From an uncultured Agrococcus sp. (lineage in GTDB: Bacteria > Actinomycetota > Actinomycetes > Actinomycetales > Microbacteriaceae), in contig NZ_CAMEFJ010000007.1 of the NCBI RefSeq assembly GCF_945915485.1, forward strand, positions 1 to 62,980: a stretch of DNA of 62,980 bases, written 5' to 3'. The notes beneath the pieces were generated by a model, which had not been told where the DNA came from, did not search any database, and worked only from the letters and a program-made list of their open reading frames with translations. This document shows, piece by piece, positions 1-62,980 of the stretch (position 1 is the stretch's first letter; the number at the start of each line of letters is the position of its first letter). A program made the translations under genes and the position numbers.

Positions 1-2
1 TA

Positions 3-281
3 CTGTTGACGGACGGACGATTCTCAGGCGGCACAACCGGCCTGTGCATCGGCCATATTGCACCGGAAGCGGTCGACGCAGGCCCGATCGCATTCCTGCG
101 CGATGGAGACATTATTCGTGTCGACATCGCCGCTCGCACACTCGACCTACTCGTCGACGACGCAGAGCTCGCCTCCCGGCGTGATGGCTGGGAGCCGCTG
201 CCGCCGCGCTACTCGCGCGGAGTCCTCGCCAAGTATTCAAAGCTGGTGAAGAGCGCCGCTCAGGGCGCTATCACCGGATAA
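3..281 (+). CDS. ilvD: Dihydroxy-acid dehydratase, C-terminal end (partial)
   Basis: This is the last 92 codons of a gene that begins before the window. The fragment opens with [10 protein letters not shown] followed by GHIAPEA, the conserved C-terminal signature of dihydroxy-acid dehydratase, the Fe-S enzyme that dehydrates dihydroxy acids in isoleucine and valine synthesis. It lies 21 bases before ilvB on the same strand, so it is probably the first gene of the ilvD-ilvB-ilvN-ilvC series. The in-frame TTG at 6 is internal and not a start. Confidence 0.93.
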
Positions 282-302
282 ACGCGAACGAACGATATCG
301 AC

Positions 303-2084
303 ATGACTCATCCACGCCCCGCGCCGCCCAAGTCGGCGCCGAAAGTGCTGACCGGTTCCGGCGCGATCCTGAAATCACTCGAACTCCTCGGGGTGAAAGA
401 CGTCTTCGGCCTGCCCGGCGGCGCGATCATTCCGTTCTACGACGAACTCATGCAGCAGGATGAGATTCGACACATCCTCGTTCGGCACGAACAGGGCGCC
501 GGCCACGCTGCGGAAGGCTACGCATCATCGACCGGGAAGGTCGGCGTTGCGCTTGCGACGAGCGGCCCCGGCGCGACGAACCTCGTCACCGCAATCGCCG
601 ATGCCTTCATGGACTCCGTGCCGATGGTCGCGATCACGGGTCAGGTGTTCAGCCACCTCATGGGGACCGATGCGTTTCAGGAAGCGGACATCTCGGGCAT
701 CACGATGCCGATCACGAAGCACTCCTTCCTCGTTACGCGTCCGGAGGACGTACCGCGAGTGCTGCAGGAGGCCTTCCACATCGCCTCCACGGGACGCCCG
801 GGGCCCGTGCTCGTCGACGTCACGAAGGATGCCCAGCAGAACTCGGCGCCGTTCATCTGGCCCGAGCGCATCGAACTCCCCGGCTACCGTCCGGTGACGA
901 AAGCGCACGGCAAGCAGATCGTCGCGGCCGCCGAGCTGCTGATCGCCGCCGAGCGACCGATTCTGTACGTGGGCGGCGGCACGATCCGATCGCGCGCATC
1001 CGAAGAGGTACTTCGGCTCGCGGAACTCAGCGGAGCGCCCGTCGTGACGACGCTCATGGCACGCGGAGCCTTCCCCGACTCCCACAAGCAGCATCTCGGC
1101 ATGCCCGGAATGCACGGCACGGTTCCTGCCGTCCTCGGCTTGCAGGAGAGCGACCTCATCATCTCGCTCGGTGCTCGGTTCGACGACCGCGTGACCGGCA
1201 AAGTCAGTGAGTTTGCACCTGCTGCGAAGATCGTGCACATCGACATCGACCCCGCCGAGATCTCGAAGATCCGTACGGCGGATGTGCCCATCGTCGGCGA
1301 CGTGGGGGCGGTCGTCAACGACCTGATCGAGGCGTACGCGGAGCGGTCGGAGGCCGGAACAGCGAGCCAGGAGGCATGGTGGCAGCGCCTCGACGAGCTG
1401 CGCGAACGCTTCCCGCTCGGGTTCACGCCTCCCAGCGACGGGCTGCTCTCGCCTGAACACGTGATCGAACGCATCGGCGCTCTGACGGGACCGGAAGCGA
1501 TCTACGCGGCCGGCGTCGGTCAGCACCAGATGTGGGCGGCGCAGTTCATCAAGTACGAGCGACCGAACTCGTTCCTGAACTCCGGCGGTGCCGGAACGAT
1601 GGGATACGCGGTTCCCGCCGCGATGGGTGCGAAAGTCGCCGAGCCCGAGCGCACCGTGTGGGCGATCGACGGCGACGGCTGCTTCCAGATGACGAATCAG
1701 GAACTCGCGACCGCGACACTCAACAACATCCCGATCAAGGTCGCGATCATCAACAACTCGTCGCTCGGCATGGTGCGGCAGTGGCAGAACCTGTTCTACG
1801 ACGGACGCTACTCGTTCACCGACCTCGAGACCGGCCACGGCCAGAAGATGGTCCCGGATTTCGTGAAGCTGGGCGAAGCCTACGGAGCGCTTTCGATTCG
1901 CGTCACGAAGGAAGAGGAGGTCGATGACGCGATCGAACTCGCGCTGAAGACGAACGACCGGCCGGTTGTCATCGACTTCATCGTCTCCGCTGATTCGATG
2001 GTGTGGCCGATGGTGCCGCAGGGCGTCTCGAACTCCTTCGTGCAGTACGCCAAAGATCACAGCCCCGAGTGGGAGGAGGAGTAA
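303..2084 (+). CDS. ilvB: Acetolactate synthase, large (catalytic) subunit
   Basis: The 593-residue protein is a thiamine-diphosphate enzyme that condenses pyruvate with pyruvate or 2-oxobutyrate at the first common step of branched-chain amino acid synthesis. The cofactor-activating glutamate sits in [15 protein letters not shown] near residue 63. The ThDP/Mg motif [11 protein letters not shown] lies near residue 455, and FDDRVTGK near 310 belongs to the central domain. Length is normal for the family. Its TAA stop overlaps the ilvN ATG by one base, indicating translational coupling of the catalytic and regulatory subunits. Confidence 0.97.
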
Positions 2085-2590
2085 TGTCCCACGTTCTCTC
2101 GCTTCTCGTCGAAGACAAGCCGGGTCTGCTGACTCGTGTCGCAGGGCTCTTCGCCCGCAGAGGCTTCAACATCGAATCACTTGCGGTCGGAAAGACCGAA
2201 GTTCCCGGCCTCAGCCGCATTACCGTTGTCGTCGATGTGGAAGATCTACCGCTCGAACAGGTGACGAAGCAGCTGAACAAGCTCGTCAACGTCGTCAAGA
2301 TCGTCGAGCTCGACCCGGGCGCATCCGTGCAACGGGAGCACCTGCTCATCAAGGTGCGAGTGGATGCCGGCACCCGTGCGCAGGTGCTGGAGATCATCAA
2401 CCTGTTCCGTGCGCGTGCCGTTGACGTCACGACGGACGCGCTCGTGATCGAGGTGACCGGCGACACTGCGAAGTGCCAGGCGCTCGTCAAGCTGCTCGAG
2501 CCGTTCGGGATCAAGGAAATCGCACAGTCCGGCCTGCTCGCGATCGGTCGGGGGTCCAAGTCGATCTCCGAGCGCGCGCTCAGGCACTAA
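2084..2590 (+). CDS. ilvN: Acetolactate synthase, small (regulatory) subunit
   Basis: A 168-residue ACT-domain protein that binds valine and activates the IlvB subunit. The start is set at ATG 2084, which overlaps the ilvB stop (TAATG) and follows GGGAGGAGG. It gives the classic N-terminus [20 protein letters not shown] with ARRGFNIESLAVG, the ACT motif, within residues 1-35. The second half (about 85-165) matches the C-terminal regulatory domain. A longer reading frame starting at 2003 would run inside ilvB and is rejected. Confidence 0.96.
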   Translation: MSHVLSLLVEDKPGLLTRVAGLFARRGFNIESLAVGKTEVPGLSRITVVVDVEDLPLEQVTKQLNKLVNVVKIVELDPGASVQREHLLIKVRVDAGTRAQVLEIINLFRARAVDVTTDALVIEVTGDTAKCQALVKLLEPFGIKEIAQSGLLAIGRGSKSISERALRH

Positions 2591-2620
2591 CTACGTACAA
2601 ATTACGAGAGAGGAATCACC

Positions 2621-3646
2621 ATGACAGACGTCGTGTACGACGCGGATGCAGATCTCAGCATCATCCAGCAGAAGAAGGTAGCGGTCATCGGCTACGGCTC
2701 GCAGGGGCACGCGCAGGCGCTGAACCTGCGCGACTCGGGAGTCGACGTTCGCATCGGTCTGCAGCCGAACTCGAAGTCTCGCCAGAAAGCCGAGGAGGCC
2801 GGATTCACGGTCGGCACGCCGCGCGAGGTCTCCGACTGGGCGGATGTCATCGTCATCCTGGCGCCGGATCAGCACCAGCGCGGTCTGTACGCAGACGAAG
2901 TCGCCCCCGCGCTCAACGAGGGCAAAACCATCCTGTTCAGCCACGGTTTCAACATCCGCTTCGGTTATATCGAGGCACCGGAAGGCGTCGACGTCGTACT
3001 TGTCGCCCCGAAGGGCCCCGGCCACACCGTTCGTCGCGAGTACGAAGCCGGCCGCGGTGTTCCCGTCATCGCTGCGGTCGAGGTCGATGCGACCGGTAGG
3101 GCCTGGGATCTCGCATGGTCGTACGCCAGCGCGATCGGCGGCCTGCGCTCCGGTGGTATCAAGACAACCTTCACGGAAGAGACCGAGAGCGACCTGTTCG
3201 GTGAGCAGGCCGTGCTCTGCGGTGGCGTATCCGCGCTCGTGCAGAACGGTTTCGAGGTACTGACCGAGGCCGGTTACCAGCCCGAGATCGCCTACTTCGA
3301 GGTGCTGCACGAGCTCAAGCTCATCGTCGACCTCATGTGGGAGGGCGGCATCGCCAAGCAGCGCTGGTCGGTCTCCGACACGGCAGAATACGGTGACTAT
3401 GTCTCGGGCCCGCGCGTTGTCGACGAGCGCGTCAAGGAGAACATGCAGGCCGTTCTCGCCGACATCCAGTCGGGCGCCTTCGCGAAGCGCTTCATCGAGG
3501 ACCAGGATGCAGGTGCACCCGAGTTCAAGGCGCTGCGAGAGAAGGCCGAGGGTCACTCGATCGAGGCGACGGGGCGCAAGCTCCGCGGCATGTTCGCATG
3601 GACCCAGCCCGACGAGGACTACACGGACGGAAGCGCTGCTCGCTGA
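2621..3646 (+). CDS. ilvC: Ketol-acid reductoisomerase (NADP+)
   Basis: This 341-residue class I enzyme isomerises and reduces acetolactate to the dihydroxy acid used by IlvD. The Rossmann motif [17 protein letters not shown] lies near residue 26, and [11 protein letters not shown] near 130 is a family signature. The C-terminal knotted domain contains [15 protein letters not shown] with metal-ligand glutamates. The start follows GAGAGGAATCACC. It is 30 bases after ilvN on the same strand and completes the ilv set. Confidence 0.97.
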
Positions 3647-3750
3647 CGCTCGGAGCGCATCCGTCGGTGAGAGCTGTGCGTGTTGGTTGCGACGCCGAGC
3701 GCGCCGCAACGTGACGGCTCGGCAGCACGCTAGAGCTCTGTAATCGGCGC

Positions 3751-3809
3751 CGAGGGTGCGAAAAACTTCGAAACGTGACCGTCACGTTTCGAAGTTTTTC
3801 GCACCCTCG
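3751..3809. terminator. Perfect 29-bp-arm palindrome after ilvC
   Basis: Bases 3751-3779 are an exact reverse complement of 3781-3809 around a single C at 3780. The arms carry an A5/T5 tract next to the motif CTTCGAAACG. The element lies about 105 bases after the ilvC stop and about 110 bases before the transporter start, with genes on both sides pointing rightward. A role as transcription terminator is inferred. Such long perfect arms without bulge are unusual and could also serve as a protein-binding site or mobile-repeat relic. A weaker GTTGCG/CGCAAC hairpin at 3678-3702 may be the nearer ilvC terminator. Confidence 0.6.
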
Positions 3810-3920
3810 CGGTAGCTAGCGCGGTGCGGCTCCGGCGCACGGGTCGCGTTACCTCCTGTTAACTTCCAAGAGGCACTATGTGCATATGCATTCCACCCTT
3901 GTGCGTCGTTTGCTCCCCGC

Positions 3921-5159
3921 ATGAGCGAAGTCGACACCGTCAAGAGCGCGTCACAGCCAACTGAGACGCCAGCCGTAACAGCTGAGAAGACGCTGCGCAG
4001 CCCCCTCGCCGGGTTGCCCGTCAGTGCTCGCACGAGGAGCATCGTCGAATGGTTCGTCGTTGTCGCGGCCGTCTACGTGCTCATCACGGCCGTCTCCGGC
4101 ATCGGTTCCGGATTCAAGATGGCGGTGGGCGATCAGGCCGGTGAACTGTTCCAGTTCGCGGCCAATCCGTTCGTCGGGCTCGTCATCGGCATCCTGGCAA
4201 CCGTCCTGACGCAGTCGTCCTCGACGACGACCGCCATAACGGTAGGGATGGTCGCCGGCGGTCTGCCTATCGAGATCGCGATCCCGATCCTGCTGGGCGC
4301 AAATATCGGAACCACCGTCACATCGACGCTCGTCAGCTTGGGTATGGCCCGGGACAAAGACGTGTTCCGCAGAGCGTTCGGCGCAGCCAGTGTGCACGAT
4401 ATGTACAACCTGCTGTCGGTGCTGATCTTCCTCCCGCTGGAGTTGATGTTCGGCATTCTCCAGCACGCCTCCGACTGGCTTGCAGCCCAGACGGGCGGGT
4501 CCGACGGCGGCCCCGTCGCTGCCGTCTTCGGCGCTATCGGTGCCGGTGTTAAAGCCTTCACCGAACCCGGCGTGAACGTGCTGCAGTGGGCAGTGAGTCC
4601 GCTCCCGGGCGTCTGGGCAGGAATCGTGCTGATCCTGCTCGGCGTCGTGCTCATCCTGGCGGTCATCAACCTCATCGGCAAGCTGCTCAAGGTGCTGCTG
4701 GTCGGGCGCGCCGAACGGGTATTCCACACGGCGATCGGCCGCGGCCCCATGAGCGGGATCCTCTCCGGCACGCTCATCACGGTCATGGTGCAGTCGTCCT
4801 CGACGACGACGAGCCTAGCGGTGCCGCTCGTGGGTTCCGGCAAGTTCTCCGTGAAGCAGATCTTCCCCTTCACCGTCGGCGCAAACATCGGTACGACGCT
4901 GACCGCGCTCATCGCTGCATTCGCGTTCACGGGCGTCGAGGGCCAGGCCGCACTGCAGGCGGCATTCGTGCACGTTCTGTACAACCTGTTCTGCGCGGTC
5001 GTGATCTTCGGCGTCCCGTTCCTGCGCCCCATCCCGGTTGCAGCGGCGCAGTGGCTCGCGCGTATCGGCGCCGAGAACAAGCTCTACGTCGTTGCCTGGG
5101 TGCTCGGCATCTTCCTCGTCATCCCCGGGCTCCTGCTGCTCGCTACGGTGCTGCTGTGA
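3921..5159 (+). CDS. Na+/phosphate symporter family protein (NptA-like)
   Basis: A 412-residue integral membrane protein of the Na/Pi cotransporter family. Two inverted repeats each carry the hallmark QSSSTTT motif (near residues 95 and 292) followed by GANIGTTVTS and GANIGTTLTA. These are the paired hairpins that form the substrate and sodium site. About 8-10 membrane segments are visible. The N-terminus of about 40 residues is hydrophilic and probably cytoplasmic. Phosphate specificity follows from the family. The small downstream gene overlaps its stop and is probably co-translated. Confidence 0.88.
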   Translation: MSEVDTVKSASQPTETPAVTAEKTLRSPLAGLPVSARTRSIVEWFVVVAAVYVLITAVSGIGSGFKMAVGDQAGELFQFAANPFVGLVIGILATVLTQSSSTTTAITVGMVAGGLPIEIAIPILLGANIGTTVTSTLVSLGMARDKDVFRRAFGAASVHDMYNLLSVLIFLPLELMFGILQHASDWLAAQTGGSDGGPVAAVFGAIGAGVKAFTEPGVNVLQWAVSPLPGVWAGIVLILLGVVLILAVINLIGKLLKVLLVGRAERVFHTAIGRGPMSGILSGTLITVMVQSSSTTTSLAVPLVGSGKFSVKQIFPFTVGANIGTTLTALIAAFAFTGVEGQAALQAAFVHVLYNLFCAVVIFGVPFLRPIPVAAAQWLARIGAENKLYVVAWVLGIFLVIPGLLLLATVLL

Positions 5160-5467
5160 CGAACGACGAGGATGCCCTGAACGGCCGGGAAGAGAACACC
5201 GAGTCGCTCGAACAGCAGTTGGAACGGCTGCTCGAAGACGCCGAATTCACAGTAGCCTCCCTGCGCCGCGAGCTTGACGGGGCACGGAGCCGCCGCGAGC
5301 AGGAGGCCATGCTGCGAGCGCAGCACGCTGAGATCGACCGCTTGCGGGAGCACCTTGCGGAAGCGCAGGTGCACTGGGGCGCAGTGCGCGAGTTCTTCGA
5401 GGCAGCGTTACGTGAATTGAGCAGCGACCAGCAGGACGACGATTCCTCCGGCGAGGGACAGGGCTGA
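5156..5467 (+). CDS. Small acidic coiled-coil protein coupled to the Na/Pi symporter
   Basis: A 103-residue soluble protein of unknown function. The start is GTG 5156 in a GTGA overlap with the transporter stop. Residues about 15-85 are a continuous charged helix rich in Glu, Arg and Leu (ESLEQQLERLLEDAEF, RREQEAMLRAQHAEIDRLRE), predicted to form a coiled coil. The tail is acidic. The coupling suggests it regulates or assembles with the transporter; related phosphate symporters often carry a cytoplasmic helical PhoU-like domain. That link is inference only. Confidence 0.7.
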   Translation: MTNDEDALNGREENTESLEQQLERLLEDAEFTVASLRRELDGARSRREQEAMLRAQHAEIDRLREHLAEAQVHWGAVREFFEAALRELSSDQQDDDSSGEGQG

Positions 5468-5501
5468 CAATGCGCGCACACCCTGTCCGGCGTGCGGCCC
5501 A

Positions 5502-5579
5502 GACGTATGGATTTTCGTGCATCGGTGCCGAATGTATGGAAATCGGCCCGACATTCGGGAAAACCCATACATTCGGCAC
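5502..5579. repeat. Copy 1 of the CCATACATT intergenic repeat family
   Basis: A degenerate intergenic copy that reads best on the minus strand: GTGCCGAATGTATGG, then CCCGAATGTCGGG, then TTTCCATACATTCGG, then TCCATACGT. The same blocks in the same order occur at 62704-62784 and 62900-62980, and part of the order at 10771-10851. It lies between the Na/Pi gene pair and tRNA-Gly and has no reading frame of its own. Confidence 0.7.
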
Positions 5580-5599
5580 ATTTGGTGGCGTGTGGTGGC

Positions 5600-5765
5600 G
5601 CTCGGTACGATTCCCGGAACCGTTGGAGTGGGCAATCACTGGAGCGGGTGACGGGCGTGAGTGTCCGGTGGACGGTCACGAAGGAATGCGCTGGCGGCGC
5701 ATGTCGCCGCTCGGCACGATTCTCGGAACGAATGCTCTGTCGAAGACTGTGGAGCGGGTGACGGG
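5600..5765. repeat. Tandem partial duplication of the tRNA-Gly 3' end and flank
   Basis: The block GCTCGG(T/C)ACGATTC(C/T)CGGAAC begins at 5600 and again at 5709. The 16-base string TGGAGCGGGTGACGGG (5640-5655, again at 5750-5765) ends both units. In the second unit this string is the 3' end of tRNA-Gly plus its encoded CCA. The first unit is therefore a detached copy of the tRNA tail about 110 bases downstream of it. Such duplications are typical of integration sites in tRNA genes, but only about 110 bases separate the copies and no integrase is present. Confidence 0.6.
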
Positions 5766-5823
5766 AATCGAACCCGCGCCGGCTGCTTGGGAAGCAGCAG
5801 TTCTACCATTGAACTACACCCGC
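5750..5823 (-). tRNA. tRNA-Gly (anticodon CCC)
   Basis: Read on the minus strand the cloverleaf is complete. The acceptor stem GCGGGTG pairs with CACCCGC, the D arm contains TAGTTCAATGG, and the anticodon stem GCTGC/GCAGC encloses the loop TTCCCAA with anticodon CCC. The T arm contains GGTTCGATTCC. The 3' CCA is encoded (5750-5752). It decodes GGG. A truncated copy of its 3' end lies just downstream. Confidence 0.93.
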
Positions 5824-5948
5824 GAATGTTCGATGCCGGAGCATCGGACAGCATCCAGCATAGTGCAGATACGAGGCGAGCAAGGCGGTTAGCAAGCGGC
5901 GTGGTCGCGGCCTAGGCTTGAAGAACAACTTCGAGCGCGGGAGAGCAC

Positions 5949-7655
5949 ATGAGCAATGAAGGCACTGTCGGCATGACCGGCCCTGTCGATCCGGCGAGTA
6001 CGGATGCGTGGGCAGCGCTTACGTCGCACGCGAGCGCCTTCGAGCCCGATCTGCGAGCATGGTTCGAACGTGATCCGGATCGTGCCGACCGTCTCACGAA
6101 GTCCGCTGCGGGTCTCCGTGTCGATGTGTCGAAGAATCTCGTGGCCGATGAGACGCTCGGCCTGCTGCAGCAACTTGCGGCTGAGACCGATGTCCTCGGC
6201 AAGCGCGACGCGATGCTGAGGGGTGAGCGCATCAATACGACCGAGGACCGTGCGGTGCTGCACACAGCGCTGCGTCGTCCCGAGGGTTCCGATCCGGCGC
6301 TGATCGTGGACGGTCAGGATGTGGATGCCGACGTCCGTGAGGTGCTGGGTCGCGTGTATGCGTTTGCCGAGCGGGTGCGATCCGGTGCGTGGACGGGCGC
6401 CACGGGCAAGCGCGTCGCGACGGTCGTGAATATCGGCATCGGCGGTTCTGATCTCGGCCCGGTCATGGCCTACGAAGCGCTGCGCCCCTACGTTGCCGAG
6501 GGGCTCGAATGCCGTTTCATCTCGAACATCGACCCGACCGATCTCGCCGAGAAGACCCGCGATCTCGACCCTGAGACGACCCTGTTCATCATCGCGTCGA
6601 AGACGTTCGGCACGCTCGAGACGTTGACGAACGCGCGCCTAGCGCGTGAGTGGCTCTGGCGGCAGCTGATCGCCCTCGGTGCCATCGAAGACGATGACGA
6701 AGGTCGGTCCGAAGCGGTGGCGAAGCACTTCGTCGCCGTGTCGACGGCGCTCGATCGAGTGGCCGAATTCGGCATCGACACCGAGAATGCGTTCGGATTC
6801 TGGGATTGGGTCGGTGGCCGCTACTCGCTCGATTCTGCGATCGGCACGTCGCTCGCCATCGCTATCGGACCGGAGAGCTTCGAGGATTTCCTGGCCGGCT
6901 TCCACGCGATGGACGAGCATTTCGCGACGGCGCCTCCTGAGGACAACGTCCCGCTCCTGATGGGGCTGCTGAACGTCTGGTACGCGAACTTCCTGGGCGC
7001 GCACACGCACGCTGTACTGCCGTATTCGCAGTACCTCCACCGATTCCCGGCGTATCTGCAGCAGCTGACGATGGAGTCGAACGGCAAGTCGGTGCGCAGC
7101 GACGGCGTGCCCGTCACCGTCGATACCGGTGAGGTGTTCTGGGGCGAGCCCGGCACGAACGGACAGCACGCGTTCTACCAGCTCATCCACCAGGGCACCC
7201 GACTCGTGCCGGCAGACTTCATCGCGTTCGCGAATCCGGCGCATCCGCTCGACGACGGTGGGCAGGACGTGCACGATCTGTTCATGGCGAACTTCTTCGC
7301 GCAGACGAAAGCGCTCGCATTCGGCAAGACTGCCGAGGAGGTGCGCGAGGAGGGCACGCAGGAGCACATCGTCAGCGCTCGGGTTTTCTCGGGCAATCGT
7401 CCGACCACCTCGATTCTCGCGTCGCGGCTGACCCCGTCGGTGCTCGGGCAGCTGATCGCACTGTACGAGCACATCACGTTCGTACAGGGCGCCATATGGG
7501 GTATCGACTCGTTCGACCAGTGGGGCGTTGAGCTCGGCAAGCAGCTCGCGTTGCAGATCGCACCAGCGCTGAACGGCGATCGGGATGCGCTCGCGAAGCA
7601 GGACGCATCCACCCGCGCAGCCATCGAGCACTATCTGGCCGAGCGCAGTCGTTAG
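5949..7655 (+). CDS. pgi: Glucose-6-phosphate isomerase
   Basis: A 568-residue cytosolic enzyme that interconverts glucose-6-phosphate and fructose-6-phosphate. Family signatures are present: [11 protein letters not shown] near residue 161, [13 protein letters not shown] near 218, the [10 protein letters not shown] phosphate/active-site segment near 375 and [18 protein letters not shown] near 397. Length matches the long bacterial form. The start ATG 5949 follows GGGAGAG; a second in-frame ATG at 5982 is possible but lacks a better ribosome site. Confidence 0.97.
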
Positions 7656-7783
7656 CGTGCACGGCACGCCGGCAGGTCCGCGGCGCGGCCGTCGACGGTC
7701 AGACGCGCTGCGTTCACTATCGCGGCTCGCTCAATGCCGTCGCGATCAAGTTCCGGTGCCGAACTGCTTGGAAATTGGCGGAA

Positions 7784-7840
7784 CGCACTGAGCTGCTTCC
7801 TTTTCGGGTGTTCTCACCAAAAAGGAAGCAGTTCAGTGCG
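7784..7840. terminator. Hairpin between convergent pgi and ABC exporter genes
   Basis: Arms 7784-7804 and 7820-7840 are 21 bases long with one G-T-type mismatch and a 15-base loop. The arm ends CCTTTT / AAAAGG, so either direction of transcription gives a stem followed or flanked by a T run. It sits between two convergent genes and most likely ends both transcripts. The upstream string GAACTGCTT (7761-7769) is also complementary to the right arm and could form an alternative stem. GTGCCGAACTGCTTGG just before resembles the start of the CCATACATT repeat family. Confidence 0.65.
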
Positions 7841-7864
7841 CGAAAGGCTCGTTTTCTCGCTGCC

Positions 7865-8644
7865 CTACCGCACCGGCGTACGGGGGAAGCGCCACGCGGC
7901 GAGCACGAGTGCGACCAGGATGATGCCGAGGCACCAGAGGATGGACACGAGCGGCTGTCCTTCTCCTCCGACCAGGGCCGACCTGATCGTCTCGATGATG
8001 GGAGTCACCGGTTGGTACTCGGCAACGGGAGCGATCCAGTCGGGCATCGTCTCGATCGGTACGAATGCGCTCGAGAGATAGGGCAGGAACAGGATGATGA
8101 ATCCGTAACCGTTCGCAGCCTCAGGGCTGCCTGCGATCAGCCCGATAACAGCGAACACGCTGGTGACCGCGAGGATCCAGAGCGTGACGATGCCGAGTGC
8201 CGCGATCCAGCCCCCGAGGTCGGCGTCCGGCCGGAAGCCGATCGCGAAGGCGACGCCGATCACGACCGCCGTCGCAACCAGATTGCGCACGACACTTGCG
8301 ATCACGTGTCCGACGATCGATGTTGATGCGACGAACGGCATGGTTCGATAGCGAAGCATGGCGCCCGCCGTCATGTCGCGACTGACGGAGACTGCGGTCG
8401 AGGATGCGCCGAAGCCTGCGCAGGTCAGGATGATGCCGGGCACGACGTAGTCGATGTAGCGGCCGTCGCCCTGAATCGCACCTCCGAACACGACGGTGAA
8501 CATGAGCATCAGCATCACGGGTAGCGCAATGGCCATGAGCAGGCCCTCGCCGTCCCGAATGCTGTGCAGGAGGCTGCGCCGGATGAATACGCCGCTTGAG
8601 CTCAGTGTCGATACACCAGTCGCTGGCGTCGTTGTCGTGGTCAT
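7865..8644 (-). CDS. ABC-2 type exporter permease
   Basis: A 259-residue membrane protein of the DrrB/ABC-2 type. Six hydrophobic segments are visible starting with LLMAIALPVMLMLMFTVVFGG, and the C-terminal half holds NGYGFIILFLPYLSSAFVP, typical of this family. It overlaps the ATPase gene by four bases and pairs with it to form a drug or lipid exporter. Its genetic linkage to a divergent TetR regulator suggests inducible efflux. The substrate cannot be told from sequence. Confidence 0.87.
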   Translation of the reverse strand: MTTTTTPATGVSTLSSSGVFIRRSLLHSIRDGEGLLMAIALPVMLMLMFTVVFGGAIQGDGRYIDYVVPGIILTCAGFGASSTAVSVSRDMTAGAMLRYRTMPFVASTSIVGHVIASVVRNLVATAVVIGVAFAIGFRPDADLGGWIAALGIVTLWILAVTSVFAVIGLIAGSPEAANGYGFIILFLPYLSSAFVPIETMPDWIAPVAEYQPVTPIIETIRSALVGGEGQPLVSILWCLGIILVALVLAAWRFPRTPVR

Positions 8645-9507
8645 GCCGCTACCTCCTCGATCTGTGTGAGTTTCGCGAATGCGTCTTCAAGGCTGGGGGA
8701 GCGCAGCTCTACACGAGCGCCGTTGTCTCTCTGCATGCGTTCGAGGGCCGCTGCGACGGATGCCCGGGTGCCGTCGGTTTCGACGCGCTCCAGCACGCTG
8801 CCCGCTGTGTCGACGAGTACGACCGATTGGCCGCCCACGAGCGCGGTGAGTTCGCCGACCGTTCCGTCGGCCACGATTCCACCGCGATGCAGCACCGTGA
8901 CGCGGTCGGCGAGCGCTTCGGCTTCGTCGAGCGTCTGCGTCGTCAGAAGAACTGTCGTTCCGTCGATCGCGAGCTGCCGGATGTCGTCCCAGACTCGCGC
9001 GCGGCTCACAGGGTCCAGGCCGGTCGTCGGTTCGTCGAGAATCAGCACTTTTGCGGGCGCGATCAGGCTCGCTGCAAGGTCGAGGCGGCGGCGCATCCCG
9101 CCCGAATATGTTCGAACGGCTTTACGCCCCGCTGCGGCGAGATCCAGTCGTTCGAGCAGTTCGTCCGCTCGGTTCGTCGCGGTGCGCCCGAGCCCGAGGA
9201 GCTTGCCGAGCATGGCGAGATTCTCGCGCCCGGTCAGCAGCTCGTCGAGCGAGGTTGCCTGGCCGGTGACTCTGACCAAGGAGCGCACGGTGCTCGCGTC
9301 CCGAACCACGTCGTGGCCCAGTACGCGAGCCGTCCCGGCGTCCGGGCGGATGAGCGTCGTCAGGATCGAGACCAGCGTCGTCTTACCGGCACCGTTCGGG
9401 CCCAGCAGCGCAACGACTCCGCCGTCGATCGTCATGTTCAGATTGTTCAGTACGCGCTGGTGCCGGAAGGACTTCTGCAGCGCTCGAACTTCGATCACCG
9501 GTGTCAC
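8641..9507 (-). CDS. ABC exporter ATP-binding protein (DrrA-like)
   Basis: A 288-residue ATPase using the GTG start at 9507, chosen because GGAGGT lies seven bases upstream. The longer open frame to 9657 would cross the operator region and reads as low-complexity Tyr/Cys/Thr sequence. Walker A is GPNGAGKT, the signature is YSGGMRRRLDLA, Walker B is VLILDEPTTGLDP, and the C-terminal DrrA-type extension (ALERMQRDNGARVELRSPSLEDAFAKLT) is present. It energises the adjacent permease and is likely repressed by the divergent TetR protein. Confidence 0.92.
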   Translation of the reverse strand: MTPVIEVRALQKSFRHQRVLNNLNMTIDGGVVALLGPNGAGKTTLVSILTTLIRPDAGTARVLGHDVVRDASTVRSLVRVTGQATSLDELLTGRENLAMLGKLLGLGRTATNRADELLERLDLAAAGRKAVRTYSGGMRRRLDLAASLIAPAKVLILDEPTTGLDPVSRARVWDDIRQLAIDGTTVLLTTQTLDEAEALADRVTVLHRGGIVADGTVGELTALVGGQSVVLVDTAGSVLERVETDGTRASVAAALERMQRDNGARVELRSPSLEDAFAKLTQIEEVAA

Positions 9508-9540
9508 GGCGACCACCTCCAAATTCTGTGTATAAAGCAG

Positions 9541-9604
9541 ACAGTGTGTGTAACAGACAGTATGCATGACATACAGTGTGCGTGCAACACAGTATGTTTG
9601 ATAT
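9541..9604. promoter_or_regulatory. Four 16-bp direct repeats: operator between exporter and TetR gene
   Basis: ACAG(T)(G/A)TG begins at 9541, 9557, 9573 and 9589, an exact 16-base period, with units alternating GTG and ATG. The block fills the gap between the divergent ATPase and TetR starts. On the minus strand TTGCAC, 17 bases, CATACT reads as a promoter inside the repeats. Binding by the adjacent TetR protein at this site, repressing both genes, is inferred. The direct-repeat phasing is atypical because most TetR operators are single palindromes. Confidence 0.7.
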
Positions 9605-9631
9605 ACCGTTGAGAGTGAGGGAAGGGACGGT

Positions 9632-10576
9632 ATGACGGACGACGTTTCGCGGGTCATCGCACTCGCCTGGGGCGCCGAGGTTGCTCCCCAACGGGGGCCG
9701 AAGCGGGAGCTCAGCCTCGAGCGGATCGTGGAGGCGGCAATCGAACTGGCCGACGCCGAAGGCCTGCAGGCCGTGACGATGCAGCGCGTCGCCCAGACGT
9801 TCGGCTACACGACGATGGCCATGTATCGATATGTGGCCAACAAGGACGACCTCTATCGGCTGATGGCCGACGCTGCCGTGCGAGGGACGATGGCCATTGA
9901 CGACGGCGATTGGCGCCTCGGTCTCGAGCAGTGGGCGACGTGGATGCTCGAAATGTACACGGCTCACCCCTGGCTGCTCGACATCCCACTCTCCACGGAG
10001 TCGCTGTTCATGCCGGAGCAGACCAGGGTGGTCGACAGTGCACTGCGCGCGATGCGAACATTGCCGGCGGAGAACGACGACAAGCTCTTTCTGCTCATGT
10101 TCTTATCCACGTTCGTACGCGGGCACTCTGCGCTGATGCGCGAGATCAGCAGACCGGATGCCGTCGCGTCCGAAGCGACGAAGGCGCTGGTTCGCGACGC
10201 CGTGCTGACGGGGAGATACCCGGATCTCGCCCCGCTCGTAGAGTCGGGGACGTACCTCATCGCGCCCGCGGAAGCGCCCGACCCCCGATCCGTCGCCGAG
10301 CAAGACCTCACGATGAGCCTGCGTGTCTGGTTCGAAGGAGTCGCAGCCGTCTACGCGGAAGACGCGGAAGAAGAGGAGCCGCGCGAAAGCGATGACGTCG
10401 AGCAGACACCGGAGCAGGCATTCGAGACGGCCGAACACGAACTGAATGCCGTGACGGAACTCCGCAAGGCTACGCAGAAGCGCGTGCGAGAGCTGGAGAA
10501 ACGGGAGGCCGCCGTTAGAAAGACGCGCGACGCCGCGAAGGAAGCGGCCAAGGCGGCCGCGAAGCTTCGTCGCTGA
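9632..10576 (+). CDS. TetR/AcrR family repressor with long charged C-terminal tail
   Basis: A 314-residue regulator. The helix-turn-helix is at about residues 30-80 (IVEAAIELADAEGLQAVTMQRVA, YTTMAMYRYVANKDDLYRLM). The middle resembles the TetR_C_1 ligand domain. Unusually, residues about 245-314 form an added highly charged helical tail (ELRKATQKRVRELEKREAAV, then EAAKAAAKLRR), making the protein about 100 residues longer than a typical member. The start ATG 9632 follows GAGGGAAGGGACGGT. It is divergent from the exporter and probably controls it through the 16-bp repeats. Confidence 0.88.
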   Translation: MTDDVSRVIALAWGAEVAPQRGPKRELSLERIVEAAIELADAEGLQAVTMQRVAQTFGYTTMAMYRYVANKDDLYRLMADAAVRGTMAIDDGDWRLGLEQWATWMLEMYTAHPWLLDIPLSTESLFMPEQTRVVDSALRAMRTLPAENDDKLFLLMFLSTFVRGHSALMREISRPDAVASEATKALVRDAVLTGRYPDLAPLVESGTYLIAPAEAPDPRSVAEQDLTMSLRVWFEGVAAVYAEDAEEEEPRESDDVEQTPEQAFETAEHELNAVTELRKATQKRVRELEKREAAVRKTRDAAKEAAKAAAKLRR

Positions 10577-10886
10577 GGGGTGTCGCTCGGCGGCGCTCCT
10601 GTCTTGTCGCCGCGCGAGCACAGCGCGGCATCGAACGCTGCCGGTCTTCGCGACGGGACAGGTCGATATCCCGTTCGTCGTGGCCGGGATGGAAGAAATC
10701 GTCTCCGAGAACACGACACGGGAGCCGCACTCGCATCCGACGCACGAACTGGTCAACCCGGATGCTTGTTCTCAATGTATGGATTTTCCCCAATGTATGG
10801 AAACCCTCTCGACGCTCGGTCGCGCGGCACGATTTCCCCGACACTCGGCACTGCGGCCCGGGTCTTTCGTCACGTAGGGTGCAGGA
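10577..10886. other. Intergenic stretch without a gene
   Basis: No supported reading frame on either strand. The first 190 bases show nothing recognisable. The CCATACATT-family repeat occupies 10771-10851, directly before the DUF2332 gene. Confidence 0.6.
10771..10851. repeat. Copy 2 of the CCATACATT intergenic repeat family
   Basis: On the minus strand this copy reads GTGCCGAGTGTCGGGG, then TTTCCATACATTGGGG, then TCCATACATTGAG. These are the same end blocks and order as the copies at the right end of the window. Its middle section (TCGTGCCGCGCGACCGAGCG) differs from the other copies. It ends about 35 bases before the next start codon, so it may affect that gene's leader. Confidence 0.72.
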
Positions 10887-11879
10887 ATGGAACCGATCAC
10901 GGCGGCAGCGTACGCGGACCTTCGACGACGGTATCGACGGTGGGCCGAGATCGAAGCAGACCCCGTTTCGCCGCTTTACGCGGAGTGGGCAAGGGGCATC
11001 GCAGACGATGAGGAACTGCTCTCGCGCGTAGCGGAGTTGGAGGGTGGCAAGCGTCAGCCCAATCTCGTGTTCGCGTCAGCCAGGATGGCCGGTGTCCCGC
11101 TCGCCCCGTGGGCGTCCGCGCGGGATGCTTTCGAAGCGAACTGGTTGGCCATTCGTGCAGCCGCGCTCAGCCGCGGGACGCAGACGAACGAACCGTTGAG
11201 GATGGCGACACTGCTCCCCGCGCTAGGCGACATCGCCGGGACCGTCGCGCTTGTCGAAGTGGGGGCCAGCGCGGGCCTGTGCCTGTACCCGGATCGCTGG
11301 CGGTACCGGTTCGGCCCGGGACGGTATCTGGGTGCGTCCGACCGCCCGCTGCTGGAGACGAAGGCGTCAGCATCGGTTCCGGTTCCCGGTGCGCTGCCTC
11401 GAATCACGTGGCGCGGGGGCGTCGACCTGCGGCCACTATCACCGGATGATGCCGAAACGAAAGACTGGCTGGAAGCACTGATCTGGCCGGACGCACACGG
11501 ACGTGTCGACGGAGAGCGCGTCGACCGCGTGCGAACCGGTATTGCGATTGCCAGGCGCGAGCCCGCCCACCTGGTCGCTGGCGATCTCAGGACCGAGTCT
11601 CGGGCCGTCATCGAGGAGGCTGCACGCCACGCAGATCGGGTCGTCGTATGGCACAGCGCTGTGCTCGCCTACCTGGGCGCCTCGGATAGAGCAGCGTTCG
11701 TCAACCTGATGGGGGAGCTTGACGTCACATGGGTCTCGAACGAGGGTGGCAGCGTCGTGCCGGGCGAGGACGCCCCGTGGGCATCCCCGAGCGACTTCGT
11801 ACTTCGTCGCAACGGCATCCCGCTCGCAGCAACGCACCCGCACGGTCGCAGCATCACGTGGCGAGACGACCTCGTGTGA
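10887..11879 (+). CDS. DUF2332 family protein
   Basis: A 330-residue cytosolic protein of a mostly actinobacterial family with no assigned reaction. Family landmarks include PNLVFASARMAGVPL near residue 53, EPLRMATLLPAL near 107, VEVGASAGLCLYPDRWRY near 125 (similar to a methyltransferase glycine motif) and VVWHSAVLAYL near 252. The glycine-rich segment makes a SAM-binding fold possible. The gene stands alone between a repeat and two small membrane-protein genes. Confidence 0.85.
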   Translation: MEPITAAAYADLRRRYRRWAEIEADPVSPLYAEWARGIADDEELLSRVAELEGGKRQPNLVFASARMAGVPLAPWASARDAFEANWLAIRAAALSRGTQTNEPLRMATLLPALGDIAGTVALVEVGASAGLCLYPDRWRYRFGPGRYLGASDRPLLETKASASVPVPGALPRITWRGGVDLRPLSPDDAETKDWLEALIWPDAHGRVDGERVDRVRTGIAIARREPAHLVAGDLRTESRAVIEEAARHADRVVVWHSAVLAYLGASDRAAFVNLMGELDVTWVSNEGGSVVPGEDAPWASPSDFVLRRNGIPLAATHPHGRSITWRDDLV

Positions 11880-11897
11880 GCGCTACCCTTGAGGGTG

Positions 11898-12329
11898 ATG
11901 AACGATAGGGAAGACGAACCCGACCTCGATGAACTCGACGACGAAGCGCTCAGCTGGGATGGCGACGACGATGTGGTTCGCGGTGACGAACCTCAGGAAG
12001 AAGAAGTCGAAAAGCAGCCGCAGCGCGGGATCTTCGATGTTGTTCACGAGATGAGCCTTCGTGAGCGAGTGATTACGGCGGGCTTCCTGCTCCTATCACT
12101 GGCGTGGGCCGCCGGTTGGGGTGTGGTTGTGGCTCAGAACCCGATCTGGATACCCGACTTGGTCGTCTCGGTGATGTATGAGTTCGGCGAGTTCCTGGCA
12201 ATCGCCGGGGCTCCGGTGGCGATGATCGTCGCTATTCAACTTACTCGCGGTCGGACAAGGATGATGTGGCTCATCGGTGTTGCCATCATCACGTTCCCGT
12301 GGCCCTTGGTCCTGGGGGGAATCTCATGA
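11898..12329 (+). CDS. Small membrane protein, unknown function
   Basis: About 143 residues from ATG 11898, which follows GAGGGTG; in-frame TTG 11889 and GTG 11895 are alternatives. The first 50 residues are strongly acidic and probably disordered (DEPDLDELDDEALSWDGDDD). Three membrane segments follow (about 58-80, 90-110, 118-138). The stop overlaps the start of the next small membrane-protein gene (ATGA), so the two are probably made together. Confidence 0.7.
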   Translation: MNDREDEPDLDELDDEALSWDGDDDVVRGDEPQEEEVEKQPQRGIFDVVHEMSLRERVITAGFLLLSLAWAAGWGVVVAQNPIWIPDLVVSVMYEFGEFLAIAGAPVAMIVAIQLTRGRTRMMWLIGVAIITFPWPLVLGGIS

Positions 12330-12667
12330 ATGAGGTGACACAGCCTCGCCGGGGAGACGTCTTCATTGTGAGTCTCCTGTTTGCCGTCCTGTTCGGTTAC
12401 TCGCTGTTTATGGCCTGGGGCAACCTGCTGGGACTGCAGGCGCAGTACGAGTACTTCGGGATCTCGGATTCGCTACCCTGGGCGCTCCTCATCGCGGGAA
12501 TGATCGTTCCGCCAGTGCTCTTTGCAGGGGCGATGGCGTTAGGAAGAGGGCGACAGCTCGTTGCGCGCGCAGGAATTCTGCTCGCCGCCCTGGCGATAAA
12601 CGCACAGATCGCCCTGCTGCTGGAAGCCGGACACCGTCAGTGGGAAGCGGCCCTGTTCGGCGGCTGA
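12326..12667 (+). CDS. Small membrane protein, unknown function
   Basis: A 113-residue protein with three or four membrane segments (VFIVSLLFAVLFGYSLFMAW, LLIAGMIVPPVLFAGAMAL, GILLAALAINAQIALLL). It starts at ATG 12326 inside the preceding gene's stop and is likely its functional partner. It ends three bases before the convergent BCCT gene. No known motif was recognised. Confidence 0.68.
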   Translation: MNEVTQPRRGDVFIVSLLFAVLFGYSLFMAWGNLLGLQAQYEYFGISDSLPWALLIAGMIVPPVLFAGAMALGRGRQLVARAGILLAALAINAQIALLLEAGHRQWEAALFGG

Positions 12668-12669
12668 CC

Positions 12670-14622
12670 CTACTTCTGGTAGTTTCCGTCCGGCCGGTCC
12701 TGGTACGTGTCCTTCTCCGCTGCGAGACGTTGCACCACGTTCTCGCGTTCTGATTCGTCAAGGTCGGCGCGGTGCGGATCGATTGTCCCGATCGAGCCGG
12801 TGGTTGCTTCTTCGTACCACTCGACGTGTGCAGGGTCCTCGGAATCGAACCAGGCGCCGGCTCCCTGGTCGGGGTCGGCGACCTCCTCGCTCGCGAACGT
12901 GAAGTCGTCACCGTGCTCCTCGATACCGCGCTTGACGCCTTCCTCGATCGCGACCTGAGCGTATTTCTGGCGCCAGAGAACAGGATCGTTGTTGAGATCC
13001 TTTGCCCACGCGTACATCAGGAATAGCACCAGTATGGAGAACGGCAGACCGGCGATCGTCACGAAGGCCTCTACCGTGCTGAGCAGAGTCTCACCGCCGG
13101 CGAGCAGCATGACGAGCGAAAACAGGGACACGGCGAGGCCGAAGGTGATCGTCACCCATTTCGTGGGCGCGGTTCTGCCTCCCTGAGCGATGCTACCCAT
13201 CACCAGTGTTGAAGAATCGGCGGATGTCACGAAGAAGATCACGATCGAGATCATGGCGACAACGCTCGTGATCGTGCCGAGTGGAAGGGTGTCCAGCATG
13301 TTGAAGAGGATGTCCTGCACCTCTTCCGACCCGTAAAGATCATGCCCCTGAGACTGCTGATACATCGAGGTGCCGCCCATGATTGCGAACCACAGGAACG
13401 AGACGATCGTCGGGCCGCCGACAACGCCGATGAAGAATTCGCGGAGGGTGCGGCCCCGGGAGATCTTCGCTATGAACATTCCTACGTAGGGGATGATGGC
13501 GATCCACCAGGCCCAGTAGAAGACCGTCCACGTCTGCATGAATTCGGCATGCGCCTCACCCTGGATGGACGAACGCATGAGCATGGTCGGCAATTCCTGG
13601 AAGAACGCCATGACGGAACTCGGCATGAAATTCAGCAGAAAGAAGGTCGGTCCCGCGATGAGCACGAAGAGCGCGAGAGATCCGGCGATCAGCATGTTGA
13701 GGTTCGACAGGAAACGGATACCGCGCTTGACACCCGAAACGGCCGAAGTCAGGAAGATCGCGGTCAGCACTGCCACGATGCCGATCAGGAGGGCGTTGCC
13801 CATGGGTGGGAGCCCTGACACGAGCTGCACTCCTCGCATGATCTGCAGCGCTCCGACTCCGAGCGATGTCGCCGTGCCGAAGATGGTCACGATAATGGAG
13901 AATATGTCGACGACCGGTCCCAGGATGCCCTTCGTGCGCTGGTTGAAGATCGGATCGAAGATCGCGGAGATGAGGCCGGGACGACCGCGACGATACGTGG
14001 AGTATGCCATCGCACCGCCGATCAGACCGTAGATCGCCCACGGGATCGCGCCCCAGTGGAACGTGATCTGCGCCATGGACGACAGCGCGGCATCCGTGGT
14101 GTTCGGCTCGGCGTCGAAGCCCGGAGGCACGTTCATGAAGTACTCGAGCGGTTCGTAAGCCCCGTAGAAGATGAGCGTGGCGCCCATCCCTGCGCCGAAT
14201 AGCATCGCTATCCAGCTGACGGTTGAGAATTCCGGCTTTTCGCCATCCTGGCCGAGACGGATCCTGCCGCGCTTCGAGAAGGCGACCCATGCCATGAACA
14301 GGAAGACGATGACGGCCACCGTCGACAGCAGCCATCCGAGGTTCTGCGTGATCCAGCCGCGCATCCCCGAGCCCGTCGAGGCGAAGTGCTCCGGAGCCGA
14401 GAAGCCCCAGGCCAGGAATCCGATGATGAAGACGAGGCAGAAGGCGAAGATCCACCAGTTCGTGCGGAATCTGTAGCCGGTGTTGTCGACACCGATTCCC
14501 GGGATAAGGGCTGGGTGCATCCCGGGATGGGGGTCGGAGATTTCTTTCAGCACCCTGCGGGTGCCGGAGCGTTCACTTTGGGATGAGACGTTGGATTCTG
14601 GTTTCGACGGCTCAGTATTCAT
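12670..14622 (-). CDS. BCCT family transporter (betaine/carnitine/choline type)
   Basis: About 650 residues from ATG 14622; a TTG eight codons upstream is an alternative. The core holds about 12 membrane segments. The family region WTVFYWAWWIAIIPYVGMFIAKISRGRTLREF carries the Trp-rich substrate and glycine-betaine signature. The C-terminal 110 residues are hydrophilic and acidic, as in osmosensing BetP-like carriers. Substrate uptake is probably sodium-coupled and used in osmotic adaptation. The exact substrate is not determinable. Confidence 0.92.
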   Translation of the reverse strand: MNTEPSKPESNVSSQSERSGTRRVLKEISDPHPGMHPALIPGIGVDNTGYRFRTNWWIFAFCLVFIIGFLAWGFSAPEHFASTGSGMRGWITQNLGWLLSTVAVIVFLFMAWVAFSKRGRIRLGQDGEKPEFSTVSWIAMLFGAGMGATLIFYGAYEPLEYFMNVPPGFDAEPNTTDAALSSMAQITFHWGAIPWAIYGLIGGAMAYSTYRRGRPGLISAIFDPIFNQRTKGILGPVVDIFSIIVTIFGTATSLGVGALQIMRGVQLVSGLPPMGNALLIGIVAVLTAIFLTSAVSGVKRGIRFLSNLNMLIAGSLALFVLIAGPTFFLLNFMPSSVMAFFQELPTMLMRSSIQGEAHAEFMQTWTVFYWAWWIAIIPYVGMFIAKISRGRTLREFFIGVVGGPTIVSFLWFAIMGGTSMYQQSQGHDLYGSEEVQDILFNMLDTLPLGTITSVVAMISIVIFFVTSADSSTLVMGSIAQGGRTAPTKWVTITFGLAVSLFSLVMLLAGGETLLSTVEAFVTIAGLPFSILVLFLMYAWAKDLNNDPVLWRQKYAQVAIEEGVKRGIEEHGDDFTFASEEVADPDQGAGAWFDSEDPAHVEWYEEATTGSIGTIDPHRADLDESERENVVQRLAAEKDTYQDRPDGNYQK

Positions 14623-14758
14623 CTTTTCGGTTCCGTTGACGAGCAATGGCTGACGCGAGTCTATACAGGTTCATCGAAGAACCCCAGTTGAGGCAGACGA
14701 GTCAGCTCGCAAGTGCCCTAAGCTGGAAGCTGGACGCTTACGAAGGAGAGATGGGTTC

Positions 14759-16700
<1,942 letters not shown>

Positions 16701-16751
16701 TCACCCGACCGCGCGGCCGCACCCCGTGACGGAACCGACGGCTCCTGATAG

Positions 16752-16767
16752 GTTAGGTAGACCTAAC
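16752..16767. promoter_or_regulatory. DtxR/IdeR-type iron box
   Basis: GTTAGGT-AG-ACCTAAC is a perfect dyad with 7-base arms and matches the core of the actinobacterial iron-box consensus. It ends 17 bases before the siderophore-interacting protein start, a position from which an iron-loaded repressor would block transcription. No regulator gene is in the window. Confidence 0.85.
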
Positions 16768-16784
16768 TTGTTGATTGGAGCTTC

Positions 16785-17588
16785 ATGTCGCAGCCTCGTC
16801 CACCGCGCCCGACAACCGCCCTCGAGGTGAAAGGCAGCGAGTGGTTGACTCCGCACATGGTGCGCATCATCGCCGGGGGAGACGGCTTCCAGGGCTTCGT
16901 CTCGAACGGCTTCGCTGACGCGTACGTGAAGATATTGTTCGCTGCGGACGGGACGGCGTTCTCAGAACCCATCGACGTTGCTGCGATGCGCGAGACCCTC
17001 CCGAGCGACCAGTGGCCGAAGACGAGAACCTACTCGATTCGCAGTATCGACGAAGATGCGCGCGAGCTCGCAATCGACTTCGTGATTCACGGCGACGAAG
17101 GCATCGCTGCACCGTGGGCTGCGAACGCGAAGCCGGGTGACCTCCTCCAGTTCGTCGGGCCGGGAGGCGCATGGTCGCCTCCGGAGGCCGACTACCACCT
17201 GTTCGTGGGAGACGAGTCCTCACTTCCCGCCATTGCGGCTGGGCTGGAGCGGTTGCCTGCGGGCGCGCAAGGCACGGCCATCATCGAGGTGCACGAGCAT
17301 CCTCTCGACGTCGCGCATCCAGAAGGCGTCGAACTGCACTGGGTCGTGCGGGGTTCGAACGTCTACGACCCTGGCGTTCTCGCCAGCAGGGTACGCGCAT
17401 TGGAACTCCGCGAAGAGGGCCTGTCGGTATTCGCGCACGGTGAGCGAGAATCGATGAAGCAGTTGCGTCCCATCTTCAAGGAGCTGGGGCTGCCCCGCGA
17501 ACGACTGTCGATTTCCGGCTATTGGGCCTATGGTCGCATCGAGGATGCGTTCCAGGCCGAGAAGCGCACAGAACTCGGTAAGGTCTAA
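16785..17588 (+). CDS. Siderophore-interacting protein (FAD-dependent ferric-siderophore reductase)
   Basis: A 267-residue ViuB/SIP-type flavoprotein that releases iron from imported siderophores by reduction in the cytosol. FAD-binding RTYSIRSIDEDARELAIDFVIHG is near residue 84, and the NAD-side domain starts at LFVGDESSLPAIAAGLERLP near 142. The C-terminal ISGYWAYGRIEDAF is typical of the SIP family. The gene follows GGAGCTTC and an iron box, so it is expected to be induced by iron starvation. It overlaps tail-to-tail with the convergent dehydrogenase gene. Confidence 0.92.
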   Translation: MSQPRPPRPTTALEVKGSEWLTPHMVRIIAGGDGFQGFVSNGFADAYVKILFAADGTAFSEPIDVAAMRETLPSDQWPKTRTYSIRSIDEDARELAIDFVIHGDEGIAAPWAANAKPGDLLQFVGPGGAWSPPEADYHLFVGDESSLPAIAAGLERLPAGAQGTAIIEVHEHPLDVAHPEGVELHWVVRGSNVYDPGVLASRVRALELREEGLSVFAHGERESMKQLRPIFKELGLPRERLSISGYWAYGRIEDAFQAEKRTELGKV

Positions 17589-18631
17589 GCACTCTCAGCG
17601 CCGGGGTCTATCACCGTTATCCCTGCAACGAGAGTTCGGTCGAATTCGGGAAGAAGCTCGGCCGCGGCATCAAGGCCTATCGTTCGCTGGATGAGCCGCT
17701 GCGGATGTAGCGCGCCGGCGCCGATGAGTTCGAGCAGCGTCGGATAATCGACTGCGGGCATGCCGTGGCTTCCGAAAAGATCCAGCTCCCAAGCGATGAC
17801 GCGATCCATCGGCACTCGGGGATGCCCCTCGACAGGCGGCAGAAGGCCGATCTGCACGTGCCGACCGCGTCTCCTCAGGCTCAAGATCGCGTCGGTTGCC
17901 GTCTGCTCGGAGCCGACTGCGTCGATCGAGACGTGGCTCCCGCCGGAGGTGAGTTCGGCGACTACAGCAGGAATGTCGATGCCGTTCGATAAGAGCGTGC
18001 GCTCGGCTCCCGCCTCCACCGCTGCCGCAAGAGATTCGGGGTTTCTGTCCACCGCGATGACACGAGCGCCGAGAGCCGCACCGATCATGATGGCGCTGAG
18101 ACCGGCGCCGCCGGATCCGATTACGACCATCCACTCGCCATCTTCGACGCGTGCCCGGTCGGCGACGGCCCGATAAGCGGTCGCGAAGCGGCACCCGAGC
18201 GCTGCGGCAGTAGCGAAATCAACACTGTCGGGCAGCGCTACCAGATTCGAGTCGGCCGCGTGCAGCGCCACGAACTCGGCGAACGACCCCCAGTGGGTGA
18301 AGCCGGGCTGCTCTTGGTCAGGGCACACCTGCGCGTTGCCGGAGCGGCACCAATCGCACGTGCCGCAGCCGCAGATGAACGGCGCGGTCACACGGTCACC
18401 GACGCTCCAATCGCGTACATTGCGCCCGACAGCGATGATCTCGCCCGCCAGCTCGTGCCCTGGCACGTGCGGGAAGCGGATGTCCTCGTGTCCGGCCCAG
18501 GCGTGCCAGTCGCTCCGGCACATGCCGGTCGCTTTCACACGCAGGACTACACCACCCTCCGGTGCTTCCGGGGCAGAAACCTCCCGGACTTCGGGGCGGC
18601 TCCGTGCCCCATCGATGACGATCGCGCGCAT
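17585..18631 (-). CDS. Zinc-dependent alcohol dehydrogenase
   Basis: A 348-residue medium-chain dehydrogenase. The catalytic zinc ligands are Cys in GMCRSDWHAW (near 37) and His-Glu in VPGHELAGE (near 58). The structural zinc cysteines are in CGCGTCDWCRSGNAQVC (near 91-107). The Rossmann motif is VIGSGGAGLSAIMIG near 170. The stop shares bases with the convergent SIP stop (CTAA). Substrate is unknown; the family includes alcohol and aldehyde reductases. Confidence 0.92.
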   Translation of the reverse strand: MRAIVIDGARSRPEVREVSAPEAPEGGVVLRVKATGMCRSDWHAWAGHEDIRFPHVPGHELAGEIIAVGRNVRDWSVGDRVTAPFICGCGTCDWCRSGNAQVCPDQEQPGFTHWGSFAEFVALHAADSNLVALPDSVDFATAAALGCRFATAYRAVADRARVEDGEWMVVIGSGGAGLSAIMIGAALGARVIAVDRNPESLAAAVEAGAERTLLSNGIDIPAVVAELTSGGSHVSIDAVGSEQTATDAILSLRRRGRHVQIGLLPPVEGHPRVPMDRVIAWELDLFGSHGMPAVDYPTLLELIGAGALHPQRLIQRTIGLDAAAELLPEFDRTLVAGITVIDPGAESA

Positions 18632-18709
18632 CCATGCAGCCTAGCTGCGAATCTCGTCAGAAACTGCGCACCGATGAGGCTGGGTCAATGCGCGAAGCGG
18701 GCTCACCCG

Positions 18710-20272
18710 CTAGCGCCAGCCGGGCAGCCAATAGCGCAGCCGCATCCACTGCTGATCTATCGGATAGCCGTAGGTCACCGGGCTCCAGAAGGCGTAGGCG
18801 ATCGTCACGAGCAAGAGATAGCCGCCAACGAAAATGCTTCCTGCGAGTCTTCGATCCGGGCTTGCAGGGCTGCCCGGCAGCCCGCACACCAGCCACCGCA
18901 GCAGTATGACGATCAGAATGATCAGGAACGGCGTATAGACGATCGTGTAGAACGAGAAGATCGTCCGGTCCGGATACAGCAGCCACGGCACGTAGCCCGC
19001 TGCAATTGCCAACAGCGTTGCGCCGAGCGCCGTGTTCATCGTCCTTCCGAACATGAAGAGGCCGACGAAGATCGCAACTGTTCCCGCCCACCAGATGAAC
19101 GGGTTAGGCATTGCCGAAACGTACTGTACAACGGCCCCGTCATCGTGCGATTCGGAGGCAAACCCTGTTGGCCGGAGCATGAGCAGCCACTCGATGGCCG
19201 GCGACTGGAACGCGTGGTCCTTCGTCAGCTCGACGTGGAACTCGTAGGTCGAGATCTGGTAGTGCACGAAGGAATGCACATCGAGCGGCAGCCAGTCCGG
19301 CAGCCACGAGATGCGGTTCGCAGCGTCCTCTTCCGCCCAGTTGCGGTAGTAACCGCCGCGGAGGAACCAGCCCGCGTACGACACCACATACGTCGCAGCC
19401 GCAGGCACGACCACGAGCAGGAAGCTCGCTGGGCCCTGCGTGAGGAACCCGAGCCACGAGATGCCGCGCTTCGTCGCCTTCCACTGGTCGAGCACATCCA
19501 TGAGCACAGACCAGAGCCCGAAGGCTGCCAAGAAATACAGGCCTGACCACTTCGTGGCCGCCGCCGCCCCGAAGGCAACCCCTGCCACGATCAACCAGGG
19601 GCGCAACAGGAACGCCGGTCGCCATCGACCGTGTTCCTGCATCCAGCGGACGACTCGCGCGGGCGCATGACGCCGATCGAGGAAGAGCGCGCCGATACCC
19701 AGGGCGACGAAGAGTGCGAGCACGGTATCCAGCAGGACGGTGCGACTCATCACGATCGCCTGCGAATCGATCGCGAGCAGATAGCCCGCAACGCCGCCCC
19801 AGAACGTCGAGCGAGTGATGCCCTTCGCGATGAAGTAGGTAACCAGCACGAGAGCCGCGCCGACGAGGACAGCGGGCAGACGCCAGGCCCACGGGCTCTC
19901 GAACCCGAACAACGCCATACCGATGCCCAGAATCCACTTGCCGAGCGGCGGATGCACGACGAACGACGGCTCGTCACTCATGGCGCTGTCATCGCCCGCC
20001 TCGAACGCCGGGTTCGGTTCGTCGCCCCAACGGGTTTCGTATCCGTGCAGGTACAGTGTGTAGGCGTCTTTCACGTAGTAGGTCTCGTCGAAGACCAGAA
20101 TCGGAAACTGATCGAGATTGACGAGCCTGACGGCGAGCGCGAGCGCCAGGAGCGCAATCGGCGTAACGATCGCCGCCACGCGCCGCGACTTTACCGTATT
20201 GAACCGCTGCAGACGCTGCGCAAACGAGGGAGCCGGGGCGGGAGGCGCTGGCTGCGGAGAGTCGACGGTCAC
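18710..20272 (-). CDS. Dolichyl-phosphate-mannose-protein mannosyltransferase (PMT family)
   Basis: A 520-residue polytopic membrane enzyme that transfers mannose from polyprenyl-phosphate-mannose to secreted proteins. The catalytic acidic motif appears as FDETYYVKDAYTL near residue 56, and DEPSFVVHPPLGKW near 95 is a family block. Later loops hold HSFVHYQIS. GTG 20272 is chosen because the open frame upstream reads antisense to rsmI. Only 39 bases separate it from the divergent rsmI start, so one or both messages may be leaderless. Adjacency to rsmI is common in actinobacteria. Confidence 0.9.
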   Translation of the reverse strand: MTVDSPQPAPPAPAPSFAQRLQRFNTVKSRRVAAIVTPIALLALALAVRLVNLDQFPILVFDETYYVKDAYTLYLHGYETRWGDEPNPAFEAGDDSAMSDEPSFVVHPPLGKWILGIGMALFGFESPWAWRLPAVLVGAALVLVTYFIAKGITRSTFWGGVAGYLLAIDSQAIVMSRTVLLDTVLALFVALGIGALFLDRRHAPARVVRWMQEHGRWRPAFLLRPWLIVAGVAFGAAAATKWSGLYFLAAFGLWSVLMDVLDQWKATKRGISWLGFLTQGPASFLLVVVPAAATYVVSYAGWFLRGGYYRNWAEEDAANRISWLPDWLPLDVHSFVHYQISTYEFHVELTKDHAFQSPAIEWLLMLRPTGFASESHDDGAVVQYVSAMPNPFIWWAGTVAIFVGLFMFGRTMNTALGATLLAIAAGYVPWLLYPDRTIFSFYTIVYTPFLIILIVILLRWLVCGLPGSPASPDRRLAGSIFVGGYLLLVTIAYAFWSPVTYGYPIDQQWMRLRYWLPGWR

Positions 20273-20311
20273 AAAGACGATTCTTGCACCGGAACCTGCG
20301 AAGATGTCGAT

Positions 20312-21118
20312 GTGATCATCCTCGGAGCCACGCCCATCGGCAACCTCGGCGACGCGAGCGAGCGGCTCCGCGAAGCTCTGTCGAGTACACCGGTTGTAGC
20401 GGCGGAGGACACCCGTGTGACGGTGAAGCTCATGCGCGCGCTCGGCGTCGATGCGCATCCCGAGCTCGTCGCGCTGCACGACCACAACGAACGCGAGCTG
20501 GCAGCTTCGCTCGTTGCGCGGGCTGCGGATGAGGACATCCTCGTGCTGACGGATGCGGGGATGCCGACGGTCTCCGACCCCGGCTTCGTCGTTGTCAGGG
20601 AGGCGATCGACGCGGGCGTCGACGTTACGTGCCTGCCGGGCCCGAGTGCCGTGCTGACGGCTCTCGCACTCAGCGGGCTGCCCACCGACAGGTTCGCGTT
20701 CGACGGTTTTGTTCCCAGGAAGCCGGGCAGCCGTACGAGCTACTTCGAATCGTTGCGCACCGAGCAGCGTACGGTTGTGCTGTTCGAGTCGCCCCATCGC
20801 ATCGCGCAAACCCTGCGATCCATCGCCGACTCGCTGCCGGAGCGACGCATCGCGGTCTGCCGTGAACTCACGAAGCGATTCGAGGAGGTCCGGCGCGGGA
20901 CCGCCATCGAACTCACGGCGTGGGCGGAGGCCGGCGTGAAGGGGGAGATCGTCGTCGTGATCGCTCCCGGTGACGTGCAGAACGTAACGTTCGAAGCCGC
21001 GTGCGAGATGGTGAGGGCCATGCAGCAGCAAGGAACCCGCCTGAAGGACGCTGCCGCGGAAGTCTCCGACGTAACAGGGCACAGCAAGCGCGACCTGTAC
21101 ACGGCTGCGCTCTCGTAG
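20312..21118 (+). CDS. rsmI: 16S rRNA (cytidine(1402)-2'-O)-methyltransferase
   Basis: A 268-residue SAM enzyme that 2'-O-methylates C1402 in the decoding centre of 16S rRNA. The N-terminus (V/M)IILGATPIGNLGDAS is the family signature and fixes GTG 20312 as the start. EDTRVTVKLM near 33, LTDAGMPTVSDPG near 80 and FESPHRIAQTL near 155 are conserved. No clear ribosome site precedes the start, consistent with a leaderless message. Ten bases separate it from metG. Confidence 0.94.
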   Translation: MIILGATPIGNLGDASERLREALSSTPVVAAEDTRVTVKLMRALGVDAHPELVALHDHNERELAASLVARAADEDILVLTDAGMPTVSDPGFVVVREAIDAGVDVTCLPGPSAVLTALALSGLPTDRFAFDGFVPRKPGSRTSYFESLRTEQRTVVLFESPHRIAQTLRSIADSLPERRIAVCRELTKRFEEVRRGTAIELTAWAEAGVKGEIVVVIAPGDVQNVTFEAACEMVRAMQQQGTRLKDAAAEVSDVTGHSKRDLYTAALS

Positions 21119-21128
21119 GATTGCATCT

Positions 21129-22661
21129 ATGGGTTTTTACGTCACCACGCCGATCTTCTACGTCAACGACGTTCCGCACATCGGCCACGCATACAACATC
21201 GTCGCCGCCGACACCCTGGCACGGTGGCACCGAATGCGCGGAGACGACACCTGGATGCTCACCGGCACCGATGAACACGGTCAGAAGATCCTGCGCACCG
21301 CGATGGCCAACAGCGTTTCCCCGACGGAGTGGACCGACAAGCTGGTCGAGAACGCGTGGAAACCGAACCTCGAAGTGCTGAATGTCGCCAACGACGATTT
21401 CATCCGAACGACGGAGGACCGTCACCGCGTCGGCGTGCAGAAGTTCCTGCAGCGCCTGTATGACGCCGGCTTCATCTATCACGGCGAATTCGAAGCCGAG
21501 TACTGCGTCGGCTGTGAGGAGTACAAGACCCCCGGCGACCTCGTCGACGGCGTCGGCGAATACGAGGGCCAGAGTGTCTGCGCCATCCACTCGCGCCCTA
21601 CCGAAACCGTCAAGGAAGCCAACTACTTCTTCAAGCTCAGCGAGTTCCAGGATCGCCTGCTGGAGCTATACGACACACGGCCCGACTACGTCCAGCCTGC
21701 CAGTGTGCGCAACGAGCTGCGGTCGTTCGTCGCGCAGGGCCTCAACGACCTGTCGATCTCCCGGTCGACGTTCGACTGGGGCATCAAAGTGCCGTGGGAC
21801 GACTCGCACGTCGTCTACGTGTGGTTCGAAGCGCTCATGAACTACATCACCGCGATCGGGTACGGCGTCGATGACGAGCAGTTCGAGCGTCGCTGGCCCG
21901 GTAACCACATCGTCGGGAAGGACATCGCCAGATTCCACGCGGTCATCTGGCCGGCGATGCAGATGGCGGCCGGCATCGAGATCTCGGAGCGCGTCTACGG
22001 GCACGGATGGCTGCTCGTCGGCGGTGAGAAGATGTCGAAGTCGAAGGCCACCGGGATTGAGCCGAAGCAGATCACCGAGGTGTTCGGCATCGATGCCTTC
22101 CGCTACTACTTCATGTCGGCGATTCACTTCGGATCGGACGGATCGTTCTCGTGGGAGGACCTCGACTCGCGATACCACGCGGAACTCGCCAACGGACTCG
22201 GCAACCTCGCCAGCCGCGTCATCGCGATGGTCAACAAGTACTTCGGTGGCGAAATCCCGCAGGTGCCCTCCGAGGATGCGCTCGCGGAGCTGTTCCGCAG
22301 TGAAACGGACCGCGCGAACTCGTCGATCGACGAGTTCCAGATCCACGACGCCGTTGACGCTGCGTTCTCGATCGTCGACCGCCTCAACGGATACATCACC
22401 GAGACGACACCCTGGCAACTCGCGAAGGACGAGTCGAAGCGCGACAGGCTCGCGGAAGTGCTCGCGACCAACGTTCGCGGTCTCGGAACGGCCGCGATCC
22501 TTCTGGCTCCCGTCATGCCGGAGAGCGCGCAGAAGCTGTGGCGGGGTATCGGCGGCGCTGACGAGGTCACCGACCAGCGCATCCAGAACGCGCACGAGTG
22601 GGAAGTCCCGGCTCGCGTCGACGAACTCTCGCCGCTCTTCCCGCGCATCGAGCAGAACTGA
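21129..22661 (+). CDS. metG: Methionyl-tRNA synthetase
   Basis: A 510-residue class I synthetase that charges tRNA-Met. The HIGH motif is in VPHIGHAYN near residue 19 and KMSKS in GGEKMSKSKATG near 301. YCVGCEEYK near 121 is the zinc-knuckle remnant with a single CxxC. It lacks the C-terminal dimerisation domain, as is usual for actinobacterial short forms. The start follows the rsmI stop by 10 bases. Confidence 0.96.
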   Translation: MGFYVTTPIFYVNDVPHIGHAYNIVAADTLARWHRMRGDDTWMLTGTDEHGQKILRTAMANSVSPTEWTDKLVENAWKPNLEVLNVANDDFIRTTEDRHRVGVQKFLQRLYDAGFIYHGEFEAEYCVGCEEYKTPGDLVDGVGEYEGQSVCAIHSRPTETVKEANYFFKLSEFQDRLLELYDTRPDYVQPASVRNELRSFVAQGLNDLSISRSTFDWGIKVPWDDSHVVYVWFEALMNYITAIGYGVDDEQFERRWPGNHIVGKDIARFHAVIWPAMQMAAGIEISERVYGHGWLLVGGEKMSKSKATGIEPKQITEVFGIDAFRYYFMSAIHFGSDGSFSWEDLDSRYHAELANGLGNLASRVIAMVNKYFGGEIPQVPSEDALAELFRSETDRANSSIDEFQIHDAVDAAFSIVDRLNGYITETTPWQLAKDESKRDRLAEVLATNVRGLGTAAILLAPVMPESAQKLWRGIGGADEVTDQRIQNAHEWEVPARVDELSPLFPRIEQN

Positions 22662-22820
22662 TGGGCTGACACGGTGCCTTGCTCCGTGTAGTACCTGGTC
22701 AACGGGGTCGAGAGCGACCGGTCGCCATCCGCAACACCGAGCAGCTGAGTGCGAGCCCCACAGCGAACCCGCGCTCACACTGACGGTGGGGTCCCCTTTT
22801 TCGGGTAGCCGAGTTCTAGC

Positions 22821-23156
22821 TCACGCGCGTTGCTGACTGATGAACTCCGCACCCCACACATCCATTGCACTCACCAGCGCTTCGAGGGATCGGCCCCGTG
22901 CGGTGAGGTCGTACTCGACCCGCGGCGGCACTTCCGAATAGACCGTGCGTCGTACGATGCCGTCCTCCTCGAGCTCGCGCAACTGCCGCGTCAACGTCTT
23001 CGTGTTCGCCAAGGGGACGAGTCGGCCGAGTTCGTTGAAGCGCCGTGTGCCACCGAGGAGATGCTTGATCAGCGTGAGCTTCCACGTCCCGCCCAGCACC
23101 GACACCGCCACCTCGACAGGGCAGACTTCCATTGCTCGCGACACGGGCAGACGCAT
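22821..23156 (-). CDS. HxlR family transcriptional regulator
   Basis: A 111-residue winged-helix protein. ATG 23156 is preferred because GAGGGG precedes it and CPVEVAVSVLGGTWKLTLIKHLLGGTRRFNEL, the canonical HxlR opening, follows. TLTRQLRELEEDGIVRRTVY is the recognition and wing region. It is divergent from a quinone-reductase-like gene and probably controls it through the dyad at 23169. The Cys near residue 11 is the usual redox-sensing position in this family. Confidence 0.88.
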   Translation of the reverse strand: MRLPVSRAMEVCPVEVAVSVLGGTWKLTLIKHLLGGTRRFNELGRLVPLANTKTLTRQLRELEEDGIVRRTVYSEVPPRVEYDLTARGRSLEALVSAMDVWGAEFISQQRA

Positions 23157-23168
23157 AACCCCTCCTAG

Positions 23169-23182
23169 GGACAAAAATGTCC
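23169..23182. promoter_or_regulatory. Small dyad between HxlR and quinone reductase-like gene
   Basis: GGACA-AAAA-TGTCC is an exact inverted repeat, flanked by CTA on the left and by GTACTAG on the right. It lies in the 65-base divergent gap, close to both starts. A role as the HxlR operator is inferred from position and symmetry. Confidence 0.55.
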
Positions 23183-23221
23183 GTACTAGCAAAATCTACC
23201 CTAAGTCGAGACCATCGAAGC

Positions 23222-24037
23222 ATGCACAACATCGACACCCCCGCTTCGACGGTCCTCTGGATCAGTGCCCACCCCGAACCATCGTCCCTGAACGGCAGTC
23301 TGCGTCGCGACGCCATCGAACACCTCTGCCAGGCAGGGCACACCGTTATCGAATCGGACCTTTACGCGATGGGTTGGGATCCTGTGGTTCGGGCTCAAGA
23401 CGGCGGACACCATGCCGACACCAGCCCGAACGTGTTCCGTGTCGGCGCCGACACCCGAGACAGCTACGTCTCTGGCACCCAACCAGCTGAGATTGCCAAT
23501 GAGCAGGCGAAGCTCCGCCGTGCAGACGCGGTCGTCGTACAGTTTCCGCTGTGGTGGTATGGGATGCCGGCCATCCTCAAGGGATGGTTCGATCGCGTGC
23601 TCGTCAACGGCTTTGCGTTCGGCACCGACCCCGACACCGGTCGGCGACTTCGCTTCGAGCAAGGCCCGTTCGCCGGCAAACGGGCGCTCGTGGTCACCAC
23701 GCTCGGCGACCGGCCGCACTCCATCGGTCCCCGAGGAAAATCCGGTGAATTGCACGAACTGCTCTTCGGCCTTCTCCATGGCACTTTCGCCTACACCGGG
23801 ATGAGCGTGCTCCCACCCTGGGCGCTGCCCAGCGCCGACCGCATCACCGACTACTCGCAAGCACGAGATGACCTCCGTTGGCGCCTTGATGGACTCTTCA
23901 CCGACGAACCGATTCCGTACCGACCGCAATTTACCGGCGACTACACCTCAGAGTGGGAGCTCGAACCGCATGTCCGCCCCGGCGAGCATGGTGTGCGCGT
24001 GCACATACAGAACCCGGCATCTCCCATATCTTGCTGA
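23222..24037 (+). CDS. NAD(P)H dehydrogenase (quinone) family flavoprotein
   Basis: About 271 residues from ATG 23222; a frame opening at 23177 would begin inside the operator. The flavodoxin-like fold is indicated by VLWISAHPEPSSLNGSL near residue 10, LYAMGWDPVV near 45, VVQFPLWWYGMPAILKGWFDRVL near 108 and KRALVVTTLGD near 153, as in NQO1/KefF-type quinone reductases. Two-electron reduction of quinones or electrophiles with FAD or FMN is the family role. It is divergent from HxlR, suggesting electrophile-induced expression. Confidence 0.88.
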   Translation: MHNIDTPASTVLWISAHPEPSSLNGSLRRDAIEHLCQAGHTVIESDLYAMGWDPVVRAQDGGHHADTSPNVFRVGADTRDSYVSGTQPAEIANEQAKLRRADAVVVQFPLWWYGMPAILKGWFDRVLVNGFAFGTDPDTGRRLRFEQGPFAGKRALVVTTLGDRPHSIGPRGKSGELHELLFGLLHGTFAYTGMSVLPPWALPSADRITDYSQARDDLRWRLDGLFTDEPIPYRPQFTGDYTSEWELEPHVRPGEHGVRVHIQNPASPISC

Positions 24038-24165
24038 GCGTCGGAGACAAACGCTAGACGGTCTGACGCAGGTTCGGGGCCGAAGAATCGATCGGGCCCT
24101 GGAGCGTATCCCGCGTGCTGACCAAGTCAGCGATCTGGGAGTCATAGTCGTGCAAGTGCTCCACT

Positions 24166-24651
24166 GTGCTCATCAAGATCACCGAACCCGCAGCGGGCCC
24201 GCTCGCCCTCGATGTCGTGCGGCACGAGCGGCACCTGCCGCGGGTGAAGCATGTCGGCGAAGTCAGCAAGACGCTTCTCCTGCGTCAGGCCGTAGAGCGG
24301 GGATTCGACGACGCAGCCTTCGAGGACTCATCTGGCAGGTTGACTGAGGCCACGATCTGGAATCTAGCGTTCTGGGACGGCGAATCCGTGATCTGGCCAG
24401 AAGCCGAATATCTGCCCGGCGTGACCAGGCAGATCCTCGTCCGTCGTCTGCGGGATAGGGGAGTACCGCAGACGACCCGAGCTGTCCGCCCTGCCGACAT
24501 GAGTGATCGTCTGTCGGCCGTGGTGATGAACTCCTGGACACCCGCAATTCCCGTCTCAGAGATTGGAGGACAGCCGACGGTCATAGACTCGACGTTCGCG
24601 AAGCTCCTGTGCGAAGCGTATGCGGAGGAGAGCCGAGCGCGACTGACTTGA
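24166..24651 (+). pseudogene. Class IV aminotransferase-like remnant (N-terminal domain missing)
   Basis: The 161-residue frame matches only the C-terminal part of the BCAT/aminodeoxychorismate-lyase fold. PRVKHVGEV carries the probable PLP lysine, RLTEATIWNLAFWDGESVIWP is the cofactor-phosphate and substrate region, and VVMNSWTPAIPV is near the end. Full-length relatives have about 100 more N-terminal residues, and no match was found in any frame of the preceding 130 bases. No ribosome site precedes GTG 24166. It is most likely a decaying gene. Confidence 0.7.
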
Positions 24652-24717
24652 TTATGCGGGCGCAAGTACGACTACTTGTGCGCACCCGTGGCGCTCTTAA
24701 CTCGGTGTAGTGCGGTC

Positions 24718-25056
24718 TCAGGCGTCGATGATGATCGTGACCGTGGCCCGGATCTGTCGAAGCACGGCGGGGCCGACGTTGCCGATTCTTGCGCTCACCC
24801 GCGTAGTAGCGACGGACCGAATGTGCTGACACTGCGCAGTCGAAACACCGCTGAGCCCGTTGTGACCATCGGGCTCGACAAGGATCTCGGAGCCGCTGTC
24901 GCGAATCGTGCGCGAGAGGGGAACCACCTGGACGACGTTCGGGCCACCAAGGAGGATCCGCTCAGCGGTGATGACGACAGCAGGCCTACGCAGACCCGCC
25001 TCTGCACCCGCGGGTGCGCCGAGGTCGAGGGCGACGACGTCACCCGGCGTCAGCAT
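24718..25056 (-). CDS. MazF/PemK-like mRNA interferase toxin
   Basis: A 112-residue toxin. Start ATG 25056 gives MLTPGDVVALDLG, the usual MazF opening. GLRRPAVVITAERI near residue 21 and VVQVVPLSRT near 40 form the SH3-like barrel core, and GVSTAQCQHIRSV near 73 holds the family Ser/Gln and His segment. The family cuts single-stranded mRNA at short motifs. It overlaps the antitoxin gene by 17 bases, so the two are translationally coupled with the antitoxin first. Confidence 0.87.
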   Translation of the reverse strand: MLTPGDVVALDLGAPAGAEAGLRRPAVVITAERILLGGPNVVQVVPLSRTIRDSGSEILVEPDGHNGLSGVSTAQCQHIRSVATTRVSARIGNVGPAVLRQIRATVTIIIDA

Positions 25057-25237
25057 CGAGCCAGGCAAGCTCGTCGTCCCGCAGGGGTGCGGAAAGGTCG
25101 TGCCCGATGGTTTCCTGCTCCAGCAGCCGTGCACCGCGGGATACGGTGTCGGTCAAGGATTCACCACGCCGGGTCGCCAGATCATTGAGGATGTCGCGCG
25201 TGGCGCGGCTGACCCGGATTGTAGTTGTATCACTCAT
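25040..25237 (-). CDS. Ribbon-helix-helix antitoxin (MazE/CopG-like)
   Basis: A 65-residue protein. The N-terminal half is a ribbon-helix-helix DNA-binding domain (TTIRVSRATRDILNDLATRRGESLTDTVSRG), and the acidic tail (PLRDDELAWLDADAG) is the expected toxin-wrapping segment. It lies upstream of and overlapping the toxin gene. A 20-base dyad stands 17 bases before its start, consistent with autoregulation. Confidence 0.87.
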   Translation of the reverse strand: MSDTTTIRVSRATRDILNDLATRRGESLTDTVSRGARLLEQETIGHDLSAPLRDDELAWLDADAG

Positions 25238-25254
25238 GTTTCCAGGCTAGCGGA

Positions 25255-25274
25255 TGTAGACTATCTAGTCTACA
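25255..25274. promoter_or_regulatory. Toxin-antitoxin operator dyad
   Basis: TGTAGACTA-TC-TAGTCTACA is a perfect inverted repeat with 9-base arms. It lies immediately upstream of the antitoxin start on the minus strand, where an antitoxin dimer would cover the promoter. Binding by the antitoxin is inferred. Confidence 0.75.
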
Positions 25275-25359
25275 CGGCTGTCTCACCGTCACAGACGTGG
25301 GCTGAGAACTGTAGCGGCAAGCCGATCAGGACCGCACTGCTTTACGGGCGAACGCGGAA

Positions 25360-25878
25360 CTACTCGACGGGCTCGGCGGGTAGTTCGGTCTCGTACTGCT
25401 CGCCGTCTTCCTCGACATTGGTGAGGAAGAGCTGCAGCGCTCCTTCGACCTCGAGCGGCTCATCCCAGGTCACGGTCCAGACGTGCGGGCGCAGGTCCAT
25501 CGTGCACGTGGCTTCTTCATCCGCCGCTTCGAACTCGATCTCAACCTGCTCGCCATCGGTCCAGGCGTCGATCGCGGTAGGCACGCAATCCGTTGACCCA
25601 GAGCCCACGACGACGATCTGCAACGTCTCGCCGACTTCGAGCCAGCGGACGTCCGCGGGTTCTTCCGTCTCGAGCGCGTCTTCGCCGACGAGATCGTCTG
25701 CTTCAACGGGGGTAGCCCACTGACCTTCTGGCTCGGTCGGTTCCTCAGTAGCGGTGGGTTCGGGGCTAACCGTTTCCGTCTCCGTTTCGGTTGGAGCGTC
25801 TTCCCCTCCGCCGTTAGCGCCGCAACCGGCCAGGACGATTGCGGCGATGGCTGCAATCGGAATCGCTGCTCTACGCAT
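25360..25878 (-). CDS. Secreted lipoprotein, unknown function
   Basis: A 172-residue lipoprotein with signal IPIAAIAAIVLAGC and lipobox LAGC (Cys at about residue 19). A Thr/Glu/Pro-rich linker (about 30-55) follows. The compact C-terminal domain (about 75-160) contains GETLQIVVVGSGSTDCVP and a second Cys in CTMDLRPHVWTVTW, likely a disulfide pair in an extracellular beta domain. Start ATG 25878 follows GGAGCACACC. No family name was recognised. Confidence 0.8.
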   Translation of the reverse strand: MRRAAIPIAAIAAIVLAGCGANGGGEDAPTETETETVSPEPTATEEPTEPEGQWATPVEADDLVGEDALETEEPADVRWLEVGETLQIVVVGSGSTDCVPTAIDAWTDGEQVEIEFEAADEEATCTMDLRPHVWTVTWDEPLEVEGALQLFLTNVEEDGEQYETELPAEPVE

Positions 25879-26027
25879 GGTGTGCTCCTTTCGTCGGTGC
25901 TGCCCAGTCGAACATTTCGCGAGCGGTGGGTCAACGCCCTTGACGCGTCTTTGATGGGATGCACAGGCCATGCTTCGCCGATGCCATGGTTCACGCCGCA
26001 CGCGGTCAGCGACGTACACTTGAGTCC

Positions 26028-26963
26028 ATGCTCGATCGTCCCTTGCCGCTCCCCATCGGCCCCGAATCGACCCAAATGCCGGGAGGGGAATACGTGCGTG
26101 AGCGAGAAGACGAGGGCGCTCGAAACCGGAAGCGACCGGAGATCCCCGAGCCTCTCGGCGTCCCCATCTACGACAACCACGCGCACATGGAGATTCAGGA
26201 CGGCGAGCCCTTCGGCTACGATGTCGCGCTCGAATGGGCAGCGCGCGCCGGTGTTGTAGGTGTTGTGCAGGTCGGGGGCGACGTTGAATCCAGCCGCTGG
26301 TCAGCGCAACTCGCGGAACAGGAACCCGCCGTGCTCGCAGCAGTTGCGATCCACCCCAACGAAGCACCCGGATACTCCGCCGCCGGAACGCTTGACGACG
26401 CGGTCGCCGTCATCGACGAGTTGGCAGAACAGGAGCGCGTACGTGCCGTAGGGGAAACCGGTCTCGACTTCTTCCGCACGGAGGGCGAGCCCGGTATCCG
26501 GGCCCAGTACGAGTCGTTCGAGGCGCACATCGACATTGCGAAACGACACGGCATCGCCATGCAGATCCACGACCGGGACGCCCACGATGCCGTCGTGGAG
26601 ACGCTCTTGCGCGTCGGAGCCCCCGAGCGCACCGTCTTCCACTGCTTTTCCGGCGATGAGGAGCTCGCAGCGCTGGCGAACGAGCACGGCTGGTACCTCT
26701 CGTTCGCGGGCACGGTTACGTTCAAGAATGCGAAGAACGTGCAGAGGGCGCTGCAGATTGTCGACGACCGTCTGATACTCGTGGAGACGGATGCGCCGTT
26801 TCTGACTCCCGTGCCGTACCGTGGTCGCCCCAACAGTCCGTATCTGACGCCCTACACGGTCAGGAACATGGCGGAGCAGCTGGGTCGTGCGGCGGACGAA
26901 CTCGCACAGCTCACCGCGCAGAACACGTTGCGGGTCTACGGCGACTGGAACAGCAATGGCTGA
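26028..26963 (+). CDS. tatD: TatD family metal-dependent hydrolase (DNase)
   Basis: About 311 residues. The metal site begins at IYDNHAHMEI (HxH), with GETGLDFF near 122, QIHDRDAHDA near 160, FHCFSGDEE near 183 and LVETDAPFLTP near 235. TatD enzymes are 3'-5' exonucleases or DNases active in repair. ATG 26028 is chosen because TACACT at 26015-26020 reads as a -10 element whose start point would fall at the ATG, implying a leaderless message. The gene overlaps rsmA by eight bases. Confidence 0.9.
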   Translation: MLDRPLPLPIGPESTQMPGGEYVREREDEGARNRKRPEIPEPLGVPIYDNHAHMEIQDGEPFGYDVALEWAARAGVVGVVQVGGDVESSRWSAQLAEQEPAVLAAVAIHPNEAPGYSAAGTLDDAVAVIDELAEQERVRAVGETGLDFFRTEGEPGIRAQYESFEAHIDIAKRHGIAMQIHDRDAHDAVVETLLRVGAPERTVFHCFSGDEELAALANEHGWYLSFAGTVTFKNAKNVQRALQIVDDRLILVETDAPFLTPVPYRGRPNSPYLTPYTVRNMAEQLGRAADELAQLTAQNTLRVYGDWNSNG

Positions 26964-27801
26964 TTCGCTCCTGGGGCCTGCCGAGATCCGACGGCTCGCG
27001 GACGAACTCGAGGTGAGCCCGACGAAGAAGTGGGGTCAGAACTTCCTGCTCGATGCCAACACGGTACGTCGTATCGTCCGAGTCGCCGATGTCGCGGGAC
27101 AGCGAGTCGTAGAAGTGGGGCCGGGACTGGGCTCTTTGACACTGGGGCTGACCGAAGCGGGATGCGATGTCGTAGCAGTGGAGATCGATCCGCGACTCGC
27201 CGCGCGCCTCCAGCAGACCGTCGCCGAACGCCAGCAAGATGCACGACTCGAGGTGCTGCACGCCGACGCCATGACGGTGCGCGAGCTGCCGTTCGAGCCG
27301 CAGGCGCTCGTAGCGAACCTGCCGTACAACGTCTCCGTCCCCGTGCTGATCCATCTGTTCGAGACATTCCCCACGATCACGAGGGCACTCGTCATGGTCC
27401 AGGCGGAGGTTGGGCACCGTATAGCCGCGAAGCCGGGCAGCAAAATCTACGGGTCCCCGAGTGTGAAAGCCGCGTGGTGGGGCACGTGGGCGGTCGAAGC
27501 AGAGGTTTCGCGGCAGGTGTTCTGGCCTGTGCCCAACGTCGACAGCGTGCTCGTGGGATTCAGGCCGGGAGAACTCCCGGGCGACGATGCACTGAGGCGG
27601 CAGACGTTCGCGGTCGTCGACGCAGCGTTCGGGCAGCGCAGGAAGATGCTGCGCGGTGCCCTGAGCGGGATCTTCGGGTCGAGCGAGGCAGCATCCGCCG
27701 CCATCGCAGCAGCAGAAGTCGACCCCACAATGCGAGGCGAATCGCTTACGCTGGAACCGTTCATTCGAATCGCAGAGCAGATCGGCGAGCAGAAGGAGTA
27801 G
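26956..27801 (+). CDS. rsmA: 16S rRNA dimethyladenosine transferase
   Basis: A 281-residue SAM-dependent enzyme (KsgA) that dimethylates A1518 and A1519 of 16S rRNA. KKWGQNFLLD near residue 24, VVEVGPGLGSLTLGLTEAG (motif I) near 52 and the catalytic NLPYNVS near 122 are present. ATG 26956 lies within the tatD end and is the only start giving the family N-terminus. Order tatD-rsmA-(DUF4287)-ispE is close to the standard actinobacterial arrangement. Confidence 0.95.
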   Translation: MADSLLGPAEIRRLADELEVSPTKKWGQNFLLDANTVRRIVRVADVAGQRVVEVGPGLGSLTLGLTEAGCDVVAVEIDPRLAARLQQTVAERQQDARLEVLHADAMTVRELPFEPQALVANLPYNVSVPVLIHLFETFPTITRALVMVQAEVGHRIAAKPGSKIYGSPSVKAAWWGTWAVEAEVSRQVFWPVPNVDSVLVGFRPGELPGDDALRRQTFAVVDAAFGQRRKMLRGALSGIFGSSEAASAAIAAAEVDPTMRGESLTLEPFIRIAEQIGEQKE

Positions 27802-27804
27802 ATC

Positions 27805-28332
27805 GTGGCGAAGTCGGCACGAGAGCAAGTCGGCGGCGATGCCGTCAAAGCCGCCACCGGAAAGACCCATGACGAGTGGAACAGCGTCCTGATCGACGCC
27901 GGGGCCAAAGCATGGAAACATAAGCAGATCGCAGACCACCTCATAGAAGAGCACGGTGTCGACGGCTGGTGGGCCCAGGGCATCACGGTGGATTTCGAGC
28001 AGAACGTGCAGGGCCGGCTACCGGGCCAGCGCCCCGACGGGACGTTCGAATGCTCGGTTCGTCGCACACTGCCGGGTGACCAACGAGCAGCACTCGAGCG
28101 CGCGGCATCGGCGGTCGCAGAGCGCTACGGGGAGCCGCGCGCGAAGAGCATGACGCTCAAGACGCCGAACGTACGGTTCGTGAGCGAGGACGGCATCCGT
28201 GTCGTCGTCGACGCGCAACCGTCGCGACCAACTGGAACTCCAGTCGGCATAACCGTTATGAAACTGCCCGATCAAGGAGCCTACGCGGCAGCGAAGGAGT
28301 GGGCAGCAGCCACGCTCGACGCACTCAAGTGA
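27805..28332 (+). CDS. DUF4287-domain protein
   Basis: A 175-residue protein beginning three bases after rsmA. Residues about 10-70 match DUF4287 (VKAATGKTHDEWNSVL, KQIADHLIEEHGVDGWWAQG). The C-terminal half resembles the SRPBCC/START-like domain often fused to it (MTLKTPNVRFVSEDGIRVVV). GTG 27805 follows AAGGAGTAGATC. The molecular role is unknown. It is an insertion between rsmA and ispE. Confidence 0.8.
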   Translation: MAKSAREQVGGDAVKAATGKTHDEWNSVLIDAGAKAWKHKQIADHLIEEHGVDGWWAQGITVDFEQNVQGRLPGQRPDGTFECSVRRTLPGDQRAALERAASAVAERYGEPRAKSMTLKTPNVRFVSEDGIRVVVDAQPSRPTGTPVGITVMKLPDQGAYAAAKEWAAATLDALK

Positions 28333-28390
28333 GTCCGTCGTTCTCAGCGCGCGTTCATCCGAGCCCTCAACGCCCACTAAGTTGGAGTGT

Positions 28391-29311
28391 GTGACTAGGC
28401 GCAGCGTTCGGGCCAAAGCACCAGGCAAAATCAACGTGTACCTGGGCGTCGGTGCGCTGCGCTCTGACGGCTTCCACGACCTGGCCACGGCGTTCTTCTC
28501 TGTCAACCTGTTCGAGTTCGTCGAGGTCATGCCGACCGACGATTTCTCCGTCTCGTTTCACGGGCCGGTTTCCACAGACGACCTCACGACCGACGACGAC
28601 AACTTGGCGATTCGAGCCGCCAAAGCGCTCGCGAAAGCCGGCGGAATTGAAACCGGTGTCAGCATCCGAGTTGAGAAGCACCTCCCCGTTGCCGGAGGCA
28701 TGGCCGGTGGCAGCGCCGACGCGGCGGCAACGCTCGTCGCCTGCAACGAACTGTGGGGGCTCGACCTCGGGCGCGAGGGCCTCCTGGAGCTCGGAGCAGA
28801 GCTGGGCGCCGATGTGCCGTTCTCGCTCATGGGCGGTATCGCGATCGGCACCGGTCGTGGCGACGTGCTCTCACCCGCACTGAACCGCGGCTCTTTCGAG
28901 TGGGTACTGGTCACGCCGGGAGGGGAGCTCTCGACCCCGGTTGTGTTCAATGAGCTCGACGCGCACAGGTGGCGAACCTCGCGCGATACCGGCATCACGG
29001 TCATCGAACCGATCGTGCCGGCGCAGGTACTGCAGGCGCTGCGTCTCGGTGACGCGCAAATGCTCGCAGAAGCCATGCACAACGACTTGCAGGCACCGGC
29101 CCTGAAACTGCACCCACGGTTGGTCGGCGTTCTCGAGCTAGGTGAACGACTAGGGGCACTATCGGGCCTTGTCTCTGGGTCCGGCCCCACGTGCGCGCTC
29201 CTCTGCGAAGACGCGGATGCGGCGAAACAGCTCGTGAAAGCCCTCGCCTCGCACGGCATCCAGGGCCAGCGTGTAACGGGGCCCGTATCGGGCGCGAAAG
29301 TGGTGGAGTAA
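28391..29311 (+). CDS. ispE: 4-diphosphocytidyl-2-C-methyl-D-erythritol kinase
   Basis: About 306 residues. A GHMP-family kinase that phosphorylates CDP-methylerythritol in the MEP isoprenoid pathway. AKAPGKINVYLGVG near residue 9, the ATP-binding PVAGGMAGGSADAAAT near 103 and GLVSGSGPTCALL near 261 are the three GHMP motifs. GTG 28391 is chosen; TTG 28382 in frame is possible. Its presence indicates use of the non-mevalonate pathway. Confidence 0.95.
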   Translation: MTRRSVRAKAPGKINVYLGVGALRSDGFHDLATAFFSVNLFEFVEVMPTDDFSVSFHGPVSTDDLTTDDDNLAIRAAKALAKAGGIETGVSIRVEKHLPVAGGMAGGSADAAATLVACNELWGLDLGREGLLELGAELGADVPFSLMGGIAIGTGRGDVLSPALNRGSFEWVLVTPGGELSTPVVFNELDAHRWRTSRDTGITVIEPIVPAQVLQALRLGDAQMLAEAMHNDLQAPALKLHPRLVGVLELGERLGALSGLVSGSGPTCALLCEDADAAKQLVKALASHGIQGQRVTGPVSGAKVVE

Positions 29312-29316
29312 TTGTG

Positions 29317-29829
29317 GTGATGGGACGACCCGATAAGAATTACGCGACGGATGCCGTGACGCGACAGTTGCAGACTGCCGTGGTGTTGCTGACGGCCGTG
29401 ACGACGGCGATCCTGGTCTGGCAGGCGCTCACGCGTGATGAGCCCGTGCCGATCACGTATCTGCTCGGCGACGAGATCGACTACGAGCTGCAGACGGGCG
29501 CGCTGCTGCCACTGATCTTCATCGCCCTGGCATTCACTGGTGGCACGATGCTGATGTCGTTCGCGCCGGCCTTCGGCAGATTCCCCGTCACGGTGACGAA
29601 GGAGAACGTCGATCGCCTGTACAAAGCGTCGGAGCGCCTCCACGCATGGATCGGTCTCGGCGTGCAGCTGACGGTCTCCGTCGGGCTCATCATGTTGCTG
29701 CTGCAGGACCGAGTCGTGCTGATCGTCATGCTGATTCCGGCGCTGCTCACCGCAGTCGTCTGGTTCAGAGGATACGCCGCGATGGCGCGCGAAGAGTTCA
29801 CGCGTCGGGAGATCCGCGGAGACGGATAG
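29317..29829 (+). CDS. Membrane protein (four-helix), unknown function
   Basis: About 170 residues with four hydrophobic segments (AVVLLTAVTTAILVWQAL, LLPLIFIALAFTGGTMLMSF, LGVQLTVSVGLIMLLL, VVLIVMLIPALLTAVVWF). GTG 29317 is eight bases after GGAG; GTG 29314 and ATG 29320 are close alternatives. It follows ispE directly and precedes a DUF1648-like membrane gene by three bases. The motif VTKENVDRLYKASERL parallels VTKTNAQEIYREGERL in the next protein, so the two are probably paralogs. Confidence 0.72.
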   Translation: MMGRPDKNYATDAVTRQLQTAVVLLTAVTTAILVWQALTRDEPVPITYLLGDEIDYELQTGALLPLIFIALAFTGGTMLMSFAPAFGRFPVTVTKENVDRLYKASERLHAWIGLGVQLTVSVGLIMLLLQDRVVLIVMLIPALLTAVVWFRGYAAMAREEFTRREIRGDG

Positions 29830-29832
29830 CGC

Positions 29833-30327
29833 GTGTTCACGGCAGGTAAGCGCCCAGAGCCGAACTTCCAGACGAACGCTACGACGCGCAGGCTGCGCCT
29901 CGTGACATGGATGCTCGTGCCGTTGCATATCGCGATAATGCTGCCTGGCGTTCTGACCGCGACGGAGGATGTTCCCGTGCACTGGGACATCGACGGAACC
30001 GTCACGAGATACGGGGCACCGTGGGAGCTGTTGATCGTCTCCGGTGTATTCGGGGCGCTCGTTGTGGGGCTCCTGCTCGTGTCGCACAGGCCCCAGTGGT
30101 TCAACTACATCACGGTCGTCACAAAGACGAATGCCCAGGAGATCTATCGGGAAGGTGAACGCTTGATGGTCTGGATGGCGCTCGTGGTCGCGGGAATGCA
30201 GGGCGTCGTGGCTTGGGTGTTCGCACTGGGGCTGCACGAGGGAATCGCATTTACCGTGACGATGACCTTGGTGCTCACTCTGCTGGTTGTTGTGGGCATC
30301 GGGATCGTGCGTCAGGTACGGTTGTGA
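29833..30327 (+). CDS. DUF1648-domain membrane protein
   Basis: A 164-residue protein with four membrane segments. The first loop has VPVHWDIDGTVTRYG, the signature of DUF1648 (as in SdpI-like immunity proteins). The C-terminal half is paralogous to the preceding membrane protein. SdpI-type proteins protect against membrane toxins, but a role here is only suggested by the domain. GTG 29833 is the start. Confidence 0.78.
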   Translation: MFTAGKRPEPNFQTNATTRRLRLVTWMLVPLHIAIMLPGVLTATEDVPVHWDIDGTVTRYGAPWELLIVSGVFGALVVGLLLVSHRPQWFNYITVVTKTNAQEIYREGERLMVWMALVVAGMQGVVAWVFALGLHEGIAFTVTMTLVLTLLVVVGIGIVRQVRL

Positions 30328-30406
30328 CTCTCCTTTGCCGGTGCAGGATGCCCTCGGCAGGGCTTTGCTTTCGGGGCAATGGGAACATGGACGGGTGCCT
30401 GAAGCG

Positions 30407-31033
30407 ATGAGCGCTGGGCCCTCCGACGACAACCCTCAGCGCTCGCGGTCGCTTCCGTGGGCAGTTCTCGCACTCGTGGTCGTCGCGTGGTTCGGTCTCT
30501 GGTATCTCACGCCCAATATGCTCAGCGACGGATTCGGCGCGATGTTCTCCGACGATCGCGACACTGCTGTGACGATCGAGTCGGTGACGGCCTTCGTTCT
30601 GGTCTTGGCCCTCGCGATGCTCCACCGGCGGTACAGCGGAGAGCTCTTCGCACTGTCATGGACCGTCTGCCTGTATGCGATCCCGATCGTCGCAGGGGCC
30701 ATCCTGCCGTTCCACTACAGCCGTGACTACTCCGTCGCGCTCTATCTGTTCGCAATGGCAGCGTCGGTGCTCTGGCAGAACTTTCTGACCTTCGGTCTGC
30801 TGCAGAAGTACCTCGCTGAGCGGCTGCCGACCTGGGCTGTCCTGGTCACGACCGCCATCGTCTTCTGGGCTGGGCACGCTCTCTACCTGCCGGCGAGTTT
30901 CGCCCCGGACAATCTCGCGCCCAGCATCGCGATCTTGGCTCTCGGTTTCGTGCTGGGAGGATTCCGGCTCTGGCTGCGGACGCTCCACCTGCCACTCGCA
31001 CTGCACCTGGGGTTCTACTACATCGTCGGATAG
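30407..31033 (+). CDS. Degenerate CPBP/Abi-like membrane protein
   Basis: About 208 residues with six or seven membrane segments. The layout resembles CPBP intramembrane proteases. The segment LWQNFLTFGLLQKYL occupies the place of the EExxxR motif but has Gln-Asn instead of the two glutamates, and FWAGHALYLP resembles the second motif with its histidine. If the alignment is right it is probably catalytically dead. ATG 30407 is chosen; GTG 30395 is possible. Confidence 0.6.
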   Translation: MSAGPSDDNPQRSRSLPWAVLALVVVAWFGLWYLTPNMLSDGFGAMFSDDRDTAVTIESVTAFVLVLALAMLHRRYSGELFALSWTVCLYAIPIVAGAILPFHYSRDYSVALYLFAMAASVLWQNFLTFGLLQKYLAERLPTWAVLVTTAIVFWAGHALYLPASFAPDNLAPSIAILALGFVLGGFRLWLRTLHLPLALHLGFYYIVG

Positions 31034-31174
31034 CCGTCCGCAGCATCCGGCAGCACGCACGAACGGGCCGAGCTTGGTGTCACACGTTGGGACGATACTG
31101 GTACGCACGGCGTGAGACTGCTTGGTCGGTTTTGTGAGCAGTGACCGCATCGGGAATCGAGAGGACGAGAGAAC

Positions 31175-31747
31175 ATGCTGACCTACCACACTGCCACTAC
31201 ACTCGACGGCTTCATCGCCGACCCCGACGACTCGCTCGAGTGGCTGCTACGGCAGCCGATCGATGAGTCGGGGCCGTTCTCGTTCGGGCACTTCTTCGAA
31301 GGCATCGGCGCGATCGTGATGGGCTCGACCACCTACCGTTGGGTTCGCGAGCATCTCGTGGGTTCCGGTGAACCGTGGCCGTACACCGTGCCCTGCTGGG
31401 TGATGACGAGCGGCGAGCAGGAGCCCATCGAAGGAGCCGACATTCGTTTCGCGAGCGGGGATGTTCGGCCCGTATACGAGCAGATGGTGCAAGCCGCCGG
31501 TGACAAAGGGCTATGGGTCGTCGGCGGTGGTGATCTCGCTGGCCAGTTCGCCGACGCGGGTCTGCTCGAAGAGATCGTCGTTTCTATCGCTCCCGTGACG
31601 TTGGGCGCTGGGCGTCCGGTATTCCCGCGGCGGCTGGACCTCGAATTGCTTGAACTCGCGCAGAACCAGGCGTTCGCATGCGCCAGGTATCGAGTCGTCG
31701 GGCCACTCGTCGAGAGCACGGAAGCTTCGGAGAAAGGACCCGCTTGA
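31175..31747 (+). CDS. Dihydrofolate reductase / RibD C-terminal-like protein
   Basis: A 190-residue protein with the DHFR-like fold of the RibD C-terminal domain. TYHTATTLDGFIADPDDSLEWL at the N-terminus, GAIVMGSTTYRWV near 46, LWVVGGGDLAGQFADAGLLEEIVVSIAPVTLGAGRPVFP near 110-150 are the family blocks. It is an NADPH-dependent reductase family with no known substrate here. A second member lies at 34507. The MerR promoter lies over its last codons. Confidence 0.88.
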   Translation: MLTYHTATTLDGFIADPDDSLEWLLRQPIDESGPFSFGHFFEGIGAIVMGSTTYRWVREHLVGSGEPWPYTVPCWVMTSGEQEPIEGADIRFASGDVRPVYEQMVQAAGDKGLWVVGGGDLAGQFADAGLLEEIVVSIAPVTLGAGRPVFPRRLDLELLELAQNQAFACARYRVVGPLVESTEASEKGPA

Positions 31748-31774
31748 CCTTGCCGTAACGTCAACTTCTAGCGT
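31744..31774 (+). promoter_or_regulatory. MerR-type promoter with 19-bp spacer
   Basis: TTGACC (31744-31749), a 19-base spacer and TAGCGT (31769-31774) form an over-long promoter typical of MerR-activated genes. TTGAC and GTCAA (31744-31748, 31760-31764) make a dyad inside it. It overlaps the stop of the preceding reductase gene and lies 29 bases before the MerR start, consistent with autoactivation. Confidence 0.6.
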
Positions 31775-31802
31775 TGAATCATCGACGCGAAAGGAGGACG
31801 TC

Positions 31803-32573
31803 ATGGAGAGATCGATTCAAGAGGTTGCACGCCTGGCAGGAACAACGAGCCGCACGTTGCGTCACTACGACGACATCGGGCTGCTGCCGCCATCGCGCAT
31901 CGCTGCCAACGGCTACCGGCACTACGACGAGCAGGCGCTTGTGAGGCTGCAGCGCATCCTGTTGCTCCGTGATCTGGGGCTCGGACTGCCGCAGGTCAAA
32001 GAGGTGATCGATCGTGAGTCCTCCGAATCGTCTGCTCTGCAGACGCACCTGGCGTGGCTTCGCCAGGAGGAAGATCGTCTCGCACGTCAGATCGCGTCGG
32101 TGGAATCAACGATCAAGGCACTGGAAGAAGGGAAGACTCTCATGGCAGAGACAATGTTCGACGGATTCGATCATGCGCAATACCGCGAGGAGGTCGAGGA
32201 GCGCTGGGGTGAGGCCGCATACGCGGAAGGCGACCGCTGGTGGCGCGGCATGTCTGACAGCGAGCGAGCCGATTGGCAGCGTAGGGTTGCCGATCTCTCC
32301 GGGGACTGGGCGGCTGCGGCAGAACGCGGCGTCGATCCGGCCTCCGAGGAGGGGCAGCGGCTCGCCCATCGGCACGTGGAGTGGCTGCGCAGCGTTCCAG
32401 GGACGCCGGCGAACACCCAGGGTTGCGACCTGAAGGGCTACGTTACGGGGCTCGGCGAGATGTATGTCGCCGACCCTCGCTTCGGCGCCAACTACGCGAC
32501 GAGCGAAGGCGGCACGGCAGGAGCGGAGTTCGTTCGCGACGCGCTGCGCATCTACGCCGACACGCACCTGTAG
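31803..32573 (+). CDS. MerR family regulator with TipAS drug-binding domain
   Basis: A 256-residue protein. The MerR DNA-binding domain is at 1-70 (IQEVARLAGTTSRTLRHYDDIGLLPPSRIAANGYRHY). A coiled coil follows (LRQEEDRLARQIASVESTIK), then a TipAS globin-like antibiotic-recognition domain from about 115 to the end (WGEAAYAEGDRWW, YVADPRFGANY). In TipA this domain traps thiopeptides covalently through a cysteine. ATG 31803 follows AAAGGAGGACGTC. Ligand unknown. Confidence 0.93.
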   Translation: MERSIQEVARLAGTTSRTLRHYDDIGLLPPSRIAANGYRHYDEQALVRLQRILLLRDLGLGLPQVKEVIDRESSESSALQTHLAWLRQEEDRLARQIASVESTIKALEEGKTLMAETMFDGFDHAQYREEVEERWGEAAYAEGDRWWRGMSDSERADWQRRVADLSGDWAAAAERGVDPASEEGQRLAHRHVEWLRSVPGTPANTQGCDLKGYVTGLGEMYVADPRFGANYATSEGGTAGAEFVRDALRIYADTHL

Positions 32574-32615
32574 ACGCTTAGTGAGGGTAGCTGCCCGCGT
32601 GATTACGACCGCCGG

Positions 32616-32657
32616 ACTGTGCGCTCACACAGACGAAAACTCTTGTGCGCGCACAGT
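32616..32657. terminator. Hairpin after the MerR gene
   Basis: Arms 32616-32629 and 32644-32657 pair with one mismatch around a 14-base loop, using the alternating string TGTGCGCGCACAG. It lies about 45 bases after the MerR stop. A terminator role is inferred. Confidence 0.5.
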
Positions 32658-32729
32658 TCGCGGCACATCGCTCAGCGCGCGCGGATCGTCGACGCCGCCA
32701 CGAATGACTTCGTCGCCTAGATTGGCAGG

Positions 32730-33506
32730 GTGACGATTCGAAATATCGACGGTTCAGCAGGTGACGCGGACTACGGGCGCATCGGTAGCGGCTACAAGAC
32801 CTATCGGCAGCCCGAGCCGGAGTTTGCGAAGGCGATTTCGGCAGCGCTGGGTGATGCTCGCAGCGTCATCAACGTCGGCGCGGGAGCGGGTTCGTATGAG
32901 CCGCACGACCGCGACGTCACAGCCGTAGAACCCTCAGAATCGATGCGAGCACAAAGGCCGGCGCACTTGAGCACCGCGATCGATGCCGTGGCGGAGTCGT
33001 TGCCGTTCACCGACGACAGCTTCGATGCCGCTCTGACGACGTTCTCGGTGCATCAGTGGCAGAACCTCGGCGCCGGGCTGCGTGAGATCCGCAGGGTGAC
33101 GCGAGGGCCGGTCGTGATCATGAGCTGTGATCCGACGAGGCTCGACGGGTTCTGGCTGAACGACTACGCACCCGAGGTGATCGCGACCGAGGCGAGGCGG
33201 TATCCCACCATCGAACAACTGGCCGACGGGCTGGGCGGCAATGTCACTGTTCAGTACCTGCGCATCCCGCTGCTCTGCGCCGACGGATTCTCGGAGGCCT
33301 ACTACGGTCGTCCGGAGATGTTCCTCGACCCCGGCGCCCGCACGGCGAATTCGGCGTGGAGTTTCGTTGCCGAAGAAGCCGCCGAACGCGCCGTCGCTGC
33401 TTTAGAAGCGGACCTGGCAAGCGGTGCCTGGGACGCCCGCCACAGCGTGCTGCGGACGACACCCCATTTCGAGGGATCCCTGGCGCTCATTACGGCAGAG
33501 AGCTGA
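32730..33506 (+). CDS. Class I SAM-dependent methyltransferase
   Basis: A 258-residue methyltransferase of the methyltransf_11 type. Motif I is SVINVGAGAGSYEP near residue 45, VTAVEPSESM near 65 is motif II, and LPFTDDSFDAALTTFSVHQWQNL near 91 is the post-motif region. Start GTG 32730 follows GGCAGG. Small-molecule substrate is unknown. It is next to a monooxygenase-like gene seven bases downstream. Confidence 0.88.
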   Translation: MTIRNIDGSAGDADYGRIGSGYKTYRQPEPEFAKAISAALGDARSVINVGAGAGSYEPHDRDVTAVEPSESMRAQRPAHLSTAIDAVAESLPFTDDSFDAALTTFSVHQWQNLGAGLREIRRVTRGPVVIMSCDPTRLDGFWLNDYAPEVIATEARRYPTIEQLADGLGGNVTVQYLRIPLLCADGFSEAYYGRPEMFLDPGARTANSAWSFVAEEAAERAVAALEADLASGAWDARHSVLRTTPHFEGSLALITAES

Positions 33507-33512
33507 AGATCC

Positions 33513-33797
33513 GTGACGCGATTACGTTTGACCGGAACGCTGGTCTGTGCAAGCGAAGAGGAAGCTGCGATTGTGCGACGGCTCCTGCCAGAACACGTTC
33601 GACTCACTCGGGCGGAGGCGGGGTGCAGGGCGTTCGATGTGCGTGAAACACGAAACCCCTTTGTCTGGGACGTGAGTGAGGAATTCACCGACGAGTCGGC
33701 GTTCGAAGCGCACCAGCAGCGCGTGTCTAACAGCCCGTGGGGTCGGGCGACGGCCGGAATCGTGCGCCGGTACAGTGTCGAGCATTTGCCTGATTGA
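33513..33797 (+). CDS. Antibiotic biosynthesis monooxygenase (ABM) domain protein
   Basis: A 94-residue ferredoxin-like fold protein of the YgiN/ABM type. LRLTGTLVCASEEEAAIVRRLLPEHV, EAGCRAFDVRETRNPFVWDVSEEFTDESAFEAHQQRV are the family pattern. Members act as cofactor-free monooxygenases or quinol oxygenases, or are structural only. GTG 33513 is the start. It probably shares a transcript with the methyltransferase. Confidence 0.85.
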   Translation: MTRLRLTGTLVCASEEEAAIVRRLLPEHVRLTRAEAGCRAFDVRETRNPFVWDVSEEFTDESAFEAHQQRVSNSPWGRATAGIVRRYSVEHLPD

Positions 33798-33896
33798 CTT
33801 GGTCGACCTTCGAGCGTCGGAGCACGGCTACCCGGTCGTAGAAGTCAAGAAGGACGATCAGGATTCAGTCAGGGTCCTTCGAGTTCTCGATCTGCA

Positions 33897-34391
33897 CTAG
33901 CACTCGGAAATCATGCTGCGGTAGGCCAGTTCGAGCCGATCGAACACGGACGGCGTGCCGGGCGGTCGGACGATGCCCAGGTGCTGTTCGCGGAGCTCGT
34001 CCATGAACGCCTCCCAGAGCTCCGGCCCACCCTCGGCAAGTATTTTGGCGCGGATGCTGAGCTCCGGCGTGACGGGGAGATGCTCGGAGCCCCACGCGCC
34101 CATGGTCGCGAGTACGGGAACGAGCTGGATTGCGCGTTCGGTGAGGCTGAAGATGCGGCGCTGCTTGTGGTGCTTGTCGGGGGCTCTTGTAAGCAATCCG
34201 TTCGCGACAAGTCGGCGAAGCCGCGCTGTCAAGATGTTCGACGCGATACCTTCTTCGGACTTCCCGAGCAGTTCGTTGAAGTGGCGGCGATTGCCGAACA
34301 TGACATCCCGGATGACCAGGAGTGACCAGGAATCGCCGAGGATCTCGAGCGTGAGGTTGATCGGGCAACCGGATCGATGCTGGCTTGCCAT
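33897..34391 (-). CDS. HxlR family transcriptional regulator
   Basis: A 164-residue winged-helix protein. The HxlR opening is at GCPINLTLEILGDSWSLLVIRDVMFGNRRHFNEL (about 8-41), followed by ILTARLRRLVANGLLTRAP. The C-terminal 55 residues are an extension not found in short HxlR proteins. The gene is divergent from the reductase-YciI pair, with a long dyad in between. Confidence 0.9.
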   Translation of the reverse strand: MASQHRSGCPINLTLEILGDSWSLLVIRDVMFGNRRHFNELLGKSEEGIASNILTARLRRLVANGLLTRAPDKHHKQRRIFSLTERAIQLVPVLATMGAWGSEHLPVTPELSIRAKILAEGGPELWEAFMDELREQHLGIVRPPGTPSVFDRLELAYRSMISEC

Positions 34392-34454
34392 GCGGGTACC
34401 TCCTCACGTTCGCAGAAAACCACTTGCAGTCTACCCGTGGATTGGTTAGCGTGA

Positions 34455-34487
34455 TGGATACCAGTTGTAAAGTGCAACTGGTATCCA
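34455..34487. promoter_or_regulatory. 13-bp-arm operator of the second HxlR module
   Basis: TGGATACCAGTTG at 34455-34467 is exactly inverted at 34475-34487 with a 7-base spacer. It lies 64 bases from the HxlR start and 20 bases before the reductase start. Both nested halves (GGATACC and CAGTTG) are symmetrical. Binding by HxlR is inferred from position. Confidence 0.75.
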
Positions 34488-34506
34488 CAAGGAAGTAGGT
34501 GGCAAC

Positions 34507-35061
34507 GTGGCTCAGCACAAAGGTCGCGGATCGGTTATCTGGCAGGCCACGATGTCGCTCGACGGATACATCGCCGCCGCAGGGGACGACATGAGCTGGG
34601 TGTTCCAGCACATCGATCCGGCCGACCCCGGTGCCGCTGCGGTCCCCGAGCGTCTCGGTGCTGTGATCGCCGGGCGACGAAGCTTCGAGGTCGGTCGTCG
34701 TGACGGCATGGAGGTGTTCGACGGTGCGTGGGAAGGCAGCCAGTTTCTGCTGACGAATCGCCCGGCCGACGGGCTGCCGGGTGCTCTCGGTGTTCGGGCC
34801 GGCAACATCGAGCTGATCATTCAAGAGGCGATCACCGCAGCACGGGGCCGTGATGTCGGCATTATCGGAGCGAATGTTGCACAACAGTGCCTCGAGGCCG
34901 GTTTGATCGATGAGATCGTTGTTCACGTAGCTCCCGTGCTGCTCGGTAACGGTGTGCGCTTCCGCGGCGCGGAAGGCATGCGCGAGTTGCGACTGGAGAG
35001 CGCGCAAACGCACGAAAACGTCGTCACGTTGCACTACACGCTCGAAAAGGAGACATCATGA
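34507..35061 (+). CDS. Dihydrofolate reductase / RibD C-terminal-like protein
   Basis: A 184-residue relative of the protein at 31175. IWQATMSLDGYIAAAGDDMSWVF, GAVIAGRRSFEVG, IIGANVAQQCLEAGLIDEIVVHVAPVLLGNGVRF are the conserved blocks. GTG 34507 follows AAGGAAGTAGGTGGCAAC. It overlaps the YciI-like gene by four bases. Divergent HxlR control suggests induction by a small electrophilic or oxidising compound. Confidence 0.88.
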   Translation: MAQHKGRGSVIWQATMSLDGYIAAAGDDMSWVFQHIDPADPGAAAVPERLGAVIAGRRSFEVGRRDGMEVFDGAWEGSQFLLTNRPADGLPGALGVRAGNIELIIQEAITAARGRDVGIIGANVAQQCLEAGLIDEIVVHVAPVLLGNGVRFRGAEGMRELRLESAQTHENVVTLHYTLEKETS

Positions 35062-35390
35062 CCGCTACACATCTGCTGATCCACCGATACGTCCCCGGAG
35101 CCGGCCCGCAGCCAGGCACGCCCGAACACGACGACGAGATGCGTCGCTGGGGTGAGTTGGATGCGCGACTGCGCAACGAGGGTGTCATCGCCGGATCGTT
35201 CGCGCTGCAGAGCCGGGGCGAAGTGATCACGGAGAGCGCCGCATCCCCTTGGCGGGAGGATGGCGAGGTCGTGTTCGCAGCCCATGCCATCACAGCAGCC
35301 GACGATGCGGCAGCGACAGCCATCGCGCGTGACATGCCGACCGCAGAGTACGGAACCGTGGAGGTCCGCCCGCTCATGGACGTCGGCTAA
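35058..35390 (+). CDS. YciI-like (YCII-related) protein
   Basis: A 110-residue DGPF/YCII-type small protein. HLLIHRYVPGAGPQPGTPEHDDEMRRWGELDARLRNEGVIAGSFAL is the typical N-terminus and VEVRPLMDV the typical end. In actinobacteria such proteins are often next to ECF sigma factors; here the partner is a RibD-like reductase. It starts at ATG 35058 in an ATGA overlap. Confidence 0.85.
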   Translation: MTATHLLIHRYVPGAGPQPGTPEHDDEMRRWGELDARLRNEGVIAGSFALQSRGEVITESAASPWREDGEVVFAAHAITAADDAAATAIARDMPTAEYGTVEVRPLMDVG

Positions 35391-35403
35391 GCTCTCGACG
35401 GCG

Positions 35404-36414
35404 CTACGCGATCAGGTCGGCGATATCGCTCGCGATTCGCTCCGGCTCCTCACCGTTCACCGCGTGCGAAGCGCCGTCATAGACGAGCACAGTGGCTCGC
35501 GGCAGTGCGCTCTCAGCCGTGGTTCTCGCAGTCTCGGCGTCCAGCATCACGGACTCACCCGCCAGAATCACCAACACGGGCACGTCGATGGCGGTGAGGT
35601 CCTCCTCGAGGATCCTCGTCGTTTGCGGAAGCTTCAGCGAGTAGTGCTGCATGCCCGCCTCGATCATGCGCGCAACGGGAACATCCTCGACCGGCGCACC
35701 TCCCGCCGTGTACGAACTGAAGTTGTCACGCCAGGATTTCGGCAGCCACGGCACGGCCGCGGGCACCGAACGCAGCACGGTCTCGAACGGGAGGTCGTCG
35801 AAGGTGAGCGCCGGATCGATCAGTGTGAGCGTGGCGATGCTGTTCTGATCGTGTAGTGCCAGATTGGTTGCAGTCCAACCGCCGATGGAGAGACCGACGA
35901 CATGAAAGGCATCCGACGGCAGTTCGTGAAGCGTCTGGCTGAGCCACTCCGCTTGATCTTCATCGGAAGTGATGGGTCGCTCCTGCACACTCATGCCGGG
36001 CTCTCCCAATAGATCGACCGTGTAGACATCGCCGAGCATGAGAAGCGAAGGCATATTGTCAGCCCACACCGGTGTCGCGGATGATCTGCCGGGGAGCAGG
36101 AGGATCGGGTGCTCGGCATCCCCCGTGCCCGAGAACCGGTACACCCTGACGAAACCGAATTCCGTTCGTACGTCGAATGTCTCGGCGGGATCCGGGAGTT
36201 CGTCGAACGCGGCTGCGTAGGCGCTCGCGAAACGATCCTGCCCCTCCTGGCTATCCCAGTGCCCGACGCTGGCAGGACTACGAATCGCCAGCGCTGTCGC
36301 CATGACTAGCACGAGAGCGGATCCAAGTATCGCGAACAGCATTTTCCTGCGGCGCCGGGGCCCTTTGGTCCTTGTATCGAGATGTTCTCGCTCGACCTTT
36401 GTCTCGTTCTCCAT
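35404..36414 (-). CDS. Alpha/beta hydrolase, membrane-anchored (paralog A)
   Basis: A 336-residue hydrolase with an N-terminal membrane segment (MLFAILGSALVLVMATALAI, about 25-44), so the domain is probably outside the membrane. The nucleophile is Ser in HVVGLSIGGW near 175, the acid is probably Asp in GESVMLDAE near 290, and His is in GASHAVNGEEPERIA near 317. It shares most blocks with the next gene on the same strand (VGHWDS, VWADN, LLGEPG, VARMIEAGM), indicating tandem duplication. Substrate unknown. Confidence 0.86.
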   Translation of the reverse strand: MENETKVEREHLDTRTKGPRRRRKMLFAILGSALVLVMATALAIRSPASVGHWDSQEGQDRFASAYAAAFDELPDPAETFDVRTEFGFVRVYRFSGTGDAEHPILLLPGRSSATPVWADNMPSLLMLGDVYTVDLLGEPGMSVQERPITSDEDQAEWLSQTLHELPSDAFHVVGLSIGGWTATNLALHDQNSIATLTLIDPALTFDDLPFETVLRSVPAAVPWLPKSWRDNFSSYTAGGAPVEDVPVARMIEAGMQHYSLKLPQTTRILEEDLTAIDVPVLVILAGESVMLDAETARTTAESALPRATVLVYDGASHAVNGEEPERIASDIADLIA

Positions 36415-36444
36415 CGGTTCTCTGCTCCTTCGATTTTTCAGCCG

Positions 36445-37419
36445 TTACGCGCGTCGGGCGGTTGCGTCGATCAACTCGGTGATGTCGTGCGCGATCCGCT
36501 CGGGCTCCTCACCATTGACGGCGTGCGATGCGCCTACGTAGACGTTGACCGTGCCGTTGGGGAAGGACCGAGCAAGCTCTGCTGCGGCGCTCGGCTTGTG
36601 TATTGGAGAGTTCCCGCCGATGATGATCAACGCGGGCAGATCGATTGTGGCCAACTGCTCCTCGGTGAAGCGACTCGGTTGCGGAAGCCTGATCTTGAAG
36701 TGATGCATGCCGGCCTCGATCATCCTCGCGACCGGAACGTCTTCGGCCGGAAAACCGCCCGCAAGATACGAATTGAAGCTGTCTCGCCAGCGTTTCGGCA
36801 ACCACGGAACGGTTGCCGGGATGGAGCGGAGGTAGAACTCCAGGGGGAAGCGCGAGGTCAGGCTCGAGTCGAGCAGCGTGATGCTCGCGATTCCGGCAGG
36901 GTTGTGCAAGACGAGGTTGACGGCATTCCAGCCGCCGAACGACAATCCGACGAGGTGAAACGCATCCGGTGGCAGCTGCTGCACGGTCTGATGCAGCCAG
37001 GCTGCTTGCTCTTCATCGGTGGTGATCGGACGCTGCTGCACGCTCAGCCCGGGCTCCCCGAGAAGGTCGAGAACGTACACGTCGCCGAGTTCAAGCAGAT
37101 ACGGCACGTTGTCTGCCCAGACCGGCGACCCCGAGGCTTTGCCCGGCAGGAGGAGGAGCGGATGCCCCTCCCGATCCTCGCCCTCGAAGCGGTATACGCG
37201 TACGTTGCCGAAGTCCGTGCCGACGCTGAAGGTGTCCGCGGGTTCGGGAAATTCCGCAAACGCAGCGTCGTACTCGGCGCGATAGCGGGCGTAGCCCTGT
37301 TCGCTATCCCAGTGGCCGACGCGCCGCTTGGCGCTTCGCCGCCGGTCGCGCTCGGGATGTCCGCGGCCGGTCCCCGTCGACAGGGGATGGTCCCTGTTGT
37401 CACTCGTGTTCGATGCCAT
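36445..37419 (-). CDS. Alpha/beta hydrolase, soluble (paralog B)
   Basis: A 324-residue paralog of the preceding gene but with an Arg-rich hydrophilic N-terminus (HPERDRRRSAKRR) instead of a membrane segment. Nucleophile Ser is in HLVGLSFGGW near 170, His in GASHAVNGEEPERIAHD near 302. It is the first gene after the divergent TetR promoter region and probably the primary regulated gene, with paralog A read through. Confidence 0.86.
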   Translation of the reverse strand: MASNTSDNRDHPLSTGTGRGHPERDRRRSAKRRVGHWDSEQGYARYRAEYDAAFAEFPEPADTFSVGTDFGNVRVYRFEGEDREGHPLLLLPGKASGSPVWADNVPYLLELGDVYVLDLLGEPGLSVQQRPITTDEEQAAWLHQTVQQLPPDAFHLVGLSFGGWNAVNLVLHNPAGIASITLLDSSLTSRFPLEFYLRSIPATVPWLPKRWRDSFNSYLAGGFPAEDVPVARMIEAGMHHFKIRLPQPSRFTEEQLATIDLPALIIIGGNSPIHKPSAAAELARSFPNGTVNVYVGASHAVNGEEPERIAHDITELIDATARRA

Positions 37420-37442
37420 AGTCCTGACCTAGTGGTTAGTAA

Positions 37443-37480
37443 TTCTACCAAACGGTTAACACTTCTACCGTAGGGTAGAA
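37443..37480. promoter_or_regulatory. TTCTACC operator between hydrolases and TetR gene
   Basis: TTCTACC occurs at 37443-37449 and again 20 bases later at 37463-37469. The second copy is part of a dyad TTCTACC-GTAG-GGTAGAA ending at 37480. TAGAAT at 37476-37481 reads as a -10 element. It lies between divergent genes and is the likely TetR site. Confidence 0.68.
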
Positions 37481-37482
37481 TT

Positions 37483-38079
37483 GTGGTTGTGGCAAGAAAG
37501 CGAGATGACGAGGGGCGCGAGCCGACCATTACCGAGCGGGCTCGACGATCTCAGATCATCGATGTGACGCGCGGCATCGTGGCTGATCACGGATACTCCG
37601 GCGCCTCTCTCGCCGGCATTGCCCGTGCGGCGGGGGTTACGAAGGCTGCGGTTCTCTATTACTTTCCTTCGAAGGCGGCGATCGTCGAGGCCGCCTACGC
37701 GGATACACTGCATGCTCTCGTCTCCGCCGTTGCTGCGGCGCTCGACAGCGCGGACCCGAAGGAGCGACCCGCCGCCTACATCCGGGCCATGGTCGGCCAC
37801 CTGCGCGAGCATCCCGGCAGCGTACGCATGATCACGGAGGCGATGCGGAGCGGGGATGCGGATCATGCGCGGGAGGAACGGTGGGGTCCGCTCGCCGCAG
37901 TCATCGAAGAGGCAGCGGCAGCGCAAGGAGTAGGGACTGCTCACGCTCGTGATCTCGCCGTGATCGTGGGAGGTGGCATCGACGGGATCGTCATCGAACA
38001 GCTCGAGGACCCGGATTACGACTCGGCCGCGGCCGCGGAACGACTCGTCGCCATGCTGGAGTCGATGATCGCTCACTGA
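37483..38079 (+). CDS. TetR family regulator
   Basis: A 198-residue regulator. The helix-turn-helix is IIDVTRGIVADHGYSGASLAGIARAAGVTKAAVLYYFPSKAAI (about 26-68). The TAGAAT -10 ending at 37481 would place the transcript start at about 37488, so the second GTG (37489) may be the true leaderless start, removing two residues. It probably represses the divergent hydrolase pair. Confidence 0.9.
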   Translation: MVVARKRDDEGREPTITERARRSQIIDVTRGIVADHGYSGASLAGIARAAGVTKAAVLYYFPSKAAIVEAAYADTLHALVSAVAAALDSADPKERPAAYIRAMVGHLREHPGSVRMITEAMRSGDADHAREERWGPLAAVIEEAAAAQGVGTAHARDLAVIVGGGIDGIVIEQLEDPDYDSAAAAERLVAMLESMIAH

Positions 38080-38118
38080 ACCTGCGTTGCTCCATCCTTC
38101 CGTTAGCCTTGGATCGAC

Positions 38119-39909
38119 ATGGCTCATCTGCTCGGCGCCGAAAAGGTGCACCTCGAATATCCCAATCGCGTCGTTTTCGAAGCGATCTCGCTCGGCCTGG
38201 AGGACGGCGATCGCATCGGTATCGTCGGTCGCAATGGCGACGGCAAATCGACACTGCTGCGACTGCTATCCGGCAGCCTCGACCCGATGGGAGGACGAGT
38301 CACACGTCGCGGCGGTGTGACAGTCGGCGTCCTCGATCAGCAGGATCTGCTCGACCATGACAGCACGGTAGGGCACGCGATCGTCGGGGACCGCCCTGCG
38401 CACGAGTGGGCATCCGATCCGCGGGTGCGCGACATCATCGCGGGGCTCACCGGTGACCTCGACTGGGATGCTCGGATCGGCTCGCTCTCCGGCGGTCAGC
38501 GTCGCCGCGTGCAGTTGGCTGCACTGCTGGTCGGCGACTGGGATGTGCTCATGCTCGACGAGCCGACGAACCACCTCGACGTGCAAGGCATCGCGTGGCT
38601 CGCCGAGCACCTGAACCGGCGGTACGCGGGCGGTAGAGGTGCGCTCGTGACGGTGACGCACGACCGATGGTTCCTCGATGCCGTCTGCACTGGCACGTGG
38701 GAGGTGCACAGTGGCGCGGTCGAGCCGTTCGAAGGCGGATACGCGGCGTACGTTCTGCAGCGTGTCGAGCGTGACCGGCAGGCGGCGGCGATCGAGGCGA
38801 AGCGTCAGAACCTCATGCGCAAGGAACTGGCGTGGCTGCGTCGAGGGGCTCCCGCACGAACCTCGAAGCCCAAGTTCCGAGTTGAGGCGGCCACGCAGCT
38901 CATCGAGAACGAGCCACCGCCGCGCGACAACATCGCGCTCGCGCAGATCGCCGCCACCCGGCTCGGCAAAGACGTCGTCGATCTGCTCGACGCGGGAGTC
39001 TCGTTCGGCGATACCCGTGTGCTGCACGACGTGACGTGGCGCATCGCCCCCGGGGAACGCACGGGAATCCTCGGGCGAAACGGGGCGGGGAAGTCGACGC
39101 TGCTCGGGCTCATCGCCGGCACCGTGAAACCCACGGACGGTCGAGTGAAGCGCGGCTCCACGGTGCGCGTCGCCAGTCTGAGTCAGGAACTCGACGAGCT
39201 GCGCGAGCACGAGCACGAGCCGGTGCGAACCGTGATAGGGCGGTTGCGAACGAGCTACAAGGCCGACGGCAAGGAGTTCACGCCGGGGCAACTGCTCGAA
39301 CGCCTCGGGTTCCGCACCGGCGAGCTTTCGACGCCTATTCGCGATCTCTCCGGAGGGCAGCGGCGACGGCTGCAGCTGCTCCTGATCCTGCTCGACGAAC
39401 CCAATCTGTTGATTCTCGATGAGCCGACGAACGACCTCGATACCGACATGCTTGCCGCGATGGAGGATGTGCTCGACTCGTGGGGCGGCTGTCTCATCGT
39501 CGTCTCGCACGACCGCTATCTGGTTGAGCGCGTCACCGACCAACAGTACGCGGTGATCGACGGATCGCTGCGGCACCTGCCCGGCGGGATCGACGAGTAT
39601 CTGCGGCTGGTCGGCGATGCGTCGACGGGGGACAAGCGTTCACAGGAGCAGGGAGCCGTGACCGCGCCGGATGCGGCACCTTCGCTGTCGGGACGCGAGC
39701 GCCGCGACGCGGAGAAGGAGCTCGTATCCCTCGAACGCCGTGTCGAACGGCTGCGGTCGCAGGCTGTTCAGGCACGCGATGGGCTCGCCGATCTCGACCA
39801 GTCCGACTACGAGGGCATCGCGCAGGAGATGACGCGGATCACCGGCCTCGAGGCGGAGGCCGAGCAGCTCGAAGAACGCTGGTTGGAGCTCTCGGAGCGT
39901 CTCGGCTGA
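38119..39909 (+). CDS. ABC-F family ATPase (Uup-like ribosome-associated factor)
   Basis: A 596-residue protein with two ATPase domains and no membrane segment. Walker A motifs GRNGDGKS (near 38) and GRNGAGKS (near 323), signatures LSGGQRRRVQ and LSGGQRRRLQ, Walker B DEPTNHLD and DEPTNDLD. The inter-domain linker lies at about 235-280 and a C-terminal coiled coil at about 530-596, as in Uup. ABC-F proteins act on the ribosome in elongation or antibiotic protection; which applies here is open. Confidence 0.93.
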   Translation: MAHLLGAEKVHLEYPNRVVFEAISLGLEDGDRIGIVGRNGDGKSTLLRLLSGSLDPMGGRVTRRGGVTVGVLDQQDLLDHDSTVGHAIVGDRPAHEWASDPRVRDIIAGLTGDLDWDARIGSLSGGQRRRVQLAALLVGDWDVLMLDEPTNHLDVQGIAWLAEHLNRRYAGGRGALVTVTHDRWFLDAVCTGTWEVHSGAVEPFEGGYAAYVLQRVERDRQAAAIEAKRQNLMRKELAWLRRGAPARTSKPKFRVEAATQLIENEPPPRDNIALAQIAATRLGKDVVDLLDAGVSFGDTRVLHDVTWRIAPGERTGILGRNGAGKSTLLGLIAGTVKPTDGRVKRGSTVRVASLSQELDELREHEHEPVRTVIGRLRTSYKADGKEFTPGQLLERLGFRTGELSTPIRDLSGGQRRRLQLLLILLDEPNLLILDEPTNDLDTDMLAAMEDVLDSWGGCLIVVSHDRYLVERVTDQQYAVIDGSLRHLPGGIDEYLRLVGDASTGDKRSQEQGAVTAPDAAPSLSGRERRDAEKELVSLERRVERLRSQAVQARDGLADLDQSDYEGIAQEMTRITGLEAEAEQLEERWLELSERLG

Positions 39910-39941
39910 GCGTCACCGACCACTCTTCGGTCGCTTCCCTC

Positions 39942-40358
39942 TCAGCGAGGCAGAACCAGACGCTGTACCAGCGGCCCCTCCAGGCGGGCAACCGCCACCT
40001 TTACTTCGCCGAGTTCGTGCTCGACCCGATCGAGTCGCTCTCCGAGACTCTCTTCGACGGCATCGATCTTCTCGCTGAGTCGTAGGTCTACGCTGTCGAT
40101 TTTGCCGCTGAGTCGTTGGTCTACGCTGTCGATTTTCCCGTTGAGTCGTTGGTCGACGCTCTCGATTTTGTCGCTGAGCCTGACTTCGACGCTCTCGATT
40201 TTGTCGCTGAGCCTGACTTCGACGCTTTCGAGCTTGTCGCTGAGTCTGTTGCCCATCCGATCCATTCGGTGGATCATCCAGCCGAAGCCGCTGGCGAGCG
40301 CGAAAAGCAGGCCCGCCGCGCTTGCGACAATCGCGATCGTCTCGGCCGACATGTACAT
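39942..40358 (-). CDS. Membrane-anchored hendecad coiled-coil protein
   Basis: A 138-residue protein from ATG 40358. One membrane segment (TIAIVASAAGLLFALASGFGWMI, about 6-28) is followed by an 11-residue repeat of the form SVEVRLSDKIE, present about six times (about 38-110). The tail is EVKVAVARLEGPLVQR. The layout (one N-terminal helix plus long coil) resembles phage-holin-like or response-to-stress coil proteins, but no family was recognised. The repeat is exact at DNA level. Confidence 0.75.
   Translation of the reverse strand: MYMSAETIAIVASAAGLLFALASGFGWMIHRMDRMGNRLSDKLESVEVRLSDKIESVEVRLSDKIESVDQRLNGKIDSVDQRLSGKIDSVDLRLSEKIDAVEESLGERLDRVEHELGEVKVAVARLEGPLVQRLVLPR
40065..40229. repeat. 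Five tandem 33-bp coding repeats
   Basis: Units start at 40065, 40098, 40131, 40164 and 40197, each exactly 33 bases, opening GATTTTG(T/C)CGCTGAG or a close variant. The last two differ at one base. They encode the 11-residue coiled-coil period of the host gene, so copy number could change by recombination while keeping frame. Confidence 0.85.
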
Positions 40359-40511
40359 GCTCCCATCTTGCCCGGTTTTCCCGTCGAGCGCTATCGACTC
40401 TATGCTCAAGGGCGTTCGGGGTGTGCGCCCCAACAGCTGGGCTGTGGAGAATACTGCCGATCCGCTGACTGGTAGGCGCGGCTCAGTCTTTGGCTGCATA
40501 TCCCGGCTGGA

Positions 40512-40940
40512 GTGCGATCCGCAGACTCGATCGAGACTGTCGTATTCCAGGACGGGCGCCTCTACCTGGACCCGGAGGGCCCCGTCCGCGCAGGGATCGT
40601 CCTGGATAACCTCGTGGCCGGAAACCTGATACCTCCAACGGTGGGAATATTCGTCGACCCGGGTGGCAATCCGTTCCCCGAGCTGATCTCCCGTCACCCC
40701 GCTAACGACGTGCGGGTGTTCATGCAAACCGCGCAGAGGGATCTGAACTGGGGTCAGCCGGCCGACAACTGGTTCGCGGAGAACCTGCGCGTAGCGGCGG
40801 CGCTGGACGAAGCGGGCCACGACCTGCGTCTTGTCGTCGGCAGCGGCGGGCACAGCCCGAACCACGGAGGCGTGCTGTTGCCCGATGCCCTGCGGTGGAT
40901 GCTGAGCAGCGGAGCTCACGATGCGGGCAGTGTCGACTAA
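40512..40940 (+). pseudogene. Internally deleted esterase (Fes-like) remnant
   Basis: The reading frame matches two separate parts of the putative-esterase fold. The first is ETVVFQDGRLYLDPEGPVRAGIVLDNLV...PPTVGIFVDPG. The last is NDVRVFMQTAQRDLNWGQPADNWFAEN with GGHSPNHGGVLLPDALRWML. The roughly 130 residues between them, which hold the GxSxG nucleophile, are missing near 40675-40710. The N-terminal part before 40512 is also absent. The frame is still open, so the deletion was in-frame or recent. Confidence 0.72.
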
Positions 40941-41668
40941 GCGCGCCCCGAGAACGCCTTCTCGACATCCCGTGCGAACGCGATCAGCGTCGGATACTCG
41001 GCATCGACTTCGACAGAAGCGCGAGGGTCGGGGGTTGCGCCCCACCCCGGACGGTCGTGTCGACGGTTGATCCACGCCCCCGGCAGCCCGAACTGTTGTG
41101 CAGGGACATGATCGTGGAAGAGCGACTGCGCCACGTGGAGCAGCCGCCCTGTCAATCCAAGCTCTGCGACTCGCGCATTGAGCGCTTCGAAGTTCGCGGG
41201 GTTCGGCTTGTAGGAACCCACATCCTGTGCCGTGATGACCTCATCGAACTCGACTTCCAGGTGCCTGTTCGACGCCGCGAATCCGTCACGGTTGACATTC
41301 GAAAGAATGATGAGCTTGTAGTGCCGCTGCAGAATATTGAGAGCTTCGACGGAGTCGTCGAAGGCAGGCCAGTCGGGCACGGACGTTCCGAGTGCGTCGG
41401 CTTCCGCATCCGTGACGGGGAACCCGAGCGTCACTCCCGTGCGACGGAACGCTGCGCGCAGGGCGTCGGGGTAGAGGATGCCCGGGTCTTCCCGAAGCAC
41501 GGTTGCCTCGTTTTCGGAATAGGCAACGAGAACGTCCTCGTCAGTCAGCGATGCGTCGTGGCGCCTCGCCCACGGGCCGATGACCGCTGCGATCCCGGCC
41601 TCCCAATCGATCAGCGTGCCGTAGCAGTCGAAACTCAGCGCGTCGTATGCGGTCAGATCCAAAGTCAT
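40937..41668 (-). CDS. HAD-family hydrolase (haloacid dehalogenase type II-like)
   Basis: A 243-residue HAD protein. The nucleophile motif is DALSFDCYGTLIDW near residue 10, motif II is LIILSNVNRDGF near 115, Lys is in GSYKPNPANFEAL near 150, and the acidic motif IV region is near 168-200. Start ATG 41668 follows AAAGG. It is the last gene of the GntR-dehydrogenase-HAD series, 23 bases after the dehydrogenase. Substrate unknown. Confidence 0.88.
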   Translation of the reverse strand: MTLDLTAYDALSFDCYGTLIDWEAGIAAVIGPWARRHDASLTDEDVLVAYSENEATVLREDPGILYPDALRAAFRRTGVTLGFPVTDAEADALGTSVPDWPAFDDSVEALNILQRHYKLIILSNVNRDGFAASNRHLEVEFDEVITAQDVGSYKPNPANFEALNARVAELGLTGRLLHVAQSLFHDHVPAQQFGLPGAWINRRHDRPGWGATPDPRASVEVDAEYPTLIAFARDVEKAFSGRA

Positions 41669-41691
41669 TGCGGTGCCTTTCGGAATCCGGT

Positions 41692-42735
41692 CTAGAGTCG
41701 TTCGATGACGGCGGCCGTGAACTCGTCGGTGGATGCGCTGCCGCCGAGGTCGCCCGTCGCGATGCCGTTCGCGAGGCAGTCGCGGAATGCGGCTTCGAGC
41801 TGCGCAGCCGCATCGGGTTGGCCGAGGTGGTCGAGCATCATGGCGGCGGCCCATATAGCGGCGACAGGATTCGCGATGCCCCGCCCGGCTATATCCGGAG
41901 CAGAACCGTGCACCGGCTCGAACAGCGAGGGGAATTCGCGTTCGGGGTTCAAGTTCGCGCTGGGCGCGACGCCGATGGAGCCTGCCACGGCGGCAGCGAG
42001 ATCGGAAAGGATGTCGCCGAAGAGATTCGAGGCGACGCACACGTCTATCGAGTCGGGCGCGAGGACGAAGCGCGCCGCAAGAGCGTCGATGAGGACTTTA
42101 TCGACCTCGATGCCCTCCTCGGCCGCAACTTCCGCGACGACTTCATCCCAGAACGGCATCGTGTGGATGATGCCGTTCGACTTCGTGGCCGACACCAGTT
42201 TTCGACCGCGATCCGCGGCGAGTGCGCAGGCGTAGCGAGTGATCCGCTCGATGCCGTGGCGCGTGAAGACGGCCTCCTGCACGGCAGCTTCGGCGGGTGT
42301 TCCTCGGCCGAAGCGTCCGCCGATCTCGGAGTATTCGCCCTCCGTGTTCTCCCGCACGATGAGCATGTCGAAGTCGGTGGCGGTGGCATGCGCTGCCAAA
42401 CCGGGTAGCGTACGCGCCGGGCGGAGATTCACGTATTGCTGGAACTCGCGTCTGATCGGGATCAGCAGACCCCACAGGGTCTCCGTGTCGTCGATGTCGG
42501 GATGTCCGACCGCGCCAAGGTAGATCGCATCCCCCGTGGCGAGTTGCTCGAGTCCGTCCGAGGGCATCATCGTGCCGTGCTCGAGGAAGTGGTCGGAACC
42601 CCAGTATCGGTGCCGCCATTCGACGGTGAAACCGTGCCGATGGGCCAGCGCGTCGACGCAACGGATCGCTGCGGGCGTGACCTCCTTGCCGATGCCGTCG
42701 CCTGCAATGACGTCGATCGTGTACTGCTGGGTCAC
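41692..42735 (-). CDS. Isocitrate/isopropylmalate dehydrogenase family (tartrate/malate dehydrogenase-like)
   Basis: A 347-residue beta-decarboxylating dehydrogenase. IDVIAGDGIGKEVTP is the N-terminus, DFDMLIVRENTEGEYSEIGGRF near 122 binds substrate, RKLVSATKSNGIIHTMPFWDE near 180 holds the catalytic Lys, and EPVHGSAPDIAGRGIANPVA near 278 is the cofactor loop. The N-terminal WGSDHFLEHGTMMP and ENTEGEYS fit the tartrate/D-malate group rather than LeuB. It overlaps the GntR gene by four bases and is probably catabolic. Confidence 0.9.
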   Translation of the reverse strand: MTQQYTIDVIAGDGIGKEVTPAAIRCVDALAHRHGFTVEWRHRYWGSDHFLEHGTMMPSDGLEQLATGDAIYLGAVGHPDIDDTETLWGLLIPIRREFQQYVNLRPARTLPGLAAHATATDFDMLIVRENTEGEYSEIGGRFGRGTPAEAAVQEAVFTRHGIERITRYACALAADRGRKLVSATKSNGIIHTMPFWDEVVAEVAAEEGIEVDKVLIDALAARFVLAPDSIDVCVASNLFGDILSDLAAAVAGSIGVAPSANLNPEREFPSLFEPVHGSAPDIAGRGIANPVAAIWAAAMMLDHLGQPDAAAQLEAAFRDCLANGIATGDLGGSASTDEFTAAVIERL

Positions 42736-43430
42736 GCGGATGCCCCTTCCGATCCTGATTCGATGGCGTCCATAAGGAATGCGCGGGCATCTTCGATGTG
42801 CTCGCTCCAGACTTCGAGTGCGAATTTGAGATCGCCGGACTCGAGCGCTCCGAGCAGCGACGTGTGCTCCTCCAGCAGCTCCGACAGTGACGTGTAGCGG
42901 CCGCGCAGCAGTGCGACCATGAGTCGCATCTCAGCCGCAATCGCGGCGAACATACGAGAGAGCCGCGGCGAACCGGCAGCGTCGACGACCGCCCTGTGGA
43001 AGGCGACGTCGGCGTCAGGGCCGGCCTCCCACGTCTCGCCGGCCTCCCTGAAGTGCTGCAGCGCCTCCTGGACGGCACCGATTTCGCGCCCGTCGGTCAT
43101 GATGCGGCGCACGGCCTCCGACTCGATGAAGCCTCGAATACTGTGCAGATCCTCGATGTCCTCCGCGGTGACCGTGCGCACGCGGGCGCTGTGTCCGGGT
43201 TCGCGCACCAGCAGCCCTTCCGATACGAGACGTTGCACTGCCGTTCGCGCTGTCGGGCGCGCGATGCCGAGTTCAGCCGCGATGACGGTATCGCGGAGTT
43301 CTTGGCCGGCAACGAGTTTGCCGGAGAACAGGAGCGCGCGGATGTGCCGCTCCGCTGCGTCGGCAATGCTGACGGGCGCCATTGCTCCGCCACTGAATGC
43401 CGACGGTGGTTGATCGGTGTTTGTGGTCAC
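42732..43430 (-). CDS. GntR family regulator (FadR/FCD type)
   Basis: About 232 residues from GTG 43430, which lies a few bases after GGAGGT; ATG 43442 is an alternative. The winged helix (about 30-85) contains LRDTVIAAELGIARPTARTAVQRLVSEGLLVREPG. The FCD ligand domain (about 95-215) has the metal-histidine pattern in ADVAFHRAVVDAAGS. It likely senses the substrate or product of the neighbouring catabolic genes. Confidence 0.92.
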   Translation of the reverse strand: MTTNTDQPPSAFSGGAMAPVSIADAAERHIRALLFSGKLVAGQELRDTVIAAELGIARPTARTAVQRLVSEGLLVREPGHSARVRTVTAEDIEDLHSIRGFIESEAVRRIMTDGREIGAVQEALQHFREAGETWEAGPDADVAFHRAVVDAAGSPRLSRMFAAIAAEMRLMVALLRGRYTSLSELLEEHTSLLGALESGDLKFALEVWSEHIEDARAFLMDAIESGSEGASA

Positions 43431-43447
43431 CGTGACCTCCATTTGTA

Positions 43448-43464
43448 TAACTGTATAACAGTTA
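43448..43464. promoter_or_regulatory. GntR operator overlapping the amidohydrolase -10
   Basis: TAACTGT-ATA-ACAGTTA is a perfect dyad with 7-base arms. TATAAC at 43454-43459 would be the -10 of the rightward gene, with start point near 43466 and GGAGG at 43473. A bound repressor would therefore cover the promoter. It also lies just upstream of the GntR start. The TGTATAAC string is repeated twice (43444 and 43452). Confidence 0.75.
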
Positions 43465-43481
43465 ATCAGCGTGGAGGCGAT

Positions 43482-44708
43482 GTGTCAACGAACGTGATGC
43501 GCCTCGCATCCCGTAGCGTGATCACTATGCGAACCATACTGACAAACGTACGCCCCTGGGGCGGAGAATCCGTTGACATTTCTCTCGAGAACGGTCTCAT
43601 TGCCGAGATTTCGCCCGTCGGCGCTTCCTCAGCAGGCGACATTGTGGATGGTAAAGGTTTTCTCGCGCTGCCCGGATTCATCAACGCTCACTCGCACGTC
43701 GACAAGAGCTGGTGGGGGCAGACCTGGGTCTCCTATGGAGGGGAGCCGACGACGCAGGGGCGAATCGCACACGAACGGGCTGAACGGAGCAAGTACGGCA
43801 TTCCCGGTGCGGACGCGACAGAACGTGTTCTGCGGGAGTTCCTGCGCCACGGCACAACCGCGACACGGTCGCACGTCGACGTGGATCTCGGTGTCGGGCT
43901 CGAGGGCATCGCAGCGGTGCGGGAGGCGGCATCCCGACTCGGCAATGCTGTCAGTGTCGAAATCGTCGCTTTCCCGCAAGACGGTGTCGTCAGGCGAGAG
44001 GGAGTGCTCTCGCTGCTTGATCGAGCGGCCCGTGAAGGTGCCGACAGCATCGGCGGTCTCGACCCCAGCGAAATCGATCGTGACCCCGTCGCGCAGCTCG
44101 ACGGGCTCTTCGCGATCGCGGAGCAGCACGGGTGCGGTATCGATCTCCACTTGCACAGTGGCGGTGATCTCGGGGCATTCGAATACGAACTGATCATCGA
44201 GCGTACGGAACGCTCGGGGCTGCACGGCAAGGTGAACATCGCGCACGGCTTCGGCCTCGGCGATCTGCCAATCTCCCGGCAGGAGTCACTGCTCGATCGG
44301 CTGGCCGAACTCGATATCTCCTGGAGCACCGTCGCTCCCGTCGGCAAGCGGCCGCTGCCGTGGAAGGGGATGCTGGAGCGCGGAATGCGCTTGGGTCTCG
44401 GCACGGACGGCATTCGTGACCTCTGGTCACCCTACGGAGACGGTGATCTGCTACGTGTCGCGCTGGACTTCGCGAAGCAGCACCGTGTGCGTTACGACGA
44501 GGAATTCGTTGCCGTTGCTCACCTTGCGACCTCTGCAGCGAAATCGTTCGTGCACAGGAACCTGCACGACATCCAAGTGGAGGCACCCGCCGACATCGTG
44601 CTACTCGACGCCGAGAGCGTGCCCGACGCGATCGTGAGGGCGCCCCGACGAGAGCTCGTCGTGGCGGGTGGTTCCGTGGTGGCCCGCGCCGGGGAAGTGC
44701 TGATCTGA
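43482..44708 (+). CDS. Amidohydrolase, cytosine deaminase-like
   Basis: About 408 residues from GTG 43482 (after GGAGG); ATG 43527 is possible. Metal ligands HxH lie in FINAHSHVDKSWW near 70. TRSHVDVDLGVGLEGIAAVREA, DLHLHSGGD, NIAHGFGLGD and LGTDGIRDLWSPYGDGDLL follow the cytosine-deaminase/CodA-like subgroup, which hydrolyses cyclic amidines or amides. It is divergent from and probably regulated with GntR, the dehydrogenase and the HAD gene. Substrate unknown. Confidence 0.9.
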   Translation: MSTNVMRLASRSVITMRTILTNVRPWGGESVDISLENGLIAEISPVGASSAGDIVDGKGFLALPGFINAHSHVDKSWWGQTWVSYGGEPTTQGRIAHERAERSKYGIPGADATERVLREFLRHGTTATRSHVDVDLGVGLEGIAAVREAASRLGNAVSVEIVAFPQDGVVRREGVLSLLDRAAREGADSIGGLDPSEIDRDPVAQLDGLFAIAEQHGCGIDLHLHSGGDLGAFEYELIIERTERSGLHGKVNIAHGFGLGDLPISRQESLLDRLAELDISWSTVAPVGKRPLPWKGMLERGMRLGLGTDGIRDLWSPYGDGDLLRVALDFAKQHRVRYDEEFVAVAHLATSAAKSFVHRNLHDIQVEAPADIVLLDAESVPDAIVRAPRRELVVAGGSVVARAGEVLI

Positions 44709-44838
44709 TCTCTCCCTCCGCTCTCCCCTCCACAGCGCAAAGGGGGCAAAGAAGTGTGTCCGGCAAGCGTCTTGCTCCTTACGGGGCGGGAAGAGTCGCG
44801 TTTCGCATACTTCGTGAGAAAATAGAGGAGGAGGTGCG

Positions 44839-45507
44839 ATGATGCTCACCAGTGAAGCGCTGTTCCTGTTACTGACCACGGATGCGGGGAAGCACGAGCC
44901 CTGGATCTCTTATCGCAAGGAAGCCCTGCGCGGTGGCCTCCTCGCCGATCTCGTCGTGGCGAACCTCGTCGAATTCGCGCACGAGAAAGACCCGCACGTG
45001 ACTCTCCTCACGGGCGCCACGGAAGCCGAGCATCCCGTGCTCCGCTACGGCGTGCAGGCCCTGGGTGAGAACGAGCCGGATCGCGCGTCCAATCTCGTGC
45101 AGTCGGGCTGGTTCGACCCCGAGGAGACGATAGCGATGGTGCTCGCGGATCAGGGCATCATTACCGTCGAAACGAAGAAGTTCCTGTTCTTCAGTTCTGA
45201 ACAGTACCCGATGTGCGATCCGGAGCCCGAACGGCGGTTGCGCTCCACGCTCGCGGAAGTGCTCGCCGACACGAGATCGCCTACCGCGCAGGACGTCATC
45301 ATTCTCGCCATCCTGCAGGAGATGTCTGCGGTCAGGACGATTCTCAAGCGGGAGACCGAAGGGTTCGGTCCGTTCAAGCTGAATAAACGGCTCGATGAGA
45401 TTCGGCAGCGGGAACTCGACGACGACACCGTGACCGACGCGGTTCGGGAGGCGATTCAGACGATGGCCGCCATCATGACCTCGGTCGTCATCACCCCTAT
45501 GCACTGA
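44839..45507 (+). CDS. GPP34 (GOLPH3-like) domain protein
   Basis: A 222-residue protein related to the eukaryotic Golgi phosphoprotein 3 fold. MLTSEALFLLLTTDAGK, LRGGLLADLVVANLVEF, IKLN-type segment FGPFKLNKRLDEIRQR and DAVREAIQTMAAIMTSVVI fit the family. Bacterial members are common in actinobacteria and may bind phosphoinositide-like lipids or membranes; role unknown. ATG 44839 follows GAGGAGGTGCG. Confidence 0.85.
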   Translation: MMLTSEALFLLLTTDAGKHEPWISYRKEALRGGLLADLVVANLVEFAHEKDPHVTLLTGATEAEHPVLRYGVQALGENEPDRASNLVQSGWFDPEETIAMVLADQGIITVETKKFLFFSSEQYPMCDPEPERRLRSTLAEVLADTRSPTAQDVIILAILQEMSAVRTILKRETEGFGPFKLNKRLDEIRQRELDDDTVTDAVREAIQTMAAIMTSVVITPMH

Positions 45508-45528
45508 CCCTCAGGGGCGTGTCCGAGT

Positions 45529-46515
45529 TCACGATATGCATCCAGCCAGCAACGCCGCGAGATACGGCCAGTGGATGCCGGCAATCGCGGCGGCGAGGCT
45601 CAGCGCGTAAGCGGCGACGCCGGTCGCGAGGAGCGTGCTGTTCCTCGGCGGTGGACGCCCGACGAGCTGGCGAACACGTTCGGAACCGGATCCCGCGACC
45701 GACGCGTGAAGCACGGCGGAGTTCGAGCGCAGAGTGGGGGATGGGCTGCCCAGCTTGAGCAGCGCTCCGGCGAGTGCCGGAGATCCCGCGTCGCGTTTCG
45801 CCTCCTGATCGGCGGCGATCTCGAGGTAGAGCGGGATGGCATCGCGGATCGCGGCGATCAGCGGAACCCAGGTGAAGAATCGGGTTGCGCCGAACAGCAG
45901 CGTGAGAACAAGGTGGTGATGCTGTTGCACGTGCGCCCGCTCATGCCCCAGTACCGCTCGTAGCTCGTCACGACTCAGGCGATCGCACGCGCCGCTGGAT
46001 ACGACAACGCCTCCTCGGCGGCGTGGGAGCGCGTACGCGTAAGGGATTTCGTCGGGCACGACCCGTACGGAATGACCGAACAGGATCTTCTGTTCTGCCT
46101 GCTCCCCTAGCCCTGCAGCGGAACTGAGTCGAGATGTTCGCACTAGTGCGAACTCCATTGCCATACCCACGAGCACGGCCGCCGCACCCAGCGCTGGGAA
46201 AGCGAGTGGAAGAATGGCCGGGATCCCGAGCGACACTGCGCTGTCGCCGAACGGTGTCGCCGCACTCAAACATTGGCCGCAGACATCCGCAGCCGGTTGC
46301 GGAAGCCACGATGGGCCGGTACTGATCCACGCGATGACGGGCCCGAGGGTGAAGAGTGTTGTCATCCACGCAAGAGCGCCGGCTGCCAGGGCGAAGACGG
46401 CGGTTCTGGGAATCGTCGCTAGTGCCGGCGCGGCGCGCCGCAGCAGTCCTGGCCCCCAGGTCGCGGCGACGAAGAGGATGCTCGCGAGCAGCAGTGTCAG
46501 CCCGGCCGCAGACAT
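45529..46515 (-). CDS. M56 family membrane metallopeptidase (BlaR1/MecR1-like sensor)
   Basis: A 328-residue membrane protein with three or four membrane segments in the first half and the zinc motif LGHERAHVQQHH (HExxH) near residue 217. LEIAADQEAKRDAG near 258 supplies the third ligand. Unlike BlaR1 it lacks a large C-terminal penicillin-binding sensor domain. It lies two bases after the BlaI-type gene and probably cleaves that repressor when the membrane domain senses a signal. Confidence 0.9.
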   Translation of the reverse strand: MSAAGLTLLLASILFVAATWGPGLLRRAAPALATIPRTAVFALAAGALAWMTTLFTLGPVIAWISTGPSWLPQPAADVCGQCLSAATPFGDSAVSLGIPAILPLAFPALGAAAVLVGMAMEFALVRTSRLSSAAGLGEQAEQKILFGHSVRVVPDEIPYAYALPRRRGGVVVSSGACDRLSRDELRAVLGHERAHVQQHHHLVLTLLFGATRFFTWVPLIAAIRDAIPLYLEIAADQEAKRDAGSPALAGALLKLGSPSPTLRSNSAVLHASVAGSGSERVRQLVGRPPPRNSTLLATGVAAYALSLAAAIAGIHWPYLAALLAGCIS

Positions 46516-46517
46516 CG

Positions 46518-46910
46518 TTACTTGCCTTCGTCGAGCAGGAAGCCTCGCAGCAACTGCTGATCGGCCTCGGACATGCCTTCCACGAAGTGCAGCATTGAGG
46601 TCTTTCGGTTGCCGCTGGCATCGAGTGCTTGTCTCATCGCACGTGCGGCGTGCTCCTCGCGGCTCACACAAGCGCCGTACAGGGTGGAGTGGCCGTCTTT
46701 TCCTGTGCACACGAGTTCCTTCTTGCGCAGATTGCCCAGGACAGTAGCGATGGTCGTGTAGGCCGGTTCTCCGGGGAGGCGGTTGATGATTTCCCGCACC
46801 GTCATGGGTTCACCGCTCCAGAGGAGATCCATGACCTGCAACTCGAGAGCGCCGAGGCGAACTGGTTTGCTCTCCGTTTCGTCATGCGAGTGCCTCACTA
46901 CGGCTGTCAT
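46518..46910 (-). CDS. BlaI/MecI/CopY family repressor
   Basis: A 130-residue winged-helix repressor. LGALELQVMDLLWSGEPMTVREIINRL and PAYTTIATVLGNLRKKELVCTGKDGHSTLY (about 18-75) are the DNA-binding domain. The C-terminal half is the dimerisation region, where M56 proteases cut in known systems. It overlaps the upstream membrane gene by four bases, and twin dyads precede the operon. Confidence 0.93.
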   Translation of the reverse strand: MTAVVRHSHDETESKPVRLGALELQVMDLLWSGEPMTVREIINRLPGEPAYTTIATVLGNLRKKELVCTGKDGHSTLYGACVSREEHAARAMRQALDASGNRKTSMLHFVEGMSEADQQLLRGFLLDEGK

Positions 46911-47494
46911 GATGTGGACTCTATCGCTGAAGCTCGCGCTTTACGACTCTGAGCGGGGACGGAACAGGCCACCTGCCCTTTGAGGCGCCACGCGAGTGCG
47001 ACGTAGGTCAGGAGCAGAGCTGCTGCAGCCAGCCAGGGTTGCACGGGAGCGAACCAGGTGATCGCTCCCGAGTATCCCAGCGCGAGCAGGGCGATTTTGT
47101 TGCAGACGGGGCAGCCGACCGCGAACCAGGTGAGAAGACCTCCCGCGATTCCCATGCGCGCACTGCGTCGGGCAACGGGGCTCTCCGCATCCGCGGCTGC
47201 TCGACCTTCTTCGCTCTTCGCTGGACCACTGTCACGGGGGCGTACGTAGGTTGCTGTTAATAGCCCGGCGCCGACGGAAGTGAGAACCCACACGGGATAG
47301 TTCCACCAGACCGTCTCGATGTCTCGTGCGAACAGCGGATTCGGGATCAGTACGGTAGCGATACCGACGAGCAGGGCGAATCCCAGGGCTACGGCGGCGG
47401 TGATCCCGAATTGCCGCGGCCCCCACGCGCGAAGTGCACGCGCTGAAAGCAGCAGGTTCGAGCCGGTTCGTCGAAGGATGCGTCGCGGGTTCAT
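46907..47494 (-). CDS. Membrane protein with GCPVC motif, first gene of the BlaI operon
   Basis: About 195 residues from ATG 47494, which follows GGAGAGG; ATG 47506 is possible. Four or five membrane segments. The motif TWFAVGCPVCNKIALLALG near 125 places a CxxC pair in or at the membrane, reminiscent of thiol carriers or metal-binding membrane proteins. It is co-transcribed with a repressor and sensor protease and divergent from a thiol-redox operon, so a redox role is plausible. Confidence 0.82.
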   Translation of the reverse strand: MNPRRILRRTGSNLLLSARALRAWGPRQFGITAAVALGFALLVGIATVLIPNPLFARDIETVWWNYPVWVLTSVGAGLLTATYVRPRDSGPAKSEEGRAAADAESPVARRSARMGIAGGLLTWFAVGCPVCNKIALLALGYSGAITWFAPVQPWLAAAALLLTYVALAWRLKGQVACSVPAQSRKARASAIESTS

Positions 47495-47511
47495 CGGCCT
47501 CTCCATTGTGT

Positions 47512-47543
47512 ACTATGTTGCATAGTTAACTATCCAGCATAGT
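47512..47543. promoter_or_regulatory. Twin BlaI-type operators in the redox intergenic region
   Basis: ACTATGTTGCATAGT (47512-47526) and ACTATCCAGCATAGT (47529-47543) are two 15-base dyads of form ACTAT-N5-ATAGT, 17 bases apart. On the minus strand TTGACT (47541-47546) and TATGCA (47519-47524) make a promoter with 16-base spacing. On the plus strand TTGCAT (47518-47523) and TAGTCA (47540-47545) do the same. Both promoters are covered by both operators, so one repressor can silence both arms. Confidence 0.82.
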
Positions 47544-47591
47544 CAATCGAAGCGCAAGGCCAGCCGAGAGGGGGAGCGCGTCCCACCGCGC

Positions 47592-47978
47592 GTGACCAGA
47601 ATGCAGACGATCGAAGTCACCAACGAGAATCTCGAAACGACAATCAACGCAGGAGGCATCGTCCTGCTCGACTTCTGGGCGGCGTGGTGCGGACCGTGCC
47701 GCGCTTTCGCTCCCGTGTTCGAGCGAGCTGCCGAATCGCACACGGATATTGTGTTCGGCAAGATCGACACGGAAGCCCAGCAAGAACTCGCTGCCGGCTT
47801 CGGGATCACTTCGATCCCTACCCTCATGGCTTTCCGCGACGGTATCGGCGTCTTCTCTCAGCCGGGGGCGCTCCCTGAGACCGGGCTCGAACAGCTCATC
47901 GACGCGGTCCGGCAGCTCGACATGAACGAGGTCCGGAAGCAGATGGAATCGCAGAGTGCGGAGAGTTCAGGAGTATGA
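47592..47978 (+). CDS. Thioredoxin
   Basis: A 128-residue thioredoxin with the active site FWAAWCGPCRAF near residue 37 and the cis-proline region GITSIPTLMAF near 78. It has no signal peptide, so it is cytosolic. A C-terminal extension of about 20 residues follows the fold. GTG 47592 is used; ATG 47601 is equally possible and neither has a strong ribosome site. It overlaps the next gene by four bases and probably feeds electrons to the CcdA-like protein. Confidence 0.92.
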   Translation: MTRMQTIEVTNENLETTINAGGIVLLDFWAAWCGPCRAFAPVFERAAESHTDIVFGKIDTEAQQELAAGFGITSIPTLMAFRDGIGVFSQPGALPETGLEQLIDAVRQLDMNEVRKQMESQSAESSGV

Positions 47979-48727
47979 CGAGACAGAATGCCAGGGCCTC
48001 CCGTACGCGGAGGAGCACGCGTCTTCCCGGCTGGTTGCTGCCTTCCGTAATAGGTGTGCTCGCGGCAACGCTGATCGTGGCTTCGTTCGTGCTGAGCGGG
48101 GACGGAACAGACAGTGCGCAGCCGGAGGAACATGCCCCCGATCAGCCGGGTCCGACCGAGGTGCAGCAACCCGAATCCGATTTGACGGTCTTCGAGACGC
48201 GTTCAGAAGCCGACATATTCGCAGTGGGCCCCGTGGACGCGGACGTTGCTATGGTCGTCTTCTCCGACTTCCAATGCCCGTATTGCGCACGGTGGCATCA
48301 GGACACACTGCCGACGATGATGCAGTACGTCGACGAAGGGAAGCTGCGTATAGAATTCCGTGACCTCGCCATATTCGGTGACGAATCGGAGTATGCGGTG
48401 CAGGCGATATTCGCGGCCGCGCAGCAAGACGCACTAATGGAGTACCAGCACGCACTGTTTCCGAACGGAGAAACGCGACAAGAGTCAGATCTGAGCTTTG
48501 AGGCACTTATCGCGCTTGCCGGTGAACTCGGCCTTGACGAGCAGCAATTCGCGAGCGATCTGGAATCGGAAACGGCACGGGACGTTGTAGACGAACACGG
48601 GGCCTTCGCCGCGAGCCTCGGCGTGTATTCAACCCCCGCATTCATCATCGGCGGCGAGCCGGTGCTCGGCGCGCAGCCCACCGATGTGTTCGTCGACGCG
48701 GTGGAGCAGGCCCTCCAGGCTGCTTAG
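47975..48727 (+). CDS. Membrane-anchored DsbA-like thiol oxidoreductase
   Basis: A 250-residue protein with one N-terminal membrane segment (LLPSVIGVLAATLIVASFVL, about 21-41), a Pro/Glu-rich linker and a DsbA/thioredoxin-4 domain. The active site is FSDFQCPYCARWH near 98, with cis-proline YSTPAFIIGG near 218. It probably acts outside the membrane in disulfide formation or reduction. ATG 47975 overlaps the thioredoxin stop. Confidence 0.92.
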   Translation: MTRQNARASRTRRSTRLPGWLLPSVIGVLAATLIVASFVLSGDGTDSAQPEEHAPDQPGPTEVQQPESDLTVFETRSEADIFAVGPVDADVAMVVFSDFQCPYCARWHQDTLPTMMQYVDEGKLRIEFRDLAIFGDESEYAVQAIFAAAQQDALMEYQHALFPNGETRQESDLSFEALIALAGELGLDEQQFASDLESETARDVVDEHGAFAASLGVYSTPAFIIGGEPVLGAQPTDVFVDAVEQALQAA

Positions 48728-48731
48728 CTCA

Positions 48732-49559
48732 ATGGAAATCGGTCTGTTCAGTGCATTCATCGGAGGCGCGCTCGCGCTGCTGAGTCCTTGTGCGGCGCTG
48801 CTCCTGCCCGCGTTCTTTGCGGCGTCGATAGGCAAGGGGTCCCGGCTTATCCTGCACGGAGGCGTGTTCTTCGTCGGTACGTTGTTGATACTCGTGCCGC
48901 TGGGTCTCGGCGTCGGGGCCGTAGGAGCCTTGTTCACGCAGTTCAGAGGCTGGCTCATCGTCGGCACCGCAGTCATTCTCGTCGGGCTCGGAACACTTCA
49001 GCTGTTCGGGCTCGGGTTCGATCCGTCGAAGGCGCTCCCGGGAGGCGCCTCGATGCAGGAGCGCGCATCCGCGAGCAAGGGTTTGGTGAAAACGCTGCTG
49101 CTCGGAGCCTCGGGCGGCGTGGCCGGGTTCTGCGTCGGGCCCATCCTCGGTGCCGTGCTCACGTTTGCCGCGACGAGCGGCAACGCTTTTACGGGCGCAT
49201 TGGTCATGACCGTCTACGGAGCGGGAATGGTTGTCCCGCTCGTGGCGATCGCAATCGGATGGAACCGCTTGGGCGCCAGGGGCCGCCGTATGCTTCGGGG
49301 CCGAACTTTTCGTGCTCTCGGCCGAGAGTGGCACACGACTTCGGTTATCACCGGCCTCCTCCTGATCGTCGTCGGCGTAGTGTTCTGGCTCACGAACGGT
49401 TTCATCGCTGTGCCTCAGCTTGTTCCGTCGGATGTGCAGGTGTGGCTGCAGAACGGCGCTTCCATGCTGGCTAATCCTGTTGTAGATGCCGTTGTGATAT
49501 TGGCACTCGCCTCGCTTGCTGTCGCTGCCTGGTATGTCGTGAGGCGGCGGCGCCAGTGA
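48732..49559 (+). CDS. CcdA-like transmembrane electron carrier
   Basis: A 275-residue membrane protein of the DsbD-gamma/CcdA family. Conserved cysteines lie in ALLSPCAALLLPAF near 20 and GVAGFCVGPILGAVL near 132, each followed by a family proline. Seven or more membrane segments. The family moves electrons from cytosolic thioredoxin to extracytoplasmic thiol proteins, which fits both neighbours. ATG 48732 is five bases after the previous stop and the end overlaps the next gene. Confidence 0.91.
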   Translation: MEIGLFSAFIGGALALLSPCAALLLPAFFAASIGKGSRLILHGGVFFVGTLLILVPLGLGVGAVGALFTQFRGWLIVGTAVILVGLGTLQLFGLGFDPSKALPGGASMQERASASKGLVKTLLLGASGGVAGFCVGPILGAVLTFAATSGNAFTGALVMTVYGAGMVVPLVAIAIGWNRLGARGRRMLRGRTFRALGREWHTTSVITGLLLIVVGVVFWLTNGFIAVPQLVPSDVQVWLQNGASMLANPVVDAVVILALASLAVAAWYVVRRRRQ

Positions 49560-50704
49560 GACGAGCCATTGCTGGTGCCGCACTGTGTCTTATGCTCGTG
49601 GGATGCACGAGCGACGACGTCTCGACTGCGGAGCCCGTCTCGGTTGCTTCGCCTCTGTCGCAGACGGATACGAGCGCGCTACTCCTGCCAACACCCTATG
49701 AGGATCGAGAATTCGTAACACCCGGGTGGAGTCTCGAGCCCCTCCACGCCGATGGCGTGTACTTGGCCGCAACTCCGGGTGAAGCGGCGCTGGAATTCAC
49801 CGCCGTCGACGAGTTCGGTGAGGTGCTCTGGACGGCCGAGCGTCCGCTCAGCTGTTCTGGATTTACTCTCACCGTCGATGCCGAGGGGCGGAGTCTCGCC
49901 ATTCTCACGGATCTCACGTCCTCTTCCACTGCCGTGGCGCAGACCACGGCAAGTGCCTACGACCTGCATACGGGTGAGCGCGTTTGGGGGCCAGTGGACG
50001 TGCCCGGTCCGTACCGCGGCCCAGGAGCGGTGTTCGCGTACGCGCCGAAGAGCGTGATGGGAGAGAGCGGCCCGAGGCTCGCGTTGGATCCCACAACCGG
50101 AGAAACGGCGTACGACGAGGAAACCGGGCGGGCAACCGTGGTAGGCGAATACAGCGGCACGTTGCTTGTCGCCGAAGACCGCGAGTTGATTGCGACCGAT
50201 GCGAATGGGGAGGAGTTGTGGCGTAGCGAAGGCGCAGAACGCTGGGTTCCGAGTGTGCCCGGTACGTACGAGCACGCGCGACTGGATGGCCGGTACGCCC
50301 TCGTGGCCACAGCATCCGGAGGTGCGTCGCTCATTGAGCTCGCAACGGGCGAGATCAAGGGCGAGGGCCTGCGGGATGCAGCGTTCGACATTGCGTCCGG
50401 CACTTTGGTGATGCACGGAGGCTCCGGTCTCACCGCGGTAGATGCCGATGGCAATGAACTCTGGCAGATGACAGTGGGAGAAGACGTCGAAATTGCAGGC
50501 CTTGGCGACGTCTTCCTGTACCTGCTCGAAGGTGGCTCGCTTCGAGTGCACAACGTGATTACGGGAGCGCATGCGCAAGCCTACCCGGAAGGTGATGGTC
50601 GCATCGTGTACCCCGTCGCTGTCACCGACAGCGGTGCCGCGCTACTGCTTGACGGGGGAGCGTACCTTCTGGCTACGGCGCCGCGTGGCATCGGCTCGCC
50701 TTGA
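49556..50704 (+). CDS. Lipoprotein with beta-propeller (PQQ-like) repeats
   Basis: A 382-residue lipoprotein. Signal GAALCLMLVGC gives the lipobox LVGC (Cys near 17). The rest shows PQQ/WD-like blades (DEFGEVLWTAERPL, DLHTGERVWGPVDV, ATDANGEELWRSEG, DADGNELWQMTVG), each with a GE-W motif, predicting a beta-propeller. GTG 49556 overlaps the CcdA stop. It may be the extracellular target, sensor or scaffold of the redox operon. Only a few cysteines are present. Confidence 0.82.
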   Translation: MRRAIAGAALCLMLVGCTSDDVSTAEPVSVASPLSQTDTSALLLPTPYEDREFVTPGWSLEPLHADGVYLAATPGEAALEFTAVDEFGEVLWTAERPLSCSGFTLTVDAEGRSLAILTDLTSSSTAVAQTTASAYDLHTGERVWGPVDVPGPYRGPGAVFAYAPKSVMGESGPRLALDPTTGETAYDEETGRATVVGEYSGTLLVAEDRELIATDANGEELWRSEGAERWVPSVPGTYEHARLDGRYALVATASGGASLIELATGEIKGEGLRDAAFDIASGTLVMHGGSGLTAVDADGNELWQMTVGEDVEIAGLGDVFLYLLEGGSLRVHNVITGAHAQAYPEGDGRIVYPVAVTDSGAALLLDGGAYLLATAPRGIGSP

Positions 50705-50728
50705 GGTGCATATCGATCACGTCACGAA

Positions 50729-50744
50729 CTGTGCAAGTGCACAG
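50729..50744. promoter_or_regulatory. Dyad upstream of the MHS transporter
   Basis: CTGTGCA-AG-TGCACAG is a perfect inverted repeat with 7-base arms. It lies between the lipoprotein stop and the transporter start, about 180 bases before the latter. It could be an operator for the transporter or a weak terminator stem. No T run follows, which favours the operator. Confidence 0.5.
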
Positions 50745-50923
50745 ATTTCGGTGGAGAAGCGTCGCCACTTTGCGAGGTTCAGTAGCGCCGGGCTGAATAT
50801 GCCGTGAAGATGGAGCCGATCCTCACACTTCACGGACGAAGCTGCCGGATGCGGCTCAGTGAGCGAAACGCTTGCTAGTCGACGGTGGTGCAGCACGTGA
50901 ACCATGCACCTGATTGGAGCACC

Positions 50924-52231
50924 ATGGTCGACGTCGCCCAAACCGAGAACGCCAAGAAGAAACCGCAAATGGTGCGCACCGCCGTCGTTGTCGGCACCGC
51001 ACTCGAGCATTACGACTTCTTCATCTACGGCACCGCTGCTGCGCTCGTGTTCAACCAGCAGTACTTCGCAAGCGAAGATCCGCTCGTGTCGTCTCTTGCG
51101 GCCTTCGCGACTTTCGCGGTCGGGTTTATCGCCCGTCCGCTCGGCGCCGTGTTCTTCGGGCATCTGGGCGACACGATCGGTCGTCGCAACACGCTGATCA
51201 TCACGCTGGTCGTGATCGGCATCTCCACCGGTCTCATCGGTATCGTGCCGACGTTCGCTGCGATCGGCATATGGGCGCCCATCGCGCTCGTCGTACTGCG
51301 GTTCCTGCAGGGGCTCTCGTTCGGTGGTGAGTGGGCAGGTGCCGTCACGCTGGCAACCGAGCACGCGCCACCCGGTAAGAAGGGGCTGTACGCCAGCCTC
51401 CCGCAACTCGGGTCGCCGATCGGCAACATCACGAGTTCCGGTGCCTTCCTCCTCCTCGCGTTCATGCCCGCCGAAACGTTCGATGCGTGGGGATGGCGCA
51501 TCCCGTTCCTGCTTGCGTTCCCGCTTCTCGGTGTAGCGCTGTGGGTGCGCACGCTCGTCGACGAGTCGCCCGAGTTCAAGAAGGTCGCGGCGAAGGACCA
51601 GGTGAAGAAGGTTCCTGCCCTGGAGGTGCTCAAGCATTCTCCTGGCCGCATGATGACTGCAGCGGCTCTCGCCCTGGTCACGATCGGCGGTTTCTTCCTC
51701 GTCACGACCTTCGCCATCTCGTACGGCACGAACACGGTCGGGCTGCCCTCGAACGTGATGCTCACCGCGACCATGTCAGCAGCGATTCTGCAGATAGTGA
51801 CGGTACTCGTTACGGGATACTTCTCCGACTCGGTCAACCCGGTGAAACTTGCCGTGTGGGGATGCATAATCTCACTGGTCGTGTCGTTCCCCGGCTTCTA
51901 CATGCTCTCAACGGGCATCGAGTGGCTTGCGGTCTTCGCGGTCATTCTCATGGTGCAGCCGATGGCCGTTACCTATGCGGTGACCGGCGTGATCCTGCCC
52001 CGACTGTTCACCGCCGACATCCGATACTCGGGCGTTGCCCTCGGTTTCAACATCGCGGGCATGATCGGTGGCTTCGTGCCCATGATCGCAACCTCGCTGC
52101 TCATCGCTTTCGATTCCAGCTGGCTGCCCATCGGTGGCTTCCTCTTCCTCATCAGCGCGATCTCACTCGCGGGAGCACTGATCTCCGGTGTACTGGTGAA
52201 GACGACGAAGAAGCTCGACGAGATCGTCTAG
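50924..52231 (+). CDS. MHS-family major facilitator (metabolite:H+ symporter)
   Basis: About 435 residues from ATG 50924, which follows GGAGCACC; an upstream in-frame start at 50885 is less likely. Twelve membrane segments. ALEHYDFFIYGTAAALVF, FFGHLGDTIGRRNTLI and LRFLQGLSFGGEWAGAVTLATEHAP are the signatures of the MHS family (shikimate, alpha-ketoglutarate and proline/betaine carriers). It is probably the uptake arm of the nearby SDR and amidohydrolase genes. Confidence 0.93.
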   Translation: MVDVAQTENAKKKPQMVRTAVVVGTALEHYDFFIYGTAAALVFNQQYFASEDPLVSSLAAFATFAVGFIARPLGAVFFGHLGDTIGRRNTLIITLVVIGISTGLIGIVPTFAAIGIWAPIALVVLRFLQGLSFGGEWAGAVTLATEHAPPGKKGLYASLPQLGSPIGNITSSGAFLLLAFMPAETFDAWGWRIPFLLAFPLLGVALWVRTLVDESPEFKKVAAKDQVKKVPALEVLKHSPGRMMTAAALALVTIGGFFLVTTFAISYGTNTVGLPSNVMLTATMSAAILQIVTVLVTGYFSDSVNPVKLAVWGCIISLVVSFPGFYMLSTGIEWLAVFAVILMVQPMAVTYAVTGVILPRLFTADIRYSGVALGFNIAGMIGGFVPMIATSLLIAFDSSWLPIGGFLFLISAISLAGALISGVLVKTTKKLDEIV

Positions 52232-52370
52232 CGACCGTGATTCGAGCGGCGGTCGGGCGAGAGTTCGACCGTCGCTCTTGTCGTCGAATCCACGTTCAAC
52301 ACTGACCGTTTGTCCACGACCTCCCTGGCTCTTCTGCGAGGCGATTGCCGATTTCGCGCACACCGCCAAC

Positions 52371-52513
52371 GTGAAAACGCTTCTCGATGACATTCGCGGG
52401 CTCGGTGGTGCTGCGACACGAACTGCTCTGCGCGACATGGGACACAGCAAAAGATTGTTGAAGCGCGCGGTGGATGACGGGTCGTTTGTCGCCGTCACCC
52501 GCACCCGGATGGC
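52371..52513 (+). pseudogene. N-terminal relic of a DUF559-family gene
   Basis: About 48 codons from GTG 52371 (DIRGLGGAATRTALRDMGHS, then KRLLKRAVDDGSFVAVTRTR) match the N-terminus of the gene at 61832 (DIRTFGGAATRTSLRNIGHS, then KRSLKLAVDAGELVRVTRSW) almost residue by residue. Similarity stops near 52513, and the endonuclease-like C-terminal domain is absent. It is therefore a truncated paralog. Confidence 0.75.
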
Positions 52514-52534
52514 GTTCACCCCCGCATGCCGAAA

Positions 52535-52606
52535 TCAACTTCTCGGTCGCTGGGCGACGACACGCCGTGAGGCAGCCTTCCCATCGCCAGGCGACCGAGA
52601 AGTTGA
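52535..52606. terminator. Long hairpin near the end of the MHS gene
   Basis: TCAACTTCTCGGTCGC (52535-52550) is exactly inverted at 52591-52606. Pairing continues inward with two mismatches to about 25 bases per arm, leaving a loop of about 22 bases. It lies between the rightward MHS gene and leftward SDR gene and could end both. Confidence 0.5.
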
Positions 52607-52808
52607 CGCGCCGCACGTGGATGGGCAAGCGCCGGGGCGCATGAACTTCTTCGAGGCGGCGCGCCCAACTGCTGGGAAATCGTGTCTTGGGCCCGAAACG
52701 CTGGCAAACGACCAGAGTTTCGGAACAAGCCAGCGATTCGGGACACGAAGCCGCAACGGGGCGGGGATTGTCCGAAGCTGGATGGCCGGTTCGGCGGGAT
52801 GCGGGGGC

Positions 52809-53570
52809 TCAGGCGGCCGTGTAGCCGCCGTCCACGGGCAGGATCGTTCCCGTGAGGTACGCCGCGGCGGGAGAGACGAGAAACGCGACCGCGGCACCGA
52901 CATCCTCGGGGGAGCAGAGCTTGCCGAGCGGTACCTTGCCGGCCTGATCGGCCTCCGCAGCGGCGGGATCCGGTTGTTCAGCGAGCCACGCTTCGATCAA
53001 TGGCGTTTTCGTCATGCCGGGGGCGACCGCGTTGACGCGGATACGTTTCGGCGCCAACTCGATCGACGACGCGACAGTGAAACCGTTGAGCGCGGCCTTC
53101 GAAGCAGCGTACCCGCTGACACCGGGCATCCCGGCAACCGCCAGCCGCGACGAAACGTTCACGATCGAGCCTCCTGCCGGCATCGCAGGAACCACGGCCT
53201 GGGTCATCAGAATCGCGGAGGTCACGTTCAACGCGAGCGTCTCCGCGAGTCGCTCGGCGGTGTGCTCCCCGATGACGTCATTGTGCCGCCTGCCGACATT
53301 GTTGACGAGGCCGTGGAGCTCACCGAAGCGCTCGCCCAACCCAGCCACCGCATCCATGACGGCACCCGGTGTCTCGCCCAGGGAGTGGTCGGCAGCCACG
53401 AATGCTGCGTATTCGCCGAGTTGCTCGACGACCGCGGCGCCCTGCTCGGTACTGCGGCCGGTCAGAACAACCGCGTTGCCTGCCGCGAGCAGCGCTGCCG
53501 CGATGGCCGTGCCGATGCCGCCCGTGCCGCCCGTGACGATGACGACGGGTCGAGTTGTCTGTGCGCTCAT
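52809..53570 (-). CDS. SDR family oxidoreductase
   Basis: A 253-residue classical short-chain dehydrogenase. Cofactor motif VTGGTGGIGTAIAAAL near 13, NVGRR near 93, catalytic Ser in IVNVSSRLAV near 140 and YxxxK in YAASKAALNGF near 154. Length and motifs match NAD(P)-dependent dehydrogenases of the FabG type. It overlaps the amidohydrolase gene by four bases and is translated with it. Substrate unknown. Confidence 0.93.
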   Translation of the reverse strand: MSAQTTRPVVIVTGGTGGIGTAIAAALLAAGNAVVLTGRSTEQGAAVVEQLGEYAAFVAADHSLGETPGAVMDAVAGLGERFGELHGLVNNVGRRHNDVIGEHTAERLAETLALNVTSAILMTQAVVPAMPAGGSIVNVSSRLAVAGMPGVSGYAASKAALNGFTVASSIELAPKRIRVNAVAPGMTKTPLIEAWLAEQPDPAAAEADQAGKVPLGKLCSPEDVGAAVAFLVSPAAAYLTGTILPVDGGYTAA

Positions 53571-55207
53571 GCCGAGACGATACCGTTCGGGTCGTGCTTC
53601 GCCTCACCGCCGATGACGGTGGCCTCGACCGGGATGCTCGAGATTTCCGCAGCGGGTACTTCCGTCGGGTCCGCGCCCAGGATCGTGAGGTCGGCCAATG
53701 CACCGGGCTGCAGCACGCCCTTGACGCCTTCCCAGCCCGTGAGTCGAGCGGGGCCGGTCGTGTAGGCGGCCAATGCCTCCTGCGGGGTGAGTCGCTCGTG
53801 GCCACCGTAGACGTGGCCGGACGCGGTCAGACGCTCGACGGCGGATTGCATGACGCGCAGGGGTGCTCCCTGAGCAACGGGTCGGTCGGAAGAAATTGCG
53901 AGGGTGAGCCCTGCATCCAGCAGTGACTTCGCCGGGAACGAGCTATCCGCGCGCTCGTCGCCGATGAAGCGCCGCATCCCGTCGCCGTAGACCGAGACGA
54001 AGTAGGGCTGGCCGACGATCGTCAGGTCGACCTCGGCGAGGCGTGCCATTTGCTCCTGGCGTACGACGCCGCCGTGCTCGATCCTGTGACGGATGGGCGG
54101 CTCGATGCCCTCTTTCCTCAGTGTTCCCGCGATCTCGATCGCGAGGTCGACCGCCTCGTCGCCGACAGCGTGCATGGCGAGCGTCCAACCCGACCTTCCT
54201 GCCGCGAGCGCCCGGTCACGGATTTCCCCACGATCACCCTGGTAGTAGCCGTGGCTGCCCGGGCAGTGGTGATACTCCTGGCTCATGCGAGCGGTCGCTC
54301 CGAGAATCGAGCCGTCCAGGAAGAACTTCGCGGGGCCGAGCTGCAGTCGGTCGTCGCCGAGCCCTGAACGGATGCCTGCGCTGAAACCGCTGTAATGCCC
54401 TTCTGCTCCCGGCTCACCGTATTCGGTGATCGTCGATGATTCGGGCATGACCTGCTGTCGCGTGTGCAGGCGGCCGTTGCGCAGTGCGTTCTGGTAGGCG
54501 GCGAACTCTTGCGGGCTGTGCGCGATCCACCCGCCCGCGATGCCGGCGTCGGTGACGCTCGTGAGCCCCTCCGTGAGGTAGTGGCGCGTTGCTGCTTCGA
54601 GTGCCTGTTCGATGCGGTCGAGCGGATACGGGAGCATGATGTCCTGCACGAGACGCATCGCCTGCTCCTCGAGCAGCCCTGTCGGCTCGCCGTGTTCGTC
54701 GACGACGATGCGGCCACCGTCGATGCCCTGCTCCAGATGATCGTGCACGCGAGTGATCTCGATTGCGCGGCGGTCGATAACGCAGGCGTGACCGGAGGTG
54801 TGTTTGATCCATACCGGACGGCCGCCGGCAGCTTCGTTGAGTCGCGCGGGGTCGGGGTACTCGTTCCCCGTGTACATCTGGTTGAAACCGGCGCCGACCA
54901 CCCACTCGTCCTCGGCGGTCTCGGCCGCTCGCTCTGCCACGAGATCGTAGAGTTCGTCGATGGATCGCGCGGGAGCGACATCGAGTTCGACGAGAGTCAA
55001 CCCGAACCACACCGAGTGCGCGTGCGCGTCGATGAACCCCGGCGTCACGGTACGGCCCTCGAGGTTGCGATCTACGCGAGCGGTGAGTGACTCCGCGTCG
55101 CGTCCCAGGGCGAGGATCCGGCCCTGGTGCACCGCTATCGCATCGGTGACGCCCGCTGAGCCCATTGTCAGGATTCGACCTCCGCGCAAGATCAGATCAA
55201 CGTCCAC
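53567..55207 (-). CDS. YtcJ-like amidohydrolase
   Basis: A 546-residue metal-dependent amidohydrolase of the amidohydro_3 / YtcJ group. LILRGGRILTMG opens the N-terminal beta domain, TPGFIDAHAHSVWFGL near 57 has the metal HxH, and WTLAMHAVGDEAVDLAIE near 343 and RHRIEHGGVV near 373 supply further ligands. ISSDRPVAQGAPLRVMQSAVER near 443 completes the site. Such enzymes hydrolyse N-acyl or cyclic amide bonds. It is first in a two-gene operon with SDR and divergent from PucR. Confidence 0.92.
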   Translation of the reverse strand: MDVDLILRGGRILTMGSAGVTDAIAVHQGRILALGRDAESLTARVDRNLEGRTVTPGFIDAHAHSVWFGLTLVELDVAPARSIDELYDLVAERAAETAEDEWVVGAGFNQMYTGNEYPDPARLNEAAGGRPVWIKHTSGHACVIDRRAIEITRVHDHLEQGIDGGRIVVDEHGEPTGLLEEQAMRLVQDIMLPYPLDRIEQALEAATRHYLTEGLTSVTDAGIAGGWIAHSPQEFAAYQNALRNGRLHTRQQVMPESSTITEYGEPGAEGHYSGFSAGIRSGLGDDRLQLGPAKFFLDGSILGATARMSQEYHHCPGSHGYYQGDRGEIRDRALAAGRSGWTLAMHAVGDEAVDLAIEIAGTLRKEGIEPPIRHRIEHGGVVRQEQMARLAEVDLTIVGQPYFVSVYGDGMRRFIGDERADSSFPAKSLLDAGLTLAISSDRPVAQGAPLRVMQSAVERLTASGHVYGGHERLTPQEALAAYTTGPARLTGWEGVKGVLQPGALADLTILGADPTEVPAAEISSIPVEATVIGGEAKHDPNGIVSA

Positions 55208-55323
55208 GATGCTCCTTCAAAGTCGGCGGACACCTTCGTAGCTTCCATTCTCCGTTATGGAAATGCACGGAAACAATGACGCCAGCGCACGGGATCCGGG
55301 ACGAAATGCGGCAAAATGCTGAA

Positions 55324-56445
55324 ATGGCACAAAATGAGACCGCTTCCGACGGCGACGTGTGGGCCGGCGTCATCGAACGGCTGCGCGAGCGTCGGATCGA
55401 GCTGCGAGAATCCTTCATCGACGGTTTCCCTACCGAGGTGCACTACGGCCCCGACAGGGTGCCCGTCGGTGATGTCGTCGAGGTCGTCGATGACAGCATG
55501 GAGATGTTCCTGCGATTGCTCAGCGGCGCCCCGCTCACCGACTGGCTGCGCACCTACCCGGAGCGCATCGGCGCCAGGCGGGCGAGACAGGGCATCGAAA
55601 TCGAATCGCTTCTGGATGGCGTGAGAACGAACTTCACCGTGCTCTGGCACGCGCTGCGCGATGAGCTCGAGGACGAGCGCCCGAAGCTGCTCGTTGCGAA
55701 GGTGGATCAACTGCTCGCGCTCGTCGAACGACACGTTTCGAGAGTGCAGCTCGCTCACTCGGAGGAGACGGCCCGTATCGCGAAAGACACCCAGTACGCG
55801 ACCGACAGGACGCTCATGGCCTTCCTCTCGCAGGAGGACCCCGACCGGGACGCAACGGAGGCGGCAGCCGATGCACTAGGGGATGCCCGCGCGTCGGAGC
55901 ACTGGCTTGCGCTGGCGCTCGCGCCACGATCACGCGAAATCGAATCGGAGAGCGGCTGGTCGCACACAGTTCCTTGGCAGAACGCGATGATCCTGCTCTC
56001 CTGCAGCAGCGCATCCGCGCCCGGCCTCCCGGACGCTATCGAGAAGGGCGTGCTGGCACGCCATCCCATGCCGCTGCATTCCGTTCCCCGCATCGCGAGG
56101 GCCATGCTGCGCCTGACGGGCCTGTTGAGACCGACGGATCAAGAGGTCTTCCTCGACGAACTCCTGATGCGCGAGCTGCACGCCGGCACGATTGCGCGGA
56201 TGGGAGGGGCAGAACTGCTGATCGGCGACGACTTCCGCCAGACGCGCGAGGTGGAGCGCGACCGGTTGCTGCAGACGTTCAAGGCCTATTACTCGTGCGG
56301 CTCAGTCGGAGGCACTGCCGCTGAGCAGTTCTGCCACAGAAACACGGTGGTGACCAGGCTCAGGAGGATCCGTGAGCTTACGGGGTTCGACCCGTATGTT
56401 CCTCGTGATGCCGCGGTTCTGGCGTTGGCGTGGGGTCTCGAATGA
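55324..56445 (+). CDS. PucR family transcriptional regulator
   Basis: About 373 residues; starts at 55276 and 55306 are also in frame and none has a clear ribosome site. The C-terminal helix-turn-helix of the PucR type is at TFKAYYSCGSVGGTAAEQFCHRNTVVTRLRRIRELTGFDP. The N-terminal half is helical and carries no named sensor. The region just upstream (55306-55350) contains closely spaced AAATG strings. It probably controls the divergent amidohydrolase-SDR operon. Confidence 0.85.
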   Translation: MAQNETASDGDVWAGVIERLRERRIELRESFIDGFPTEVHYGPDRVPVGDVVEVVDDSMEMFLRLLSGAPLTDWLRTYPERIGARRARQGIEIESLLDGVRTNFTVLWHALRDELEDERPKLLVAKVDQLLALVERHVSRVQLAHSEETARIAKDTQYATDRTLMAFLSQEDPDRDATEAAADALGDARASEHWLALALAPRSREIESESGWSHTVPWQNAMILLSCSSASAPGLPDAIEKGVLARHPMPLHSVPRIARAMLRLTGLLRPTDQEVFLDELLMRELHAGTIARMGGAELLIGDDFRQTREVERDRLLQTFKAYYSCGSVGGTAAEQFCHRNTVVTRLRRIRELTGFDPYVPRDAAVLALAWGLE

Positions 56446-56502
56446 GCGCAGGGTGAGCAGCCAGGGGCGACTCTGGCAGCGGCTCGTACTGCACCCCACC
56501 TA

Positions 56503-59070
56503 CTACGTGGTTACGGGGCGGCTGAGATCCTTAAGATGATTCCAGGAATCTGCAAGCTTCACGTCGTCTTCGAAGGCGATCATGTAGCCCCAGGTCTGCC
56601 CTGCGTAATCCTCCACAGTCATTAGTTCTACGACGATCTGCTCCGCGGCTTCGCGCTTGGCCTGAACCAAGTCGTCATCGCGCCCTTTCTCATCCTTCCC
56701 TTCGATTATCCAGTAGTGCCCCTTTTCATCGCGGGCGACGAAATCGGGATAGTACTTGCTCCTGAGGTTGTACTGGATGAAGGCACCGTCGCTGGGATGC
56801 AAGCGCATCCACCATTCGATGTTTGGCGATGTGTTCAAGAGGGTCGCGAGTTCGTATTCCGCTGACCACGAATCGAACGTTTCAACTTCGAAAAGCGATT
56901 TGAACCAGCCGCGATAGTGGCGGCGCTTGACGAATTTTCGCTGGCTCGAGATCGGTTCGTGGACACGAGCTCCGGGCGGTAAGTGGTAACCACCGCGCTT
57001 CGGAAGCTGTCGGGGGTGAATCTGGAATGTGTCTTTCGCCGATGACAGCAGATCACGAAAGGTTGTGTGGATGAGTGTCGATAGCTCTTGCTCTGCGGAC
57101 GCAAGCGCTTTCGTGGTCCAGTGGTCAACAGGTGCTTCGGCTAGGAACTTCCTCAGGACGTGGTTCTTCGCTAGCGTCTTGTTCTCGCCTGTAGCAGGTA
57201 CGAACTGGAAACCCATAATTAGCTTGAGCAGTGCTGCTTCAGCCCGTTCGCTCTCGATCGGCATGCTGGCGATCTCTGCGATTTCAGTGTCTGCCACGCT
57301 GATCGCATCCAGGGATGCAAGGATCTCCTTTCTAATGACCACGTCGCCAGATGTTGTGACGCGCTTCGCTGCTCGCTCAATTTCTGGCTGTGAAACAGCG
57401 CCCAAACTGAACTCCCGATTGTCTCGTTTCATGGTCGTGACAGGAAAGGCGAACGTTGTGTCCTTGTATCTCGGATTACGCGGAACCCAGAGCGGCACAA
57501 AGTCGTCCAACTCATTATTGAGGTTGGCGTCGTCAAGTACGTTCACGCTCAGTGTCGGCTTCTCGTCTGCCGTTCCTGGATGAAGGTGCGTGCTCCCGTC
57601 ACTCGAAGAAATGGTGACTTGTTCCTCGTCTGAAAGCGCATCGGCGGAGTAGTCTGTAACAGCCGTGCGGCCGTTCGCGAACTCCGTCTGCTCGCCCGTG
57701 TGTGACCGAGAAGCTCGCTGGATCGCCGCTCGCGCGGCTTCTTGAGCTTCAGGGGTGCTCTCCTCTATGCCGAAGTGCGCGAGAACATTCTCAGCTGTGA
57801 GGAGTTCGTCAAACGAACGGTGTGAAATGATGTCGAGCTGATCGATCTGGAGAATATCGGTGTACTCGCCGAAGGGCAGACGCAACCCACGTCCCATTGT
57901 CTGCTGCGTCAACACCTCCGATGCCATGGCGCGCAGCGTTGCAATCACCGCGATGTTCTTGACGTCCCAACCCTCTTTGAGTTTGTTGACGCTGACGACA
58001 GCGAGTGTTCGAGCGTCGGAGCTGTCGAGATGCTCGAGCGCGTGGCGGGTTTGCTCGTCGTCGTGTTCATTGTCGACTTGCAAGACTGCTTTGTCGTCAT
58101 TCAGGAAACCCGGAGACCGTAACAGATTTGCCACTTGGGTCGCGTGCGCAACATCCGCGCACACGACAAAGAGCACAGCGTTGAGATGAGGCCTGTCGTT
58201 GGCCGTTGCGAATGCTTCGTAGGCTGATTGTTTGATGCTACGAAGCGCGAGCGCATCTCGAAGCTGTTGCTCTTCAGAGTCGTTGCCGTCGCGGTAGCCG
58301 CCTTTGCGGAATGCAAGAACCGGTGCCTTGACGTAACGATCTCTAATCGCCTGAAACAGCGGATAACGGTAAACGATGTGATCGCCTTCTGACGCGGATG
58401 CGGTTAGGCCGATTGTGGCCGCCGGTTCTAGTTCCTTCAGGGCCGCCGAAAAAGCTTTGGCTGAAGGCCCGTATAGATGTGATTCGTCGGCGATCACCAC
58501 TAGGTCGTTCCTGGACTGCAGATACTCGAACAGTGCTCCTGCGGACTCATCGAACTTTCTGGTTCGGAGCTGCCCCGCCTTTGCGGTAGAGCCCTGTGTT
58601 GCGCCATCCAAGCTCTTTGGGGCAATGAGTTGGTGAATGTTGAAGATGAACGCCATAACGGACTGAGCGTTGCCATGTAGCAGGCTCGAAGGGCCGCTTT
58701 GCATGGATTGCCACGCGCTGTAATCTTGCGGCGTCGTTATGTCGGGGGCGACCGTGGCTCCCGCTATATACCGACTGCTGCCCGGTGTGAAGTTCTGAAC
58801 AGTTTTCTGCTGCACCGTGAGTGACGGGGTGACGATCAATACGTTCCCGACCTCGTGTCGACGAAGATATTCGATGAACGCAGCCATGAGGTAGGTCTTG
58901 CCCACTCCGGTCGCCAGATTCATGACCTGTGTGATGGAAGCGTCGAAGTCATCGCTTGTGAGGGCGAAGATCAATTGTCGCAGCGCCTCCTTGTTCGGCT
59001 GCCGCAGGTCGAAGTCGGCCGCGATTGCATCGATGTCGTTCTGATCGAATGCGAGGTTCAGTTTGCTCAC
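56503..59070 (-). CDS. Type III restriction enzyme, Res subunit (helicase-nuclease)
   Basis: An 855-residue SF2 helicase-nuclease. Walker A is ATGVGKT (53-59), motif II is DESH (195-198), motif III GLTAS is near 221, and motif VI QQTMGRGLRLP is at 389-399. The C-terminal PD-(D/E)xK nuclease is visible as YYPDFVARDEKGHYWIIEGKDEKG near 790-815. It works with Mod to cut DNA after ATP-driven translocation between two unmethylated sites. It overlaps the mod stop by four bases (ATGA), the normal mod-res order. Confidence 0.93.
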   Translation of the reverse strand: MSKLNLAFDQNDIDAIAADFDLRQPNKEALRQLIFALTSDDFDASITQVMNLATGVGKTYLMAAFIEYLRRHEVGNVLIVTPSLTVQQKTVQNFTPGSSRYIAGATVAPDITTPQDYSAWQSMQSGPSSLLHGNAQSVMAFIFNIHQLIAPKSLDGATQGSTAKAGQLRTRKFDESAGALFEYLQSRNDLVVIADESHLYGPSAKAFSAALKELEPAATIGLTASASEGDHIVYRYPLFQAIRDRYVKAPVLAFRKGGYRDGNDSEEQQLRDALALRSIKQSAYEAFATANDRPHLNAVLFVVCADVAHATQVANLLRSPGFLNDDKAVLQVDNEHDDEQTRHALEHLDSSDARTLAVVSVNKLKEGWDVKNIAVIATLRAMASEVLTQQTMGRGLRLPFGEYTDILQIDQLDIISHRSFDELLTAENVLAHFGIEESTPEAQEAARAAIQRASRSHTGEQTEFANGRTAVTDYSADALSDEEQVTISSSDGSTHLHPGTADEKPTLSVNVLDDANLNNELDDFVPLWVPRNPRYKDTTFAFPVTTMKRDNREFSLGAVSQPEIERAAKRVTTSGDVVIRKEILASLDAISVADTEIAEIASMPIESERAEAALLKLIMGFQFVPATGENKTLAKNHVLRKFLAEAPVDHWTTKALASAEQELSTLIHTTFRDLLSSAKDTFQIHPRQLPKRGGYHLPPGARVHEPISSQRKFVKRRHYRGWFKSLFEVETFDSWSAEYELATLLNTSPNIEWWMRLHPSDGAFIQYNLRSKYYPDFVARDEKGHYWIIEGKDEKGRDDDLVQAKREAAEQIVVELMTVEDYAGQTWGYMIAFEDDVKLADSWNHLKDLSRPVTT

Positions 59071-60914
59071 GTGGACGCGCCCCCTTCATAGCGGAACAAA
59101 TCATCAGGGATATGCACGACTCTCGAACCCCTGCCCTTGCGACGCACTTGCTCGCGCACTCCGTCGAGTACTCCTGTCGCAGCGATGACCAATTTCTCGT
59201 CTTCGCGGAGCTCTGTGAGCAACGCATCGACAGTCGAGGTGTCGAGAACTCCTTCGATGACTTTGAGGAGTGAGCGTCCACGTTGCCCATCGAACACGAA
59301 GTCGTCGAGAAGGAGTCGATAGCCCAGGTTGGCCGCAACGGATTCGACCAGAGTCTCTCCTGTTGCCGCGTCCGTCAAAAGAACACGTTGCAATTCCGGG
59401 TCGAAGTCGAAGCATGCCGGTGCGAGACGTGCAGCGAAGAAGCTTCCGCCACCTCGCCAGTTCAGAACATCCGGCGCCTTCTTCGTTTTGACCAGCCGCT
59501 TCAAGGACTTCATATCGGGGCTATTCTTCAGCCCAGATTCGTTTCTGACCGCTTTGTTGAGGAGAGAGGTTAACTGCTGAGCTTCGTCCGGGCTGAGACC
59601 TTCAGGCAGCTGAATACCTTCGGCAGCAACTCGAACTCCGGCGGAACGTGAGATGCCGCCTGAATCTTCATCGTTGATGACTTTCGTCAGACGAGCCTTC
59701 GTGTATCGCTGAAATGTGTCCTCTACAAGTTCGCAACTTACCCAACGGCGTCCCATTTTGTGCGCGACGGCAGCACTTGTCCCGCTTCCGGCAAACACAT
59801 CAAGCACAATGTCGCCCGGGTTGGAAGCGATGTGGATGATGCGTTCGAGAAGTCGTTCCGGCTTAGGCGTGGAGAAGGGATTTTTGTCAGGGAACAGCGC
59901 CTGCAGCTCCTTCTTCGCTGTGTCGTTGGTTCCTACCCCGTGCCTGTCCCACAGGGTCTTCGGCACAAGGCCGTCTTGAACTTCAATGAGGAAGCGCTTC
60001 AATCTGGGGCTGTTCGTGCCGTCTGTTCCGAACCACACTCGGTTGTCCGCGAGGAGTTCATGGTAACGATCCTGTGTATAGAGCCAGCAGCGCCCCGGCG
60101 GCGGGGGCAGCAACTTGCCGGAAGGAGTCTCGAGCTCGTAGATCTGGCTGTGCCTTGGATTTTCGGCAGGGTTGAACTGTGCGGAAAAGTCGCTCGATGT
60201 CCATGGACCGCGTGGGTCGCCATCTGGGTTGGTGTAGAGAGAGTCAGTCTCGGGCCGAGGCAGCAGATTGCGCCGGGAGCGCCAGGGGGATTTATTGCGC
60301 GCATACACGAGGATAAAGTCACAGGTGTTCGAGAAGATTGCGCGATTGTCGCGTCCCGCGACCTTCTCCCAAGAGAGTTGGGCAACAAAGTTACCCGACC
60401 CGAAAACTTCATCTAGAAGCATCCGCATTCGGTGATTCTCAACGTCATCAAGATGCACCCAGATCGATCCGTCTTCACTCAGCAAACGCTTCATGTGCAG
60501 CAGTCGGTCGCGCATCATCGTGAGCCAGACAGAGTGCTCGAGATTGTCTTCGTAGTTAGCGAAGGTTTGTGCGGTGTTGAAGGGAGGGTCGATGTAGATG
60601 AGCCTGACTTTGCCGAGGTACTGCTCCGCTAACTCGGGCACACGTGTCAAAGCCTCCAGGACGTCGCCTGATTCGCCGTGAATGAGGAGATTGTCAGTGG
60701 TGGGTTCGACGTCGGCGCGAGGGGAGTACACGGCGTCGGCTCGTTTGGAGGACTGGTCGGCTGAAAGAAACTCGAAAGTCTTGATGGGCCGCGTCTCGCA
60801 GTAGCGCGGGTCCGTGGGATCTACCCACGTATAGCCGTACTTCCCCGACTCCGTGGGGATCAGGGCTTTGTCCTTGTTGTACCACGTGAGTTGAAGGCGC
60901 TGCTTTGAGCCCAT
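59067..60914 (-). CDS. Type III modification methyltransferase, Mod subunit
   Basis: A 615-residue beta-class adenine-N6 methyltransferase. The catalytic motif YIDPPFNT is at 109-112 and precedes the SAM motif VLDVFAGSGTSAAVA (374-378), the order expected of Mod proteins. The middle and C-terminal parts (FWEK-type KVAGRDNRAIF, DVLNWRGGGSFFAARL) hold the target-recognition region. It sets the specificity and is divergent from an XRE regulator. AAGGAGG lies 11 bases before ATG 60914. Confidence 0.93.
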   Translation of the reverse strand: MGSKQRLQLTWYNKDKALIPTESGKYGYTWVDPTDPRYCETRPIKTFEFLSADQSSKRADAVYSPRADVEPTTDNLLIHGESGDVLEALTRVPELAEQYLGKVRLIYIDPPFNTAQTFANYEDNLEHSVWLTMMRDRLLHMKRLLSEDGSIWVHLDDVENHRMRMLLDEVFGSGNFVAQLSWEKVAGRDNRAIFSNTCDFILVYARNKSPWRSRRNLLPRPETDSLYTNPDGDPRGPWTSSDFSAQFNPAENPRHSQIYELETPSGKLLPPPPGRCWLYTQDRYHELLADNRVWFGTDGTNSPRLKRFLIEVQDGLVPKTLWDRHGVGTNDTAKKELQALFPDKNPFSTPKPERLLERIIHIASNPGDIVLDVFAGSGTSAAVAHKMGRRWVSCELVEDTFQRYTKARLTKVINDEDSGGISRSAGVRVAAEGIQLPEGLSPDEAQQLTSLLNKAVRNESGLKNSPDMKSLKRLVKTKKAPDVLNWRGGGSFFAARLAPACFDFDPELQRVLLTDAATGETLVESVAANLGYRLLLDDFVFDGQRGRSLLKVIEGVLDTSTVDALLTELREDEKLVIAATGVLDGVREQVRRKGRGSRVVHIPDDLFRYEGGAST

Positions 60915-61063
60915 GCGCTGCGCAGCCTCCTTGACTCAAACGATGAATCATCCCCGTAACCGGTAGTTTCAACTCCGCAAAAGTTACCACAAAGACACAG
61001 CATGAAAAGAACTAGCGCACTTACATTCTGGTGCCGTAGGTGTGATGCCGATGTGCTGAGTGC

Positions 61064-61366
61064 ATGCCTGCACAACACTCTGAGGCCGCGATGTATCTCG
61101 GCTCGCGCATCCGTGAGATGAGGAGGGCACGCAGCTGCACCCTCGAAGACCTCGGACATCTCGCTGAACTTGCGTGGACGAATGTCGCGAAGATAGAGCG
61201 AGGCGAAGTCAGCCCGAGCGTTGAGACCGTTGTCAGAATCGCAACGGCGCTCAATGTTGACCCCGGAGAGCTTCTGCAAGGCATGCACGCCGACATGTAT
61301 CCAGGGCGTACTCGCAAATTCACCGCACGTGACTTGACCGAGGCGCGTTCCAGGCAACGCAACTAG
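61064..61366 (+). CDS. XRE family regulator, candidate R-M controller
   Basis: A 100-residue helix-turn-helix protein. AMYLGSRIREMRRARSCTLEDLGHLAELAWTNVAKIERGEVSPSVETVVRIATALNVDPGEL (about 9-71) is the Cro/C1 fold. It is divergent from mod with about 150 bases between, the arrangement of controller proteins in some restriction-modification systems. Control of mod is inferred. No clear C-box was located. Confidence 0.82.
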   Translation: MPAQHSEAAMYLGSRIREMRRARSCTLEDLGHLAELAWTNVAKIERGEVSPSVETVVRIATALNVDPGELLQGMHADMYPGRTRKFTARDLTEARSRQRN

Positions 61367-61376
61367 CCGGGCACTT

Positions 61377-61652
61377 CTAGACCACCGCCCGCCAGATGTA
61401 AGGGCCATCGCCGCCGTGGCGCAACCAGGTCACCATGAGCGCGGCCGTTGGAGAATGCTTGGCCTTGCCCGCGTAGACAGTCGCTGACTCACCGGGCCCC
61501 ATGGCGCCGGGCGCAATAGAGGAGCAGAGTCCGCCCGGGGCACAATCGACGCGCACCCAAGGTAGTGCTTCGTCAGACGTGTTCGTTAACAGGAGCACGC
61601 CCGATGACTCCTCCAGCTTGAAAGGCACCCGATAAGCCTGAATCCCGTCCAT
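61377..61652 (-). CDS. Small protein of unknown function
   Basis: About 91 residues from ATG 61652. The sequence is protein-like: YRVPFKLEESSGVLLLTNTS, then WVRVDCAPGGLCSSIAPG with two cysteines, then MVTWLRHGGDGPYIW. No signal or known domain was recognised. It lies tail-to-tail with the XRE gene and could instead be the end of a longer decayed gene, since the upstream part of the frame (to 61841) reads as non-coding. Confidence 0.5.
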   Translation of the reverse strand: MDGIQAYRVPFKLEESSGVLLLTNTSDEALPWVRVDCAPGGLCSSIAPGAMGPGESATVYAGKAKHSPTAALMVTWLRHGGDGPYIWRAVV

Positions 61653-61831
61653 GCGCGCGAACGTAGGTTGAGCCTCTGACGCAAAAGTTCTGGCTGTGGA
61701 CAACACATCACTGTTAGGCGTGGTTTCACATGTCGCATCGGGGAGCCCGGATCGCGCTCCACAGGCACTAATTCTCCACAGGGTGCTTTGCGCACGACCC
61801 GGCCTGCGACTCGGAGCAGCACAATGCCGGT

Positions 61832-62685
61832 GTGGAGTCACTCATCAACGACATTCGGACCTTCGGCGGTGCCGCGACGCGAACGTCGCTGCGGAATATC
61901 GGGCACAGCAAGCGATCCTTGAAACTCGCTGTCGATGCGGGCGAACTCGTTCGCGTCACCAGGAGCTGGGTCGCCCTGCCCGACACGTCCCGAAGGGTCA
62001 CTACTGCTCTGGCTGCGCACGGGCGCGTCGGGGGAGCTACGGCCCTCGAGAGTTACGGCGTATGGGTCGAAACCGGCGGGGAAACCTGGATTGCACTCCG
62101 ACCCGGCGCCGCGTACAGGACGCTTCCAGGGGCCGATCAGCGTTTCGAGTGCTCCTTTACGGTGGATGCGGGCCGGCCGTGGCGGGTTCGCTGCTGGATG
62201 CGCTCCTGCAGTACTGCAAGAAGGCATCCCGGAACTCCGCTGTGGCCGCGATCGACAGCGCCCTGTTCTTAGGGCTCCTGTCGCGAGACGAACTTGGGCA
62301 ACTGGCAGAGCGCTTGCCGAAACGGTGTCGACCGTGGCTGCGTCGAGTCAACGGACGTGCGGAGTCGGGCCTGGAGACGATTCTGCGGCTGGCTTGTGAG
62401 GATCAAGGCTGGGATGTCGAGGTACAGGTGCCCTTCCGCAGCGGTCGCATCGACATCGTCATCAACGGTTGGCTGTGCATCGAAATCGACGGTTCGGAGT
62501 TTCACGACGTAGGTGCGCAAGCGAAGAAGGACCGCATTCGGAACACGCAGATCGTGCAGGCGGGGCTCCGGTGGCACAGGTTCGGCTACGCGGACGTCGT
62601 GCACAAGCTCGACGAGACGATCGCGGTCATCAGGAAACTGTTGCTCGCTGGTGCTCCCAGCTTGCCCGCGGCTGCGCTTGCCTAA
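61832..62685 (+). pseudogene. DUF559 / Vsr-like endonuclease-fold gene with one frameshift
   Basis: The N-terminal part reads in one frame (61832 to about 62187: AbiEi-like winged helix DIRTFGGAATRTSLRNIGHS, then VGGATALESYGVW). The remainder reads in the next frame from about 62188 to 62685: SLLDALLQYC, AVAAIDSALFLG, AESGLETILRLACEDQGWDV, GRIDIVINGWLCIEIDGSEFH. This is the family order. A single missing base after position 62187 explains the break. Metal-binding Asp/Glu of the PD-ExK-like core are retained. It could be a true frameshift, a sequencing error or a phase-variable site. Confidence 0.78.
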
Positions 62686-62703
62686 CCGTCGGAGTGCACC
62701 TCG

Positions 62704-62784
62704 GTGCCGAGTGTCGGGGATATCGGCTCGTGTTCCTGAATGTCGGGCTGTTTTCCATACATTGGGGCATTTCCATACGTTGGG
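62704..62784. repeat. Copy 3 of the CCATACATT intergenic repeat family
   Basis: Reads GTGCCGAGTGTCGGGG, GAATGTCGGG, TTTTCCATACATTGGGG, TTTCCATACGTTGGG on the plus strand. It is followed 196 bases later by a nearly identical copy. It lies directly after the DUF559 gene. Opposite orientation relative to copies 1 and 2. Confidence 0.78.
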
Positions 62785-62899
62785 CACGGGGCGGGCACAC
62801 GGGAGCCGGACACGCCGGCGGGCGCGTTCGGCGAGATCGGTTCGTCAGGACTCATCCGGCAGGGTCGAGGTGGAATGGGTTGCGCGGGCGGGCGCGGTT

Positions 62900-62980
62900 G
62901 CGCCGAGTGTCGGGGATATCGGCTTGTGTTCCTGAATGTCGGGCTGTTTTCCATACATTGGGGCATTTCCATACATTGGG
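62900..62980. repeat. Copy 4 of the CCATACATT intergenic repeat family
   Basis: The four blocks of copy 3 recur at a constant offset of 196 bases, with only a few substitutions (GGCTCG to GGCTTG, CCATACGTT to CCATACATT). The window ends exactly with this copy, so more copies may follow. Confidence 0.78.

Follow-up and report, generated by a model that had tools for sequence, protein, structure and literature searches.

Tandem operators and a cysteine-bearing M56 protease suggest that BlaI controls extracytoplasmic thiol-redox operons in actinobacteria

Two divergent operons in an Agrococcus genome

We analyzed a 62,980-nt stretch of DNA from an Agrococcus sp. (here called the window), in which seven open reading frames (ORFs) at 45529-50704 form two divergent, closely packed operons. 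The gap between the operons (47507-47591) holds two tandem palindromes, ACTAT-N5-ATAGT, of 15 bp each and 17 bp apart, here considered putative operators. The features are as follows:

45529..46515, minus strand: M56-type membrane zinc protease, 328 aa from the likely start, no penicillin sensor
46518..46910, minus strand: BlaI/MecI/CopY-family winged-helix repressor, 130 aa (Pfam Penicillinase_R)
46907..47506, minus strand: GCPVC membrane protein, 199 aa, no family assigned (ORF; 47 aligned relatives)
47512..47526, no strand: operator 1, ACTATGTTGCATAGT (predicted, palindrome search)
47529..47543, no strand: operator 2, ACTATCCAGCATAGT (predicted; 17 bp start-to-start from operator 1)
47592..47978, plus strand: thioredoxin, WCGPC (Pfam; alignment)
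47975..48727, plus strand: DsbA-like oxidoreductase, N-terminal membrane anchor (by eye), CPYC active site (Pfam; solved relatives)
48732..49559, plus strand: CcdA/DsbD_TM-type thiol-electron carrier, two Cys (SPC, FC-x-GP) (Pfam; alignment)
49556..50704, plus strand: propeller (PQQ_2/BamB-like) protein, lipobox-like start LVGC (by eye) (Pfam)

The first-pass annotation had proposed seven genes in two divergent operons, and this layout was confirmed: all ORFs are present, with 4-bp overlaps at GCPVC/BlaI, Trx/DsbA, and CcdA/propeller, and gaps of 2 bp at BlaI/M56 and 4 bp at DsbA/CcdA. The families were as it had guessed, except that the protease passes the M48 and not the M56 cut-off and that the GCPVC protein, which matched no Pfam family, is left without one. 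A sigma-70 scan found no promoter-like site. The tandem operators and a CGQC motif in the protease had been overlooked in that first reading.

The repressor matched Penicillinase_R (PF03965) at 82.7 bits (cut-off 22.6), and its best solved relative is 2g9w_A (E 6.3e-14), which we take to be Rv1846c. Pfam scores were 85.3 bits for the thioredoxin, in which no signal peptide was seen by eye, 92.9 for the DsbA-like protein (Thioredoxin_4), and 47.9 for the propeller protein (PQQ_2), while the CcdA-like protein matched DsbD_TM at 44.7 bits (cut-off 27.1) and carries the SPC and FC-x-GP cysteines. The best solved relatives of the DsbA-like protein are 7unn_A (E 2.5e-32) and 4pwo_A, a "DsbA" (E 3.2e-32). 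Among aligned relatives, the DsbA-like proteins have one CxxC (mostly CPFC; CPYC here), the CcdA proteins two cysteines, and the thioredoxins WCGPC. In the GCPVC family, GCP-x-CNK and Cys181 are invariant over 47 aligned relatives; by eye, the true start of the window protein is possibly an ATG at 47494.

A CxxC between TM2 and TM3 of the M56 protease

The protease scored 45.9 bits with the M48 peptidase family (cut-off 20.3) and 26.7 bits with M56 (PF05569), under the cut-off of 31; the 21 members of profile A1 gave M48 matches in 21 and M56 matches in 18 cases (E <= 0.01). The zinc protease motif HExxH...E is present, as HERAH at residues 191-195 plus a downstream Glu, and H191, E192, H195, and E232 are invariant in 21 aligned proteins. 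As the first-pass annotation had suggested, the protease is devoid of the penicillin-binding sensor of BlaR1: Pfam found no such domain in the 328 aa, and the protein ends after its last modelled helix (291-323). C79-G-Q-C82 is located between TM2 and TM3, in a loop modelled at low confidence (pLDDT about 50), and C326 lies near the C-terminus.

Comparison of 103 M56 proteins revealed a CxxC in the TM2-TM3 region of 37, all 37 with a C-terminal Cys, and a CxxC elsewhere in two. Of these 37 proteases, 35 have DsbA and CcdA nearby (the other two are cut by contig ends), compared with 3 of the 66 without the motif (L016, L163, and L164), counts that are not independent given that the loop CxxC may have a single origin, needing one change on the M56 tree (support 68/100; 66% of bootstrap trees). 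Proteases without the CxxC were also found beside a weak CcdA match (L109, L114, L165, L166, L171, L173, and L174) or a weak DsbA match (L131 and L175), and in L052 a CcdA gene is some 9 kb away, indicating that the redox link does not require the CxxC. Moreover, of the proteases lacking the motif, 29/66 have a Cys near the C-terminus and 37/66 have one or more in the loop region, suggesting that some of the cysteines may play a structural role.

The C-terminal Cys count speaks for another possibility, that the locus is an envelope- or cell-wall-stress switch of the BlaR1 type, in which the protease would respond to wall damage, perhaps via the propeller protein, and the cysteines would form a structural disulfide. 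The protein kinds are the same as in BlaR1-BlaI, and the parts of PMC5473688 consulted describe a Mycobacterium tuberculosis BlaR that has no sensor and nevertheless report an increase of blaI-blaR with amoxicillin plus clavulanate. We regard such a switch as quite improbable, because, among the 103 proteins, only the redox-linked class has the loop CxxC and because Pfam recognized no beta-lactamase or penicillin-binding protein among the seven locus proteins.

The BlaI proteins were inspected for cysteines as well. From the LGxLE motif onward, no Cys is present in 22/37 BlaI of the CxxC class, making the protease a better candidate than BlaI for the general sensor; the window BlaI has two Cys, so BlaI may still act as a thiol sensor here. 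Three loci of Cellulomonas and Actinotalea (L013, L015, and L018) retain GCPVC, BlaI, DsbA, CcdA, and operator-like sites, with no M56 found nearby and no close M56 elsewhere in the genome. Their BlaI proteins carry C-P-D-[ED]-L-C, and a similar pair is present in the M56-bearing L024 and L103.

Conservation of the locus in other actinobacteria

A genome scan with the GCPVC protein gave 50 loci, from which profiles were built. BlaI is present at 23 of them and BlaI together with DsbA and CcdA at 17, not counting L011, whose CcdA is a stub where the contig ends; at the other 27, BlaI was not found in the fetched stretch, some of these stretches being short. Among 19 surveyed redox loci, BlaI, M56, DsbA, and CcdA are present in 19/19, the propeller in 18, a clear GCPVC gene in 16 (absent at L093 and L102, weak at L098 with 32 bits), and thioredoxin in 1, suggesting that DsbA, CcdA, BlaI, and M56 form the core, to which propeller and GCPVC are usually added. 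The co-occurrence check thus revealed that the divergent arrangement recurs in other actinobacteria, more than chance would give. The proposal of a complete electron path from cytosol to outside holds in the window and less so beyond it, as thioredoxin was found at that single surveyed locus and at four Leucobacter loci (L008, L009, L010, and L012).

It had also been speculated that the GCPVC protein or the state of CcdA could be the signal. This idea fared poorly, considering the two surveyed loci without GCPVC, the third where it is weak, and the 27/50 GCPVC loci with no BlaI in the stretch. With its own CxxC and a C-terminal Cys (37/37 of the class), the protease is a more direct sensor candidate.

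The same cysteines could serve a thiophilic-metal switch, in which Cu(I), Hg, or similar would bind the loop CxxC and the C-terminal Cys and activate the protease, with DsbA-CcdA-GCPVC repairing or exporting the products of metal damage. A CxxC plus a third Cys could form a metal site, and the GCPVC family is weakly MerT-like (10/47 members at E <= 1; best 23.1 bits against a cut-off of 32.9, E 7.7e-5), the window protein itself having no match to MerT (PF02411). The window BlaI gave a weak match to the CopY model (34.7 bits against a cut-off of 121.95), among the weaker solved relatives of DsbA are proteins for copper or metal resistance and for suppression of copper sensitivity (6nen, 6mhh, and 4gxz), and CsoR/CstR-like ORFs lie near some loci. 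On the other hand, GCPVC is absent or weak at 3/19 loci, and when the ORFs of 39 loci were clustered, antisense frames aside, the sole further family in more than 8 loci was a generic ABC ATPase (18/39), in a grouping made without domain naming whose largest cluster may hide other families. We therefore consider a metal switch unlikely, though not negligibly so.

Operators within and beyond the window

With at most one mismatch, the palindrome has two sites in the 63-kb window, both belonging to this pair, compared with 0.08 expected. The host genome (2.8 Mb, 86% complete) contains five perfect sites: the window pair, a second pair on contig C67, and one lone site adjoining transposase-like ORFs. 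The C67 pair (C67:846-877) has the same 17-bp step and precedes an intact, unlinked second DsbA-CcdA operon; on its other side, a GCPVC gene survives as fragments spread over two frames and looks disrupted, and the left end of the contig lies 0.4 kb past this remnant. The other BlaI-M56 pair of the host, on contig C6, has a different site, TTCTAC-N5-GTAGAA, twice, and for this reason we infer that, within this genome, ACTAT-N5-ATAGT belongs to the window BlaI.

In an order-wide survey of 297 genomes, 129 gave M56 profile matches. A redox class of M56, found in 20/297 genomes including the host, formed a separate high-scoring group (E <= 6e-68; next 2e-53); scores of profile A1 favor the CxxC class, as 16 of its 21 rows carry the motif. 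Some class-level matches (G443, G488, G498, G552, and G589) lie outside the fetched loci. The operator pair, with up to 3 mismatches, was found in 14/297 genomes, all 14 within the 20 redox-class genomes and none among the other 277, while the reversed-pattern control gave 2/297. The association of the pair with redox-class M56 has a Fisher p of 1e-19, a value that ignores kinship and overstates the association, given that the CxxC proteases need one tree change and the counts are not independent. In the 6 redox-class genomes with no pair match, the sites are single or spaced by 16 or 19 bp.

One of the genomes, G124, has a perfect pair about 45 kb from its CxxC protease, found blind, which immediately precedes a DsbA gene in divergent orientation to CcdA-DsbA. 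A second BlaI-M56 pair of this genome, 13 kb from the unlinked site and with no loop CxxC, is the less likely owner because its own site differs (TACTAC-N5-GTAGTA). Operators of this form were also seen in Leucobacter, Promicromonospora, Isoptericola, Citricoccus, Corynebacterium (three copies), and Gordonia (L036, 20-bp step); they precede separate DsbA-CcdA operons of Leucobacter (L007-L010 and L012), a propeller gene at L009 (a single site), and another DsbA-propeller operon at L017. Over 40 loci, which include L056 and L160 (found via the operator itself) and one entry equal to the whole window, 82 relaxed-form sites were counted, compared with 14.6 in base-shuffled sequence. The steps between close-neighbor sites were 17 bp (23), 16 bp (4), 20 bp (3), and 19 bp (1). 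At least one relaxed site is present at 39/40 loci; none was found at L040, where the GCPVC promoter is lost to the contig end.

These distributions also speak to the simplest alternative, namely that BlaI controls itself and M56 and that the redox operon is adjacent by inheritance, not by regulation. A single origin of the CxxC, if real, would allow the conserved synteny to be inherited, and in a shared divergent intergenic region one operator need serve one side only. Such a reading does not account for the operator pairs that precede DsbA/CcdA genes remote from the CxxC protease (on contig C67 of the host and in G124), nor for the operators before the separate Leucobacter operons, and we judge it very unlikely. 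Both unlinked pairs found precede DsbA/CcdA genes, which argues against the envelope-stress switch too.

In summary, the proposal that one BlaI-M56 pair serves an extracytoplasmic thiol-redox set gained support from the conserved synteny, and the sequence evidence makes it likely that operons of this kind form a BlaI regulon, because the operator pair is shared, unlinked pairs stand before DsbA/CcdA genes, and the pair is confined to redox-class genomes.

A putative switch with thiol input

In the reading that we favor, and on balance think probable, BlaI and an M56 protease without drug sensor switch the thiol-redox regulon, the loop CxxC of the protease is the sensor, and the induced chain feeds back. 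BlaI bound to the tandem ACTAT-N5-ATAGT operators would hold down both divergent operons plus the DsbA-CcdA operon on C67. In BlaR1, according to the portions of PMC9834060 consulted, EL1 and helix 3 transmit the signal and the topology is N-out, C-out; by analogy, the TM2-TM3 loop of the protease would be equivalent to EL1 and lie outside, and we infer thiol sensing by the loop cysteines from this likeness and from their conservation. Once the loop thiols are oxidized, metal-bound, or otherwise modified, the loop would move helix 3, and this shift could render the cytoplasmic zinc site active so that BlaI is cleaved, as in BlaR1. Oxidation was chosen as the trigger because the induced set can supply reductant. 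Judging from family functions, the induced Trx-CcdA-DsbA chain would carry electrons outward and repair wrong disulfides, and may re-reduce the sensor loop, giving negative feedback, with GCPVC and the propeller protein as accessory components.

A wider proposal, which we put forward tentatively and at somewhat less than an even chance, is that this M56 class senses the outside thiol state through EL1 cysteines and relays it by BlaI proteolysis, as a disulfide-stress response of Gram-positive actinobacteria in which induced CcdA-DsbA reduces its own sensor; the few protease-less lineages with a C-x4-C in BlaI would look as if sensing had moved inside.

Comparison with known systems

In sequence terms, the locus is a conserved regulatory circuit, a variant of the BlaI-M56 kind. 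Unlike BlaR1-BlaI and MecR1-MecI of Staphylococcus aureus, which have a penicillin-binding sensor domain, the window protease has none and carries a CxxC in its loop, and the predicted targets are DsbA/CcdA genes instead of beta-lactamase or PBP2a. A CcdA-like carrier is likewise combined with an extracytoplasmic thioredoxin-fold protein in Scs (suppression of copper sensitivity) systems and in DsbD/CcdA-type reductive pathways, for which we know of no BlaI-M56 control. The CopY/TcrY copper repressors belong to the same BlaI superfamily as the window BlaI, which differs by its low CopY score and its protease partner, and the majority of the class BlaI (the 22/37 above) differ by lacking Cys from LGxLE onward. 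In the literature searched, we found neither a loop CxxC nor a DsbA/CcdA regulon for BlaI-M56.

A further parallel is BlaI (Rv1846c)-BlaR (Rv1845c) of M. tuberculosis, likewise an actinobacterial pair whose protease has no sensor domain (Rv1845c was compared by description only). In the sections of PMC5473688 consulted, blaC, cytochrome bd, and ATP synthase are among the reported BlaI targets, and a redox link is in print: WhiB4, oxidized in the cytosol, represses blaR and blaC. There the redox input is a separate cytosolic protein, unlike the protease loop proposed here. The same sections call the response of M. tuberculosis to beta-lactams unknown and point to WhiB4 and internal redox balance.

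For the question of how BlaR-like proteases without a drug sensor perceive their signal, the CxxC class offers a testable answer, namely two cysteines in the loop whose BlaR1 counterpart moves. If this is true, actinobacteria would possess a regulator devoted to extracellular thiol chemistry, and the BlaI-M56 module could gain new inputs by a one-loop change.

Related operons and BlaI-M56 pairs

A second DsbA-CcdA operon of the host genome, on contig C67 (L056), is intact and carries a perfect pair of the ACTAT-N5-ATAGT operator, while on its opposite side lie pieces of a GCPVC gene (C67:386-837), apparently broken. Judged from sequence, this operon is apparently a second member of the regulon, in which the opposite arm (GCPVC) has decayed.

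The window locus itself is flanked by two genes:

44839-45507, GPP34-domain protein
50885-52231, MFS metabolite/H+ symporter

The operator scan of the window gave no match before either of them.

The host genome encodes a second BlaI-M56 pair lacking the loop CxxC (contig C6:42057-42983, L107), with TTCTAC-N5-GTAGAA sites, spaced 40 bp, that differ from the window's operator. A further pair lacking the loop CxxC was observed in G124, a genome of the order with an unlinked operator pair before DsbA/CcdA genes, and is preceded by a TACTAC-N5-GTAGTA site (L185:5275-6506). The site thus seems to differ between BlaI paralogues within one genome.

At three loci (L013, L015 and L018), BlaI accompanies the same redox genes, M56 is absent, and BlaI contains a C-x4-C pair. 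At three others (L016, L163 and L164), DsbA and CcdA adjoin a Mycobacterium-type M56 with one loop Cys, a second BlaI-M56 lineage linked to redox genes.

Neighboring genes and possible signal

The unlinked DsbA/CcdA cluster of G124 (L160) lies between two ORFs, at 3346-4044 and 6940-9084; one is presumably ArsR-rhodanese-like, the other presumably a CtaG/CopD-like membrane protein. Some redox loci, namely L009, L017, L024, L053, L094 and L103, have nearby ORFs that we take to be a CsoR/CstR-type repressor, a persulfide-dioxygenase-like protein of metallo-beta-lactamase fold or a TauE-like exporter. Because of these neighbors, reactive sulfur may be a signal.
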